From positions 1-51,315 of the forward strand of contig JAIBJN010000006.1 of NCBI GenBank assembly GCA_020029595.1: DNA of 51,315 nt, written 5' to 3'. The notes beneath the pieces are model-generated. The model did no database searches and was not told the origin of the DNA. It saw nothing but the letters and a program-made list of their open reading frames with translations. The DNA comes from Actinomycetota bacterium (lineage in GTDB: Bacteria; Actinomycetota; Thermoleophilia; Gaiellales; Gaiellaceae). The position numbers and the translations under genes were made by a program. Positions 1-51,315 of the stretch are shown here, one piece after another. Every line of letters begins with the position of its first letter. Positions within the stretch are counted from its first letter, which is position 1.

Positions 1-240
1 GCCAGCGACACGCGGTGGACCGTCGTGCGCGGGAGCGACCTCGAGGAGGGCGAGAGCCAGGGCCTGCCCGTGTGGAGCCGGCACGTGGGCGACCCCATCC
101 TCGAGAGCAACATCACGCGCCGCGTGGACTTTGCCCTGTTCATGGTCGAGGCAATCGAGAACGACGAGCTCGTCCACGAGGCCCCGGCGATTGTCGGCTG
201 CCAGACGGCCTCGGCGCTCGCGCACGCCGCCAGCGAATGA
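1..240 (+). CDS. NAD(P)-binding (NmrA/SDR-like) protein, C-terminal part
   Basis: The frame is open from the first base of the window, so the gene begins upstream and only the last 79 residues are present. The residues SDTRWTVVRGSDLEEGE followed by a short loop and SNITRRVDFALFMVEAIEND resemble the C-terminal part of atypical short-chain dehydrogenase/NmrA-like NAD(P)-binding proteins, where a W-T-hydrophobic-R strand precedes the substrate loop and a I-x-R-x-D-x-A helix follows. The Rossmann glycine motif would lie outside the window. The substrate cannot be inferred. It ends 51 bases before the convergent hydrolase gene. Confidence 0.6.
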   Translation, partial: ASDTRWTVVRGSDLEEGESQGLPVWSRHVGDPILESNITRRVDFALFMVEAIENDELVHEAPAIVGCQTASALAHAASE

Positions 241-255
241 ACTCTTCAGTGGGCC

Positions 256-944
256 AGCGTTCGGGAATGTCGCTCGACCGACCGACTGCGTCTATTCGAT
301 GTCTTTCAAGAATGCGAGGACGCGCTTCATGAGCAGTGCTGCCGCTTGCTGGTCGTAGTCGGCGAGGCTGTTGTCGGCGAAGAGGTGTTGGCTGCCGGGG
401 TAGAGGAACAGCGCCGCGCTCTCGATCGTTCTCGCAAGCTCACGGGCGACGTCGAGCTCGACCCACTCGTCGCCGTCCATCGTGTGGATCTGGAGCGGGA
501 CACCTGGCGGCCACGGGCACGCAAACTCCGAAGGCGGAACGCCCCCATGGAACAACAGCGCTCCCGCCGCTCCGGGCCGCGTCTGGGCGAGCTTCTGCGC
601 CGGGAGCGCACCGAGAGAGAAACCCGCATAGACAATCTCGGAAGGCAAGCCGACCGCGGCCCGCTCCCCACGCTCAACGATCACGTCGAAACCCACCTGC
701 TCCGCATAGCCGACACCGTCGTCGAGCGCGGCGAAGGTCTTGCCGTCATAGAGATCCGGGGTATGGACGGTGTGTCCGGCTGCGCGGAGCTCGTCGGCGA
801 ACGCAAAGAATCCGGGTGTCTGTCCCTGCGCGTGGTGAAGAAGCAAGACTTCGGCCATCTCGACGCCAGGCTACACCGAGCCCTGCAGATGCATCCGTGT
901 TGTGCGTCACCATCACCTGCGCGAGCGTTCGAGAATGTCGCCCG
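256..944. repeat. Pair of 21-base direct repeats flanking the hydrolase gene
   Basis: AGCGTTCGGGAATGTCGCTCG at 256-276 and AGCGTTCGAGAATGTCGCCCG at 924-944 match at 19 of 21 positions in the same orientation. One copy lies just beyond the 3' end and the other just beyond the 5' end of the gene at 292-858. The coordinates given span the pair. No function is visible; they could be remnants of a duplicated intergenic segment. Confidence 0.5.
292..858 (-). CDS. Dienelactone hydrolase family alpha/beta hydrolase
   Basis: A 188-residue soluble alpha/beta hydrolase of dienelactone-hydrolase size. It opens with the strand MAEVLLLHHAQGQTPG. The nucleophile elbow is AGFSLGAL, so Ser replaces the Cys of classical dienelactone hydrolases. 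The acid probably lies near HTMDGDEW and the catalytic His is in PGSQHLFAD. This order (nucleophile, Asp, His) fits the family. The substrate is unknown; esterase activity on small lactones or esters is the general expectation. It stands alone, convergent with the partial gene before it and divergent from the GFA gene. Confidence 0.8.
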   Translation of the reverse strand: MAEVLLLHHAQGQTPGFFAFADELRAAGHTVHTPDLYDGKTFAALDDGVGYAEQVGFDVIVERGERAAVGLPSEIVYAGFSLGALPAQKLAQTRPGAAGALLFHGGVPPSEFACPWPPGVPLQIHTMDGDEWVELDVARELARTIESAALFLYPGSQHLFADNSLADYDQQAAALLMKRVLAFLKDIE

Positions 945-1046
945 AGGCGGAGTTCCGATCGGGCCGTACAGAGGTTGACGGTGCTCGCCGCACCGTGCGA
1001 TGAGTTTCTGGGCTTCCGCGAGTCTAGAGTCGAGATTCTTACGACC

Positions 1047-1053
1047 AAGGAGG
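1047..1053 (+). promoter_or_regulatory. Ribosome-binding site that sets the GFA-family start
   Basis: AAGGAGG is a full match to the anti-Shine-Dalgarno sequence. It lies 8 bases before GTG 1062 and 71 bases before the next in-frame ATG at 1125, so GTG is the better start although it adds 21 low-complexity residues. Confidence 0.75.
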
Positions 1054-1061
1054 CGGTTGCG

Positions 1062-1517
1062 GTGACACGGCCATTGGAGGGCGAAGCACCCACGACGACA
1101 TCCGACAGTACGACAAGCAACCGCATGCTCGCGGGGAAGTGTCGGTGCGGCGCAGTTCGCTACGCGGTGCCAGATGCATTTCTGTACGCGGCGAACTGCC
1201 ATTGCTCTGGATGCCGAGCGGCGACCGGGTCGGCCTTCAAGGCGTTTGCCGGCATCGAGCGAGAGAAGCTCGAGATCACGGACGGGTTAGACGACCTCGC
1301 TTTTTTCGGAGACGACGATGCGAACGACACGCGTTGCGCGGCGTGCGGTTCGTTCCTCTTCTCCGTGGTGCGCAACGGCGTGTTCGTGCACGTCGCCATG
1401 GGGTCGCTGGTGGATGCTCCCACCATCCGTCCGACAGAGCACATCTTTGTCGGCTCCAAGGCGGCGTGGTTCGACATCACCGACGACCTGCCGCAACTCG
1501 ACGAGCTTTCGGCATAG
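1062..1517 (+). CDS. GFA family (glutathione-dependent formaldehyde-activating-like) zinc protein
   Basis: A 151-residue protein of the GFA/CENP-V fold. The zinc-binding cysteines are plain: CRCGAVRY near the N-terminus, then NCHCSGCR, then RCAACGSFLFS, giving the usual C-x-C, C-x-C-x-x-C and C-x-x-C sets. The family includes formaldehyde:glutathione adduct-forming enzymes, but most members have no proven substrate, so no reaction is assigned. The start is GTG, chosen for its ribosome-binding site; the core domain begins at MLAGKCRCG. GC content looks lower than in the pilus genes that follow, which may indicate separate acquisition. Confidence 0.82.
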   Translation: MTRPLEGEAPTTTSDSTTSNRMLAGKCRCGAVRYAVPDAFLYAANCHCSGCRAATGSAFKAFAGIEREKLEITDGLDDLAFFGDDDANDTRCAACGSFLFSVVRNGVFVHVAMGSLVDAPTIRPTEHIFVGSKAAWFDITDDLPQLDELSA

Positions 1518-1721
1518 CCGTCGCCTGGCCGAGCGTGCTCTCCCTTGAGCGTCTATGCGGCGCACCGCCAAGCCGCCGAGCGGCCTTCAATCAGCCCACG
1601 TGTGGGTTTGCAGGCGCAACTAGCGAAGCGCGTCTTGGTGAAATCTGAAAAGTGCCCGTTTTGCAGGGGAGACGAAGGAGCGCGTAGACGCAACTCCAGA
1701 CCACCCGTCGTCCGTCGTCGT

Positions 1722-2951
1722 CTACTGGATCAGCGTCAGCAGCTTGAACATCGGGAGGTACATCGCGATGATGATGATCCCGACGACGACGCCGACGGCG
1801 ATCATCATCAGCGGCTCGATGATCGACGTCAGGTTGGCGATCGAGCTGTCGACCTCGTCCTCGTAGAAGTCCGCGATCTTGGAGAGCATCTTCTCGAGCT
1901 CTCCGGTCTCCTCGCCGACGCGGACCATGTGCGAGACCATCGGCGGGAAGATCGCCGCCTCGGCGAGGGGGACCGCGATTGGAACGCCCTGCGTGACGCG
2001 CTCCCGCACCACCGCGGTGGCGTCCTCGACCAGGCTGTTGCCGGCCGTCGCGCCGGTGATCTCCAGCGAGCGGATGATGTCGACGCCCGCGGCGACGAGC
2101 GTCGAGAGGGTGCGCGAGAAGCGCGCCATCCCGATCTTGACGATGACCTTGCCGATGCCCATCGGCGCGCGAATGCGCACCGCGTCCCAGATCCGGCGGC
2201 CCTTCTCCGTCCTCTTCGCTCGGAAGAAGCCCCAGATCAGGAGGCCCAGCGCCGGGAAGACGATGTAGAAGCGGCCCCGCAGGAAGTCCGACGCCGTGAC
2301 GACGATCTGCGTCAGCGTCGGGAGGTCGCCGCCTAGCTGCTCGAAGATGCCGACGAAGACCGGGACGAGGAAGAGGAGCATGCCGATCAGGACGAGCGTC
2401 GCGAACGACAGCACCATGATCGGGTACATCATCGCGCCCCGGACCCGCCGCTTGATCTTCGTCTCCTTCTCGATCTGGTAGGCGACGCGGTCGAGGACGA
2501 CGTCGAGGATTCCTGCAGCCTCGCCGGCCTCGACCATGGCGATAAACAGGCGCGAGAAGACGCGTGGGTGGCGGGCCATCGCCTCGGAGAGGAGGAGGCC
2601 GCTCTCGACGTCCGCGCGCAGCTCGGCGATGATGGTGGCGAGCTTCTTGTCCTCGGTCTGCTCCTCCAGGATGACGAGCGCCGTGACGACGTTCAGCCCC
2701 GCCTCGATCATCGTCGCGAACTGGCGCGAGAAGATCTGGAGGGACTTCGCCTTCACCTTCTTGACGGCGCGGGCCGGACTCTTCCCGACCCCCCCTTGGG
2801 CCTCCAGCTCGGTGGCCAGGAGTCCGCGCACGCGCAGAGCCTCGCGGGCCGCGGAGAGATCGGGCGCGTTGATCTCACCCGTCAGCTCGGCACCCGTCGC
2901 GTTGATCGCCGTGTAGGCGTACGAGGCCATCGGCTCCGAAATCGGCATCAC
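1722..2951 (-). CDS. pilC: Type IV pilus inner-membrane platform protein PilC (GspF family)
   Basis: A 409-residue polytopic protein with two T2SSF domains. Each has the expected pattern: RQFATMIEAGLNVVTALVIL and MVEAGEAAGILDVVLDRVA in the first half, MARFSRTLSTLVAAGVDIIR and VRVGEETGELEKMLSKIADF in the second. Each half ends in hydrophobic helices (about residues 180-215 and 375-405). PilC anchors the PilB/PilT motors and passes motor movement to the pilin stack. The listed start is GTG; the family usually begins at MASYAYTA, so the ATG at 2930 is a serious alternative. It is separated from the other minus-strand pilus genes by a TetR/DUF4260 pair and a prepilin gene. Confidence 0.95.
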   Translation of the reverse strand: MMPISEPMASYAYTAINATGAELTGEINAPDLSAAREALRVRGLLATELEAQGGVGKSPARAVKKVKAKSLQIFSRQFATMIEAGLNVVTALVILEEQTEDKKLATIIAELRADVESGLLLSEAMARHPRVFSRLFIAMVEAGEAAGILDVVLDRVAYQIEKETKIKRRVRGAMMYPIMVLSFATLVLIGMLLFLVPVFVGIFEQLGGDLPTLTQIVVTASDFLRGRFYIVFPALGLLIWGFFRAKRTEKGRRIWDAVRIRAPMGIGKVIVKIGMARFSRTLSTLVAAGVDIIRSLEITGATAGNSLVEDATAVVRERVTQGVPIAVPLAEAAIFPPMVSHMVRVGEETGELEKMLSKIADFYEDEVDSSIANLTSIIEPLMMIAVGVVVGIIIIAMYLPMFKLLTLIQ

Positions 2952-2999
2952 CCCGGCTCGCCTTGAGCGCGAGGGACCGCGCCGGGCGCGGTTGCGGGC

Positions 3000-3536
3000 C
3001 TAGCTGCGCCGGAACGCGCTCAGGCCCTCGCGCCAGGCGGCGCCCAGGTCGGCCGCGGGCGGGAAGCGCCCGTTCAGCTCGAGGATCGTCATCCCGTGCG
3101 CAAAGGCCCAGGCGGCCCGGGCCAGGTTCTGGTCGCCGCCGGCCGCCTCGACGAGCGGCCGCGCGGCGCGCTCCTCGACGCCGGGCGCGAGCAGGTCGCG
3201 TCGCAGAGGCCGGTCGGTCATCAGCCGGTAGAGGTGCGGCCGACGGAGCGCGAAGTCTCGGTAGGCGACGGCCAGGGCGCCGAGCGGATCCTCGGCCCCT
3301 CGCACCGCCGCCTCGAAGACCTCGGCAAGCTCCACGAACCCGTCCGAGATCAGAGCCGCCTCGAGCGCCTCCTTCCCGGACAGGTGCTTGTAGAGCGAGG
3401 GCGCCCGGATGCCCAGCCGGCCGGCGACGCGCCGCATGGTCAGGGCATCCGGGCCCTCCTCCTCGAGGAGCCCGCGGGCCGCCTCGACGATCTCCCGCGC
3501 GCGCAGCGTGAGCCCGCTAGGAGCGCTGGAAGCCAT
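3000..3536 (-). CDS. TetR family transcriptional regulator
   Basis: A 178-residue regulator. Residues about 10-56 form the TetR helix-turn-helix: an AREIVEAARGLLEEEG helix, the turn around LTMRRVAGRLGIRAPSLYKH, then the LSGKEAL cap. The C-terminal part (RDFALRRPHLYRLMTD and AFAHGMTILELNGRF) resembles the WHG-type ligand domain. Its start overlaps the end of the DUF4260 gene by 20 bases, so the two are cotranscribed and probably co-regulated. The inverted repeat upstream of the pair is a likely operator, implying autorepression relieved by an unknown ligand. Confidence 0.9.
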   Translation of the reverse strand: MASSAPSGLTLRAREIVEAARGLLEEEGPDALTMRRVAGRLGIRAPSLYKHLSGKEALEAALISDGFVELAEVFEAAVRGAEDPLGALAVAYRDFALRRPHLYRLMTDRPLRRDLLAPGVEERAARPLVEAAGGDQNLARAAWAFAHGMTILELNGRFPPAADLGAAWREGLSAFRRS

Positions 3537-3906
3537 CGCGGGTCCGGAGGCTGTAGCCGAGCGAACGGTCGACGGCGATGTGGGTCGCCCAGGCGAGGGC
3601 GCCGACGACGTAGGCGGCCGGAAGGCCCGCCGCGACGGCGACGATCCCGAGCGCGAGCGGCGACCAGAAGCGGTGGGCGAGGTTGTAGAGGAGGACGGCG
3701 CGCGGGTGGATCTGGCCGCGCTCGAGGCCCTTCCCCGCGCCCAGGAGGAGCGGGAGGTCGGGCCCGAGCCCGAAGGCGAGCGCCGGCCACCAGCCGACGT
3801 CGTGCCTCAGGTACTGGAAAACGATGAGCGCTACGAGGACAAGCGCGAGCGCGGCGTAGCCGAGGCGGCGGTACGCGCGGGGCAGGTGGGCGGCAGCAGC
3901 TTCCAT
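3517..3906 (-). CDS. DUF4260-like small membrane protein
   Basis: A 129-residue protein with about four hydrophobic helices (for example LGYAALALVLVALIVFQYL and ALGIVAVAAGLPAAYVVGAL). Motifs typical of the DUF4260/YndJ-like group are visible: GLGPDLPLL, the LLYNLAHRFWSPLAL segment and WATHIAVDRSLGYSLR. The biochemical role is unknown. It is the first gene of a two-gene operon with the TetR regulator, so it is probably the regulator's main target. The pair interrupts the pilus locus and has no evident pilus role. Confidence 0.72.
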   Translation of the reverse strand: MEAAAAHLPRAYRRLGYAALALVLVALIVFQYLRHDVGWWPALAFGLGPDLPLLLGAGKGLERGQIHPRAVLLYNLAHRFWSPLALGIVAVAAGLPAAYVVGALAWATHIAVDRSLGYSLRTRDGFQRS

Positions 3907-3928
3907 GGTGGCTCCTTCGGATCTCTAG

Positions 3929-3966
3929 GGTAACAGCGTTAGCCACACTAGCTAACATCGTTATCC
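3929..3966. promoter_or_regulatory. Imperfect palindrome, likely TetR operator
   Basis: GGTAACAGCGTTAGC, a 7-base spacer, then GCTAACATCGTTATCC. The inner arms GTTAGC/GCTAAC are perfect and the outer GTTA blocks also pair. It lies about 25 bases before the DUF4260 start, where a promoter would be, and is more AT-rich than its surroundings. Operators of this size and position are typical for TetR-family autorepressors. Confidence 0.65.
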
Positions 3967-4033
3967 CTGTCAACCCCGGCATCCCTCCTTCTTGCCTTGA
4001 GCGCCGTCGTGGCCGTGCCGATACGACAGAGCG

Positions 4034-4804
4034 GTGTCTTTCCAGAGGCGGCCTCGGTTTGCGCGCGCCCGCGACCAGCGGGGCTTCGGCATGGTGGAGC
4101 TCCTGGCGGCCATGAGCGTGATGGTCGTCGGCCTGCTCGCCGTCTTCACGATGTTCGAGTCCGGGATCATCGCCGTGCGGAACGCCGGCCACACGACGAC
4201 CGCGGCAGTCCTCGCCGACTCGGAGATGGAGAAGCTTCGGGCCGTCAAGTACGAGTCGATCGGGCTTGCGAACGCGGCCGTCGACGCCGCCGACACCGTC
4301 TACAAGGGCGACACCGCCTACACCGTCGGAGGCTCGGGAACGACGAGTCTCTCCGGCGCGCTGACCGCGAGCGCGACCTCGATGCAGGTCGCGAGCTCCG
4401 CCTCCTTTCCCTCCACGAATGGGTACCGCGTGAAGATCGACTACGAGATCGTCCGGATCACGGCCGGCGCGGGAACGACGACGTGGACGATCACGCGCGG
4501 CGTCGACGGGACGGTGGCCACGACGCACAGCTCCAGCGTGCCGGTGGCGATTCTCCAGCGCGTCGACGTCGCCGCCTGCGGAACGGCGCCGTGCACGACC
4601 CTCGTCCCCACGAAGCTCGTTACGGGCGCCGACGGAAGGAAGTACCGCGTCGATACCTATGCGACATGGGCCGAGGTCATGAACCAGAGCGGAGCGTCGG
4701 GACGCGCGGTCAAGCTGATGACGATCGTCGTCCGCGACCAGGTCTCGCCGTACCGCGTCTGGGCGCGCGTCGCCTCGACGTTCGACCAAGCGACGGGCAC
4801 GTAG
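4034..4804 (+). CDS. Type IV prepilin, PilV-like minor pilin
   Basis: A 256-residue prepilin. The class III signal is RARDQRGFGMVELLAAM: cleavage after Gly17, Phe at +1 and the conserved Glu at +5, followed by a hydrophobic helix of about 20 residues. The ectodomain is rich in Thr/Ser/Ala and has one likely disulfide in AACGTAPC. EMEKLRAVKYESIGLA resembles the PilV/GspI-type alpha1 region. It is probably a minor pilin acting in pilus priming or adhesion. The start is GTG with only a weak ribosome-binding site. It is transcribed opposite to pilC and the pilMNOP block, so it needs its own promoter. Confidence 0.85.
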   Translation: MSFQRRPRFARARDQRGFGMVELLAAMSVMVVGLLAVFTMFESGIIAVRNAGHTTTAAVLADSEMEKLRAVKYESIGLANAAVDAADTVYKGDTAYTVGGSGTTSLSGALTASATSMQVASSASFPSTNGYRVKIDYEIVRITAGAGTTTWTITRGVDGTVATTHSSSVPVAILQRVDVAACGTAPCTTLVPTKLVTGADGRKYRVDTYATWAEVMNQSGASGRAVKLMTIVVRDQVSPYRVWARVASTFDQATGT

Positions 4805-4835
4805 GGCGCTCGGGCGGGCCGCCGGGCCCCGGCGG

Positions 4836-5471
4836 TTAGTTCATCACGTCGAGAAGCTTGACCGTGTACTGCGTCGAATCGGGCGCAGCGACCAGGATGA
4901 TCTCCTCGCCGACCGCGATCTCGACGGTCGCACTCCCGTCCTCGAACATGCCCTGCACCACCCCGATCGTCGCGCCCTCGAGCGTGAGGGAGACGAGCGT
5001 GAAGGTGGGGTCGGACGCGGGGAACTCCTCGCCGACTGCGACAGTCTCGGACGAGCCGTTGACCTCGATGACGGCGGTGAGCTCCTCGTCCCCCGTCGGC
5101 GTCCCCGCCGGAGGCGGAGTGGTCTCGGGCGTGGAGGACCCGGAGCCGTTCGGCGAGAGGAACGGATCGTGGCCGGTAAAGCGGCTGAAGGAGATGAGCT
5201 TCGCGACGTCCGCTTCCGGCGGGAGATCCGTGTCCGCGAGCACGCCGGTCGGCGTCGTCGCAGTGGGCGCCGGGGTGGTGCCTGTCGGAGCCGTTGTCGT
5301 CGTGGCGGCCTGAGGCTCGGCCGCGGAGCCTCCGAAGAGAGCGCCGTACATCTTCGGCCCCTGCCACACAGCCAGGCCGAGGAAAACGGGCACGAGGACG
5401 AGCAGCAGCTTCTTCTGCTTCGCCTCCTTCCGCTCCAGGAGCCTCTGGGCGTTCTTCTTCGCGGAGGCCAT
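4836..5471 (-). CDS. PilP-like single-pass pilus assembly protein (hypothetical)
   Basis: A 211-residue protein with a basic, lysine-rich N-terminus (ASAKKNAQRLLERKEAKQKK), one transmembrane helix (about residues 21-37), a Thr/Pro/Ala-rich linker and a small beta-rich extracellular domain. The sequence HDPFLSP at the domain entrance recalls the K-D-P-F element of PilP and GspC-type proteins. It is the last gene of the pilMNO block, the position pilP takes in Gram-negative clusters. Without a secretin it cannot dock an outer-membrane pore, so its partner may be PilO or the wall. The assignment rests on position and topology more than on sequence. Confidence 0.6.
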   Translation of the reverse strand: MASAKKNAQRLLERKEAKQKKLLLVLVPVFLGLAVWQGPKMYGALFGGSAAEPQAATTTTAPTGTTPAPTATTPTGVLADTDLPPEADVAKLISFSRFTGHDPFLSPNGSGSSTPETTPPPAGTPTGDEELTAVIEVNGSSETVAVGEEFPASDPTFTLVSLTLEGATIGVVQGMFEDGSATVEIAVGEEIILVAAPDSTQYTVKLLDVMN

Positions 5472-5473
5472 GG

Positions 5474-6133
5474 TTACGGAACCTCGAGAGAGGATTCGCC
5501 CTCGGGCGCGGTCGTGGTCGCGGACGTGTCGGTCGGCGCCGTCGTCGTGGGTACGGCGGCGGTGGGCGGCGGCGTCGTCGAGTAGTAGTACGCCGTCAGG
5601 GTCAGGGAGGCGGAGATCTCTGGAAAGCCGTCGGGCCCCTCCTGCAGGCTCAGCGTGTCGAGCGTGAAGAGCCTGCCCTCGGCATCGAGCTCCCCGTCGC
5701 GCACGCTCACGAGGTTGCGCACTCGGAAGAGGAAGTCGGTGAGGTCGTAGTAGTTGCCCTCGAAGGCGAGGTTGATCGGCAGGGCCGTATAGCCGGACCT
5801 GACGGCCGCGGTCTGCGGTGCGATGGAGACGAACTCGATGCCGGAAGCAGACGCGACCGAGTCGAGCTCGAGGATGATCCCGGGCATGTCGTCCTCGTCG
5901 GGCAACGCCTTGGTGACCTTGAAGACGTCCGCGACCTCGATCACCGACTCGTCCGACTGTGACTGTCGCTGGGCGGCGAGGGCGACCTCGACCTGCGTCT
6001 CGAGCGCCGCGATCTCACCGGCGAGGCGTCCGGCCTCGTCTTGCTTCGGCTTGATCAGGAAGAAGTAGCCGACGACGGCGACGACGACAAGCACCGGAGC
6101 GATGATCACCGCGAGCGGGACCTGTCTCTTCAC
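5474..6133 (-). CDS. pilO: Type IV pilus alignment protein PilO
   Basis: A 219-residue bitopic protein. Residues about 6-27 form the membrane helix, followed by a coiled coil (QDEAGRLAGEIAALETQVEVAL) and a ferredoxin-like domain containing the PilO element YYDLTDFLFRVRNL. The C-terminus is a Thr/Pro-rich tail not usual for PilO. PilO pairs with PilN and links the cytoplasmic PilM ring to the outside. Its start overlaps the end of pilN by 4 bases (translational coupling), and it ends 2 bases before the PilP-like gene. Confidence 0.92.
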   Translation of the reverse strand: MKRQVPLAVIIAPVLVVVAVVGYFFLIKPKQDEAGRLAGEIAALETQVEVALAAQRQSQSDESVIEVADVFKVTKALPDEDDMPGIILELDSVASASGIEFVSIAPQTAAVRSGYTALPINLAFEGNYYDLTDFLFRVRNLVSVRDGELDAEGRLFTLDTLSLQEGPDGFPEISASLTLTAYYYSTTPPPTAAVPTTTAPTDTSATTTAPEGESSLEVP

Positions 6134-6981
6134 GACGCCACTCCCTGTGCCGAGATCGTCGCGACGATCGAGAAGCTGAAGTCGCCCTGGTCGGCTCCGG
6201 CTTCCCCGGTCCCGTCCGCGCCGCGCCCGCTCGACTGGAGCAGCACGCTCGAGAACTCGGGGACGACGGAGAGGCGCGAGAGCAAGAGCGCAACCTCCTC
6301 CTGGCTCTCGGCGAAGCCGCTGATCGTGAACGTGCCCTCGCCGGCGGCGGCAGTGGTCGGCTGACCGGGGGTCGCCCCCGCGCCGGCCGCGCTCGACGAG
6401 AGCGTCGTCAGCCAGACGCCGTCCGGAAGGACGAGCGAGAACTCACGCAGGATGCGATCCCAAGCGACGCGCGCCGAGAGGGCGTCCTGAAGCGCCGCCG
6501 TGCGCGCCTGGCCCTCGCCGGCAAGCGAGGCGGCGCCCTGGTTCTGGCCGGGCCCGGCCTGGGCGGTGAGCTCGGCGAGCTGGGCACGCAGGTCGTCGGC
6601 CCGCGACTGCCGCTCCGCGACGCGAGCGTCCATGAGCATGAACGCGCCCGCGAGCCCTGCGAGCACGAGGAACGCGACAAGGGCCAACGCCACCTTCACC
6701 AGGGCCGGCGACGTGCCCGCCTTCTTCTCGCGGTCGCCCTCCTTGGGCATGAGGTTGAACGCGCGCATGAGCGGCACCTCGAGGGGCGGCGGCACCGACT
6801 TGGGGGCGACCGTCGCTTTCTCCTCGCGCGCGCGCGGCTCCTTCGGCGGGCGCGAGAACGAGAAGCTCTTGCGGGGCTTCTTCTCCTTCTCGGGCCGATC
6901 CTCCTTGGGAGCGTCCTCGGCGGCAGGCCCCTTCCCGCGCCGGAAGAGGTCCGAGAGCTTGATCTCCTTGTTGAGGTCCAT
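6130..6981 (-). CDS. pilN: Type IV pilus alignment protein PilN with long cytoplasmic N-terminus
   Basis: A 283-residue protein. Residues 76-79 (NLMP, within MRAFNLMPKE) correspond to the PilN N-L-L/M-P motif that binds PilM. The membrane helix is about residues 93-117 and a coiled coil follows (VAERQSRADDLRAQLAELTA). The C-terminal domain contains WLTTLSSSAAG and a FTISGFAESQEEVALLLSRL segment typical of PilN/GspL ferredoxin-like folds. Usually the PilM-binding motif is within the first 10 residues; here about 70 charged, Lys/Arg/Pro-rich residues precede it. The ribosome-binding site AAGGGG lies in the left end of the 162-base element upstream. Confidence 0.93.
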   Translation of the reverse strand: MDLNKEIKLSDLFRRGKGPAAEDAPKEDRPEKEKKPRKSFSFSRPPKEPRAREEKATVAPKSVPPPLEVPLMRAFNLMPKEGDREKKAGTSPALVKVALALVAFLVLAGLAGAFMLMDARVAERQSRADDLRAQLAELTAQAGPGQNQGAASLAGEGQARTAALQDALSARVAWDRILREFSLVLPDGVWLTTLSSSAAGAGATPGQPTTAAAGEGTFTISGFAESQEEVALLLSRLSVVPEFSSVLLQSSGRGADGTGEAGADQGDFSFSIVATISAQGVAS

Positions 6982-6983
6982 CA

Positions 6984-7145
6984 GTGCCCCTTCAGGTGAT
7001 GCTGCCCCGCTTCTGGCGAGCGAAAAGCGCGGCAGGAAAGGACGCAGGGAGTCCCCGTATTGGTCAATACGGGGGCGACCGAGGACGCAGCCTGGCGCCG
7101 CTTTGCAGCCGTCAGAGGCGTGGCGTGTATTGCCTGGAGGGGCAC
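6984..7145. repeat. 162-base hairpin-rich element bounded by inverted repeats, between pilM and pilN
   Basis: The ends are GTGCCCCTTCAGG (6984-6996) and CCTGGAGGGGCAC (7133-7145), an inverted repeat matching at 12 of 13 positions. Inside are two strong hairpins: CTGCCCCGCTT/AAGCGCGGCAG (7002-7012 with 7025-7035, 10 of 11 pairs) and CCCCGTATTG/CAATACGGGG (7053-7062 with 7065-7074, perfect 10-base arms, 2-base loop). AGGACGCAG occurs twice, at 7037 and 7082. No coding frame is supported. Other genes in this operon abut or overlap, so this looks like an inserted miniature element or a structured RNA. The right end touches the pilM stop codon and the left end holds the pilN ribosome-binding site. 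Confidence 0.6.
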
Positions 7146-8215
7146 TAGATCGCCATCCCCAGGCCGATGGGCACGGCGAAGGCCGGGCTGGGCGGCGTGC
7201 CCTTCAGCTTCCGGCCGACGGAGACGCCCGCGAGCGGATCGCCGACGCGCACGGGCACGCCCACGAGCTGCTGGAGCTCGGCGGCTAGCCCGGTGAGCTG
7301 CGCCGTCCCGCCGGCGAGGACGAGCTCGCGGATCCCGAGCGAGTCGGGCTGGCCCTGATAGAACTGAAGCGAGGAGACGAGCTCGCGGCCGAAGCCTTGG
7401 AGACCGGCCTTGAGCGCCTCCCGGGCCCGGACCGCCTGCTCCGGCCCGATCCCCTCCGGCACCTTCTCGCCCTGGAGGCCGAGCTCCACCTTCACGCGTT
7501 CGGCGACGTCGGTCTCGATCTCGAGAGCTCGCGCCACGGCGCCCGTCAGGGAGTTGCCTCCCCAGTCGAGGATGCGCGTGTACTCGCAGCTGAACCCGTC
7601 CGAGACCCCGAGGACACTGCGCTCCGAGCCGATCGAGACGGCGACGAGCGCGCTGCGGTCCGGGCCCCCACCCGGCTCGGACGCGAACGCGGGCGTGAGC
7701 GCGCGGAGGAGGGCGAACGCCTCCAGGTCGATGCCGGCGAGGCGCAGGCCGGCGAGCCGGCACGCCTCCGCGTAGGCGGCGATGAGGTCGCGGTAGGCGA
7801 CGACGAGGAGCACGCGCTTGGTGGGCGCGCCGTCCGCATCGAAGCCCTCCGAGAGGATCTGGAAGTCGAGCATGGCCTCGTCGATCGGGATCGGGAGCGC
7901 CTCCTGGGCGCGGAAGCGCACGGCGTTCGCGAGCTGCTTCGGATCCTCGATTCCGGAGACCTCGATCGTCCGCACGCCGATGCGGTTGTTGGCGAGGCCG
8001 ATGCGGACGTTCCGCTTCGGCAGCTTGTGGCGCTTGAAGAACTCCTTGAGCGCCTCCGCCAGGGCTTCGACGTCGCGTACCTCGCCGCCGGCGATGAGTC
8101 CGGCCGGAAGCGGCGATCCGGCAAGCTGGACGACCTCGGCGGAGCCGTTCACGTTGACGCACGCCGCGTTCAGGCGCGACGCGCCGAGCTTGAGACCGAC
8201 GACCCGCTTCCCCAC
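7145..8215 (-). CDS. pilM: Type IV pilus actin-like ATPase PilM
   Basis: A 356-residue FtsA/actin-fold protein of normal PilM length. The phosphate-1 strand is VVGLKLGASRLNAACV, the phosphate-2 strand LVAVSIGSERSVLGVSDG, and the adenosine motif LVLAGGTAQLTGL. The family-specific VRFRAQEALPIPIDEAMLDF segment (domain 1C region) is clear. PilM sits on the cytoplasmic face, binds the PilN N-terminus and bridges the alignment complex to the motors. It follows pilT by 7 bases. The next gene, pilN, is separated from it by the unusual 162-base element. Confidence 0.95.
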   Translation of the reverse strand: MGKRVVGLKLGASRLNAACVNVNGSAEVVQLAGSPLPAGLIAGGEVRDVEALAEALKEFFKRHKLPKRNVRIGLANNRIGVRTIEVSGIEDPKQLANAVRFRAQEALPIPIDEAMLDFQILSEGFDADGAPTKRVLLVVAYRDLIAAYAEACRLAGLRLAGIDLEAFALLRALTPAFASEPGGGPDRSALVAVSIGSERSVLGVSDGFSCEYTRILDWGGNSLTGAVARALEIETDVAERVKVELGLQGEKVPEGIGPEQAVRAREALKAGLQGFGRELVSSLQFYQGQPDSLGIRELVLAGGTAQLTGLAAELQQLVGVPVRVGDPLAGVSVGRKLKGTPPSPAFAVPIGLGMAI

Positions 8216-8222
8216 GCCGCTC

Positions 8223-9440
8223 CTAGCCCCCGGCCACCCGCAGGTTCCCGGACCCCGGCACCTCGCCCGCGAGGAGGCCGTTCCGCTGGAGGAGGCCCTT
8301 CAACTGGTCGGGCCTGCTCGAGCGCATGAGCGCGATCTCGGTCGTGATCTTCCCGGAGCGGACGAGCTCGAGCAAGGCCTGCTCGAGGGTCTGCATGCCC
8401 CGGCCCGTGTTCGTCTGCATGACCGAGTAGACCTGCTCCACCTTCGCCTGCCTGATGAGGTTCCGGACGGCGTCGTCCGGGAGGAGGACCTCGAGCGCCG
8501 CGACGCGACCCTGCCCGTCGGCGGTCGGCAGGAGGGTCTGCGTGACGATGCCCTGAAGCGTCGAGGCGATCTGGACGCGCACCTGCTCCTGCTGGGCGGC
8601 GGGGAAGACGTCGATCAGGCGATCGACCGTCGAAGGCGCATCCTGCGTGTGCAGGGTGGCGAAGACCAGGTGGCCGGTCTCGGCGGCGGTCAGCGCGGTC
8701 GCAATCGTCTCGAGGTCGCGCATCTCGCCGAGGAGAATCACGTCGGGGTCTTGGCGGAGCGCGCCGCGCAGCGCCTCGGCGAAGCTCGTCGCGTCGGGGC
8801 CGATCTCGCGCTGGTTGACGATGCAGCGCTTGTGCCGGTGGAGGAACTCGATCGGATCCTCAATCGTCATGATGTGGTCGTCGCGCGTCCGATTGATCTC
8901 GTCGATCACCGCCGCGAGCGTCGTCGACTTGCCCGAGCCGGTCGGCCCCGTGACGAGGACGAGGCCGCGCGGCTTCGTCGTGAACTCACGCAGGACCTGC
9001 GGGAGGCCGAGCTGCTCGAGCGTCTTCAGCTCCGCGGGGATGAGCCGGAACGCAGCGCCGAGGCTCTCGCGCTGGAAGTAAACGTTGACGCGGAAGCGGG
9101 CGAGGCCGGGGATCGAGTAGGAGATGTCGATCTGCCGGTTGACCTCGAAGTGCTTCTGCTGCTCGGTCGAGAGGATGCGGTAGAGCATCCGTTGCGTGTC
9201 CTCGGGGCTGAGACGGGAGAATTCCTCGAGGCGCTCGAGACGTCCGTTGATACGGACGACCGGCTCGGCTCCCACGGTGACGTGCAGATCCGAGGCCCCG
9301 CGCACGACGACCTGCTCCAGGAGCTCGTCGATCGAGGTCGGGCTCTGGCGCGCCGGCGGAGCCGGCGGCGCGGCGGCCTCCTGCTCCGGCTCGGGGCCGG
9401 GCTGCGCTGGCTCGTGAGTCGGCTGCAAGGTCGGTTCCAT
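8223..9440 (-). CDS. pilT: Type IV pilus twitching motor ATPase PilT
   Basis: A 405-residue secretion ATPase. After a Pro/Ala/Glu-rich N-terminal extension of about 33 residues come the PAS-like domain (GASDLHVTVGAEPVVRINGR), Walker A GPTGSGKST (165-173), the Asp box TIEDPIEF, Walker B QDPDVILLGEMRD, the His box HLVFATLHT and AVRNLIRQ (about 324-331), equivalent to the AIRNLIRE motif of retraction motors. It should power pilin depolymerisation on the cytoplasmic side of PilC. It is the first gene of the minus-strand pilTMNO-P-like operon and is divergent from pilA, with a 150-base shared upstream region. Confidence 0.95.
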   Translation of the reverse strand: MEPTLQPTHEPAQPGPEPEQEAAAPPAPPARQSPTSIDELLEQVVVRGASDLHVTVGAEPVVRINGRLERLEEFSRLSPEDTQRMLYRILSTEQQKHFEVNRQIDISYSIPGLARFRVNVYFQRESLGAAFRLIPAELKTLEQLGLPQVLREFTTKPRGLVLVTGPTGSGKSTTLAAVIDEINRTRDDHIMTIEDPIEFLHRHKRCIVNQREIGPDATSFAEALRGALRQDPDVILLGEMRDLETIATALTAAETGHLVFATLHTQDAPSTVDRLIDVFPAAQQEQVRVQIASTLQGIVTQTLLPTADGQGRVAALEVLLPDDAVRNLIRQAKVEQVYSVMQTNTGRGMQTLEQALLELVRSGKITTEIALMRSSRPDQLKGLLQRNGLLAGEVPGSGNLRVAGG

Positions 9441-9497
9441 GGGTCCTCCCGACGGGTGCTATCGGCAGCCAACCCGCATCACTAAAGGGGTGCGGAA

Positions 9498-9515
9498 AAT
9501 CCCCCGAACGAGGGG
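9498..9515 (+). promoter_or_regulatory. CCCC/GGGG hairpin upstream of pilA
   Basis: AATCCCCCGAACGAGGGG forms a short stem in the pilT-pilA intergenic region, about 75 bases before the pilA start. A similar AATCCCC-loop-GGGG element precedes the TadG-like gene at about the same distance. It could be an operator or part of the mRNA leader; no clear -35/-10 pair was recognised. Confidence 0.35.
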
Positions 9516-9590
9516 AAACCGTGGGACTCGCGGCGGTCGATACCTCCCTCTGAGCCACTGCACGCTTACGCACAGGAAGGAGTTCCGCTC

Positions 9591-9983
9591 ATGATTCAGA
9601 GGCTCAGGAACCGAATCACGCGCTCGGAGAGCGAGGGGGGTTTCACCCTCATCGAGCTCCTGGTCGTGATCATCATCATCGGCATCCTGCTCGCGATTGC
9701 GATCCCGTCGTACTTGAGCTTCCGCGCACGCGCGGAGCGGTCGGCGGCCCAGGCGAACGTCCGGGCTTCGATCCCGGGCGTCGAGGCCTACTACGCCGAC
9801 CACACGGCCACCGGCTACTCCGGTCTCACCTCCGCCGTGCTGAAGGCCTCGTACGACCAGGGCATCAAGAACGTCAACGTCGTGCGTGCGACCCCTGCGT
9901 CGTACTGCATCCAGAGCATCGTCGGCCAGGCCACGTACAAGAAGGCGGGCCCGGCCGCGGACATCACGGCCAACGCCTGCTAG
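9591..9983 (+). CDS. pilA: Major type IV pilin PilA (type IVa prepilin)
   Basis: A 130-residue prepilin. The signal SESEGGFTLIELLVV shows cleavage after Gly17, Phe at +1 and Glu at +5, then the long hydrophobic alpha1 helix VVIIIIGILLAIAIPSYLSF. Two cysteines (ASYCIQS and the C-terminal ANAC) would close the D-loop disulfide. The strong ribosome-binding site AGGAAGGAG lies 8 bases before ATG, and a perfect terminator follows directly, as expected for an abundant monocistronic major subunit. It is divergent from pilT. The short ectodomain (about 85 residues after alpha1-N) matches small pseudopilin-like pilins of Gram-positive bacteria. Confidence 0.95.
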   Translation: MIQRLRNRITRSESEGGFTLIELLVVIIIIGILLAIAIPSYLSFRARAERSAAQANVRASIPGVEAYYADHTATGYSGLTSAVLKASYDQGIKNVNVVRATPASYCIQSIVGQATYKKAGPAADITANAC

Positions 9984-10003
9984 ACGGGCTTCGGACGAGA
10001 TCG

Positions 10004-10033
10004 AGAAAGGGCGCGGGAGACCGCGCCCTTTCT
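10004..10033 (+). terminator. Rho-independent-like terminator after pilA
   Basis: AGAAAGGGCGCGG, loop GAGA, CCGCGCCCTTTCT: a perfect 13-base stem with a GNRA-type tetraloop 20 bases after the pilA stop. The A-rich 5' arm and T-rich 3' arm mean it could work in either direction. The T-tract beyond the stem is weak. Confidence 0.8.
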
Positions 10034-10073
10034 GCTTAAGACGCCCTGCGCGGGTGCCGATAGGGAACGTGGA

Positions 10074-10592
10074 ATGCGGCAGCAGCTTCGTCTCCGCGTG
10101 CTCCTCCCCGTCGCCGTGCTCGGGCTCCTCGGCGCCGGCTTCGGCGCCTACGCCATGGGCCAGCCGGCCTCGCCGGCGTCGACCGCCTTGCCCCCCACGA
10201 CCAGCGGCGCGACGGACACGGCGCCGACGACAACCGAGAGCGAGCCGACCCCTCCGCCCACCAAGCCCAAGCCGCCCGCCAAGAAGAGGAGCCCGCTCGC
10301 GCGGGAGCTCGCCGACCACCGCGCCGTCGTCGTCGTCTTCCATACGCCCGACGCAGACCTGGACCGCGCTTCGGTCCGGGAGGCGCGCGCAGGCGCAGCG
10401 GCCGTCGGCGCGGGCTTCCTCGCCGTCGACGTCACCCGCGAAGGCGCGGTCGCGAGCCTGGCGACGAGGTTCGAGGTGCTCGAGGCGCCGACCGTGCTCG
10501 TCGTCGTTCGGGGTCTCGAGGCGCGGGCCCGCTTCGACGGCTACGTCGACCGCGAGACCGTGGCTCAGGCAGTCACGAACGTCCTCAAGTGA
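10074..10592 (+). CDS. Membrane-anchored thioredoxin-fold-like protein without redox cysteines
   Basis: A 172-residue protein. An N-terminal anchor or signal (LRVLLPVAVLGLLGAGFGAYAMG) is followed by a Thr/Pro/Lys-rich linker (residues about 30-72) and a domain of about 100 residues with thioredoxin-like order: AVVVVFHTPDADLD at the position of the active-site strand and loop, GAGFLAVDVTRE, a helix, and VLEAPTVLVVVRG, where the A-P-T is the cis-proline element. The C-x-x-C motif is absent and the protein has no cysteine at all, so a scaffold or binding role is likelier than oxidoreduction. It lies between pilA and the TadG-like gene and is coupled to the next gene by a 4-base overlap. Confidence 0.6.
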   Translation: MRQQLRLRVLLPVAVLGLLGAGFGAYAMGQPASPASTALPPTTSGATDTAPTTTESEPTPPPTKPKPPAKKRSPLARELADHRAVVVVFHTPDADLDRASVREARAGAAAVGAGFLAVDVTREGAVASLATRFEVLEAPTVLVVVRGLEARARFDGYVDRETVAQAVTNVLK

Positions 10593-10858
10593 GCGGCCCG
10601 GCGCCGCAGCCGGTCGACGGCGAGGCCCAGGAGCTCGCGCTCCGCCTAGCCCGCAAGGAGGGCCGGGAGATCGTGCGCATGCGCTACGTCGAGGAGCAGA
10701 GCGGCTTCCTGGTCGAATGCGAGGTCTACCCGCTCGGCGGCCTGCGCGTGGAGCCGCTCCGCCCGGGGCCGTACCGGTTCGGCTCGCGCGACGAGGCGGA
10801 CACGTTCATCCGCGAGACGATCACGATCCTGGAGTACCTCGGCTGCGACGTGATCTGA
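10589..10858 (+). CDS. Small conserved hypothetical protein
   Basis: An 89-residue acidic soluble protein that I do not recognise. It starts at GTG within the GTGA overlap with the previous stop, so translation is probably coupled to the thioredoxin-fold gene. The middle, MRYVEEQSGFLVECEVYPLGG, looks like two beta strands, and FGSRDEADTFIRETITILEYLG like an amphipathic helix, suggesting a small alpha/beta domain. There is no signal peptide, membrane helix or metal motif. Its position in the pilus locus is the only hint of function. Confidence 0.6.
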   Translation: MSGPAPQPVDGEAQELALRLARKEGREIVRMRYVEEQSGFLVECEVYPLGGLRVEPLRPGPYRFGSRDEADTFIRETITILEYLGCDVI

Positions 10859-10877
10859 GCGTACGTCGAACGGGGCG

Positions 10878-10894
10878 AATCCCCTCATCGGGGG
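10878..10894 (+). promoter_or_regulatory. CCCC/GGGG hairpin upstream of the TadG-like gene
   Basis: AATCCCCTCATCGGGGG lies about 84 bases before the ATG at 10979, matching in sequence and placement the element before pilA. Its role is unknown. Confidence 0.3.
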
Positions 10895-10978
10895 CTTCCC
10901 AAAACGGCGGCGGCGGCCACAGTTCGACGGGTAGGCGGTTCCCCCACGATGTTCCATGAACTGGAACAGGAGCGAAAG

Positions 10979-12202
10979 ATGCCGACAATGAGGACGCTCC
11001 TGCGGCGAAACAACGAGCGCGGTCAAGTCGTAGTCCTGCTAGCGGTCACGCTCGTGGTCCTCATCGGCTCCGCGGCGCTCGTCATCGACGTCGGGCGCGC
11101 CTACCTCGCCAAGCGCCATCTCCAGGCCTCCGCGGACGCAGCGGCGACGGCCGGGGCGCTGGAGCTCCCCGACCCCATCGCGGCCCAGGACTACGCCCAG
11201 AACTACAGCGGCAAGGACGGCGCCAAGAACGACAACGACAAGCTTCCACCGGTCACGACGACGGTGACGACCAAGTGCCTCTCGTTCGCTCCCTGTAGCC
11301 CGGTGAATGCCGTCGTCGTGGAGCAGACGACCGTGGTCCCGACGATCTTCGCGAAGGTGCTCGGAATCGACCAGTTCACGATCAAGGCGAAGGCGACCGC
11401 GTGCTCGCCTTGCTCCTCGAAGCCGCTCGACATCATGCTGGTCCTCGACCGGACCGGGTCGATGTGCCAGGACTCGGACGGGAACTCCGACCCGGCGTGC
11501 ACAGACCTCAACAACGCCCGCAACGGCCTCCTGGAGTTCGTCCAGTACATGGACCCGGCGATCCACAAGATCGGGTTCGCCGTCTTCCCGCCGAGAACCA
11601 GCAGCGGCTCGGCCTGTAGCACGCCGGCCTCGAGCAACTACAACTCGACGTCGTCCGTGTACACCGTCGTACAGCTTTCGAACGACTACAAGGTCGGCTC
11701 GAGCCTGAACGAGTCCTCTCAGCTCGTGTCCACGATCCGCTGCCAGCGAGGCGGCGGCACGACGGCCTACGCGAACGCGATCGAGCGGGCGCAGTCCGAG
11801 CTCCAGAGCTCGCGCGGGCGCCCCGGCATCCAGGACGTGATCGTCTTCTTCTCCGACGGCGCCGCGAACACTGGGCCCACGTACTACTCCTCCACGTCTC
11901 CGTATCGCCGCCAGCCGTGCCAGCAGGGCGTCAACTCGGCCGGCGTCATCAAGGCCGCCGGTACGCTCGTCTACACGATCGGCTACGACCTCGACGCCCT
12001 GGCCGGCGGGGCGAACGTCTGCAAGTCCTACACCGGCGCGCTCGAGTCCCCTGCCATCACTGCCTACGACGCGCTCCGGCTGATGGCGACCAACTCGGAC
12101 ACGTTCTTCAACAGGCCGAACCCCGGGGACCTGACGCGGGTCTACACGCAGATCGCCGCCGAGATCGGCGGGACGCGGCTCGTCCCCGACGACGCCCTGT
12201 AG
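10979..12202 (+). CDS. TadG-like pilus-associated protein with von Willebrand factor A domain
   Basis: A 407-residue protein. The N-terminus NERGQVVVLLAVTLVVLIGS with DVGRAYLAKRHLQASADAAA is the TadE/TadG-type anchor found in Flp pilus proteins. A vWA domain follows from about residue 140: the MIDAS motif is LVLDRTGSM (D-x-T-x-S), with the conserved Thr in RGGGTTAYANAI and the Asp in VIVFFSDGAAN. Many cysteines suggest disulfides outside the cell. A metal-dependent tip or surface adhesin is the likely role. The start at this ATG is supported by AGGAG 6 bases upstream; an earlier in-frame ATG at 10949 lacks such support. It ends convergent to the GNAT gene. Confidence 0.85.
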   Translation: MPTMRTLLRRNNERGQVVVLLAVTLVVLIGSAALVIDVGRAYLAKRHLQASADAAATAGALELPDPIAAQDYAQNYSGKDGAKNDNDKLPPVTTTVTTKCLSFAPCSPVNAVVVEQTTVVPTIFAKVLGIDQFTIKAKATACSPCSSKPLDIMLVLDRTGSMCQDSDGNSDPACTDLNNARNGLLEFVQYMDPAIHKIGFAVFPPRTSSGSACSTPASSNYNSTSSVYTVVQLSNDYKVGSSLNESSQLVSTIRCQRGGGTTAYANAIERAQSELQSSRGRPGIQDVIVFFSDGAANTGPTYYSSTSPYRRQPCQQGVNSAGVIKAAGTLVYTIGYDLDALAGGANVCKSYTGALESPAITAYDALRLMATNSDTFFNRPNPGDLTRVYTQIAAEIGGTRLVPDDAL

Positions 12203-12216
12203 CCGGCATCCCGGAG

Positions 12217-12663
12217 CTAATCGCAGGCGAGACGCTTCTCCCAGGTGACGAGCGTGTCGTCGACCTCCAACGGGCCCGTGCGAAGCACGATCGTTCCCTG
12301 AACCCGCTTCGGCGGGACACCGGCATCGACGTAGCCGCAGCGGCGGTAGAGCGCTTGCGCCGGTTCGTTCCTGACGCTGACGGCCACCCTGAGTCGATGG
12401 AAGCCGCGCGCGAGAGCCTCCCGCTCGGCTGCGGCGGTGAGGGCCGAGGCGACCCCGCGGCGGCGGTGCTCCTCGCGCACGGCGACGTCCTGGAGCTCCA
12501 CGGGCTGCGTGAGCGCGAGGTACGCGTGACCCAGGGGCTCGGCTCCTTCCCACGCCACGAGGTAGAAGCCGTCGCCCTGGTGAAGCCGCGCGAGCCCGAG
12601 CACGGCGCCCACGCGGTCTTTCTCCTTGGGCGCCAGCGGCCGGATCGCCCAGACGCCGCTCAC
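12217..12663 (-). CDS. GNAT family N-acetyltransferase
   Basis: A 148-residue acetyltransferase of normal GNAT size. Motif A, binding acetyl-CoA, is VAVREEHRRRGVASALTAAA (R/Q-x-x-G-x-A pattern). Motif B is LRVAVSVRNEPAQALYRRCGY with the usual A-x-x-L-Y-x-x-x-G-Y. The substrate is unknown. The GTG start is preceded by GGGGAG 7 bases upstream; the frame stays open further but has no homology there. It is the last gene of the long pilT2-pilB operon, 41 bases after pilB, and is probably a passenger with no pilus role. Confidence 0.85.
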   Translation of the reverse strand: MSGVWAIRPLAPKEKDRVGAVLGLARLHQGDGFYLVAWEGAEPLGHAYLALTQPVELQDVAVREEHRRRGVASALTAAAEREALARGFHRLRVAVSVRNEPAQALYRRCGYVDAGVPPKRVQGTIVLRTGPLEVDDTLVTWEKRLACD

Positions 12664-12704
12664 ACGACGGCTCCCCACATTCCAGGCGCGAACTCTACGG
12701 TCGC

Positions 12705-14549
12705 CTAGACCAGAACGCGGGCGAGCTCCTCGAGCGAGGTCAAGCCCGAGATGACCTTGGAGAGGCCGTCGTCCCAGAGCGTCTTCATGCCCGTCTCGAA
12801 AGCCGCTCGCTCGAGCTCCTCCCGGCTCGCGTGCTGGGAGGCGAGCCTGGAGAGGGACTCGCTCATCACCATCAGCTGGTAGATGCCGATCCGGCCCTTG
12901 TAGCCGGTCTGGTTGCAGCGCGGGCATCCGCGCTTGCGGTACAGGCCGACGCCGTCCGCAGAGGCCGCCTGCTCGGGTGTGAAGCGGGCCTCGAGCATCT
13001 CTTCTCGCGTCGCCATGTACATCTCGCAGCAGTGCGTGCAGAGCTTCCGCGCGAGGCGCTGTGCGAGGACGGCCGTGACCGCGGAGCCGGTCAGAAAGGG
13101 CTCGACGCCCATCTCGTTCAGACGCGTGAGCGCGCTCGGGGCGTCGTTCGTGTGCAGCGTGGAGAGGACGAAGTGGCCTGTCAGCGCCGCCTCGATCGAG
13201 ATCTTGGCCGTTTCGGCGTCCCGGATCTCCCCGACCATGACCACGTCCGGGTCCGAGCGGAGGATCGAACGCAGCGCGGCCGAGAAGGTCATGCCGGCCC
13301 GAAGGTTGACCTGCACCTGGTTCAGGCCGGTGAGGCGGTACTCGACCGGGTCCTCGACCGTGATGATGTTGATCTCGGCGCGGTTGATCTCGTTGAGGGA
13401 GGCATAGAGGGTCGTCGACTTACCGGAGCCGGTCGGCCCCGTCACGAGCAGGGCCCCCGTCGGCTTCTGGACGATCTCCTCGAAGACCTCGCGCATCTCG
13501 TCTGAGAGCCCGAGCTCGGCGAGGGTCGGCGGACGCTTCGACTTGTCGAGGAGGCGCATGACGACCCCCTCGCCCTCGACCGTCGGCAGCACCGCAACGC
13601 GGATGTCGAGGAGTCGGCCGGCCGCCTTCGCGTTCAGCGAGATGCGGCCGTCCTGCGGCTTGCGGCGCTCGGCGATGTCCAGCTTGGCGAGCACCTTGAG
13701 GCGCGTCGTCACGCCGGGCGCGAGGCGCCTGGGAATGCGCTGCACCTCGTGGAGGACCCCGTCCACCCGCAGGCGCACGACGAGGGCGTCGTCCTGGGGG
13801 TCGAAGTGGATGTCGCTCGCCCCGTCCTCGGCCGCCTGGAGGATGATCGAGTTGACGAGGCGGACGAGGGGCGCGTCCGAGACGCCGTCGTCTGCCTCGA
13901 GATCGTCGCCCTCTTCCTCCTCCTCGACGTGGATCTCCTCCTCGACGAGAGCGGCGCGCTCCCAGGCTTCGCTCGCCCGCTGGAGGCGCCGGAGCTCGAG
14001 CTCGATCTCCTCCTGGGGCGCGACCCCGACCTCGAGCGTGAAGCGCGTCGCAAGCCGGAGCTCGTCGATCGCCTGCACGTTCGTCGGGTCGGCGATTGCG
14101 ATGCGAAGGCGGTCGCCGGAGATCTCGTACGGGAGGGCGCCGGCGCGCTCGAGGACGTGGATCGGAATCGACTCGGCCGCGAGCTTTTGGACGCCGACCG
14201 ACGAGAGCTCCACGTACGGGAGGTGGTGGCGCTCGGCGAGCGCGCGCGCCTCGTCGGTCGCGCTCGATGCCTCCGCGCGAACGCCGGGCACCTCGAGCGC
14301 CGTCGGCGTCGAGGTCAGAGCCTCGTCCATGATCGCCTGGGCGAGCGAGCCGCTCCCCGCGCGCGAGCGCGCCCCGGCGAGCCGATCGAGCGGGATCAGC
14401 CCCGTCGTCTCGATCAGGTCGGCGACGAGCTGGGCGATCGGGTTCGCCGAGATCCCCGATCCGGGCGGGTACTCGGGCTGGACGTCGGGCGTCTCCTCGC
14501 CCTCGTTCCCGCCCGCCCTACGGAGTGGCTGAAGCTCGTCGAACTCCAT
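12705..14549 (-). CDS. pilB: Type IV pilus extension motor ATPase PilB
   Basis: A 614-residue assembly ATPase. The N-terminal T2SSE_N/MshEN-like domain is around residues 100-190 (AERHHLPYVELSSV, RIAIADPTN), followed by an acidic linker (about 202-222), the GASDIHFDPQ entry, Walker A GPTGSGKST (371-379), Asp box TVEDPVEY, Walker B RSDPDVVMVGEIRD and His box HFVLSTLHT. A zinc-type tetracysteine motif (C504/C507 and C542/C545, ending CPRCNQTGYKGR) separates PilB from PilT. It polymerises pilin at the PilC platform. It lies directly downstream of pilD in the same operon. Confidence 0.96.
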   Translation of the reverse strand: MEFDELQPLRRAGGNEGEETPDVQPEYPPGSGISANPIAQLVADLIETTGLIPLDRLAGARSRAGSGSLAQAIMDEALTSTPTALEVPGVRAEASSATDEARALAERHHLPYVELSSVGVQKLAAESIPIHVLERAGALPYEISGDRLRIAIADPTNVQAIDELRLATRFTLEVGVAPQEEIELELRRLQRASEAWERAALVEEEIHVEEEEEGDDLEADDGVSDAPLVRLVNSIILQAAEDGASDIHFDPQDDALVVRLRVDGVLHEVQRIPRRLAPGVTTRLKVLAKLDIAERRKPQDGRISLNAKAAGRLLDIRVAVLPTVEGEGVVMRLLDKSKRPPTLAELGLSDEMREVFEEIVQKPTGALLVTGPTGSGKSTTLYASLNEINRAEINIITVEDPVEYRLTGLNQVQVNLRAGMTFSAALRSILRSDPDVVMVGEIRDAETAKISIEAALTGHFVLSTLHTNDAPSALTRLNEMGVEPFLTGSAVTAVLAQRLARKLCTHCCEMYMATREEMLEARFTPEQAASADGVGLYRKRGCPRCNQTGYKGRIGIYQLMVMSESLSRLASQHASREELERAAFETGMKTLWDDGLSKVISGLTSLEELARVLV

Positions 14550-14598
14550 CTGACCGAGTTATCGGCCGGGCGCCCTCCATCCCCAAGAGGAGGGATAG

Positions 14599-15357
14599 CT
14601 AGAGGCCGCTGCCGCTCAGGTACGCGTCGAGGAGCGCGTCCCCGAAGAAGAGCGCGATCACGGCCCCGAGGGCGAGGAAGGGGCCGAACGGAATCGCCAT
14701 CTTGCGCGCGGCCGCGCCGTGGCGGACAAGGAGGACGATCGCGGGCACGAGGGCCGCGAGCATTCCGAGCATGAGCGCGACCACCACGTCGTAGCCGAGC
14801 ATCGCCCCCAGGAGGAGCGCGAGCTTGACGTCGCCCATCCCCATCCCTTTCGGGTAGATGAGCAGGGCCGTGAAGAGGAAGAGCGAGGCTCCGAGCGAGG
14901 CGAGGATCCACTCCAGCCACTGGTCGGGGTGGAGAACGAGCTGGGCGACGAGAACGGCGACCGTCGCAGGCAGGACGATCTTGTCCGGGAGGATGTGCCG
15001 CTCGAAGTCGATCGCCGAGAGGACGACGAGCGCCGAGCAGAAGAACGCCGCCACGAAGGCATCAGCGGTGAGGCCGAAGCGGAGGAAGCAGGCCGCGACG
15101 AGGACCGCTGTCAGGAGCTCGACGGCGAGGTAGCGAAGCCCGATCCGATCGCAGCAGCTCCGGCAGCGGCCGCGGAGGAGAACGTACGAGACGACGGGAA
15201 CGTTGTCCCGCCACGCGATCTGCGTCCCGCACGAGCCGCAAGACGAGGGTGGATGGACGAGCGAGCGCCCCTCGGGCAGCCGCACGGCGACGACGTTCAG
15301 GAAGCTCCCCAGCGCGAGCGCCGGCGGGAGCGTGACGACGGCGAGAGCCAGGTTCAT
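14599..15357 (-). CDS. pilD: Type IV prepilin peptidase PilD (A24 family, with methyltransferase-type zinc motif)
   Basis: A 252-residue polytopic aspartyl protease. Catalytic aspartates are D117 (SAIDFERHILPD) and D176 in GMGMGDVKL. The N-terminal cytoplasmic loop has the two C-x-x-C pairs (C40/C43 and C65/C68) of bifunctional enzymes that also N-methylate the new pilin N-terminus. The opening GSFLNVVAVRLP is typical. It would process pilA, pilV-like and pilW prepilins, and probably pilX. It is cotranscribed with pilB, 49 bases downstream. Confidence 0.96.
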   Translation of the reverse strand: MNLALAVVTLPPALALGSFLNVVAVRLPEGRSLVHPPSSCGSCGTQIAWRDNVPVVSYVLLRGRCRSCCDRIGLRYLAVELLTAVLVAACFLRFGLTADAFVAAFFCSALVVLSAIDFERHILPDKIVLPATVAVLVAQLVLHPDQWLEWILASLGASLFLFTALLIYPKGMGMGDVKLALLLGAMLGYDVVVALMLGMLAALVPAIVLLVRHGAAARKMAIPFGPFLALGAVIALFFGDALLDAYLSGSGL

Positions 15358-15391
15358 CCCACCACGCGTATCGGCGTTCGAGGCTGAGGGC

Positions 15392-16783
15392 TTAAGGCAC
15401 CGGCGGGCGGGCGAACTTCAGATCGCCGGTCGTCTCGTCGTGATAGCTCACGACCGGGAGCCCGTCCGTCCCGATCGCCACCGAGGTATGGCGACCCACG
15501 GTCCCGGCCGTATCGACCGCGATCGCCTGGTTTCCGGCCGTGCAGGCCGCGTTCCCGCAGTGGAGGAACTTGAGATCGCTGTTCGACCCGTCCCAGTAGC
15601 TCACGACGGGGAACCCGTCCGTTCCGATCGCCATCGACGTGTCGTAGCCCAGGGGGTCGCTCGACTGGTCGACCGGCGTCATCACGTTCCCCGACGTGCA
15701 GGCGGCGTTTCCGCAGTGGAGCACCTTGAGATCGCCCCCGGCCCCGTCGCGGTAGCTGACCACGGGAAGCCCGTCCGTCCCGATCGCGAGCGAGCTGAAC
15801 TCGCCCACCCACCCGACCGTGTCGACCGAGGTAGCCTGGTTCCCCGCGGTGCAGGCGGCGTTTCCGCAGTGGAGGATCCTAAGGTCGCCGTCGTCCGAGT
15901 CGTAGTAGCTCACAACCGGGAGCCCGTCCGCGCCGGTCGCGACCGACGTGTCGGTGGCCACGACCACCGGGCCGGGATCGACCACGGTCGCCTGGTTCCC
16001 CGACGTGCAGGCGGCGTTTCCGCAGTGAAGTACCTTGAGGTCGCCGTTCGGCCCGTCGAGGTAGCTCACGACCGGCTGGCCGTCCGCGCCGACGGCCAGC
16101 GAAATGTCGTACCCGACGAACCCCGTGTCGACAGGTGTCAGGTCGTTCCCCGACGTGCAGGTCGGATTCCCGCAGTGGAGCACCTTGAGCTCCTCGTTTG
16201 TCGCATCCCGGTAGCTCACGACGGGAAGTCCGTCCGCCCCGATGGCCAGCGAGGTGTCGGAGCCGACGTTCCCGGCAGTGTCGACCGCGGTCGCCTGGTT
16301 CCCCGCCGTGCAGGCGGCGTTGCCGCAATGCAGGATCTTGAGGTCGCCGTTCGTCGCGTCCCGGTAGCTCAAGATCGGCAGGCCGTCCGTCCCGATCGCC
16401 AGCGAGGTGAACTCGCCCACGACCCCGGCCGAGTCGAGCGTGACGACGAGCGAGGCGTCGCAGAGCTCGGCGGGATACGAGCGGGGGTTCGACCTCGCGC
16501 GCGCGCAGTAGGCCTGGAAGCCGCTCTCGGAGGTCTGGCCGACGGGCGCGAAGCGGGCGTCGGAGTCCGACTTCGTGTAATAGCGGGCGTCCGAGTCCGA
16601 TTTCTTGTAGTAGCGGGCGTCCGACTGGCTCTTCGTGTAGAAGACCTTGACGGCGAGTGGCCTCAGGTGCTTGCTCCAGAGATGGGTCATGCTCGTCGAC
16701 ACGTGGGCCCCCGCCGGCGTCACGAGCATCGTGCCGAGCACCAGTCCGAGAACGAGAAGCGCGACGCCACGCCGACTGGGCAT
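15392..16783 (-). CDS. Secreted tandem-repeat protein, probable beta-propeller surface protein
   Basis: A 463-residue protein with a signal peptide (GVALLVLGLVLGTMLVTPAGA). Residues about 48-78 hold three copies of YTKSDSDARY-type repeats, as seen in phage tail-fibre and trimeric coiled regions. From about residue 120 there are six full and one partial repeat of about 51 residues, each with S/T-S-L-A-I-G-T-D-G-L-P-V-V-S-Y, then DLKVLHCGNAACTSGN and VDTAG. The paired cysteines in each copy suggest a disulfide per unit. Seven strand-rich units suggest a propeller, closed by the first and last partial copies. Its place between pilX and pilD argues for a pilus-linked adhesin. Confidence 0.75.
   Translation of the reverse strand: MPSRRGVALLVLGLVLGTMLVTPAGAHVSTSMTHLWSKHLRPLAVKVFYTKSQSDARYYKKSDSDARYYTKSDSDARFAPVGQTSESGFQAYCARARSNPRSYPAELCDASLVVTLDSAGVVGEFTSLAIGTDGLPILSYRDATNGDLKILHCGNAACTAGNQATAVDTAGNVGSDTSLAIGADGLPVVSYRDATNEELKVLHCGNPTCTSGNDLTPVDTGFVGYDISLAVGADGQPVVSYLDGPNGDLKVLHCGNAACTSGNQATVVDPGPVVVATDTSVATGADGLPVVSYYDSDDGDLRILHCGNAACTAGNQATSVDTVGWVGEFSSLAIGTDGLPVVSYRDGAGGDLKVLHCGNAACTSGNVMTPVDQSSDPLGYDTSMAIGTDGFPVVSYWDGSNSDLKFLHCGNAACTAGNQAIAVDTAGTVGRHTSVAIGTDGLPVVSYHDETTGDLKFARPPVP
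15430..16430 (-). repeat. Tandem DNA repeat array of about 153 bases per unit
   Basis: Six complete and one partial unit with strongly conserved blocks, such as the reverse complement of TTTCCGCAGTGGA and of CCCGTCCGTCCCGATCGCCA, recur at roughly 150-base spacing inside the surface-protein gene. Conservation at the DNA level makes unequal crossing-over, and so copy-number variation between strains, likely. Confidence 0.75.
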
Positions 16784-16792
16784 GTCCCGGTC

Positions 16793-18724
16793 CTAGCCTG
16801 ACTGGAGACCTGCCACGACCACGAAGTCGCCGGCCGTGTCGGGATCCGAGTACATCTGGCCCTCGACGAGCGAGCCGAGCGGCGGCCAGTCGTAGTACGT
16901 CGGCCAGCCGTTCGCCTCGGCGGGAAGCAGGATCCTGTTGCAGACGATGGGGCCGCTCGTGTGGAAGTTCTCGTGGACGGTGCAGTCGCCGTTGGCGTAG
17001 ATGAGGCCCTGGAGCCCCGAGGGGACGGCTTGCGCCTGCGTGGAGCCCTGGTCGTACTCGGCGTTGCCCCCGGCGAGCACGATCAGCATGTTCTGGGTCG
17101 GATCCCAGTTCTCCATCCCGCTCGTGACGCAGGAGGACGTGCCGGACCCGCCGGCGCAGACGAGCTCGTCGAACTCGATGTCGCCGGCAGCGTAGACGAT
17201 GCCGCGGCCCTGGTAGTGGACGACCTGCCCGTCGTCGTCGAAGCGGAAGTCCCCGTCGATGAAGATCGTCCCCTTGATGTTCAAGACGTGCGTGACGTGG
17301 TTCCAGGAGAACTCGCCGACGAGGTTCCCGAGCGCGTCGTGCACCTGGCACGTGTAGCTCGAGCTGGTCGGGGTGACCTCCGCGGAGCCGCTCCGGCTGT
17401 TGTTGTAGGTCGTGTCGTTGTCGAAGCCGCCGGGGAAGCTTCCGGTGGTGCAGTTGTTCAGGGGGCCGGGCTTCCCGTTCGTGTACCAGTAGGCGAGGTC
17501 GACGGCGGGCTTGCTCAGGTTCTGCGGGGCCGTGCCGATCGTTCCCGCCCAGACCTTGTCGGTCGAGCTACACGGCGAGTTTGCCGACTGGGTGAAGTAC
17601 TGGCAGGTGCCCGCGACCTGCACGGAGGCGAGCGGCGTCCCCGCCGTCCCGATCGTCGTCGAAGGCGGCGGGTCGTAGTAGACGGTGAGCTGGACGTGGT
17701 CGACGTAGGCGGTGCGCGTCGACGTGGTCAGGTTCCGCGCCTTCAGGCGGACTCCGAAGTTGGAGGCCTCGACCTGGGCCTCGGTCCAGGTCGTCCCCCA
17801 GAGGTCGGTCGAGGTGCCGTACGTCCTCGTCGAGTCGGACGTCGTCCAGTCGGTCGTCGAGGCCTTGTCGTTCCCCGAGGGGGCGCCGGCCTTGAGCAGG
17901 AAGACGTCGTAGTCCTCGACGCTGTTCGAGTTGCTCGCGCGGCGCTCGATCCGGGCCTCGATGCCCACGATGACCGAGCCTGTCGGGAGGTTGAACGAGA
18001 AGCCGGTCACGTCGAGGTTCGCGCTCTGCGAGCTGGCGGCGATCGAGGCGGTAGCGTCGGAGTTGTTGCTCGAGTACACGTTCGACGAGCTCGTCCAGCC
18101 GGTCGCCGCGCTCGGACTGCGGTTGGACGAGGTCGTCGCCGCCGACATGGTCACGTCGTCGCCCACCTCGAGGGTCGTCGTGTCGCCCGTGATCGCGGCC
18201 GACCCGCGCATGCACAGGTCGCCGCGGGTGGCGATCGGCATCGTGATCGTCACGTCCTCGATGGTGAGGCAGGTCGTCGTCGAGTCCGCGTACCAGCGGC
18301 TCCACGCGGCGACGCTCGCGCCGCTGTTCAGGCCGTAGACCTGCGCGCTGCGCGTCAGCGTGCGCTTGATCGGGGCGGCTCCGGTCGGGTTCGCGACCGT
18401 GCCGGTCGAGGTGATCGTCCAGGTTTCCGCGCTGAGCGTCCCCGAGTAGGTGACGCTGCCGCCTTCGAGCTGGAGGGTGGTCGGCGCGAGGATCGAGCCC
18501 GTGAGGGGGTTGAGCGAGCTGTTGAGGACGGAGAGCGCTTGGGCGACGCCCGCCTCGGCGAGCGTGTAGGCCGTCTCGGAGCCCTTGGAGGCGCTCGCGC
18601 TCCGCACGTTCGAGGTCGAGTAGTAGATGAGGGTCGCCCCGGTGAGCGAGAGCACGCCGAGGATGCCGATCGCCATGATCAGCGTGATGCCCTCCTGGGC
18701 CTTGAGTCGTTCGAGTAGCCGCAT
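16793..18724 (-). CDS. Large PilX-like minor pilin with inserted beta-rich domain
   Basis: A 643-residue protein. The N-terminus KAQEGITLIMAIGILGVLSLTG has the PilX pattern: cleavage after Gly12, but Met instead of Glu at +5, as in PilX/GspK tip subunits. SETAYTLAEAGVAQALSVL is the PilX_N continuation. Residues about 203-352 form an insertion with alternating strands (GFSFNLPTGSVIVGIEARIE through VDHVQLTVYYDPP) that resembles a jelly-roll module. The C-terminal third has GTIFIDGDFRFDDDGQ and other strand repeats. It is five to six times the length of a canonical PilX. It is probably the pilus tip, cotranscribed with pilW 6 bases upstream. Confidence 0.8.
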   Translation of the reverse strand: MRLLERLKAQEGITLIMAIGILGVLSLTGATLIYYSTSNVRSASASKGSETAYTLAEAGVAQALSVLNSSLNPLTGSILAPTTLQLEGGSVTYSGTLSAETWTITSTGTVANPTGAAPIKRTLTRSAQVYGLNSGASVAAWSRWYADSTTTCLTIEDVTITMPIATRGDLCMRGSAAITGDTTTLEVGDDVTMSAATTSSNRSPSAATGWTSSSNVYSSNNSDATASIAASSQSANLDVTGFSFNLPTGSVIVGIEARIERRASNSNSVEDYDVFLLKAGAPSGNDKASTTDWTTSDSTRTYGTSTDLWGTTWTEAQVEASNFGVRLKARNLTTSTRTAYVDHVQLTVYYDPPPSTTIGTAGTPLASVQVAGTCQYFTQSANSPCSSTDKVWAGTIGTAPQNLSKPAVDLAYWYTNGKPGPLNNCTTGSFPGGFDNDTTYNNSRSGSAEVTPTSSSYTCQVHDALGNLVGEFSWNHVTHVLNIKGTIFIDGDFRFDDDGQVVHYQGRGIVYAAGDIEFDELVCAGGSGTSSCVTSGMENWDPTQNMLIVLAGGNAEYDQGSTQAQAVPSGLQGLIYANGDCTVHENFHTSGPIVCNRILLPAEANGWPTYYDWPPLGSLVEGQMYSDPDTAGDFVVVAGLQSG

Positions 18725-18730
18725 GGGAAT

Positions 18731-19276
18731 CTAGGCGCGCGTGGTGTTCCTGAGCACAATGTCGGCAACGAGCCGCCAGGTCTTCCATGCCTCGTTCGGG
18801 TAGACGTTCACCGGCATGTCGACGTGGAGCTGGCCGAGAGCCGTCGTCGACGGCGCGACGTAGGAGAAGACGCTTCCCGTCGTGAGGTAGTCAGCGATCG
18901 GGACGGTGGAGCCGCCGGACTTCGTCCGTCGCAGCTTGTACCGGCTCGTCCCGGCCGACGCCGTGTCGTAGACGACGGTCACCTGCGTTCCGCCGGCGCT
19001 CGGACAGCCGGCCGGGAGCGTGATCGTGATCGAGGAGGCGCTCGTGAGCGTGAGCGCGCTCGCGCAGTGGATCTCCCGGCGCATCTGGTCGACGGCCACG
19101 CGGGCGGCCTGCTGGGCCTCGAAGCGGCGGTTCGCGTCGAGCTCGGCCTTCGCGCCCGAGACGAAGAGCGTCGTCAGCGACGTGACGACGATGAGGAAGA
19201 TGGTGAGGACGGCGAGAAGCTCGATGAGCGTGTAGCCGCCCCGGCCGCGGAGCGACCTCACCACGCGTTTTGCCAC
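18731..19276 (-). CDS. PilW-like minor prepilin
   Basis: A 181-residue prepilin with signal RGRGGYTLIELLAVLTIFLIVV: cleavage after Gly14, Tyr at +1 and Glu at +5. RRFEAQQAARVAVDQMRREIHCA is the PilW/GspJ-type helix. It has a cysteine pair and a small beta ectodomain. The GTG start lies 2 bases after the PASTA-gene stop and is preceded by AGGAAGGG, which sets it against a much longer open frame upstream. With PilX and the PilV-like protein it probably forms the minor-pilin initiation complex. Confidence 0.85.
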   Translation of the reverse strand: MAKRVVRSLRGRGGYTLIELLAVLTIFLIVVTSLTTLFVSGAKAELDANRRFEAQQAARVAVDQMRREIHCASALTLTSASSITITLPAGCPSAGGTQVTVVYDTASAGTSRYKLRRTKSGGSTVPIADYLTTGSVFSYVAPSTTALGQLHVDMPVNVYPNEAWKTWRLVADIVLRNTTRA

Positions 19277-19278
19277 GA

Positions 19279-20175
19279 TCAGCCCTTCCTGCTCTCCACC
19301 CAGGCGAGAGTCCTGCGGGCGACCCTTTCGCTGCGGGCGCCGAAGCCGAAGCGCTGGTAAAGGCCACGGTCGATCCCGATCAGGGTCCGGAGCGCGACGT
19401 CGCCGTCCTGCCAGCCGAAGCTCGCGCCGGTGACGATCCACGCGTGCTGGTAGAGCCAGTGCTTGACGAACCTCCGAGTGGGGTTGGCAAGCGCGTCCGA
19501 GCGGCGCTCGAGCGCACGCGCTCGCTGCGGAAGCGGCATCTCGTCGGCGGGCTCGCGAGGGGCGTCGGCGACGACGAAGTCGGGCTCCCGGTAGGCCGGC
19601 GCAGGCGCCGCCTCCGACTCTTCCTCCTCCTGCTCCTCGGGCGCCGGAGGAGGTATTGACGCCACGGGCGTCGTGGTCGTCGTCGGCGCCGGGGCGGCCG
19701 TCTCGGTCGTGGTCGGCGGAGCCGGCGGTGCCTCCTCCTGCGCCGCCTGCCACTCGCTCAGGAGGACGACGGGCGTGCCGTCGTAGGGAGAGTGGTTCTC
19801 GGGAACGCCGCGCTCCTGGTACTCGCCGTTCCGCTTCAGGCGGAGGACGATGGTGGGTGCCCCGTTGTCGACGACACGGACACCGGGAGCGGGACTCTGG
19901 GAGGCGACTGTGTTGGCCGCGTAGCCGGCGACGGAACCCTGCACACGCCAGGCGAAGCCCGCGTCCTGGAGGATGCCCTTGGCGAAGACGTAGGCCTGAC
20001 GCCGCACGTCCGGGACGACGAGGACGTCGGGCTGCGCGGGCTCGGACGCCCCGGCGGGGGCGGGCTCGGACGGCTGCGGCTCACCGGCCGCCAGCGTCCA
20101 GCTGGCGGCCGCGAGCAGCCAGATGACCACGAGGGCGATCAGGCGCGGCGCGAGCAAAGCAAGGCGGGCCGCCAT
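19279..20175 (-). CDS. PASTA-domain membrane or exported protein
   Basis: A 298-residue protein with an N-terminal hydrophobic segment (LIALVVIWLLAAASWTLAAG). Residues about 48-115 form one PASTA domain: VLVVPDVRRQAYVFAKGILQ, AGFAWRVQGS, then TVASQSPAPGVRVVDNG. A Pro/Thr/Glu-rich linker follows, and a conserved-looking C-terminal region (WLYQHAWIVTGASFGW, GIDRGLYQRFGFGARS) that I do not recognise. PASTA domains bind muropeptides or beta-lactams in wall kinases and transpeptidases; no kinase is attached here. Its position between a wall hydrolase and pilW suggests anchoring of the pilus machine in peptidoglycan. Confidence 0.8.
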   Translation of the reverse strand: MAARLALLAPRLIALVVIWLLAAASWTLAAGEPQPSEPAPAGASEPAQPDVLVVPDVRRQAYVFAKGILQDAGFAWRVQGSVAGYAANTVASQSPAPGVRVVDNGAPTIVLRLKRNGEYQERGVPENHSPYDGTPVVLLSEWQAAQEEAPPAPPTTTETAAPAPTTTTTPVASIPPPAPEEQEEEESEAAPAPAYREPDFVVADAPREPADEMPLPQRARALERRSDALANPTRRFVKHWLYQHAWIVTGASFGWQDGDVALRTLIGIDRGLYQRFGFGARSERVARRTLAWVESRKG

Positions 20176-20258
20176 GCCCTCCCAATCGGCAGGGGCCGGC
20201 GAAAGGTCAAGCCCCTATCCGGTATGAGCCCCGTGTGAACGGAGCCCGTGCCCCCGGC

Positions 20259-22133
20259 TCAGCCCGAGCCGAAGGTCGTGAAGCGGATGACCCGCGTGCG
20301 GATGACCCGGTAGACCGGCCCCCGAACCGCACCGCGCTCGAGGCCGGCCTGCGCGAACGGCTGTGACCGCTCGGGGGTGGGCGCGTCCTGCCAGCGGAAG
20401 GCGACGCCGGCGAAGGCCTGGAACCAGGGCTCCGCCTGCGGGTAGTGCGTCGAGGGCCTGAAGCCGAGGTGGAGATGAGGCCCGGTGGAGTTGCCGGTAG
20501 AGCCGACCAGGCCGACGGGCGCGCCCGCCGCCACCCTCTTGCCCGGGACGATGCCGGGCTCGAGGTAGGAGAGATGGCAGTAGACGAACTCCTCCCCGGT
20601 CGTCGTGCGGAGCGTGAGCCCGATGCCGCACTTTCCCGTGTCGCGGGCGAAGGCCCCGGTGATGACCGCGTCGTGCAGCGCGTAGAGCGGCGACCCCAGC
20701 GGGGCGGCGATGTCCGCGGCCGGGTAGTCGTGGTGCGTGTGCGCCGTGGAGACGGTCTCCGGCCCACCGCCGACCGGGAAGACCCAGCCCTCGAAGGACT
20801 GGTGCCCGCTCGCGCCCGCCTGCCAGGCCGAGAGGTACGGATACGGGTTGACGACCCCGTCGTAGCCCTTCGAGAGGAGCTCGCGCGGATGGATCTCGAA
20901 GTGGAGATGCGTGGGCGTGCCGACGGCGTCGCCGGTCGCGCCGACGTACCCGATCACGTCCCCCGCGTTCACCTGCGCGCCCTCCTGCGCGAGCGGGGAG
21001 AAACCGGAGAGGTGCGCGTAGTAGAACTCGTTGCCCGCCCCGTCGCGGAGCCAGAACCGGTTCCCGCCGACGTCGTTCCAGCCGACCCGGAAGACCGTAC
21101 CGTCGGCGACGGCGAGGATCGGCGCTCCGAGGGGGGCGAAGATGTCGTTCCCGTGGTGCCACATGGTCGGACGAGGGACGCCGAAGTCGTCCGAGAAGGA
21201 CACCGGCCCGGAGACCGGGAAGACGTACCCGCCTGCGGAGAGGTCTCCGCCGAGGTCGGCGTTCGCCTGCTCCTCCTTGATCGACTTCAGCGCCTCGACG
21301 GACCGGGCGAACCTGGCCTGGAGCCGGTCGATCCGTCGCTCCGAGGTCTGCCCCGCCGCGTCGAGCTGGGAGAGCTTGGCGTCGAGCTCCGCGAACTGGG
21401 CGTCGCTCAGATTCGGGTTGCCAAGACGGCGCTCGAGGCGGAGCCGCTTCCACGCGAGCCCGTCGACCCCGTTGAGGGCCAGGTCGAGCTCGTGCGAGAG
21501 GCGCGCGAGGCGACGGCGCACGTCCTTGAGCCTCGCGTCCAGGTCGGCGGTCGGATAGGCGAGCGCCGGGAGGCCGACCGTGAACGATGCGTCCCCGAAC
21601 GTCGCCGCCAGCTCGAGGACGTCGTCGACGTACCACTGGGCGTGGTTGTAGGCGAAGATCGAGCGCTCGATGCTCTCGTGCGCGCCCGCCGCGGCTAGGT
21701 AGCGGGCGGCAGCGTAGACGGCGTCCTCAGGATCCCATGGGTCGGCGAGCCCGTCGCCGTCCCCGTCCATCCCCCAGCGCATCCAGGTCGAGGGCATGAA
21801 CTGCATCCAGCCGAGGGCGCCGGCCGAGCTCGGTCCCATGTTCTGACCGAAGCCCGACTCGATCTTGTTGATGGCCCCGAGCACCTGCCACGGGACGCCG
21901 TAGCCTTCCCCTGCCTGCTTCCAGAGCACGACGAGCTGCTCGTACGAGCGGACGGCCGGCCGCGCCGGGGGGCGCGAGAGGCTGGCCGGGACGCGGATCG
22001 AGCCGGGCGCGTTGGGCACGGTGTAGCTGGGCAGCTGGGGCTGGGAGCGGATGACGGTGAAGACCTGGCCCGAGGCGGCCGGAACCGCCGCCAGCGCGAG
22101 CGCGGCGGCGAGGACGAGAACGAGGCGCCTCAT
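20259..22133 (-). CDS. Fusion of lytic transglycosylase and two M23 (LytM) endopeptidase domains
   Basis: A 624-residue exported wall hydrolase. A signal peptide (1-22) precedes an SLT-type domain (about 62-175) with catalytic Glu92 in AINKIESGFG and the GALGWMQFMPSTW motif. A coiled coil (about 198-290) follows. M23 domain 1 has H327/D330 in WHHGNDIFAP and H409/H411 in THLHFEI. M23 domain 2 has H468/D474 in HHDYPAADIAAP and H553/H555 in PHLHLGF. All zinc ligands appear intact, so it could cut both glycan and peptide bonds. Its start overlaps pilT2 by 4 bases. The pilus operon context suggests localized opening of the wall for pilus passage. Confidence 0.88.
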   Translation of the reverse strand: MRRLVLVLAAALALAAVPAASGQVFTVIRSQPQLPSYTVPNAPGSIRVPASLSRPPARPAVRSYEQLVVLWKQAGEGYGVPWQVLGAINKIESGFGQNMGPSSAGALGWMQFMPSTWMRWGMDGDGDGLADPWDPEDAVYAAARYLAAAGAHESIERSIFAYNHAQWYVDDVLELAATFGDASFTVGLPALAYPTADLDARLKDVRRRLARLSHELDLALNGVDGLAWKRLRLERRLGNPNLSDAQFAELDAKLSQLDAAGQTSERRIDRLQARFARSVEALKSIKEEQANADLGGDLSAGGYVFPVSGPVSFSDDFGVPRPTMWHHGNDIFAPLGAPILAVADGTVFRVGWNDVGGNRFWLRDGAGNEFYYAHLSGFSPLAQEGAQVNAGDVIGYVGATGDAVGTPTHLHFEIHPRELLSKGYDGVVNPYPYLSAWQAGASGHQSFEGWVFPVGGGPETVSTAHTHHDYPAADIAAPLGSPLYALHDAVITGAFARDTGKCGIGLTLRTTTGEEFVYCHLSYLEPGIVPGKRVAAGAPVGLVGSTGNSTGPHLHLGFRPSTHYPQAEPWFQAFAGVAFRWQDAPTPERSQPFAQAGLERGAVRGPVYRVIRTRVIRFTTFGSG

Positions 22134-23338
22134 TGGTCCGAGGTCGCGAGCCGCAGGCCCGGGACCGGCTCCTCTTCCGGCTCCGGGGCCGACTCCGACT
22201 CCGCCTCGTCCTCGGCGAGACTCGAGAAGTCGACGGCCACGGTCTTGCCCTCCTCGGCGACGCGCTTACGGCGCAGCGCCTGGTCGACCGCGATCTCGAA
22301 GTCGTGCCGGTTGGTCGCGGCCGCCGCCGCGACCTCGAGCTCGACGACCTCGTCGACGACGAGCTGCACGAGGTGCTGCGAAAAGCTCTGCATGTGGTGG
22401 TAGGAGCCGTCCTCGATCGCCTCCGTGATGCCGTGGGTCTTCTCGGGCTCGCGGATGAGGTCGGCGATGCGCGCGGTCGCGACCATCACCTCGACGGCGG
22501 CGACCCGGCCTCCGTCCTTCCGGGGGAGCAGGCGCTGGCTGACGACGCCGCGCAGGATGCCGGCGAGAATCTCCCGCACCATCAGCTGCTTCTGCGGCGG
22601 GTAGAACTCGACCAGCCGCCCGATCGTCTCGGTCGCGTCGAGCGTGTGCAGGGTGGAGAAGACGAGGTGCCCGGATTCCGCAGCCTGAAGCGCGGTTTGG
22701 GCCGTCTCCTCGTCGCGCAGCTCGCCGATCAGGATGACGTCGGGGTCCTGGCGCAGGACGCGGCGCAGGGCCTGGTGGAAGGACTCGGTGTCGAGCCCGA
22801 CCTCGCGCTGGTTCACGATCGAAGCCCAGTCGTCGTGGATGAACTCGATCGGGTCCTCGATAGTGACAATGTGTTGCTTGCGGTTCCGGTTGATCCAGTT
22901 GAGCATCGCCGCGAGCGTCGTCGACTTCCCCGACCCGGTCGCGCCCGTGACGAGGACGAGACCGCGTTGCTCCTGGGCGAGCTTCGCCACGCCTTCCGGC
23001 ATTCCGAGCCTCTCGAAGCTCGGGATCTCCTTGGGGACGAAGCGGAAGGCGAACGAGATCGAGCCGCGCTGGCGGAAGCCGTTGACCCGGTAGCGCCCAA
23101 TCCCGTCGGCGAGGTACGACGTGTCGAGGTCGCCGGACTCGAGGAAGTGCTCGCGCTTCGCGGGCGAGCGCTCGGTCACCAGGAGGAGCACGGTCTCCAG
23201 GTCGGAGTCCGTGAGGAGGCGCTGCTCGAGCGGCTGGAGGTCGCCGTCGATCCGGACCATGGCCGGGGAGCTCACCTTGAGGTGAAGGTCACTTCCTCCC
23301 GCGTCGACGACGCGTGCCAGCAGCTCGTCGAGGTTCAT
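22130..23338 (-). CDS. Second PilT/PilU-type motor ATPase
   Basis: A 402-residue secretion ATPase opening directly with the PAS-like domain (MNLDELLARVVDAGGSDLHL). Walker A is GATGSGKST (132-140), Asp box TIEDPIEF, Walker B QDPDVILIGELRDEET, His box HLVFSTLHT. In place of the AIRNLIRE motif it reads ARIADLIREPEK. The tail of about 50 residues is acidic. These features fit a PilT paralogue or PilU-like accessory motor. It heads the 11-kb pilus operon and overlaps the wall hydrolase gene by 4 bases. The clear difference from the first PilT suggests a distinct role. Confidence 0.9.
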   Translation of the reverse strand: MNLDELLARVVDAGGSDLHLKVSSPAMVRIDGDLQPLEQRLLTDSDLETVLLLVTERSPAKREHFLESGDLDTSYLADGIGRYRVNGFRQRGSISFAFRFVPKEIPSFERLGMPEGVAKLAQEQRGLVLVTGATGSGKSTTLAAMLNWINRNRKQHIVTIEDPIEFIHDDWASIVNQREVGLDTESFHQALRRVLRQDPDVILIGELRDEETAQTALQAAESGHLVFSTLHTLDATETIGRLVEFYPPQKQLMVREILAGILRGVVSQRLLPRKDGGRVAAVEVMVATARIADLIREPEKTHGITEAIEDGSYHHMQSFSQHLVQLVVDEVVELEVAAAAATNRHDFEIAVDQALRRKRVAEEGKTVAVDFSSLAEDEAESESAPEPEEEPVPGLRLATSDQ

Positions 23339-23409
23339 GACGACGAATCCGCCATCGGCGGAGCCTCGCCGGCCGCTTTAGCTCAAAGGGGGGATGGCGG
23401 CCGCTCGGC

Positions 23410-23415
23410 TACACT
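23410..23415 (+). promoter_or_regulatory. Probable -10 element of the tRNA-Tyr promoter
   Basis: TACACT fits the TANNNT consensus and lies 11 bases before the tRNA 5' end. No good TTGACA-like -35 is visible at 17 bases upstream. Confidence 0.4.
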
Positions 23416-23426
23416 ACGCCGGCCGC

Positions 23427-23508
23427 GGGGGAGTTCCCGAGTGGCCAAAGGGGACGGGCTGTAAACCCGTTGGCTCAGCCTTCGTAGGTTCGAATCCTAC
23501 CTCCCCCA
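23427..23508 (+). tRNA. tRNA-Tyr (anticodon GTA)
   Basis: Class II tRNA of 82 bases. The acceptor arms GGGGGAG/CTCCCCC pair fully, with discriminator A. The anticodon stem ACGGG/CCCGT encloses the loop CTGTAAA with GTA at 23461-23463. A long variable arm follows, and the T arm is GTAGG-TTCGAAT-CCTAC. CCA is not encoded (CC then T), so the 3' end needs nucleotidyltransferase. It sits between the divergent pilT2 gene and the lipoprotein gene. Confidence 0.96.
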
Positions 23509-23555
23509 CCTCCCGGATCCGGACCTCGCTCGCCGCCTTTCTCGTAGCTGAGGCG

Positions 23556-24578
23556 GTGAGGAGGATCCTCTTTCTACTCCTAGCGGCGACGGTTGCTACC
23601 GCGGCGGCTCCCGCGTGCGGTGGGGACGAAGCCGCGACGACCGGTGGCCCGGCGCCAGCAGCGGCGGATCACCCGACGGGAACGGTCTTTCTTCGACACG
23701 TGCGCTCGCCGAGCATCACGCGGATCGACCTCGCGAGCGGGCAGATGGTCACAGCCTCGTTTCCCGAACTCGCGCCCGGAGACCCGCCGTACAGCATGGT
23801 GCGCGCCGACGACGCGCTCGTCGTGTACGGCGGCGGTCGCACCTACGCGATCGACCTCGGTCTCGAGAGCCCTCCGCGAGATCTGGGCGCGTCCTGGTAC
23901 TTCGTCCCGTCGGCGAGGGCCGATCGCGTTTGGCTCATGACTCTCGACCCGGAGAGCCCCGACACGATCCGTGACCTTGCGGCCGTCCGCGAAGTGTCGC
24001 TCGACGGCCGCGTCGCCCGCACCGGAAGCGGGCGTCCACCGAGCCACGGCCCGACGATTCTCGCGGCGGTGAGCGGCGGGCTCCTCTTCCAGCAGGCCAA
24101 CGGCCTCAACCTCTGGAATCCCGAGACCGGAGACGTGACGGCGCGGCTCGGCGGACCGATTCCGGTCGCGACTCGCGGCGACCTCGTCGCCTGGTGCGCG
24201 CAGGGCTGCCCGGAGCTCCACCTCACGAACACGGCGACGGGCGCGGATGCAGTCGTCCGACCGGGCTCTTCCTTTGCCTTCGGGGAGACGCAGGACGGCG
24301 CCTTCTCGCCCGGTGGGTCGCTACTCGCCGTTCCCGTGGCCGCCTCCGACGGTCACCGCCGGGTGGCGCTCGTCGACATGAAGCAGGGGACGGCCAGACT
24401 CATCGCGGGCTCGGAGCTTGCGTCCGACTACCCCGCTCTCGCCTGGCTCCCGTCGGGCGACTGGCTCGTCCTCAGCGCCGGAGACGGGCGCTTGCTGGCA
24501 GCGCGAGCAGCCGGCGGACCGGCCACCACGCTCGATGTCCGTGCTCCCGCGCCGTTCGTGGACATGGCGACGGGGTAG
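23556..24578 (+). CDS. Putative lipoprotein with beta-propeller-like repeats
   Basis: A 340-residue exported protein. The signal RRILFLLLAATVATAAAPACGGDE ends in a lipobox with Cys at about residue 21. The mature part shows repeated strand-turn patterns such as TRIDLASGQMVTASF, LNLWNPETGDVTARL and RVALVDMKQGTARLI, typical of WD40/TolB-like propellers. The ligand is unknown. The GTG start was chosen because the signal peptide begins there; the frame itself is open into the tRNA gene. It runs convergent to the CDF gene, 10 bases apart. Confidence 0.7.
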   Translation: MRRILFLLLAATVATAAAPACGGDEAATTGGPAPAAADHPTGTVFLRHVRSPSITRIDLASGQMVTASFPELAPGDPPYSMVRADDALVVYGGGRTYAIDLGLESPPRDLGASWYFVPSARADRVWLMTLDPESPDTIRDLAAVREVSLDGRVARTGSGRPPSHGPTILAAVSGGLLFQQANGLNLWNPETGDVTARLGGPIPVATRGDLVAWCAQGCPELHLTNTATGADAVVRPGSSFAFGETQDGAFSPGGSLLAVPVAASDGHRRVALVDMKQGTARLIAGSELASDYPALAWLPSGDWLVLSAGDGRLLAARAAGGPATTLDVRAPAPFVDMATG

Positions 24579-24588
24579 CGCGAAGCGT

Positions 24589-25944
24589 CTAAGGCTCCGT
24601 GTGGACGATCACGTCGACGATCTCCGGGTGGTCGCGGCGGATGCGCTCCTCGATCTCGCTCGCGCGCGCGTGCGCCTCGGCGAGAGCGCCCTCGGGCGCC
24701 ATCGCGAGCGTGAGGAACGCAACGAGCCCGCGCTCGGTGGAGAGGAAGCGGAGCTCGCGCGGCTCGCTCCCGGTCGTCGCGCGCACGATCTCGCGGACCG
24801 CGGCCGACTCCGACTCGAGAGCGCCGTCTGGGACCGTGTGGACGGCCGCGGGCTCGGCGAGCGGCTCGAGATGGGTCTGGACGGCATCGATCTCGGGCAC
24901 GACGGCGAGGATCTCACGCTCGACGAGCGTGGCGACGTCGTGCGCCTCGGCGAGCGTGAGCGATCCCGGGAGCTTGAGGTGGAGCGAGACCTCGGTGCCG
25001 TCGCCGACGCCGAGCACCGCGACGTTGTGCACCTCCCGTACCCCCGGCACGCGGAGCGCCGCCGCGAGCGCCCGCTCGGGGAGCCCGGCGCCGGCCTCGG
25101 CCGGCTCGACGTGGACGACGACGTCGCTTCCGGGCACCGCCCGCTCGACCGCCTCCTCGACCGCGTCGGCCGCCGCGTGGCCCTGACCGACGGCCGCGCC
25201 GGGCGGAACGCCGATGACGACGTCGGCGAAGTGCCGCCCGGCCGCCCGGCGCATGCGGAGCCGGAGTAGGCGTACATTCGGGTCGAGACCCTCGATCGCG
25301 CGCCGCGCCGCCTCGACCTCGTCGACGGGCGCCCGGTCCATGAGCACGTCGACGTTCTGGCGGATGAGGCGCCCCGCGGCACCCAGGACGAGAACGGCGA
25401 CGAAGAGCGCGGCCACCGAGTCCCCTTCGGGATAGCCGGCCCGCGCGACGAGCAGGCCGACGAGCACGGCGGTCGAGCCGGCGAGGTCGCTCCCGAAGTG
25501 GAGCGCGCTCGCGCCGAAGGCCGGGCTCCGATACCGCCGTGCCGCCTGCCGCGACACGGCCGTGCGGCTCGCGTCGATGGCGATGACGACGCCGATGACG
25601 AGAAACGCGTACCAGGTCGCGTCCACCTCGGCGGTGCCTTCCACGAGGCGGCGGACAGCCGCGTAGGCGATGAAGAGCGAGATGACGACGAGGATCGACG
25701 CCTCGGCAAGCGCGGAGAGGTGCTCGGCCTTCCCGTGGCCGTAGGGGTGGCCGGGATCGGCGGGCCGTCCGGCGACGCCGACCGCGAAGAGCGTCAGGAG
25801 CGCCGCGACGAGGTCGGTGCCCGAGTGCGCGGCCTCGGAGAGGAACCCGAGGCTCCCCGTTGCGAGCCCCGTCGCGAGCTTGACCGCGATGAGGACGAGC
25901 GCCGCCCCGACCGAGACGAGGGCGATCCGACGCTGAGGGCTCAT
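24589..25944 (-). CDS. Cation diffusion facilitator (CDF) family metal efflux protein
   Basis: A 451-residue transporter. About six transmembrane helices occupy residues 1-210. Metal-site motifs are AAHSGTDLVAALLTL (H-x-x-x-D in helix 2) and ALHFGSDLAGSTAVL (H-x-x-x-D in helix 5), the pattern for Zn2+ or other divalent cations. Two ferredoxin-like cytoplasmic segments follow (DPNVRLLRLRMRRAAGRHF and a second copy with HNVAVLGVGDGTEVSLHLKL), so the C-terminal part is longer than in a standard CDF of about 300 residues. It exports divalent metal against protons. ATG was chosen over a long, non-homologous upstream frame. Confidence 0.9.
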   Translation of the reverse strand: MSPQRRIALVSVGAALVLIAVKLATGLATGSLGFLSEAAHSGTDLVAALLTLFAVGVAGRPADPGHPYGHGKAEHLSALAEASILVVISLFIAYAAVRRLVEGTAEVDATWYAFLVIGVVIAIDASRTAVSRQAARRYRSPAFGASALHFGSDLAGSTAVLVGLLVARAGYPEGDSVAALFVAVLVLGAAGRLIRQNVDVLMDRAPVDEVEAARRAIEGLDPNVRLLRLRMRRAAGRHFADVVIGVPPGAAVGQGHAAADAVEEAVERAVPGSDVVVHVEPAEAGAGLPERALAAALRVPGVREVHNVAVLGVGDGTEVSLHLKLPGSLTLAEAHDVATLVEREILAVVPEIDAVQTHLEPLAEPAAVHTVPDGALESESAAVREIVRATTGSEPRELRFLSTERGLVAFLTLAMAPEGALAEAHARASEIEERIRRDHPEIVDVIVHTEP

Positions 25945-26025
25945 GGACCGACCCCCGGCCTCTGAGGCTTTGGAGCGAGCCGAAGGCGAGGGACGCTCAC
26001 CGCCACAGGCTAACCTTGACCGCGG

Positions 26026-26211
26026 GTGACCGATCCTCCGGAGACCGGCGAGACCTACGCGGTGGTCTGCCCGCACTGCGGCCGGTCTTTCGAGGCCGTG
26101 CTCCTCGGAGGGGAGTCCGAGCGGAACCTCGGCTTCAAGTGCCCGCACTGCCGCCTCTTCGTCGCGTACAAGGCGGCCGTGCAGCAGGATCGCGTCGAGC
26201 CTTCGGGCTGA
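26026..26211 (+). CDS. Small zinc-ribbon protein
   Basis: A 61-residue protein with two C-x-x-C knuckles, VVCPHCGRSF and FKCPHCRLFV, spaced by 23 residues as in a rubredoxin-like zinc ribbon. There is no enzymatic domain. It starts at GTG (MTDPPETGETYAVV). It lies between the divergent CDF gene and the GT-C glycosyltransferase, which starts 37 bases later on the same strand, so cotranscription is likely. Its function is unknown; nucleic-acid or protein binding are both possible. Confidence 0.7.
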   Translation: MTDPPETGETYAVVCPHCGRSFEAVLLGGESERNLGFKCPHCRLFVAYKAAVQQDRVEPSG

Positions 26212-26248
26212 CGCTAACGCTGGCCGTCTGGCCGCCGATAGAGAGAGC

Positions 26249-28342
26249 GTGTCCGTCGCGGCCCGCACCGCCGACCGCGTGCAGGCGCGCCGAGCCGCTC
26301 TCGCGCGCGCGGGATTCGGCACCGCCCCGCTCCTCGTCGCTCTCGTCGCGGCCAGCTTCGCCTTGCGCGCGGCGTTTGGATGGCTGCGCGCGACGCCGAC
26401 CTTCTTCGCGGACGAGTACATCTATGCCGAGCTCGCGCGCTCGCTGGCCGAGAGCGGTCGGCCGCTGATTCGCGGCGTCTCGGCGAGCTTCCCCGCCCTC
26501 CTCCAGCCGCTCTTGACCGCACCGGCGTGGCTCGTCCACGACGTGGAGACCTCGTTCCGCCTCACGCAGACGGTCGGCGCGCTCCTCATGTCGCTCGCCG
26601 CCGTGCCCGTGTTCCTGCTCGCGCGCCGCCTCGGGCTCGACACCCGAATCGCCTTCGTCCTCGCCGTGCTCACAGTCGTGGTCCCGGACCTGGTCTACGC
26701 CGGCTGGGTCGTCGCGGAACCGGTCGCCTACCCGCTCGCGCTCGCCGCCGTCGCCGTCGGGACGGTCGCGCTGGCGCGGCCCCGGCCTCGCCTCCAGCTC
26801 TCGTTCCTCGCGTTCGCCGGCCTCGCCACCTTCGCGCGCGTCCAATTCGCTGTCCTGCCGCTCTGCTTCCTCGCCGCCGCCCTCATCATCGGCCTCCGCG
26901 AGCGCAGAGTGCGTGGAGCGCTGCGCGACCAGGCGCTCGTCCTCGCCGCGGTCGTTCTTCCTGCTCTCGCGTTTGTGGCCGTCGGCCCCGGCCGGGCGCT
27001 CGGCTTCTACGAAGGAGTCCTCGACCTCGACGTGGCCTCGGTCGCCGCGGTGAAGTGGTTCGGGACCGATGCGATGCTCCTCGCCTACGCCTCTGGGGTC
27101 GTGCTCGCTCCGGGCGCTGTCCTCGGGCTCTGGCTCGCACTCAGGCGGCCGCGCTCGCGCGAGGAGCTCGCCTTCGGCGCGCTCGCCCTTCCCGTCGTCG
27201 TGGCGCTTCTGCTCGAGGCGGCAGCCTACGGCCTCGGCGGCGGCCGCATCCAGGAGCGGTACTTCTTCTACGCCGTCCCGCTCGTTGGCATCCTCTTCGC
27301 CCTCTACGCCTCCAGGGGGTGGCCGCACCGGCTCCCCCACGTCGTCCTGGCCTCCGGGCTCGTCCTCCTTGCCGCCCGCGTCCCCCTCTCCGGCTATTCC
27401 GCCGCGGACGGGAAGACGAACGCGCCGACCCTCTTCGCCACCGCGCGGCTCGAGCAGGCGCTCGGGGACGTCGGGCTCGCGTCACTCGTCCTCGCGCTCG
27501 GCGTCACGGTGCTCGCCGGAGCGCTCGCCCTCGCGATGCGGCGACCGCACACTGCAACTCCGGTCGCGTTCGGCCTGGCCCTCGCCGTGTGCGTGACGAC
27601 GTACACGGGCGCCGTCTCCTACAATCTCGCGAACGCCGAGCGGACGAGGAGCAACGTCCTCGGCGCCGACCCGTCCTTCGTCGACCGCTCGGGAGTCCAG
27701 GGCGTCGCCATGCTCCAGAGCCGAACGAGCGAGCGAGCGCTCGCCTCCGAGTACCTCTTCTGGAACCGCAGCGTCGACGCCGTCTACCTCCTCCCCGGCG
27801 CCCAGCCGCCGGACTCGTTCGCCGTCGCGCGCCTGACCGTGGCGCCCGACGGAACCCTCCTCGCCGGCGGCGAGCCGGTGACACGCCCGCTCCTCGCCGA
27901 CGGGTACAGCGACACGATCCGCTTCCGGGGCTCCGAAGAGGTCGCCTCCTCGCCCGTCTACCGGCTCGTCCGCTCGTCCGGTCCGCAGCGGCTGGCCCTC
28001 TACGCGCCCGGGCGCTACGAGGACGGCTGGCTGGGGCTCCAGGGCAGCTTCCAGCTCTGGCCGGAGAACCCCGCGGAGGGGCTCGCGGGGACGCTCGCGT
28101 TCGGCCTGACGGCGCCCGCAGGGAGCCCCTCCGTGGCGGTGAGCTTCGAGGCCCCGGGCCGGCCCCCGCAGGAGGTCGTGGTCGCGTCCGGCCGGACGCG
28201 CGAGGTCTCCTTCCCGGTCTGCGCCGACGGGCCGTGGCGCGCGGACTTCACCGCGCCGTCCACGGGCTCCGTCGGCGGACGCATCGTCAGCGTGCAGACG
28301 TCCGAGCCGACGTACCGGCCCCACCCGGCCGCCTGCCCGTAG
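26249..28342 (+). CDS. GT-C type membrane glycosyltransferase-like protein
   Basis: A 697-residue protein with about 11-13 transmembrane helices in residues 25-460. The first extracytoplasmic loop reads TPTFFADEYIYAELARSL, where D-E is the expected catalytic acidic motif of GT-C enzymes that use polyprenyl-phosphate sugars. The last 220 residues are an extracytoplasmic beta-rich region (SVAVSFEAPGRPPQEVVVAS). It probably transfers a sugar to a wall polymer, lipid or protein outside the membrane. The acceptor is not inferable. It is convergent with rpoD. Confidence 0.78.
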   Translation: MSVAARTADRVQARRAALARAGFGTAPLLVALVAASFALRAAFGWLRATPTFFADEYIYAELARSLAESGRPLIRGVSASFPALLQPLLTAPAWLVHDVETSFRLTQTVGALLMSLAAVPVFLLARRLGLDTRIAFVLAVLTVVVPDLVYAGWVVAEPVAYPLALAAVAVGTVALARPRPRLQLSFLAFAGLATFARVQFAVLPLCFLAAALIIGLRERRVRGALRDQALVLAAVVLPALAFVAVGPGRALGFYEGVLDLDVASVAAVKWFGTDAMLLAYASGVVLAPGAVLGLWLALRRPRSREELAFGALALPVVVALLLEAAAYGLGGGRIQERYFFYAVPLVGILFALYASRGWPHRLPHVVLASGLVLLAARVPLSGYSAADGKTNAPTLFATARLEQALGDVGLASLVLALGVTVLAGALALAMRRPHTATPVAFGLALAVCVTTYTGAVSYNLANAERTRSNVLGADPSFVDRSGVQGVAMLQSRTSERALASEYLFWNRSVDAVYLLPGAQPPDSFAVARLTVAPDGTLLAGGEPVTRPLLADGYSDTIRFRGSEEVASSPVYRLVRSSGPQRLALYAPGRYEDGWLGLQGSFQLWPENPAEGLAGTLAFGLTAPAGSPSVAVSFEAPGRPPQEVVVASGRTREVSFPVCADGPWRADFTAPSTGSVGGRIVSVQTSEPTYRPHPAACP

Positions 28343-28345
28343 CCG

Positions 28346-29440
<1,095 letters not shown>

Positions 29441-29488
29441 TGGCCTCGCCTTTCTCGTTACCTGTGCAACGTAGTCGTTGATGGAACG

Positions 29489-29524
29489 AAAAGAGCCGGC
29501 GAGATCCCACTCGTCCCCCGGCTC
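29489..29524 (-). terminator. Terminator between asparaginase and rpoD
   Basis: On the minus strand GAGCCGG ... CGAG-TGGGAT-CTCG-CCGGCTC forms a stem with a four-base bulge and is followed by TTTTCGTT. It lies about 60 bases after the asparaginase stop and 49 bases before rpoD, so it should end asparaginase mRNA. The rpoD promoter must then lie downstream of it or inside it. Confidence 0.65.
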
Positions 29525-29581
29525 ACAGGCACATCCGGCCGCGGATTCTACATCGCCTGTGGAAAAGCGGTAGGGAGATTT

Positions 29582-30445
29582 TCACCCGGCGGCCGAGACC
29601 GTGCCCACGATCTCGCCCCGACTGTTCCGGAGCGGTCGCTGGGCCAGCTCGTGAATCCCGAGCACGACGCCGGCCGCGGCGTACACGGCCCTGTAGGCTC
29701 CGTCCTCGACCTTGAGGGCGACGCCGGCACCGTCGGGCAGCCCGGCGCAGAGCACGCCTTCGGCACCGCGCTTGGCGACTGCGCGTGGAAGCGCGCGCAT
29801 GACGAGCGTGTCCACCGCCCCGGGTCCGCCCACGAGCTCCGGATGCCCAGTCATCGCGCGAACGACCACGTCCGCGCCCGGCGGCTCGCCGCGGGCCAGC
29901 CCGGCGAAGAGCCGGGCCATCTCGATGAGCGAGAGCGCGAACGTCGGCACCCCGCAGCCGTCGACGGCGGTCTCGATCTCGGCCGGCGGCCGCCCCACCG
30001 CCTCCGCCAGCAGCCCTAGCATCTCCTGCTGGAGGGGGTGTTCCAAGAGCCGGTAGCCGGCAGGGTCCCACCCGCGCGCGCGAGAGAGAAAGAGAAAGCC
30101 CGCGTGCTTGCCCGAGCAGTTGTGCCGAAGGCGCGACCCGTGCTCGACCCCGCACTCGAGGTCATCCGTCGAGGCACCGGCCCGCTCGAGGAGGGAGCGG
30201 ACGGCGACAAGCTGGTCGGGCCGCGCCTCGTGGGAGGCGCACGCGATGGCCAGCTCCTCCTCCGGCAGGCCGAACGGCACGAGCGGGAGGGCCTGGAACG
30301 GCTTCGCCGCCGAGCGGACGAAGGAGACGAGGTCGGGGTTCCCCCAGGCTTCGGTCACCTCGCCATCGCGGACGAGCACCGCGTCCGCCCGGTGGCGAGA
30401 CTCGACGAGCTCCCCGCGGGTCACGGCTACCCTGATCGCGTCCAC
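29582..30445 (-). CDS. L-asparaginase II family (Rhizobium etli-type) protein
   Basis: A 287-residue protein of the asparaginase II fold (class 3, serine-beta-lactamase-like), unrelated to EcAII. Family motifs: FVRSAAKPFQALPL (S-x-x-K), ACASHEARPDQL, HNCSGKHAGFL and DGCGVPTFALSL, whose cysteines are the metal-binding residues of this class. It hydrolyses L-asparagine to aspartate and ammonia. The GTG start has no clear ribosome-binding site and lies 11 bases from the oppositely oriented start of the DNA glycosylase gene, so the two promoters must overlap the opposing coding regions or the transcripts are leaderless. Confidence 0.88.
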   Translation of the reverse strand: MDAIRVAVTRGELVESRHRADAVLVRDGEVTEAWGNPDLVSFVRSAAKPFQALPLVPFGLPEEELAIACASHEARPDQLVAVRSLLERAGASTDDLECGVEHGSRLRHNCSGKHAGFLFLSRARGWDPAGYRLLEHPLQQEMLGLLAEAVGRPPAEIETAVDGCGVPTFALSLIEMARLFAGLARGEPPGADVVVRAMTGHPELVGGPGAVDTLVMRALPRAVAKRGAEGVLCAGLPDGAGVALKVEDGAYRAVYAAAGVVLGIHELAQRPLRNSRGEIVGTVSAAG

Positions 30446-30451
30446 GAGGAG
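30446..30451 (+). promoter_or_regulatory. Ribosome-binding site supporting an ATT start
   Basis: GAGGAG lies 5 bases before ATT 30457. No ATG, GTG or TTG occurs in frame between the upstream stop TGA at 30433 and the Pro codon that must be residue 2 of an Fpg/Nei enzyme. Confidence 0.6.
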
Positions 30452-30456
30452 TAACT

Positions 30457-31284
30457 ATTCCCGAGTTTCCTGAGGTGGAGGCGGCGCGGCGGACGCTCGA
30501 CGGCCTCGTCGGGCGCTCGCCCGTGGCCAAGGCCGGGCCGGCTCACGTCGCCACGCTGAAGACGTTCGACCCCCCGCTCGCCGCGCTCGAGGGCCGGCGG
30601 CTCGCCGGGGCACGGCGCCGCGGGAAGCATCTGCTGTTCCCGACCGAGGACGGCGGGCTCGTCCTGCACGTCCACCTGATGAGCGCCGGGCGCATCCGCT
30701 TTCTCGAGCCCGGGGCGAAAGGCCCGAAGACTCCGGCGTTCCGCCTCGTGCTCGAAGACGGCGGAGAGCTCGTCCTCACGGAGGCCGGCGCGAAGAAGCG
30801 GGCCCGCGTCGGCGTCTACCGCCCGGAGGAGCTCGAGGCCGAGCTCGCCCATCTCGGCCCCGAGGCGGACGAGATCGACGCGGAGCGGCTCGGCGAGATC
30901 CTCCGGCGCGAGAGCCGCCGGCTCCATCCCTTCCTCCGCGATCAACGCGCGCTCGCCGGCATCGGGCGGGCCTGGTCGAACGAGATCCTCAACCGCGCAC
31001 GCCTCTCGCCCTACTCGCTGACGACCGAGCTCGATGGCGATGAGGTGGAGCGGCTGGCGGAGACGATCCGCGAGACGCTCGCCAAGGGGCTCGAGCTCCG
31101 CCTGCGCGGAGCGTCCGACGCGAAGGCCCACCGCGTCCACGACCGGCTCGGGCGGCCGTGTCCGAACTGCGGGACGCCGATCGCCCGGGTCGACTTCGAG
31201 GAGCACACGATCTACTACTGCCCGGAGTGCCAAACGGCCGGGCGCGTGCTCAAGGACCGGCGCCTTTCGCGGCTCCTCCGCTAG
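30457..31284 (+). CDS. Formamidopyrimidine-DNA glycosylase/endonuclease VIII family (Fpg/Nei), apparent ATT start
   Basis: A 275-residue base-excision repair glycosylase/AP lyase. The N-terminus is P-E-F-P-E-V-E-A-A-R-R-T-L, where Pro2 is the Schiff-base nucleophile and Glu3 the general acid. RGKHLLF carries the conserved Lys. The H2TH segment is IGRAWSNEILNRARLSP, and the C-terminal zinc finger CPNCGTPIARVDFEE...YYCPECQ has four Cys. Since Pro must directly follow fMet, the start codon has to be ATT, with GAGGAG five bases before it. The first canonical codon, GTG at 30475, would remove the catalytic proline. Divergent from asparaginase; overlaps the convergent kinase gene by 4 bases. Confidence 0.9.
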   Translation: MPEFPEVEAARRTLDGLVGRSPVAKAGPAHVATLKTFDPPLAALEGRRLAGARRRGKHLLFPTEDGGLVLHVHLMSAGRIRFLEPGAKGPKTPAFRLVLEDGGELVLTEAGAKKRARVGVYRPEELEAELAHLGPEADEIDAERLGEILRRESRRLHPFLRDQRALAGIGRAWSNEILNRARLSPYSLTTELDGDEVERLAETIRETLAKGLELRLRGASDAKAHRVHDRLGRPCPNCGTPIARVDFEEHTIYYCPECQTAGRVLKDRRLSRLLR

Positions 31285-31871
31285 GAGTCACCGCTGGGCA
31301 GCGAGATCACGAGCGTCTCCTCGCGGGCCTCGAGCGAGCCGCCCAGGGCTCGGATCAGGAGCGCGGCGGCAGGCGCGGCGAGCTCCCTCGCCTCCTCACC
31401 GAGGACCACCGGCCGCGCGCTCCCGCTCAGCGGCGAGAGCCCGAGCTCCGGGCCGCGAACGGCGAGCTCGACGGTCTCGTAACCGCCGAAGCGGGCGGCC
31501 GCGCGGGCGAGGTGTGCGAGTGCCCGCGCCGTCGGCTCGGGGTCGACCTGCACGGGGCCGCCCTCCCCGGCGACGGCAACCCGGCCTTCCTCGAGCTTCG
31601 CGGCCGCCTCCCGGGCGAGCTCGAGGGAGTCCCTCTCGACGAGGGGCGGGTCGTAGCGGCCCGCCTCGATCCGTGCCACCAGCCTGAGCTGGTCGACGAG
31701 TTCGTCGATCTGTGCCGACGCGGCGCCGATCATCTCGACGTACCGCGGTGCCGGCGCCTCGAGTGGGAGCTGCTCGAGCGTCCGCGCGAAGCCGTAGACC
31801 GTGGCGAGCGGCGTCAGGATGTCGTGGCAGGCGACCGAGACGAGCTCGGCGAATTGGCTGTCGTTCCTCAC
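31281..31871 (-). CDS. Degenerate histidine-kinase-like protein
   Basis: A 196-residue soluble protein. The N-terminus is a HisKA dimerisation domain with H-box SVACHDILTPLATVYGFARTL (phosphoacceptor His followed by Asp, then T-P-L). The C-terminal 100 residues occupy the place of the HATPase but lack recognisable N, G1 and G2 boxes: where N-L-L-x-N-A is expected there is RALAHLARAAARFGG. No sensor or transmembrane segment is present. It is probably a phosphotransfer or dimerisation partner and not an active kinase. It is divergent from folE2, with 26 bases between starts. Confidence 0.7.
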   Translation of the reverse strand: MRNDSQFAELVSVACHDILTPLATVYGFARTLEQLPLEAPAPRYVEMIGAASAQIDELVDQLRLVARIEAGRYDPPLVERDSLELAREAAAKLEEGRVAVAGEGGPVQVDPEPTARALAHLARAAARFGGYETVELAVRGPELGLSPLSGSARPVVLGEEARELAAPAAALLIRALGGSLEAREETLVISLPSGDS

Positions 31872-31897
31872 GTCACGGGGCTGCTACGTTTCGCCGC

Positions 31898-32872
31898 GTG
31901 GAGCGGAGACTAACGGGAACGGCGGATCTGCAGGCTTCCCTCCCCGACGTACAGCTCGGCCTCTCCCGGGCGGGCGTGACCGGGGTGCAGAAGGCCGTGC
32001 GCATGCAGCACCGGGGCCGGGACGCACTGGTCTCGGCCGAGATCGACTGCTTCGTCGACCTCGACCCGGCTCGGAAGGGCGTGCACATGTCGCGCTTCCC
32101 GGAGCTCTTCGAGGAGGCGATCGACGAGCTCGTGATCGGCGAGATGCTCCTCGTCGAGCGCCTCGCCGAGCACATCGCGGCCCACATCGTCGAGCGCCAG
32201 GACGCCCTGCGCGCCGAGGTGCGCATCGCGGCGCGCTACCCGATTGAGCGCTCGACGCCGGTCACGGGCCTGCGCACCCAGGAGCTCGTCACGCTCCTCG
32301 GGCTCGCGGCCGCTTCGCGCAAGGCGTCGCGCCGGCTCGTAGGAGTCGAGGCGACGGGAATCAACGCGTGCCCGTGCGCACAGGGCCTCGTCCGCGACCA
32401 GGCGGTCGAGCGGCTCGGCGATGCGGGGTTCGAGGACGCGGACGTCGAGCGGATCCTGGAGCTCGTCCCGCTCGCCACGCACAACCAGCGCGGCCGCGGG
32501 ACGCTCTACCTCGGCACCGAGCTCCGGCTCGACGCCGAGGATCTCGTCGAGCTCGTCGAGCGCTCGATGAGCTCGCCTGTCTACGAGCTCCTGAAGCGGC
32601 CGGACGAGCTCTTCGTCGTCGAGCACGCGCACCTCTCCCCCCGCTTCGTCGAGGACTCGGTGCGGCTGATGGTCAAGGGGGCGCTCGAGGCCTACGCCGA
32701 GCTGGAGGACGACGACTTCGTCCTCGCCCGCCAGGTCAACTTCGAGACGATCCACAACCACGACGTGCTCGCAGAGCGCTTCGGGACGGTCGGAGAGCTG
32801 CGCGGCGAGCTCGCAAACGGCGGGCACTCCGCCCGCCACACCGAGCTCAGCGACTGGCTACGGGCCGTCTAG
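31898..32872 (+). CDS. folE2: GTP cyclohydrolase I type IB (FolE2)
   Basis: A 324-residue T-fold enzyme that converts GTP to 7,8-dihydroneopterin triphosphate in folate synthesis. Family features: LPDVQLGLSRAGVTGVQKAV at the N-terminus, HMSRFPELFEEAI, the conserved cysteine in INACPCAQG, ATHNQRGRGTL and VNFETIHNHD. Type IB enzymes do not depend strictly on zinc. The GTG start places the P-D-V-Q motif about 15 residues in, as usual; the frame is open further upstream without homology. It has no folate neighbours apart from ThyX and a possible pteridine-reductase-like SDR within 8 kb. Confidence 0.92.
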   Translation: MERRLTGTADLQASLPDVQLGLSRAGVTGVQKAVRMQHRGRDALVSAEIDCFVDLDPARKGVHMSRFPELFEEAIDELVIGEMLLVERLAEHIAAHIVERQDALRAEVRIAARYPIERSTPVTGLRTQELVTLLGLAAASRKASRRLVGVEATGINACPCAQGLVRDQAVERLGDAGFEDADVERILELVPLATHNQRGRGTLYLGTELRLDAEDLVELVERSMSSPVYELLKRPDELFVVEHAHLSPRFVEDSVRLMVKGALEAYAELEDDDFVLARQVNFETIHNHDVLAERFGTVGELRGELANGGHSARHTELSDWLRAV

Positions 32873-32922
32873 GGGCCCCACCCCTCCCAAGTAACAGTGT
32901 GTTCCTTGATGGCCTGTGCCCT

Positions 32923-33288
32923 CTAGGCGCAGGGCGGCGGTCGATAGCCGGCTCGCGCAGGCTCGAAGCGCACCTCCAGCCCCCGTCCGACGAAGACGGC
33001 CTCGTCGCTTCCCACCAAGGTGATCACACCGCGTTCGGCATTGCCCCAGTCGGGAGGCGGGACAGCCTTCTTGACCGGGACCCAGTAGCGACCGTCGAGG
33101 TACGCCGCCTCGATGCCGCAGTGGACGAACAGGGAGTACCGGTATTCCACCCCCTCTTGCGCCCCGACGGCGCACGGCACGGCGTTCACCTCCGGTCCGC
33201 AGACCTGATCGACGCCCGGCGGCGCGTCGGGCCACCAGGCACAGCCGGAGAGTCCGAGGGCCGCGACTACGGCGACAGCTCGCCTCAT
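32923..33288 (-). CDS. Putative lipoprotein
   Basis: A 121-residue exported protein with signal MRRAVAVVAALGLSGCAWWP, lipobox L-S-G-C with Cys16. The mature part has four further cysteines (QVCGPEVNAVPC, HCGIEA, PPPC) and strand-like stretches (YRYSLFVHCGIEAAYLDGRY, GVITLVGSDEAVFVGRGLEVRF). I do not recognise the family. Its ATG overlaps the last codon and stop of plsY by 4 bases, so it is translated with it. Confidence 0.7.
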   Translation of the reverse strand: MRRAVAVVAALGLSGCAWWPDAPPGVDQVCGPEVNAVPCAVGAQEGVEYRYSLFVHCGIEAAYLDGRYWVPVKKAVPPPDWGNAERGVITLVGSDEAVFVGRGLEVRFEPARAGYRPPPCA

Positions 33289-33926
33289 ACCCGTTTCGAT
33301 TGGAGCGGCCCGCCCGAGGTTAGGGAGGTCTCGCCCGGCCGGCGGAGCTTGATCTTGTGCTCCTCGCCGGCGGCGAGCCGTCTGATGTTCGTTCGGTGCA
33401 GGACGACGATCGCGAGTGCCGCTCCGGCCGTGAAGGCGAGCACGGGCCACGAGGCGCCGAAGAGGAGCGCCCAGAGGGGGAGCGAGATCGCGGCGACGAT
33501 CGACGCCACCGAGGCGTAGCGCGTCAGGAAGAAGACGATGAGCCAGACGCCGGCCGCCACGAGCGCGGCGAAGGGGGCAAGGGCGAGCGCGACGCCGCCC
33601 GTCGTCGCCACCGTCTTCCCGCCGCGCGCAAAGCGGAGGAAGAGCGGCCGCCAGTGACCGACCATGGCGGCGACACCCGCGAGGACGGCGACGAGGTCGC
33701 CCCCGAGCCAGAGCCCCAGGAGCGCCGCGACCGCGCCCTTGGCGACGTCCAGGATCGCCACGGCAAGCCCCATCTTGAAGCCCAGCACGCGCCAGACGTT
33801 CGTCGCGCCCGTGTTGCCGCTCCCCAGCGTCCGGATGTCCACGCCCCGGAGGACGCGCGGCAGCCAATAGCCCCACGGCATGCTGCCGAGCACGTAGCCG
33901 CCGGCGATGAGGAGCGCGTCGCTCAG
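33285..33926 (-). CDS. plsY: Glycerol-3-phosphate acyltransferase PlsY, apparent CTG start
   Basis: A 213-residue integral membrane enzyme that acylates glycerol-3-phosphate from acyl-phosphate, the first step of phospholipid synthesis. Signature motifs: DIRTLGSGNTGATNVWRVLG, LDVAKGAVAALL, GHWRPLFLRFARGGKTVATT and HRTNIRRLAAGEE. The first helix, ALLIAGGYVLGSMPWGYWL, begins before the first canonical codon (GTG 33893), so the true start must be upstream; only CTG (33926), ATC (33908) or ACG are available before the in-frame TAG, which is the sodA-like stop itself. CTG restores the helix. No clear ribosome-binding site is seen, so coupling to the upstream gene is likely. Confidence 0.85.
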   Translation of the reverse strand: MSDALLIAGGYVLGSMPWGYWLPRVLRGVDIRTLGSGNTGATNVWRVLGFKMGLAVAILDVAKGAVAALLGLWLGGDLVAVLAGVAAMVGHWRPLFLRFARGGKTVATTGGVALALAPFAALVAAGVWLIVFFLTRYASVASIVAAISLPLWALLFGASWPVLAFTAGAALAIVVLHRTNIRRLAAGEEHKIKLRRPGETSLTSGGPLQSKRV

Positions 33927-33935
33927 AGCCGTTGC

Positions 33936-34550
33936 CTAGATGCCGTACCGGACGATCCAGTCGTTGACGACGTCCCAGTCGAGGTTCCCTAGGAACGCGT
34001 CGATGTAGGAGCTGCGATCGGTCTGGTAGTCGAGGAAGTAGGCGTGCTCGTACACGTCGAGCGCCACGAGCGGTGTCGCGTTCCAGATCGGGAAGGTGTT
34101 CTGCGCATCACCGACGTAGTTGAAGAGCCGCTGCTCGTCCCAGTCGTACGCCGTCCAGGCCCAGCCCCGGCCGGCCATGCCCGACGCTCTCAGGTCGGCG
34201 CGCCAGGCCTCCGCGCTCCCGAAGTCGCGCTGGATGAGCTCGCCGATCGCACCGTCGGGGTCGCCCCCGCCGCCGCCGAGGTGCTCGAAGTAGATCTCGT
34301 GGTTCTTGACGCCGCCGATCGCGAAGGAGAGATCCACCTTCAGCGCCCGCACGTCGGAGTAGACCTGGTTGGCCGCGGCGAGATCGACCTCGCCGAGCTT
34401 CCGCAGGATCTCGTTCCGCTTCGCCACGTAGCCCTGGTAGAGCTTGTAGTGCGCCTCGACCGAGGCACGGGAGATGCCGTCCATCTCGAGGAGCACGGGC
34501 TTGAGCTCACGCGCCGCGATCTCCTCTCGGTTGAAAGCCAAGCTCGTCAT
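33936..34550 (-). CDS. Superoxide dismutase, Fe/Mn family
   Basis: A 204-residue enzyme of normal SOD length that dismutates superoxide. Metal ligands are visible: His in VEAHYKLYQGYV, His in GGVKNHEIYFEHLGGGGGDP, and Asp and His in LVALDVYEHAYFLDYQTDR. GWAWTAYDWDEQRLFNY is the usual core. Fe or Mn cannot be decided with confidence. ATG 34550 (MTSLAFNREEI) was chosen; the frame stays open for 27 further residues without homology. The plsY frame starts within 10 bases of its stop, so the two are probably cotranscribed. Confidence 0.93.
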   Translation of the reverse strand: MTSLAFNREEIAARELKPVLLEMDGISRASVEAHYKLYQGYVAKRNEILRKLGEVDLAAANQVYSDVRALKVDLSFAIGGVKNHEIYFEHLGGGGGDPDGAIGELIQRDFGSAEAWRADLRASGMAGRGWAWTAYDWDEQRLFNYVGDAQNTFPIWNATPLVALDVYEHAYFLDYQTDRSSYIDAFLGNLDWDVVNDWIVRYGI

Positions 34551-34602
34551 GCCAGCCTTTCCGTCGACTCGGTTGTGCGCGCGGGAGCTTATCGTTCCGC
34601 AG

Positions 34603-35256
34603 GTGAGCGACTCTCGCGCTGCACTCGTCACCGGCGGGACCGGTCGCGTCGGAAGCGCGGTCGCCGCCCAGCTCCAGGCGGACGGCTTTCGCGTCCTCGC
34701 GGCCGGCCGGCGGGACGGCGACCTCGCCGACCCCGGCGCGGCCCGGGCGCTCGTCGAGCGGGCGGCCGCCGAGCTCGGCGGCCTCGACCTCGTCGTTCAC
34801 GCGGCGGCAGAGGGCTTCGCGCCGAAGGCGGTCGCGGACGTGAGCGAGGCGGACTGGGACGCCGCCTTCGGGGCGGGGGCGAAGGGCGCCTTCTTCGTCG
34901 CGCAGGCGGCCGCCCCGCACCTTCGCACCTCGAGCCTGGGTCTCCTCGTCCTCGTCGAGGACGTCGCCGCCTACCAGCCCTGGCCGTCCTTCGCTCCCCA
35001 CTGCGCGGCGAAGGCGGCCGAGGCCATGCTGACGCGGGTGCTCGCCCGCGCTCTCGGCCCGGAGGTGCGGGTCTGCGGCGTCGCGCCCGGACCCGTCGCG
35101 GTCGACCCGGGGCAGGAGGAGCGGCGTGCGGCTGAGACCGTCCTCGGCCGCGTGGGCTCTCCCGAGGACGTCGCGGAGGCCGTCGCCTACCTCGTGCGGG
35201 CGCCCTTCGTGACCGGCGCGTCGCTCGTCGTGGACGGCGGCCGGCTTCTTCGCTGA
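34603..35256 (+). CDS. SDR family oxidoreductase with altered catalytic residues
   Basis: A 217-residue Rossmann protein. The cofactor motif is ALVTGGTGRVGSAVAAQL, followed by AAGRRDGDL. The N-A-A-G-type motif reads LVVHAAAEGF. The catalytic Ser position appears as LVEDVAAY and the Y-x-x-x-K motif as APHCAAKAAEAML, that is H-x-x-x-K. GVAPGPVAVDPGQ and the terminal VTGASLVVDGG are standard. The Asp in place of Ser recalls pteridine reductases, but the His in place of Tyr is unusual. It may be inactive or use another mechanism. Divergent from the SOD gene with 52 bases between starts. Confidence 0.82.
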   Translation: MSDSRAALVTGGTGRVGSAVAAQLQADGFRVLAAGRRDGDLADPGAARALVERAAAELGGLDLVVHAAAEGFAPKAVADVSEADWDAAFGAGAKGAFFVAQAAAPHLRTSSLGLLVLVEDVAAYQPWPSFAPHCAAKAAEAMLTRVLARALGPEVRVCGVAPGPVAVDPGQEERRAAETVLGRVGSPEDVAEAVAYLVRAPFVTGASLVVDGGRLLR

Positions 35257-35313
35257 CCTCAAAAGCCCCTGCAAGAAACCAGTTCGGGGTTGTGTTTCGT
35301 ATCCCGTCTCGGT

Positions 35314-35868
35314 ATGTCTGTCGCCGTGGCCACCGCGGAGAGCGATTCCCGGCTCATCCAGCGCGTCGCCGGCGGCGACCGGGACGCGTTCACGGAGCTG
35401 TACCGGCGCTTCGCCCGGCCGGTGCTGGGGATGGCCATGCGCCAGCTCGGGGACAACGGCCGCGCGGAGGAGGCCGCGCAGGAGACGTTCGCCGCCGTCT
35501 GGCGCTCGGCCCGGAGCTACCGGCCCGAGCGCGGCTCCGCGTCGGCGTGGCTCTACGCGGTCGCCCGCCATGCGATCATCGACCGCGCCCGCCAACGGCG
35601 CGAGCCGGCGGTAGAAGTCCCGGAGGAGGCCTCCTCCGAGGCGGGACCCGACGAGCAGGCCGAAGGCGCGTGGCTCACGTGGCGCGTGCACAGTGCGCTC
35701 GAGCAGCTGCCGGAGCGGGAGCGGGCCGTGCTCGAGCTCGCCTACTGGAGCGGCCTCTCGCAGGCGGAGATCGCCAGCTACCTCGACGTCCCGCTCGGCA
35801 CTGTCAAGACGAGGACGCGAACCGGGCTCGCCCGCCTGGCAGGCCTCCTCGACGAGGTGAGGCCGTGA
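35314..35868 (+). CDS. ECF-type RNA polymerase sigma factor
   Basis: A 184-residue group 4 sigma factor. Region 2 is DAFTELYRRFARPVLGMAMRQLGDNGRAEEAAQETFAAVW and region 4 LPERERAVLELAYWSGLSQAEIASYLDVPLGTVKTR. There is no region 1 or 3. The start ATG gives a short leader; an in-frame GTG at 35290 is possible. Its stop overlaps the anti-sigma gene start by 4 bases, the standard coupled arrangement. The signal it answers is unknown. Confidence 0.93.
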   Translation: MSVAVATAESDSRLIQRVAGGDRDAFTELYRRFARPVLGMAMRQLGDNGRAEEAAQETFAAVWRSARSYRPERGSASAWLYAVARHAIIDRARQRREPAVEVPEEASSEAGPDEQAEGAWLTWRVHSALEQLPERERAVLELAYWSGLSQAEIASYLDVPLGTVKTRTRTGLARLAGLLDEVRP

Positions 35869-36473
35869 GAGAGCCTCCCGACCTCCACGAGCTCGTCGGC
35901 GGGGACCTGCCTCCGGAGGAGCTCGAGCAGCTCAGCCGCGCGGACGCGCTCCTCCGCAGCGTCCCGGCGCCCCCGCACGAGGTGCCGCCGTCGCTCACCC
36001 AGGCCGTCGCCGAGGTCTCGCTCGCCCCGCGCCCGCGGGCGCGTCGCCGGCTCGAGCTCGCGCTCGTCTTCGGCGCGCTCGTCGCTGCGCTCTCCTTCGG
36101 GATCGGCCGCTGGACGGGCGCGGAGAGCTTCGATGCCGCCTATGCGATCACGATGGAGCCGACCGAGAGCGCACCCGGCGCGGCGGCCGTGGTCGAGGTC
36201 GGCGAGCGCGACGAGGAGAGCGGGAACGTCGAGCTCATGCTCGAGGTCTCAGGCCTTCCGCCCCCTGCGGGAGACGAGTACTACGCGCTCTGGCTCGAGC
36301 AGGACGGCGAGTGGGCCGCCACCTGCGGTTACTTCTCCGTCGGCGAGGGCGAGACGACCGTGCGCATGACAGTCTCGTACGAGTTCCGTGACTTCGACTC
36401 GTGGGTGATCTCGGGCGGCACGCGCACCGACGAGCCGCCGCCGCTCCTCGTGGCCGAGATTCCCGCGGCCTAG
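35865..36473 (+). CDS. Anti-sigma factor, RskA-like
   Basis: A 202-residue single-pass membrane protein. The N-terminal cytoplasmic segment (LHELVGGDLPPEELEQLSRA) takes the place of the anti-sigma domain. A membrane helix lies at about 59-77 (LELALVFGALVAALSFGIG), and an extracytoplasmic RskA-type domain follows, with ELMLEVSGLPPPAGDEYYALWLEQDGEW and YFSVGEGETTVRM. The zinc H-x-x-x-C-x-x-C motif of ZAS anti-sigmas is absent. It should hold the upstream ECF sigma at the membrane until released by proteolysis. It overlaps the convergent ECF42 gene by 4 bases. Confidence 0.85.
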   Translation: MREPPDLHELVGGDLPPEELEQLSRADALLRSVPAPPHEVPPSLTQAVAEVSLAPRPRARRRLELALVFGALVAALSFGIGRWTGAESFDAAYAITMEPTESAPGAAAVVEVGERDEESGNVELMLEVSGLPPPAGDEYYALWLEQDGEWAATCGYFSVGEGETTVRMTVSYEFRDFDSWVISGGTRTDEPPPLLVAEIPAA

Positions 36474-37759
36474 CCGGGCGGCTCGTAGAGACGGTTTCCA
36501 CGCGCGCACGCGGCGGCGCGCTCGAGGAGCAGCTCGCGCTCGCGATCGTTTCGCGTGAGCGCTGCGGCGCGCTCGAACTCCGCACGTGCCTCGACGAAGC
36601 GGCCGACCTTGGCGAGGAGGTCGCCGCGGACGCTCGGCAAGAGGTGGTAGCCCTCGAGCGACGGCTCCGTGGTCAGCACATCGACGAGCTCGAGGCCCTC
36701 CGCTGGTCCGAACGCCATCGCGAGCGCGACCGCACGATTCAGCTCCACGACGGGGGACGGCGCGAGCTGGGCGAGCGCATCGTAGAGGGCCGCGATGCGC
36801 GCCCAGTCCGTCTCCGCCGGGGTACGCGCTCGAGCGTGGCACGCGGCGATCACAGCCTGGAGCGTGTAGGGGCCGAGCGCGCCGCCGAGCCGCTCGGCAC
36901 GATCGAGCGCCGCGAGACCCCGACGGACGAGGAGGTGATCCCAGCGCGCGCGGTTCTGATCGCGCAAGAGGATTGGCTCTCCCGACGGCCCGACGCGCGC
37001 CCGCAGGCGCGACGCCTGGATCTCCATCAGCGCGACGAGACCGTGGACCTCGGGCTCCTTCGGCGCGAGCTCGGCCAGGATGCGGCCGAGACGGAGCGCA
37101 TCCTCGCAGAGCGCAGGCCGGACCCAGTCCTCACCGGCCGTCGCCGAGTAGCCCTCGTTGAACACGAGATAGACGACCTCGAGCACCGACTCGAGGCGGG
37201 CGGTGAGCTCGTCTCCGCGGGGGACCTCGAAGGGGACGCGCGCCTCGGCGAGCGTCCGCTTGGCCCGGACGATTCGCTGGGCGACAGTCGGCTCCGGGAC
37301 GAGGAACGCACGAGCGGTCTCCTCGGTCGTCAGGCCTCCGAGCAAGCGGAGCGTGAGGGCGACGCGCGCCTCGGTTGAGAGGATCGGATGACAGCACATG
37401 AACACGAGGCGCAGGAGGTCGTCGCCGATGTCGTCGTCGATCGCGGCGTCGAGATCCGGCACGGCCATCTCGAGCTGGGCCTCGAGCTCGCGACCGAGCT
37501 CCTCGTGCTTGCGCTCGAGGCGCTCGTTTCGGCGAAGCAGGTCGATCGCACGATGCTTCGCCGTGGCCATGAGCCAGGCGCCCGGATTGTCCGGGACGCC
37601 CGACTCTGGCCACTGCTCGAGCGCGGCGACGAGAGCATCCTGCGCAAGCTCCTCGGCAAGACCGACGTCGCGCACGATCCGCGCGAGACCGGCGATGAGC
37701 CTGGCCGACTCGATCCTCCAGACAGCGTCGATCGCACGATGCGTATCGGAGACCGTCAT
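36470..37759 (-). CDS. ECF42-type sigma factor with C-terminal TPR-like extension
   Basis: A 429-residue protein. The first 170 residues are ECF sigma regions 2 and 4 (LAEELAQDALVAALEQWPES, DNPGAWLMATAKHRAIDLLR, LTTEETARAFLVPEPTVAQRIVRAKRTL). The rest is the family-specific extension (DUF6596/TPR-like) with FNEGYSA, LCEDALRLGRILAEL, SPVVELNRAVALAMAFGP and EARAEFERAAALTRNDRERELL. This group has no classical anti-sigma and is usually encoded beside DGPF/YCII proteins, exactly as here. ATG at MTVSDTH was chosen; 17 more residues are open upstream. Confidence 0.92.
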   Translation of the reverse strand: MTVSDTHRAIDAVWRIESARLIAGLARIVRDVGLAEELAQDALVAALEQWPESGVPDNPGAWLMATAKHRAIDLLRRNERLERKHEELGRELEAQLEMAVPDLDAAIDDDIGDDLLRLVFMCCHPILSTEARVALTLRLLGGLTTEETARAFLVPEPTVAQRIVRAKRTLAEARVPFEVPRGDELTARLESVLEVVYLVFNEGYSATAGEDWVRPALCEDALRLGRILAELAPKEPEVHGLVALMEIQASRLRARVGPSGEPILLRDQNRARWDHLLVRRGLAALDRAERLGGALGPYTLQAVIAACHARARTPAETDWARIAALYDALAQLAPSPVVELNRAVALAMAFGPAEGLELVDVLTTEPSLEGYHLLPSVRGDLLAKVGRFVEARAEFERAAALTRNDRERELLLERAAACARGNRLYEPPG

Positions 37760-37816
37760 TGCATCAACCAGAGCATCTTCCTCGCCGATGCAAGACCGAT
37801 GCGCGCGCAACGACTA

Positions 37817-38230
37817 CTACTTCGCGGCCACCTGCGCGCGTAGGCGCTCCTCCTGCTCCCTGAGCTCGGGAGTGAGCTCGGCGCCGAAGTCCTCCGCCTC
37901 GAACACCTGGCGAATCTCGACCTCGGTTTCGTCGAAGGGAGCGCGCTTGAGCCATTCGATCGCCTCTTCCTTCGACTTCACCTCCCACAGCCAGAAACCG
38001 GCGATCAACTCCTTCGTCTCGGTGAAGGGCCCGTCGATCACGGTGCGCTTCCCTCCAGAGAACTTGACGCGCGCGCCCTTCGAGCTCGCGTGGAGTCCCT
38101 CGCCCGCCAGCATCACGCCGGCGTTGACCAGCTCCTCGTTGTACTTCCCCATCGCGGCAAGGATCTTCTCGTCCGGGAGGACGCCCGCTTCAGAGTCCTC
38201 GTTGGCCTTGACCAGCACCATGAATCGCAT
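37817..38230 (-). CDS. YCII-related DGPF domain protein
   Basis: A 137-residue protein with the DGPF signature VIDGPFTETKELIAGFWLWEV, preceded by MRFMVLVKANEDSEAG. The fold is a dimeric ferredoxin-like alpha+beta barrel. It lies immediately upstream (57 bases) of the ECF42 sigma gene on the same strand; this pairing recurs across actinobacteria and other phyla and the DGPF proteins are the usual ECF42 targets. No reaction is established. Confidence 0.92.
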   Translation of the reverse strand: MRFMVLVKANEDSEAGVLPDEKILAAMGKYNEELVNAGVMLAGEGLHASSKGARVKFSGGKRTVIDGPFTETKELIAGFWLWEVKSKEEAIEWLKRAPFDETEVEIRQVFEAEDFGAELTPELREQEERLRAQVAAK

Positions 38231-38362
38231 CGTTGTGCCTCCTTTTGGCTTCGGGTTCCTGGGCTCCGGTCGGTCTCGACCGGCTGAACCCCGTTTCTAC
38301 TTACACGTCGAACGAGGCTCGACGAAATCGACAAAGAGCGGCGACGGCTTCGAAACGGCCTC

Positions 38363-39073
38363 TCAGGGCGCGACGCGGCCCGCGTCGACGAACGCCTGGT
38401 AGGTCACCGGCATCTCCTCGGCGAGGAAGCGCTCGCAGGCGTCGGCGTAGCGCCGGATCTCCCGCTGCGCGGTCTCCGCAGCGCGCAGCGAGACGAAGTT
38501 CATGAGCGAGCGCGCGTTGACCGTCCAGTAGAACTCGGTGTAGGAGCCCACGGGCATCACCGCGCGCGCGAGCTCGCGGGCGACCCCCATCTCGACGAGC
38601 CGCTCGTACGCGGCGTAGGCGGTCTCGTAGACGGCGCGAAGCTCCTCGCGGGTGGTCTCCGCCACCTCGGGTTCGACCTGCTCGAAGGAGTACGCGCCCG
38701 GCTTCCCAACCTGCGTCCGCACGTCCTCCGCGTCCGGAACGTAGAACTCGTCCGTCGCCTTCGCGTAGCGCATGCTGAACTCGTTGAAGGAGCCGATGCG
38801 ATGGCGGAACCACTCCCGCGCAATGAAGATCGGCGCGCGGATGTGGAAGCGGAACGCGTTGTGCTCGAAGGGTGTCCCGTGCGACTGGCGGAGCAGGAAG
38901 CGGATCAGCCCGTGATCCGAGTCGTCCATCTCCTCCTTGCGGCGGGCGAAGCTGACGCGGGCGGCGTTGACGACTGAGAGGTCGCTCGCCATCGCCTCGT
39001 CGAGCCTGACGAAGCCGTGGTCGAGCACCTCGATCGTGTGGCTTTCGGGGACGACCGGGGACGCGACGCTCAC
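38363..39073 (-). CDS. thyX: FAD-dependent thymidylate synthase ThyX
   Basis: A 236-residue flavoenzyme making dTMP from dUMP with methylenetetrahydrofolate and NADPH. The ThyX motif R-H-R-x-x-S-x-N-E-x-S-x-R-Y is complete in RHRIGSFNEFSMRY. SHGTPFEHNAFRFHIRAPIF precedes it and SLMNFVSLRAAETAQREIRRYA follows. The start is GTG. Using ThyX in place of ThyA releases tetrahydrofolate directly, which fits the presence of FolE2 nearby. It is a single gene with no evident operon partner, divergent from the metalloprotease gene. Confidence 0.95.
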   Translation of the reverse strand: MSVASPVVPESHTIEVLDHGFVRLDEAMASDLSVVNAARVSFARRKEEMDDSDHGLIRFLLRQSHGTPFEHNAFRFHIRAPIFIAREWFRHRIGSFNEFSMRYAKATDEFYVPDAEDVRTQVGKPGAYSFEQVEPEVAETTREELRAVYETAYAAYERLVEMGVARELARAVMPVGSYTEFYWTVNARSLMNFVSLRAAETAQREIRRYADACERFLAEEMPVTYQAFVDAGRVAP

Positions 39074-39128
39074 GAGAATCGAGTCTATCGGCCCGCCCTG
39101 CCGGAACCGATCCCTTCAGTAGAGTGAG

Positions 39129-40823
39129 ATGAGACAAATGCGGCAAGCGGGATCACCGGTGAGAATCCTGGCGCTTACAGCTTGCCTCGCTGCGGGCCTG
39201 GTCACCTTCGCGGGAACGGCGGGAGCGCAGACCCCCCGGGCGCTCCCGACACTGGCGCCGGCGCCGAGCGATGCGCTCACCGAGGCGCTCGAGACCGGTG
39301 AGCTGACAGAGGCCGAGTACGCGCTAGAGCGCGCGCGAAGCCTCTTCCAGCTCGTGCGGGTTCGGCGGGAATTCGGTGCAGTCGCCCGGCCGGGGCCGCG
39401 AGACGCGACCCTCATCCTCCGCGACCTCGCAGCACGGACGCGCGAGCTCTCGGGAGCGGAGCGCGCCGTCGCGGAGCGGATCCTCGCCAGGCCGACGGAC
39501 AACCGCAGCGTCCCGATCGGGACCCGCTACACGGTCGCCTCGGAGTTCACGTGTGGAGCGGACATCTGCGTCCACTGGGTGGAGAGCACGGCGGACGGCG
39601 TGGCTCTCACGGACACGACGCCCGCGAACGGCGTCTGGGACTGGATCGACACGGTCCGGGCGACCTGGGAGAACGCCTGGAGCGAGGAGATCGACACGAT
39701 CGGCTACCGTGAGCCCCTCGACGACTCCTCCTCCAACCAGACGGACGGGCCGGCCGGCGGGAACAAGCACAAGCTCGACGTGTACGTCGCCGACCTCGGC
39801 GACGACGCCGTCTTCGGCTTCTGCACGAGCGACGACCCGAACGCCAACGTCCCCACCATCTACTCTGTCTCGGCCTACTGCGTCGTCGACAACGACTACT
39901 CGGCGAGCCAGTACGGGATCGACCACACCGCGCAGGAGTTCCTCGAAGTTACGTCGGCGCACGAGTTCAACCACGCCTCCCAGTTCTCCTACGACTGGCT
40001 CGACGACTACTGGCTCCTCGAAGGCACTGCCACGAACATGGAGGAGACTGTCTATCCGGACGTCAACGACAACGTCACCTTCCTCGAGCTCTGGAGCCCG
40101 CTGTCGAGACCGGGCTCGCCCCTCGACCGCGGGGGTACGGGAGACTCGGAGTACGGCTCGTGGATCTTTTGGCGCTTCCTCCAGGAGACGATCGCCGGCG
40201 ACGATCCAGGCATCGTCCGCGAGATCTGGGAACGGGCCGACGCAGCTTTCCCCGGCGTCTCCGCGGACGACTACTCGCTGCTCGCAGTCAAGAACGAGCT
40301 GACGGATCGGGGACTCGTCTTCCGCGACGTCTTCGCGCAGTTCGGCACGGCCAACCGCCTGCTCGACTACTCGGACGCCGCGACCGCCGGCTACCCCCTG
40401 CCGCCCCGGACAGCCGCCTACGGGGTCGGGCCGGGCAACCCGGTCATCCGCTGGAGGTCGTGGACGATCAACCACCTCGCTACGCGTTTCTTCTCCTTCA
40501 CGCCGGGGAGCGCCAGCCCCACGGACGGGCGGCTACGAGTCGAGGTGCGGCTGCCAGAGCACGGCGCGCGCGCGACCGTCATCGTCCTCTACACGGACGA
40601 CTCGGTCGAGATCCGACAGCTCAACCAGGGCGCGTCGGGGTACGCCCGCTGGGGCAGCCCCTTCGGACGCGGAGACGTGAAACGCGTCGAGGTCGTCCTC
40701 TCGAACGGCAGCACGCGCACAGCCTCGTGCTGGACGTTCCCGGGGCCGCCCTCGTACTCCTGCTTGGGCCGTTCGCTCGACGACGGCCGCGTGTTCAAGC
40801 TGCGGGCGCAGCTCGTCCCGTGA
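39129..40823 (+). CDS. Exported putative zinc metalloprotease (HEFNH)
   Basis: A 564-residue exported protein with signal peptide ILALTACLAAGLVTFAGTAGAQ. H278-E-F-N-H282 in TSAHEFNHASQF fits H-E-x-x-H, and E299 in YWLLEGTATNMEE is a plausible third ligand, the gluzincin arrangement. KHKLDVYVADLGDD upstream resembles a protease core strand. It resembles secreted proteins of the MXAN_6640 type. A C-terminal beta domain (RLRVEVRLPEHGARATVIVLY) may bind substrate or surface. Substrate unknown. A second in-frame ATG at 39138 is possible. Confidence 0.75.
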   Translation: MRQMRQAGSPVRILALTACLAAGLVTFAGTAGAQTPRALPTLAPAPSDALTEALETGELTEAEYALERARSLFQLVRVRREFGAVARPGPRDATLILRDLAARTRELSGAERAVAERILARPTDNRSVPIGTRYTVASEFTCGADICVHWVESTADGVALTDTTPANGVWDWIDTVRATWENAWSEEIDTIGYREPLDDSSSNQTDGPAGGNKHKLDVYVADLGDDAVFGFCTSDDPNANVPTIYSVSAYCVVDNDYSASQYGIDHTAQEFLEVTSAHEFNHASQFSYDWLDDYWLLEGTATNMEETVYPDVNDNVTFLELWSPLSRPGSPLDRGGTGDSEYGSWIFWRFLQETIAGDDPGIVREIWERADAAFPGVSADDYSLLAVKNELTDRGLVFRDVFAQFGTANRLLDYSDAATAGYPLPPRTAAYGVGPGNPVIRWRSWTINHLATRFFSFTPGSASPTDGRLRVEVRLPEHGARATVIVLYTDDSVEIRQLNQGASGYARWGSPFGRGDVKRVEVVLSNGSTRTASCWTFPGPPSYSCLGRSLDDGRVFKLRAQLVP

Positions 40824-40831
40824 CCCTAGGA

Positions 40832-40853
40832 GGGCCGGCGCTACAGCCGGCCC
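40832..40853. terminator. Bidirectional terminator hairpin
   Basis: GGGCCGGC, loop GCTACA, GCCGGCCC: a perfect 8-base stem between the convergent metalloprotease and ABC ATPase genes. The stop codon of the ATPase gene lies in the loop. No T-tract follows. Confidence 0.55.
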
Positions 40854-41593
40854 GCCGCCACGATCCGCTGGAGGAACTGCTGCGTCCGCGGCTCGCGCGG
40901 CGCCGTGAAGATCTGCTCCGGATCGCCCTCCTCGAGGATGACCCCCTCGTCGAGGAAGCACACCCGGTGGGCGATGTCGCGCGCAAAGCTCATCTCGTGC
41001 GTGGCGATGAGCATCGTCATCCCGGACTCGGCGAGCTCCCGGATGACGCTCAGCACCTCGGCGACGAGCTCGGGGTCGAGCGCGCTCGTCACCTCGTCGA
41101 GAAGCATGAGCTCCGGCCGCATCGCCAGCGCGCGCACGATCGCCACCCGCTGCTGCTGGCCGCCCGAGAGCCGGTCGGGATAGTCGCCCGCCCGGTCGGC
41201 GAGCCCGAAGCGGCCGAGGAGCTCGCGGGCCTCAGCCTCGGCCTCCGCCCGTGACGCCCCGAGCGCGCGGATCGGGCCGAGCGTCACGTTGCGGAGCACT
41301 GTCATGTGCGGGAAGAGGTTGAATGCCTGGAAGACGATGCCGACCCTGCGGCGCACCCGGTCGACCTTCACGCCGGGCGCGGTGATCTCGTCGCCCCCGA
41401 GGACGATCCGCCCCTGGTCGATCGGCTCGAGCAGGTTGACGCAGCGGAGGAGCGTCGATTTCCCCGAGCCGGACGCGCCGATCAGGCAGACGACGTCGTG
41501 GGGCTCGAGCGCGAGGTCAATGCCTTTCAGGACCTCGTGCTTGTCGAAGGACTTATGGACCCCCTCGAGGAGAAGAGCCGGCGCCGCGGTCAT
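40841..41593 (-). CDS. Polar amino-acid ABC transporter, ATP-binding protein
   Basis: A 250-residue ABC ATPase of the GlnQ/HisP type. Walker A is GASGSGKST, Q-loop VFQAFNLFPHMTVLRNV, signature LSGGQQQRVAIVRAL, Walker B LMLLDEVTSALDPE and H-loop IATHEMSFA. It energises import together with the permease and binding protein encoded upstream; its ATG overlaps the permease stop by 4 bases. Confidence 0.94.
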   Translation of the reverse strand: MTAAPALLLEGVHKSFDKHEVLKGIDLALEPHDVVCLIGASGSGKSTLLRCVNLLEPIDQGRIVLGGDEITAPGVKVDRVRRRVGIVFQAFNLFPHMTVLRNVTLGPIRALGASRAEAEAEARELLGRFGLADRAGDYPDRLSGGQQQRVAIVRALAMRPELMLLDEVTSALDPELVAEVLSVIRELAESGMTMLIATHEMSFARDIAHRVCFLDEGVILEEGDPEQIFTAPREPRTQQFLQRIVAAGRL

Positions 41594-42405
41594 CGCGCAC
41601 CCGCGGCCGCGAGCTGGCGCCGGCGGTCGCGCGCGACGAGCCAGTCCGTGAGCCGCGCGAGAGGGATCGTGAGGAGGATGAAGATGATCGCCGTCACGAC
41701 GTACGGCGTGTAGTTGAAGGTGTTGGCCGCCTCGATCTGCGACTGCCGGAACGCCTCCACCACCCCGAGGAGCCCGACGAGAGCCGTGTCCTTCTGGAGG
41801 CCGATGAAGTCGTTCAAGAGCGGGGGGACGACGCGCCGCACGGCCTGCGGGAGGATGACGAAGCGGAGGGCCTTGGCGCGCGACAGACCGAGCGAGCGTG
41901 CCGCGGCTTCCTGGCTCGGGTGTACCGACTCGATCCCGGCCCGATAGACCTCGGAGACGTACGCCGAGTAGACGAGCACGAGGGCGACGACGCCCCAGAA
42001 GAGCGGGTCGATCGGAATCCAGGAGAGCCCGAGGGCCGGCGCACCGAAGCCCAGCATGTAGATGACGAGGATCGTCGGAACACCGCGGAAGAAGTCCGCG
42101 TACACGACCGCAAGAGCGCGCAGAGGGAAGAACACCGGCCCCGGAAGGCCGCGGAGGATCGCGATCAGGAGCGCGAAGGGAAGAATGAAGGCTTCCGCGA
42201 CGAGAAAGATCTTGACGTTGAGGAGGAACGCCTCGGGGATCACCTCGAGCGACTCCCTGAAGACCTCTCCGTCGAAGAACGCCCGCTTGACGGCCGGCCA
42301 CCCCGGCGCGTTCGTCACCAAGAGGACGACGACGACCGCGAAGACGATCGTGCTTCCGAGCGCGATCAGGGTGCTCCGCCTCCCGGATGCGGCGGAGGCT
42401 CTCAA
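41590..42405 (-). CDS. Polar amino-acid ABC transporter, permease
   Basis: A 271-residue permease of the HisM/GlnP type. About five to six helices; the family stretch is YADFFRGVPTILVIYMLGF, and the EAA loop is EAARSLGLSRAKALRFVILPQAVRRVVPPLLNDF. The TTG start was chosen because it follows the binding-protein stop by 7 bases and leaves a short basic leader before the first helix. An open frame continues upstream but would overlap the binding-protein gene. It forms the channel, probably as a homodimer. Confidence 0.9.
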   Translation of the reverse strand: MRASAASGRRSTLIALGSTIVFAVVVVLLVTNAPGWPAVKRAFFDGEVFRESLEVIPEAFLLNVKIFLVAEAFILPFALLIAILRGLPGPVFFPLRALAVVYADFFRGVPTILVIYMLGFGAPALGLSWIPIDPLFWGVVALVLVYSAYVSEVYRAGIESVHPSQEAAARSLGLSRAKALRFVILPQAVRRVVPPLLNDFIGLQKDTALVGLLGVVEAFRQSQIEAANTFNYTPYVVTAIIFILLTIPLARLTDWLVARDRRRQLAAAGAR

Positions 42406-42412
42406 CTGGGCG

Positions 42413-43312
42413 CTACTCGAGGATGGGAGGAGCCGAGGTCTCGATCCACTCCTGCGCGAACTGGTCGATCGAGCCGTCTTCGCGGAGCGCCGCGATGGCC
42501 TCGTTGACGCAGTCGCGGAGTGAGTTCCCCTCCTCGAAGAGGAGGCCGAAATACTCCGGCCCTGCGGGCAGCCGGCCGACGGCCGTCGCATTCGGAACTT
42601 GCACGCCCGTGATGTAGCCGGTGCTGGGGAAGTCGACGACGATGCCGTCGACCTGCTTGTTCTTTAGGGCCGAAATCGCGTCGTTGTTGTTGTCGAAGAC
42701 GGCCGGATCCTGGCTCGGCTGGATCGTGTTCACGATCGCGTCGTAGCTCGTCGTCCCGACCTGGGCGCCGAGCTTCGCGTCCTGGAGGTCGGCGAGCGAG
42801 GCCGCGTCCGCGAACTCCGACGACTTGAGCGTCACGACCGCCTGCTCGACGTCGTAGTAGGAGTCGCTGAAGTCGACAGCCTCGTTGCGCTTCTCCGTGT
42901 AGGACACCTGGTTGATGTCGAAGTCGAAGGCCTTCGGGCCCGGCTTGAAGGAGTTGTTGAAGGGAACGACGACCCAGCGCACCTCGTCGTCGCTGAAGCC
43001 GAGCTGCTCGGCGACCGCGTAGGCGACCGCCGCCTCGTAGCCGTCGTGGGTCGGCTCGCCGGTGGGATCCCACGGCTCGCCCTCGGCGGTCTGGAACCAG
43101 GGCGGGAAGGCGGGGTTGTCCGTCCCCATCGTGAGCGACCCCGGGGTGACGAGGTTGAGCTGATCCTTCGCGCAGGGATCCGGCTCCGCTGCGCCGGTGT
43201 CGGCCGCCTCGGTCGGCGGCGTCGCCTCGGGCTCGGCCTCGTCGTCGTCGCCCCCGCACGCCGCGACGCCGAGGAGTCCGACGAGGAGCAGGAGTGCGAT
43301 TGCCTTGCGCAT
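42413..43312 (-). CDS. Polar amino-acid ABC transporter, substrate-binding lipoprotein
   Basis: A 299-residue SBP_bac_3 protein. Signal KAIALLLLVGLLGVAACGGD has a lipobox with Cys19; an acidic, low-complexity linker follows. The core shows LTMGTDNPAFPPWF, VSYTEKRNEAVDFSDSYYDVEQAVV, LQDAKLGAQVGTTSYDAI and DGIVVDFPSTGYI, typical of cluster 3 amino-acid binding proteins. It is the first gene of the three-gene operon. Ligand specificity cannot be read from the sequence. No clear ribosome-binding site precedes the ATG. Confidence 0.93.
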   Translation of the reverse strand: MRKAIALLLLVGLLGVAACGGDDDEAEPEATPPTEAADTGAAEPDPCAKDQLNLVTPGSLTMGTDNPAFPPWFQTAEGEPWDPTGEPTHDGYEAAVAYAVAEQLGFSDDEVRWVVVPFNNSFKPGPKAFDFDINQVSYTEKRNEAVDFSDSYYDVEQAVVTLKSSEFADAASLADLQDAKLGAQVGTTSYDAIVNTIQPSQDPAVFDNNNDAISALKNKQVDGIVVDFPSTGYITGVQVPNATAVGRLPAGPEYFGLLFEEGNSLRDCVNEAIAALREDGSIDQFAQEWIETSAPPILE

Positions 43313-43404
43313 GGGGGGAAGCGAGCCCGCGAGGACGCCGAGACTACCAGACGGGACAGGGCAGGCTGAGCCGCGCGGCGCGGCGCTCGGCCACGGGACG
43401 CCGC

Positions 43405-43433
43405 TTGACACTAAAGGTGCAGAGGTTTTGAAT
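43405..43433 (+). promoter_or_regulatory. Sigma-70-like promoter for the M14 carboxypeptidase gene
   Basis: TTGACA at 43405-43410 matches the -35 consensus exactly. After a 17-base spacer comes TTGAAT at 43428-43433, four of six with TATAAT. This implies a leader of about 120 bases before the TTG start, which contains a small hairpin TGCGGCA/TGCCGC near 43455-43475. Confidence 0.6.
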
Positions 43434-43559
43434 GGCGTGGTGGTTTCTGCGGCAAAGGAGGGGGTGCCGCCCACGGCCGGGACGAGCGTGAGCTGTCACA
43501 CAGGTTGTTTGCCGGACTGTTTTGGGCACCCTTCATCCATCTCGAGGAGGTGCTCTTCC

Positions 43560-46142
43560 TTGGCAGGCCGATTCAGAAGGTTGACGTTGCTCCTGCTCGC
43601 CGCGCTGACCGTGGCACTCGGGTCGGCGGGCACAGCGGGGGCGCAGCTGACGCCCCCGTGGTGCGGGACGCCGATGCCCGACGCGGCGGCGAACCTTCCG
43701 GACGGGTCGCTGCCGACCGACCCGGTCGGGAGCTTCCCGCACATCCCCTACTACGCCATCGGCTGCACGCTCGACCAGATCGCGGCGCAGTCGAACGGCC
43801 GCATGACCGTCGAGGTCATCGGCCAGTCCGCGCTCGGACGCGACCTGTACGGAGTCGTCATCAACGCCCTCGACACGCCCGAGCAGCAACGGGACTTCAA
43901 CCGCTGGCAGGCGATCCGCGAGCTCGCGCTCGAGGATCCGGCGCAGGCTCAGGCGCTGCTTACGCAATGGGGCGACGACGTCAAGGTCCCGGTGTTCAAT
44001 CAGAGCGGGATCCACGGGAACGAGTACGAGGGCGTCGAGTCGAACATGCAGCTCATCAAAGAGCTCGCCACGACCCCGTACGGAGTCGATCCCAAGATCG
44101 ACGCCTACCTGGATCACATGATCCTCATCTTCAACGTGATCCAGAACCCCGACGGCCGCATCGCCGGCACACGGGCCAACGGGAACGGATTCGATCTCAA
44201 CCGCGACTGGCTGACGCAGTCGCAATCGGAGGATCAGGCGTCGGTCGCGCTCCAGCAGATCTGGCTCGCGCCGGAGGCGCTCGATCTGCACGGCTACGTG
44301 ACGCCGACGCTGATCGAGGCGACGACGAAGCCACATGCCCCCCAGATCGAGTACGACCTCTACCTCGAATGGAATCAGCGCCGGTCTGATGCAAACGAGG
44401 CCGGCCTCGCGGCCGTTGGTCTCGGCACCACGCGCCCGATCAACGATTGGTGCCCGGAGGCGGACTTTCCGCAGCCGAACGGCCTCTGTCTGGACGGGAG
44501 CGTGCCCGGCCCGGCCGTCGCCGAGGGCTGGGACGACTGGGGGCCCTTCTACACGGGCCAGTACGCCCAGCTGACGGGCTTCGACTCGTCCACGGTCGAG
44601 ATGTGCAACCGGACCGACTTCGCCTGCGGGCTACCGGGAAGCACCACGCATCAGCGCGGCCGCCTGGGCGCGTACCTCGCCCAGCGGGTCGTGACGTTGT
44701 CGACCATGGACTTCGCCATGGACAACCGCAACGAGTTGCTCGACACCCAGATGGAGGTGTATCGGCGGGGTGTCACCGGCGCGGCTCGCCCGGCGTGCTG
44801 CCCGCCTCCGTTCGACGTGAACAACAACTGGATGACGGAGTACCCGAAGGCGGAGGTGATCCCGGTCGGCAAGGGCCAGCGGAGCGACGCCGAGGCCAAC
44901 CGCCTCGTCGAGTGGCTCCTGCTGAACGGCATCGAGGTTCACGAGCTCCTCACGGAGGTCAAGGTCGGCGGTCAGAAGGTCGAGAGAGGGTCGTACGTCG
45001 TCTGGATGAATCAGGCCCTGCGTGGCCTGGCGGACTCGGCGCTGTCGGTCGGTGACGACATCTCCGCGAGCATCAGCCGGCTCTACGCCCCTCCGGGAGC
45101 GTGGAGCCACGGCTACCTGTGGGGCGCCGACACCGTCGAGATCCCGAGCGACGCTCAGTTCTCGCCGAGGACGCGCGAGGTCACGACGCCGAACAAGCTC
45201 AAGGGCGGCGTCGAGCCCGGCAAGGCCCAGGCCTACGCGCTCGAGGTCGATTCGCCGACCGCCGTGCGAGCGCTGAATGTGCTCATCGGCAACGGTGCGA
45301 CGGCTGAACTCGCCGCCGAGCCCTTCTCGGCCCGGAAGGGCGGGACGCTACCGGCAGGGAGCATCATCTTCTCGGCCGACGAGGCGACGCGGAAGATGCT
45401 CGACAAGACCGGGCGTGACAACGGACTCACGTTCCGCGGCATCGGCGGCGACGACATCCCGGACACCGAGCGGGTCGAGGGCGTGCCTCGGATCGCCGTG
45501 CTCACCGGCGCGGTGAACCAGGACATCTGGTCGCTCAGGAACCTCGGGTTCCCGGCCGACCCGGTGTCGACGGCGACGATTAACGCCTCGCCGACCGACC
45601 CGCTCGTCGACTACGACATCGTCTACAACTCGGGCGGATGGCCGGCGGCGACGCTGCCGACCGCGCGGGCCCGCCTGACCGCGTTCTTCGCGGCTGGCGG
45701 CGGCTACATCGGCCAGGGCGTGAACGGCTCCAGCTTCCTCGTCACCGGCGCTCAGGTGAGCGGTCTGACGGTCGCGACCCGCGGTGGGAACGGCCGCAGC
45801 GGCATCATCCGCTGGTTGAACGAGGGCGGCGTCTCGAGCCCGATCGTCGGCCCCTACCCGAGCCAGGACACGGCGATCGTCGATCCGCCGGCCTGGTTCA
45901 CGGCGGTGTCCCCGTCGCTGAGCGTGGACGCGCGTCTCGCCCAGACCGACTTCTTCCTCGCCGGTCTGTGGCTCTTCGACGCGCTCTCTGCGTCGGCGCC
46001 AGGGTCACCGCTCGTCGCGCACGGCCTGAACACGGCCGGAACGTCCAGGATGACGGTCTTCGCCATGAATCCGCTCTACCGCGCGGATCCCGAGCGCGAG
46101 TGGCCGATGGTCGGCGCGGCCGCCTACTGGGCGACGCAGTAG
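43560..46142 (+). CDS. Exported M14 zinc carboxypeptidase-like protein with large C-terminal region
   Basis: An 860-residue exported protein. Start TTG with GAGGAGG 9 bases upstream, then signal FRRLTLLLLAALTVALGSAGTAGA. M14 zinc ligands are H152/E155 in SGIHGNEYEG and H244 in LDLHGYVTP; NPDGRIAGTRANGNGFDLNRD is the conserved substrate-binding stretch. The catalytic domain ends near residue 390. The region at about 640-860 (PRIAVLTGAVNQDIWSLRNL, DYDIVYNSGGW, GGGYIGQG) resembles a class I glutamine-amidotransferase/ThuA-like fold often found in large M14 proteins. It is probably a secreted peptidase for nutrient peptides or wall peptides. Monocistronic, with its own promoter and terminator. 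Confidence 0.88.
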   Translation: MAGRFRRLTLLLLAALTVALGSAGTAGAQLTPPWCGTPMPDAAANLPDGSLPTDPVGSFPHIPYYAIGCTLDQIAAQSNGRMTVEVIGQSALGRDLYGVVINALDTPEQQRDFNRWQAIRELALEDPAQAQALLTQWGDDVKVPVFNQSGIHGNEYEGVESNMQLIKELATTPYGVDPKIDAYLDHMILIFNVIQNPDGRIAGTRANGNGFDLNRDWLTQSQSEDQASVALQQIWLAPEALDLHGYVTPTLIEATTKPHAPQIEYDLYLEWNQRRSDANEAGLAAVGLGTTRPINDWCPEADFPQPNGLCLDGSVPGPAVAEGWDDWGPFYTGQYAQLTGFDSSTVEMCNRTDFACGLPGSTTHQRGRLGAYLAQRVVTLSTMDFAMDNRNELLDTQMEVYRRGVTGAARPACCPPPFDVNNNWMTEYPKAEVIPVGKGQRSDAEANRLVEWLLLNGIEVHELLTEVKVGGQKVERGSYVVWMNQALRGLADSALSVGDDISASISRLYAPPGAWSHGYLWGADTVEIPSDAQFSPRTREVTTPNKLKGGVEPGKAQAYALEVDSPTAVRALNVLIGNGATAELAAEPFSARKGGTLPAGSIIFSADEATRKMLDKTGRDNGLTFRGIGGDDIPDTERVEGVPRIAVLTGAVNQDIWSLRNLGFPADPVSTATINASPTDPLVDYDIVYNSGGWPAATLPTARARLTAFFAAGGGYIGQGVNGSSFLVTGAQVSGLTVATRGGNGRSGIIRWLNEGGVSSPIVGPYPSQDTAIVDPPAWFTAVSPSLSVDARLAQTDFFLAGLWLFDALSASAPGSPLVAHGLNTAGTSRMTVFAMNPLYRADPEREWPMVGAAAYWATQ

Positions 46143-46170
46143 GAACGATCGACACGGACCGAGCAAACGC

Positions 46171-46196
46171 GAGGGGCGGGGAGACCCGCCCCTCGT
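46171..46196 (+). terminator. Terminator after the M14 gene
   Basis: CGAGGGGCGGG, loop GAGA, CCCGCCCCTCG: a perfect 11-base stem 28 bases after the stop, followed by TCCTTTCG. It uses the same GAGA loop as the pilA terminator. Confidence 0.8.
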
Positions 46197-46249
46197 CCTT
46201 TCGCTCCTAGGGCTGCGAGGAGAGTTCCCTCGTGCTCAGGTCCGTCCTT

Positions 46250-47140
46250 CTACAGGACGGGCCGCAAGGCCGGGAAGAGACGGACGAGCCCGGCTCCGTA
46301 CCTCGTGTCCAGGGCCGCCTGAGCCCTGCCGTCGACGTCGACGACGACGCCGATCCTGATCGTCTGCTCGACGCCGCCGGAGTCCGACCAGAGCATCTCG
46401 AGGCCGAGCTCGGGCAGACCCGCTTCGACCTCGCCCCGAATCCGGCTCAGTTCCTCTTCGGTGGGGACGTCGCGCTCGACGACGCAGAGCGGCCCGTTCC
46501 ACACCTTCCGGATCTCGGTCTCGTGACGCTCGGCGTCCCCGGTGAAGACCGGGACGTACACGACCGGGCTGAACTCCTCGAGCTCCTCCTCGAGATGGTC
46601 GACCCACGAACTGACGTAGTCGGGTTGCGAGGTCGCGTACGCCCGCGCCCCGCCCACGTCCCCTTGCATGTTGTGAGCCGGATCCGGCACGACCCAGCCG
46701 CCCTCCGGCTCAGGGCACGGTGGCGAGGTGTCGGTCTCACTCTCGAACCTCGAAGAGTCGTCCTCGTAGGGCCCGACTTTCCTAACCGTGAAGGTCTCGC
46801 CGTCGAACGTGCCGACGACGCTGTAATTGCCCCATCTCGTTTCGCCGCGCTGCTCCTCGCCCTCGACGTCCTTCCAATCCCAGTTCGCTATCGGCAGGCC
46901 GCCGCACTGGGGCGGCAGCGACGTAAGCACCGCGCCCAGGCAGAGCTCCGGCTTCCCTGTGCCTTCCTGGATCACCATCCCGTTTCCCTCGTAGAGCCGG
47001 GACGAATCCGGATCCGGCAGGGTCGGCGCCGGCTCGTCGGCGGCGCCCGTGCTCACCCCGACCGCACCGGGCTCGCCGGCGCCGCAGGCGGAAGCCCAGA
47101 GCGCCGCCAGCGTCAGCGCGCAGAGAACGAGCCGCTGCAT
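46250..47140 (-). CDS. Putative lipoprotein, paralogue of its upstream neighbour
   Basis: A 296-residue exported protein. The signal QRLVLCALTLAALWASACGAG ends in a lipobox with Cys20. The mature part has the motifs ELCLGAVLTSLPPQCGGLP, VVGTFDGETFTVRKVGPY, CPEPEGGWVV and a C-terminal GLVRLFPALRPV, all shared with the gene just upstream. I do not recognise a named family. ATG was chosen because the signal peptide begins there. The function is unknown; a surface binding role is possible. Confidence 0.72.
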   Translation of the reverse strand: MQRLVLCALTLAALWASACGAGEPGAVGVSTGAADEPAPTLPDPDSSRLYEGNGMVIQEGTGKPELCLGAVLTSLPPQCGGLPIANWDWKDVEGEEQRGETRWGNYSVVGTFDGETFTVRKVGPYEDDSSRFESETDTSPPCPEPEGGWVVPDPAHNMQGDVGGARAYATSQPDYVSSWVDHLEEELEEFSPVVYVPVFTGDAERHETEIRKVWNGPLCVVERDVPTEEELSRIRGEVEAGLPELGLEMLWSDSGGVEQTIRIGVVVDVDGRAQAALDTRYGAGLVRLFPALRPVL

Positions 47141-47171
47141 GCGTCTTCTACGCCACTGTACGGCTAGGCCG

Positions 47172-48101
47172 TCACTCCTCGACCGGCCGAAGCGCCGGGA
47201 AGAGACGGACCAGGCCGGGGCCGTAGCGCTCGTCGAGGGCGGCCTGGCCGGCGCCACCGGGGTCGACGACGACGCCCACCTCGGCGGCCCGCCCAAGGTC
47301 CCCATCCGAGGACCACGTGAACCGAAGTCCGAGCTCCTCCTGGATGAAGCGCTCCGCCTCCTCGCGGATAGCCACGAGCTCCTTCTCCGTGTGCCCCTCC
47401 TGCTGCGTGACGCAGAGCGGACCGCCCCAGGCCTCGCGGATCGCGGTCTCGGCGCCGACGGCGTCCTCGGTGACGACGACGTTCATGATCTGGAGAATGG
47501 ATTCGCCTTCCATCAGCCTCTGGGCCAGCTCCTCCGGCGTGTCGTCACCGACGTAGTCGACCCAGAGGGCGACGTAGTCCCGCCGCGCCTGGGCCACGAA
47601 CGCTCCGGCGTCGAAAGCCTCCTCCGACACACGGCTCGGGTCGACCGCCACCCAGCTGCCCTCGGGCTCCGGGCACGGCGTGGTGAAGTCGGGATCGCTC
47701 CCGAAGCCCTCGGCCTCCACGTCGTACGGGCCGGACTCCGTGACCGTGAAGACGTCTCCGTCGAACGTGCCGACCAGGTGATAGTCGCCCCAGGTCGTGC
47801 CGGTCGCCGTCTCCTCACCCTCGACCGCCTCCCAGTCCCAGTCGACGAGCGGAAGCCCGGCGCATTGCGGAGGCAGCGAATCCGCGATGCCCCCGAGACA
47901 TAGCTTCGGGCCGTCCGTATCATCCAGCACCGTTCCGCCCGCCTCGTAGAGGCGCGCGGGGTCCGGCGCGGGGAGCGTCGTCGAGGACGGCTCGTCGGCC
48001 GCGCTCGTGCTCACGCCGACTGCGGCCGGCTCGGCCCCGCAGCCCGCCAGAAGCAGAGCCGGGAGGAGCGCGGTGGCGAGCAGGCTCGTGCGCATGGTCA
48101 T
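47172..48101 (-). CDS. Putative lipoprotein, paralogue of its downstream neighbour
   Basis: A 309-residue lipoprotein with signal RTSLLATALLPALLLAGCGAE (lipobox L-A-G-C). The mature part follows its neighbour: AVGVSTSAADEP, KLCLGGIADSLPPQCAGLP, VEGEE, LVGTFDGDVFTVTESGPYD, CPEPEGSWVAVD, GPLCVTQ and GLVRLFPALRP. The conserved Cys pairs probably form disulfides. The two genes are 31 bases apart and arose by tandem duplication, with clear divergence since. Family not recognised. Confidence 0.75.
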   Translation of the reverse strand: MTMRTSLLATALLPALLLAGCGAEPAAVGVSTSAADEPSSTTLPAPDPARLYEAGGTVLDDTDGPKLCLGGIADSLPPQCAGLPLVDWDWEAVEGEETATGTTWGDYHLVGTFDGDVFTVTESGPYDVEAEGFGSDPDFTTPCPEPEGSWVAVDPSRVSEEAFDAGAFVAQARRDYVALWVDYVGDDTPEELAQRLMEGESILQIMNVVVTEDAVGAETAIREAWGGPLCVTQQEGHTEKELVAIREEAERFIQEELGLRFTWSSDGDLGRAAEVGVVVDPGGAGQAALDERYGPGLVRLFPALRPVEE

Positions 48102-48163
48102 TCGACCATCGACCGAAGCGAAAGGTTCCTACACCGCCTTCGGCCGCCCACCGAGGGCGGTCA

Positions 48164-48637
48164 CTACCGCCGGTCGAAGAGGCCGCCGAAGAGGTCGGCC
48201 AGCGACGAGCCGCCCTGGATCAGCCAGTCGAGCGGTGCCCGCTCGACCACCTCCCGCATGATCCGGGCCTCGAGCCCGCCGATACTCCCGCGCGCCTCGG
48301 CGTCGTCGATCGCCTCGAGGAGGCCCGAGCGAACGGCGCGTTCGAGCGTCTCGCGATCCCACTCGACGTGGCGCCCCAGCTCCGGGTCGATGGACAGCAC
48401 GAGCTCCTCGCGGGTGGTGTTGAGCTCGCAGGCGGCCCCGTCGAGCCCGTCGAGGACGATTCGCTGGAGCGTCACCTCGAGCCCCTCGTCCGGGAAGGTC
48501 TCGCGCTGCTCGCAGGGGTCAGCGACCTTCGACTCCCCGTAGGTCAGGGCGCCGTTGGCCAGCTCGATCGCGATCAGCACAGCCGCGGCCAGGCCCAGTG
48601 CCCCGAGCGCCAGGAGCCCCTGCCAGCGGCGGCTCAC
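48164..48637 (-). CDS. Hypothetical single-pass membrane protein
   Basis: A 157-residue protein with a hydrophobic N-terminal helix (GLLALGALGLAAAVLIAIELA) and an acidic extracytoplasmic domain with two cysteines (DPCEQRE and AACELN). I do not recognise the family. Its start overlaps the MFS stop by 4 bases, so the two are translated together, and it may act as an accessory or regulatory subunit of the exporter. Confidence 0.6.
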   Translation of the reverse strand: MSRRWQGLLALGALGLAAAVLIAIELANGALTYGESKVADPCEQRETFPDEGLEVTLQRIVLDGLDGAACELNTTREELVLSIDPELGRHVEWDRETLERAVRSGLLEAIDDAEARGSIGGLEARIMREVVERAPLDWLIQGGSSLADLFGGLFDRR

Positions 48638-50001
48638 GCCGCCGTCCTCCGGCCGAAGGCGAACCCGGCGATGCCGGCCAGGACTGCGAACAGTGCCGAG
48701 AGGACGAAGGAGGAGCGGAAGGCCCGCGTCAGCACGGCCTGCACGGACTCGAGCAGCGAGTCGCGCGCCGCAGCGACGTCGGAGTCGTAGGCCGCGCCGT
48801 TCTCCTCGAAGGGCCGCGACAGGTCGGGGATCTCGCCTTCGGGCACCCGCTGGAACTCCCGGTAGAGGTCGAGTGTGATCGGAATCTTGGTCGTCAGGGG
48901 AACCTCGGCATCCAGGATCACAGCCGTCGCGTTGAGCGTCGCCGTCTCCTCCTCGTCGTCCAGCTCGGAGGCCAGGAGCGGCGCCACCGCGAGGAGGCCG
49001 ACGACGAGTCCGACGTGGCGAACGCCGACCGAGGTCGCACCGCTTCGCGTGAGGTCACCCTCCCGCGTGAGCGACGCGCGTGTCAGCGGAGGCAGCGCAA
49101 GGCCGAGGCCGACGCCGGCCAGCGCGAGCGCGGGAACCGCGTAGGCAGGGTCGCTGGCCGGCAGGAGGGCGAGCGCGGCCAAGCCCGCTGCCAGGAGCGC
49201 CGAGCCGCCTACGACGTCTGCCTGCCCGGAGAGCCGAGCGGGGAGCGGCCGCGCGCACAGGGCCGCAAGCGGCAGCGCGCTGACGATCCCCGCGCCCGCG
49301 AGCGGGCCGTAGTCCCACACGGTGACGACGAGCAACACAGCGAGGAAGAGCGCACCTACCAGCGCCGCGTACGTGAAGACGAGCGCCGGGGCAGACCCGA
49401 GCGGCGCGCGGCCCTTCTCGGTCGGTGCCGGCAGCGCGCGGGCGGAAGGATGGACCACGGCGGCGATCGCAACGGCTGCCAGCGGCGCCTGGACGGCGAA
49501 GATCGCGCGCCAGTCGAAGGCCTCCGTGAGGATGCCGCCCAGGGCCGGGCCGACCGCGGTTCCAAGGGTTCCGGCGGCGACCCAGAGGGCCACAGCACGC
49601 CGCCGGTCGCCGCTCAGCACGACGAGCAGCGGCAGCGACACGCCGAGAAGGAGCGCCGCGCCGATCCCCTGGGCGACCCTCCCGGCGACGAGCGTCTCGA
49701 GGCTGCCCGACACCGCACAGACGACGGACGCGACAAGGAAGATCCCGAGGCCCGCGAGCGCGAGCCACGCGGGTCGGACGCGCCGCACGAACGGCCGGAG
49801 CGCGAACGCACCGATCACGACCGCGAGGTTGTAGGCGGTCACGACCCAGGAGATGCCCAGGATCGTCGTCTCGAGGTCGACGTAGAGCTCCGGGAGCGCG
49901 AGGACGACGATCGAGGAGTCCGCGAAGGCGACCGCGACGGAGATCGCCAGCGCGAGCTCGAGCGTGCGCGACGCCGTTCGCTGGGTCGAGGCGGAAGCGA
50001 T
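48634..50001 (-). CDS. MFS drug:H+ antiporter-like transporter, no canonical start codon for helix 1
   Basis: A polytopic MFS protein of the EmrB/QacA type. Helix 1 (LALAISVAVAFADSSIVVLALP) and the loop VDLETTILGISWVVTAYNL are in frame upstream of the first canonical start, GTG 49842, which would delete helix 1. The listed ATC gives a 15-residue leader; CTG 49950 is the alternative; an in-frame TAG lies at 50011-50013. GRVAQGIGAALLLGVSLP is the motif A-C region. Near the C-terminus a long extracytoplasmic loop (DLYREFQRVPEGEIPDLSRP) precedes the last helix. It probably exports small hydrophobic compounds. The substrate is unknown. Confidence 0.8.
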   Translation of the reverse strand: MASASTQRTASRTLELALAISVAVAFADSSIVVLALPELYVDLETTILGISWVVTAYNLAVVIGAFALRPFVRRVRPAWLALAGLGIFLVASVVCAVSGSLETLVAGRVAQGIGAALLLGVSLPLLVVLSGDRRRAVALWVAAGTLGTAVGPALGGILTEAFDWRAIFAVQAPLAAVAIAAVVHPSARALPAPTEKGRAPLGSAPALVFTYAALVGALFLAVLLVVTVWDYGPLAGAGIVSALPLAALCARPLPARLSGQADVVGGSALLAAGLAALALLPASDPAYAVPALALAGVGLGLALPPLTRASLTREGDLTRSGATSVGVRHVGLVVGLLAVAPLLASELDDEEETATLNATAVILDAEVPLTTKIPITLDLYREFQRVPEGEIPDLSRPFEENGAAYDSDVAAARDSLLESVQAVLTRAFRSSFVLSALFAVLAGIAGFAFGRRTAA

Positions 50002-50174
50002 GCGCGCAGCCTATGCGCTGACGCCGCAGGTAATTCGTGGCACGGGGACGCTCATGGCGCCCGGAGGCGTCGCCGTCAGCTACAACGGCTCCTCTCGGGG
50101 CCACCGGCACCGTCTTCGGCCCGGGGGCCGGAGCGGTTGTCCGCGTCAACCCCTAAGCGAACGCGAAGCGGCGC

Positions 50175-50822
50175 TCACGCGGAGCCCGCGACGAGCAAGG
50201 CGACTGCGGCGAACTGACACGTCGCGGCCAGGATCGTGAGCACGTGGAAGAGCTCGTGGTAGCCGAACACCGCGGGCACGAAGTCGGGACGGCGAGCGAC
50301 GTACACAAGGGCGCCGGCCGTGTAGAGCACGCCGCCGGCGATCACGAGCGACGTGCCGGAGAAGCCCACGGCCGCGGCGATCTGCGGGAAGGCCACGATA
50401 CCGACCCAGCCGAGGCTGATGCCCGCGACGGCCGAGAGCCACCTCGGGGCGTCGATCCAGACGAGCCCCTGCACGATCGCGAGCGCTGCTCCGATCCAGA
50501 CGACTCCGAGTACGGAGAACTGCCAGGCGCCGCTCAGCACGAGCAACCCGTAGGGCGTGTACGTCCCGGCGATCAAGAGATAGATGGCCGCGTGATCGAG
50601 CCGCCGCATCAGTCGCCGGGCTGCCGGGGCCCAGGTCACTCGGTGGTAGAGGGCACTGACGCCGAACGTCAGGGCCAGGCAGCCGCCGAACGCCGCCGCC
50701 GCCACGCGCTCGCGGGTGCCCGAGGTCGTCGCGACGAGCACGGCGCCGAGCGCCGAGAAGACGACGAACGCGTACAAATGAAAGACCCCGCGAAGCCGCG
50801 GCCTGACTGCCGCAGGCTGCAT
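50175..50822 (-). CDS. Hemolysin III family (PAQR/TrhA) membrane protein
   Basis: A 215-residue protein with seven predicted helices. The family's metal-site residues are visible: SALYHR after helix 2, LDHAAIYLLIAGTYTP in helix 3, and GYHELFHVLTILAA near the C-terminus. PAQR members are hydrolase-like membrane proteins; bacterial ones affect membrane-lipid homeostasis, and the name hemolysin III should not be taken as proof of cytotoxicity. It follows infA by 4 bases on the same strand. Confidence 0.92.
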   Translation of the reverse strand: MQPAAVRPRLRGVFHLYAFVVFSALGAVLVATTSGTRERVAAAAFGGCLALTFGVSALYHRVTWAPAARRLMRRLDHAAIYLLIAGTYTPYGLLVLSGAWQFSVLGVVWIGAALAIVQGLVWIDAPRWLSAVAGISLGWVGIVAFPQIAAAVGFSGTSLVIAGGVLYTAGALVYVARRPDFVPAVFGYHELFHVLTILAATCQFAAVALLVAGSA

Positions 50823-50826
50823 CGGG

Positions 50827-51048
50827 CTACCGGTACCGGTAGACGATACGACCGCGAGTGAGGTCGTAGGGCGACAGCTCGACCTTGACGCGGTCTCCGA
50901 GGAAGATCCTGATTCGGTAGCGCCTCATCTTGCCCGCCGTGTAGCCGAGCGTCTCGTGACCGTTGTCGAGCTGGATCCTGAACATGCGGTTGCGGAGGGC
51001 CTCGACGACCTCGCCCTCCAGCTCGATCTTCTCCTCCTTGCCGGCGAT
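50827..51048 (-). CDS. infA: Translation initiation factor IF-1, apparent ATC start
   Basis: The OB-fold core is complete: [57 protein letters not shown] and RGRIVYRYR. Starting at ATC 51048 gives a 73-residue protein beginning M-A-G-K-E-E-K-I-E, the usual IF-1 length and N-terminus, with AAGGGAG 5 bases upstream. The only canonical start in frame, GTG 51123, adds 25 low-complexity residues, has no ribosome-binding site and lies inside a strong hairpin. The ATC start is therefore favoured but unproven. IF-1 binds the ribosomal A site during initiation. Confidence 0.85.
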
Positions 51049-51103
51049 AGCTGCTCCCTTCGGCTTCAGGGGCGTCCCGTCCGGGGCGCCCGATGAGTCG
51101 CCC

Positions 51104-51130
51104 GTGGCCGCCGAGGCGGCCACGGGCGCT
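51104..51130 (-). terminator. Strong hairpin between csp and infA
   Basis: CGCCCGTGGCCGC and GCGGCCACGGGCG form a near-perfect 12- to 13-base stem with a small GC-rich loop between the cold-shock gene stop and infA. It covers the GTG 51123 codon. Without a T-tract it may act as an attenuator or an mRNA 3'-end stabiliser for csp rather than a full terminator. Confidence 0.6.
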
Positions 51131-51147
51131 TTCGTGCGGGCCTGGTA

Positions 51148-51315
51148 CTAGGCGACCGGGGCAGCCGGAGCGACGTTCGTCGCCTCCGGGCCCTTCTCGC
51201 CCTCACGCGCCTCGAACTCGACGCGCATGCCCTCGGCGAGGGTCTTGAATCCCTCACCGGCAATGTTCGAATGGTGCACGAAGAGATCCTTCGTGCCCTC
51301 GTCAGGGGTGATGAA
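51148..51315 (-). CDS. Cold-shock protein (CspA family), C-terminal part
   Basis: The frame enters from the window edge, so the N-terminus is missing; 55 residues remain. [20 protein letters not shown] contains the RNP2-type F-V-H-H motif, and [20 protein letters not shown] is the standard C-terminal half, followed by a short Ala/Pro tail. It binds single-stranded RNA or DNA as an RNA chaperone. It lies directly upstream of infA on the same strand, separated by a strong hairpin. Confidence 0.93.

Follow-up and report, generated by a model that had tools for sequence, protein, structure and literature searches.

The Escherichia coli gene infC starts with AUU and is sensitive to IF3, and pcnB is kept at low expression through its AUU start. 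A sequence-only reading of the DNA analysed here had taken such starts to be known mainly from these two genes and to make translation sensitive to initiation-factor levels; rarity and IF3 sensitivity stand for infC, and what stands for pcnB is the low expression. DNA glycosylases of the Fpg/Nei family use the N-terminal Pro, exposed by removal of fMet, as their catalytic nucleophile.

Feedback on infC through a non-canonical start uses ATT in E. coli and ATC in Streptomyces, and the Streptomyces gene sigR, which starts with GTC, is repressed by IF3 (PMC5472188). Staphylococcus genes that begin with AUU or AUA have strong Shine-Dalgarno (SD) sequences, and in poor medium the output from non-canonical starts was ~10% of that from AUG (PMC13009471). 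Adding more IF3 in vitro led to less correct use of AUU read by a CAU anticodon (PMC10158994). Weak starts have also been reported to be offset by stronger SDs, and one survey that reconstructed about 68,900 ancestral starts counted only 2 switches to AUU (PMC5622118). Here we describe an ATT start at an Fpg/Nei-family gene in a 51,315-nucleotide stretch of DNA (the window) that comes from a fragmented 140-contig assembly of a Gaiellaceae-like actinobacterial MAG.

Results

The gene encoding the Fpg/Nei-family DNA glycosylase (275 codons plus stop) occupies positions 30457 to 31284 on the plus strand of the window, an assignment supported by Pfam domains, PDB matches and aligned catalytic residues. 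Direct reading of the sequence places an ATT (30457-30459) immediately 5' of the catalytic Pro codon. The frame runs from a TGA at 30433-30435, which closes it upstream, through TCG CGT CCA CGA GGA GTA ACT to the ATT and on into CCC GAG TTT CCT GAG GTG GAG, and no ATG, GTG or TTG was found between this TGA and the Pro codon. On the same strand, a Shine-Dalgarno sequence, GAGGAG (30446-30451), predicted to pair with the 3' end of 16S rRNA, lies 5 nt 5' of the ATT (spacer TAACT). The ATT before Pro, the lack of an ordinary start back to the TGA and the GAGGAG had each been pointed out in the sequence-only reading, and all three are borne out. The first common start codon in frame, and the sole ordinary one nearby, is a GTG at 30475-30477, six codons 3' of the ATT and within the PEFPEVE motif, whose use would delete Pro2, Glu3 and Glu6. 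Since removal of fMet must expose the catalytic N-terminal Pro, translation has to begin at the codon before that Pro. Likewise, the start has to be followed directly by Pro2, because P2, E3, E6 and K57 are invariant in a 12-row alignment of relatives that includes the canonical paralogue, as is P5 across the orthologues and this paralogue.

The encoded protein matches the N-terminal catalytic domain PF01149 (59.8 bits, cut-off 25.5) and the H2TH domain PF06831 (47.3 bits, cut-off 34.7), and it carries cysteines C235, C238, C255 and C258, although the zinc finger PF06827 scores 19.7 bits against a cut-off of 21.3. Its best matches among solved structures in the PDB are MutM/Fpg. It shares with MutM/Fpg (e.g. 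PDB 1l1t) and Nei the domain order, the N-terminal PE.PEVE, the catalytic Lys, the H2TH domain and the zinc-finger cysteines, but differs from MutM/Fpg in being a divergent paralogue that falls under the cut-off of the canonical equivalog TIGR00577 (NCBIfam; 126.5 versus 203.3 bits). The genome has three PF01149 members: this gene, a canonical Fpg on a separate contig (L001), with GTG before Pro, and a Nei-like gene on the minus strand of L003, which encodes a PEGDALH protein and also has GTG before Pro.

Comparison within the genus involved two genomes, that of the window and that of a sister species (G001), a MAG that was assembled separately. In the sister (contig JAICGP010000015.1, L034), the upstream TGA is kept and the frame reads TGA ... 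GAGGAGGAACT ATT CCC GAG TTT CCC GAG GTC. The sequence-only reading had proposed aligning the start of the gene with related genomes, where an ATG would have pointed to a sequencing error; the closest relative carries ATT. With 84% protein identity between the two glycosylases and 62% identity at third codon positions (171/276), the two genomes are well separated, and against this background the leader from TGA to ATT is identical at 20/21 positions. The sister has GTC in place of GTG 30475, and no ordinary start follows until 30 codons (90 nt) downstream. Frames are intact and dN/dS is about 0.15 (dN 0.097, dS 0.645, NG86), which shows purifying selection under which the glycosylase gene stayed functional in both species. 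By parsimony, the ATT was already present in their common ancestor; being ancestral, in a gene under purifying selection since, it evidently works as a start.

Beyond the genus, the ordinary start codons of orthologues align exactly at the position of ATT 30457. The 58 distinct orthologues start with ATG (34), GTG (13), TTG (7), ATT (3) or CTG (1). A search for ATH followed by the motif P-E-[LF]-P-E-[VMI]-E retrieved 3 of 103 family genomes (the window's own, the sister and G012) and 1 of 397 phylum genomes (the window's own only). Because the same pattern covers canonical fpg paralogues, these serve as an error control, and none of them had ATH before the motif in the genomes searched. The third ATT, in G012 (genus g12; L028), is preceded by GGAGGAG and then CGTAGATCCG, with an in-frame TGA upstream. 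Placing the three ATT rows in a single group was rejected (p-AU 1.3e-6) and the tree requires two changes, with some caution due to long branches elsewhere, so the ATT arose at least twice. In a separate observation, CTG stood directly before PE[LF]PE[VMI]E in 8 of 199 class genomes, six of the eight belonging to family f9 (L112-L119; also L075, L076, L077, L081, L084, L086). Several of these cases have an SD-like sequence upstream, a pattern suggesting that CUG starts have recurred in fpg-family genes.

These comparisons bear on two ways in which the ATT might not be a start at all. Given an assembly broken into 140 contigs, a sequencing or assembly error could have masked an ordinary start codon; yet the identical ATT is found in the independently assembled sister, whose protein is 84% identical, and among the 397 phylum genomes no other has ATH before the motif, which leaves error as the most improbable of the explanations considered. 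Scarcely more probable is that translation begins at GTG 30475, the codon that a gene caller limited to ATG, GTG and TTG would pick, yielding a truncated, inactive protein, or that the gene is decaying. Such a protein would lack Pro2, Glu3 and Glu6, the sister has GTC at this position with its next ordinary start 30 codons on, and the intact frames and low dN/dS speak against both truncation and decay. The sister comparison is thus strong evidence against error and decay, and it all but rules out the use of GTG 30475.

The strength of the predicted pairing between SD and 16S rRNA 3' end was -8.2 kcal/mol for the window, -11.6 kcal/mol for the sister and -10.7 kcal/mol for G012, against a median of -5.4 and a mean of -5.0 kcal/mol for ATG-start orthologues. 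Equally strong SDs occur in some ATG/GTG orthologues, and the stronger pairing of the ATT copies is suggestive only, as there are three copies, two of them sisters. The strong SDs of the ATT copies nevertheless fit the published compensation of weak starts and the Staphylococcus AUU/AUA genes.

The glycosylase gene is divergent from an L-asparaginase II family gene (29582 to 30445, minus strand; PF06089, 288 bits), whose GTG start is 11 bp from the ATT; the two genes lie head-to-head in 28 orthologous loci. Adjoining the asparaginase gene in the window is a gene for a principal-type sigma-70 factor (28349-29440, minus strand). An Rfam search of the window returned nothing at the glycosylase locus, only a distant tRNA. 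Inside the asparaginase gene, the plus-strand hexamer TACCCT (30428-30433) is probably the -10 box of the glycosylase gene. The pattern TA[CT]NNT is present there in 24/28 orthologous divergent loci, and the assignment follows from the bias of the Val codon within TACCCT/TACGCT, which is GTA in 25/28 genes versus 37/342 Val codons. On the minus strand, AATAGT (30454-30459), which stands 8 nt before the divergent GTG and contains the complement of the ATT, is a candidate -10 box of the asparaginase gene. A TANNNT is found 5-10 nt before the asparaginase start in 24/28 loci (which are related, not independent), versus 0.4% of random positions and 3.9% of shuffles, and this suggests that the asparaginase transcript is leaderless; the window and sister have AATAGT in place of an exact TANNNT. 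In the 28 loci, the two putative -10 boxes face each other, in or beside each other's coding region, and the ATT start codon may be shared with the asparaginase promoter.

Three other routes to initiation were considered and set aside. Leaderless initiation at the ATT was rejected because the SD and the conserved upstream -10-like box would leave a leader of ~16 nt. A plus-strand ORF that terminates at TAA 30452-30454 might have been translationally coupled to the gene, but the sister lacks this TAA (GAGGAGGAACT) and coupling was discarded. Finally, a switch through mRNA structure that hides the start gained no support, since shuffled sequences folded at least as well as the two leaders (z +1.0 and +1.6).

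The infC gene of the window organism appears to start with GTG, its sole ordinary in-frame start, behind a GGTGA SD, and infC of G012 appears to start with TTG, both as read from sequence. A classic IF3 feedback loop is therefore not evident here. Several family members share a leader 5' of infC (L103-L108) with CCTCACCTCC ... GGAGGTTCAA and a hairpin-plus-T-run-like stretch, possibly an attenuator; no Rfam match was found in L107.

Discussion

We consider that translation of an active Fpg/Nei glycosylase genuinely starts at ATT 30457, a weak start with a strong SD that is tolerated at low expression, and put the probability of this at about 0.78. Comparison between species shows both the ATT start and the conserved function. 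As for initiation itself, the strong, well-spaced SD would position the 30S subunit at the ATT and the initiator fMet-tRNA would read AUU with a third-position mismatch, after which fMet would be cleaved off to expose the catalytic N-terminal Pro. Synthesis of the glycosylase is likely to be low, because AUU is a poor initiator against which IF3 discriminates, with the strong SD partly offsetting this; the mismatch reading, the low yield and the sensitivity of the start to IF3 are all drawn from infC, pcnB, sigR and cvfC1. Low, IF3-sensitive synthesis is the outcome we would expect given the precedents of the Staphylococcus AUU/AUA genes, the in vitro behaviour of AUU with IF3, and sigR. In evolutionary terms, an ordinary start probably mutated to ATT on two or more occasions, and the change would have been tolerated as low expression of a repair paralogue suffices.

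Two readings would give the ATT a role beyond that of a tolerated weak start. Selection may have retained it for regulation, with IF3 repressing the gene so that a shortage or defect of IF3 raises synthesis, as with sigR. Control of the glycosylase gene by IF3 through AUU is plausible: the ATT and its leader were retained between two species despite a dS of 0.65, and in the same phylum an oxidative-stress regulator is under an IF3-repressed non-canonical start (PMC5472188). However, a single base could be retained by chance at this divergence, and outside the genus ATG, GTG or TTG is the start of almost every orthologue, so AUU control is not a general property of the gene; moreover, with infC apparently starting with GTG here and TTG in G012, there is no evident IF3 homeostasis through a non-canonical start. 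Selection for regulation is for these reasons unlikely in our view, and tolerance of a weak start is simpler. The sister comparison upheld the ATT start proposed in the sequence-only reading; the IF3-type control suggested with it is at most a plausible possibility. The wider idea of a genus-wide, IF3-sensitive control of a repair glycosylase through a conserved AUU, reached independently in a second lineage, is similarly doubtful. A still weaker candidate is that the codon was shaped by the divergent promoter, the base serving the asparaginase gene: TANNNT lies 5-10 nt upstream of that gene in 24/28 loci, and AATAGT in the window and sister includes the complement of the ATT. Yet changing ATT to ATG would alter position 1 of the hexamer only, from A to C, and the consensus T is present in neither; the promoter thus does not explain well why the codon is ATT rather than ATG. 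In G012, furthermore, the ATT falls outside the matching TACGCT box.

We regard the AUU start of this base-excision-repair gene as real, conserved and independently repeated in the genomes compared; the literature searched yielded no DNA-repair gene that starts with AUU. The case is unusually secure, as the position of the catalytic Pro dictates the N-terminus of the protein. A gene caller restricted to ATG, GTG and TTG would begin at GTG 30475 and delete catalytic residues, and for this reason Fpg-like proteins reported without Pro2 merit a check. The fixed N-terminus of the Fpg/Nei family could also help to detect non-canonical starts in general, and CTG was found in the same way. If IF3-sensitive AUU control were true, the capacity for repair would be tied to the condition of the translation-initiation apparatus.

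Set beside the described systems, the glycosylase gene would resemble infC and pcnB of E. coli in having an AUU read by the initiator tRNA and in expression limited at initiation. It differs from infC in that IF3 dependence has been measured for the latter, whereas the glycosylase gene is known here from sequence alone, in an organism whose own infC is apparently GTG-initiated. Like Streptomyces sigR, it is actinobacterial and has a non-canonical start that escapes start-codon prediction; but sigR is a stress-response regulator with a GTC that is conserved across Streptomyces, whereas the window gene is a repair enzyme with an ATT confined to one genus and one other lineage. Staphylococcus cvfC1 (AUU) and ccpN (AUA) likewise combine a non-canonical start with a strong SD and conservation in related species (PMC13009471), although these are Firmicutes genes, for a small protein and a transcriptional repressor, whose starts were mapped experimentally, while that of the glycosylase comes from sequence.
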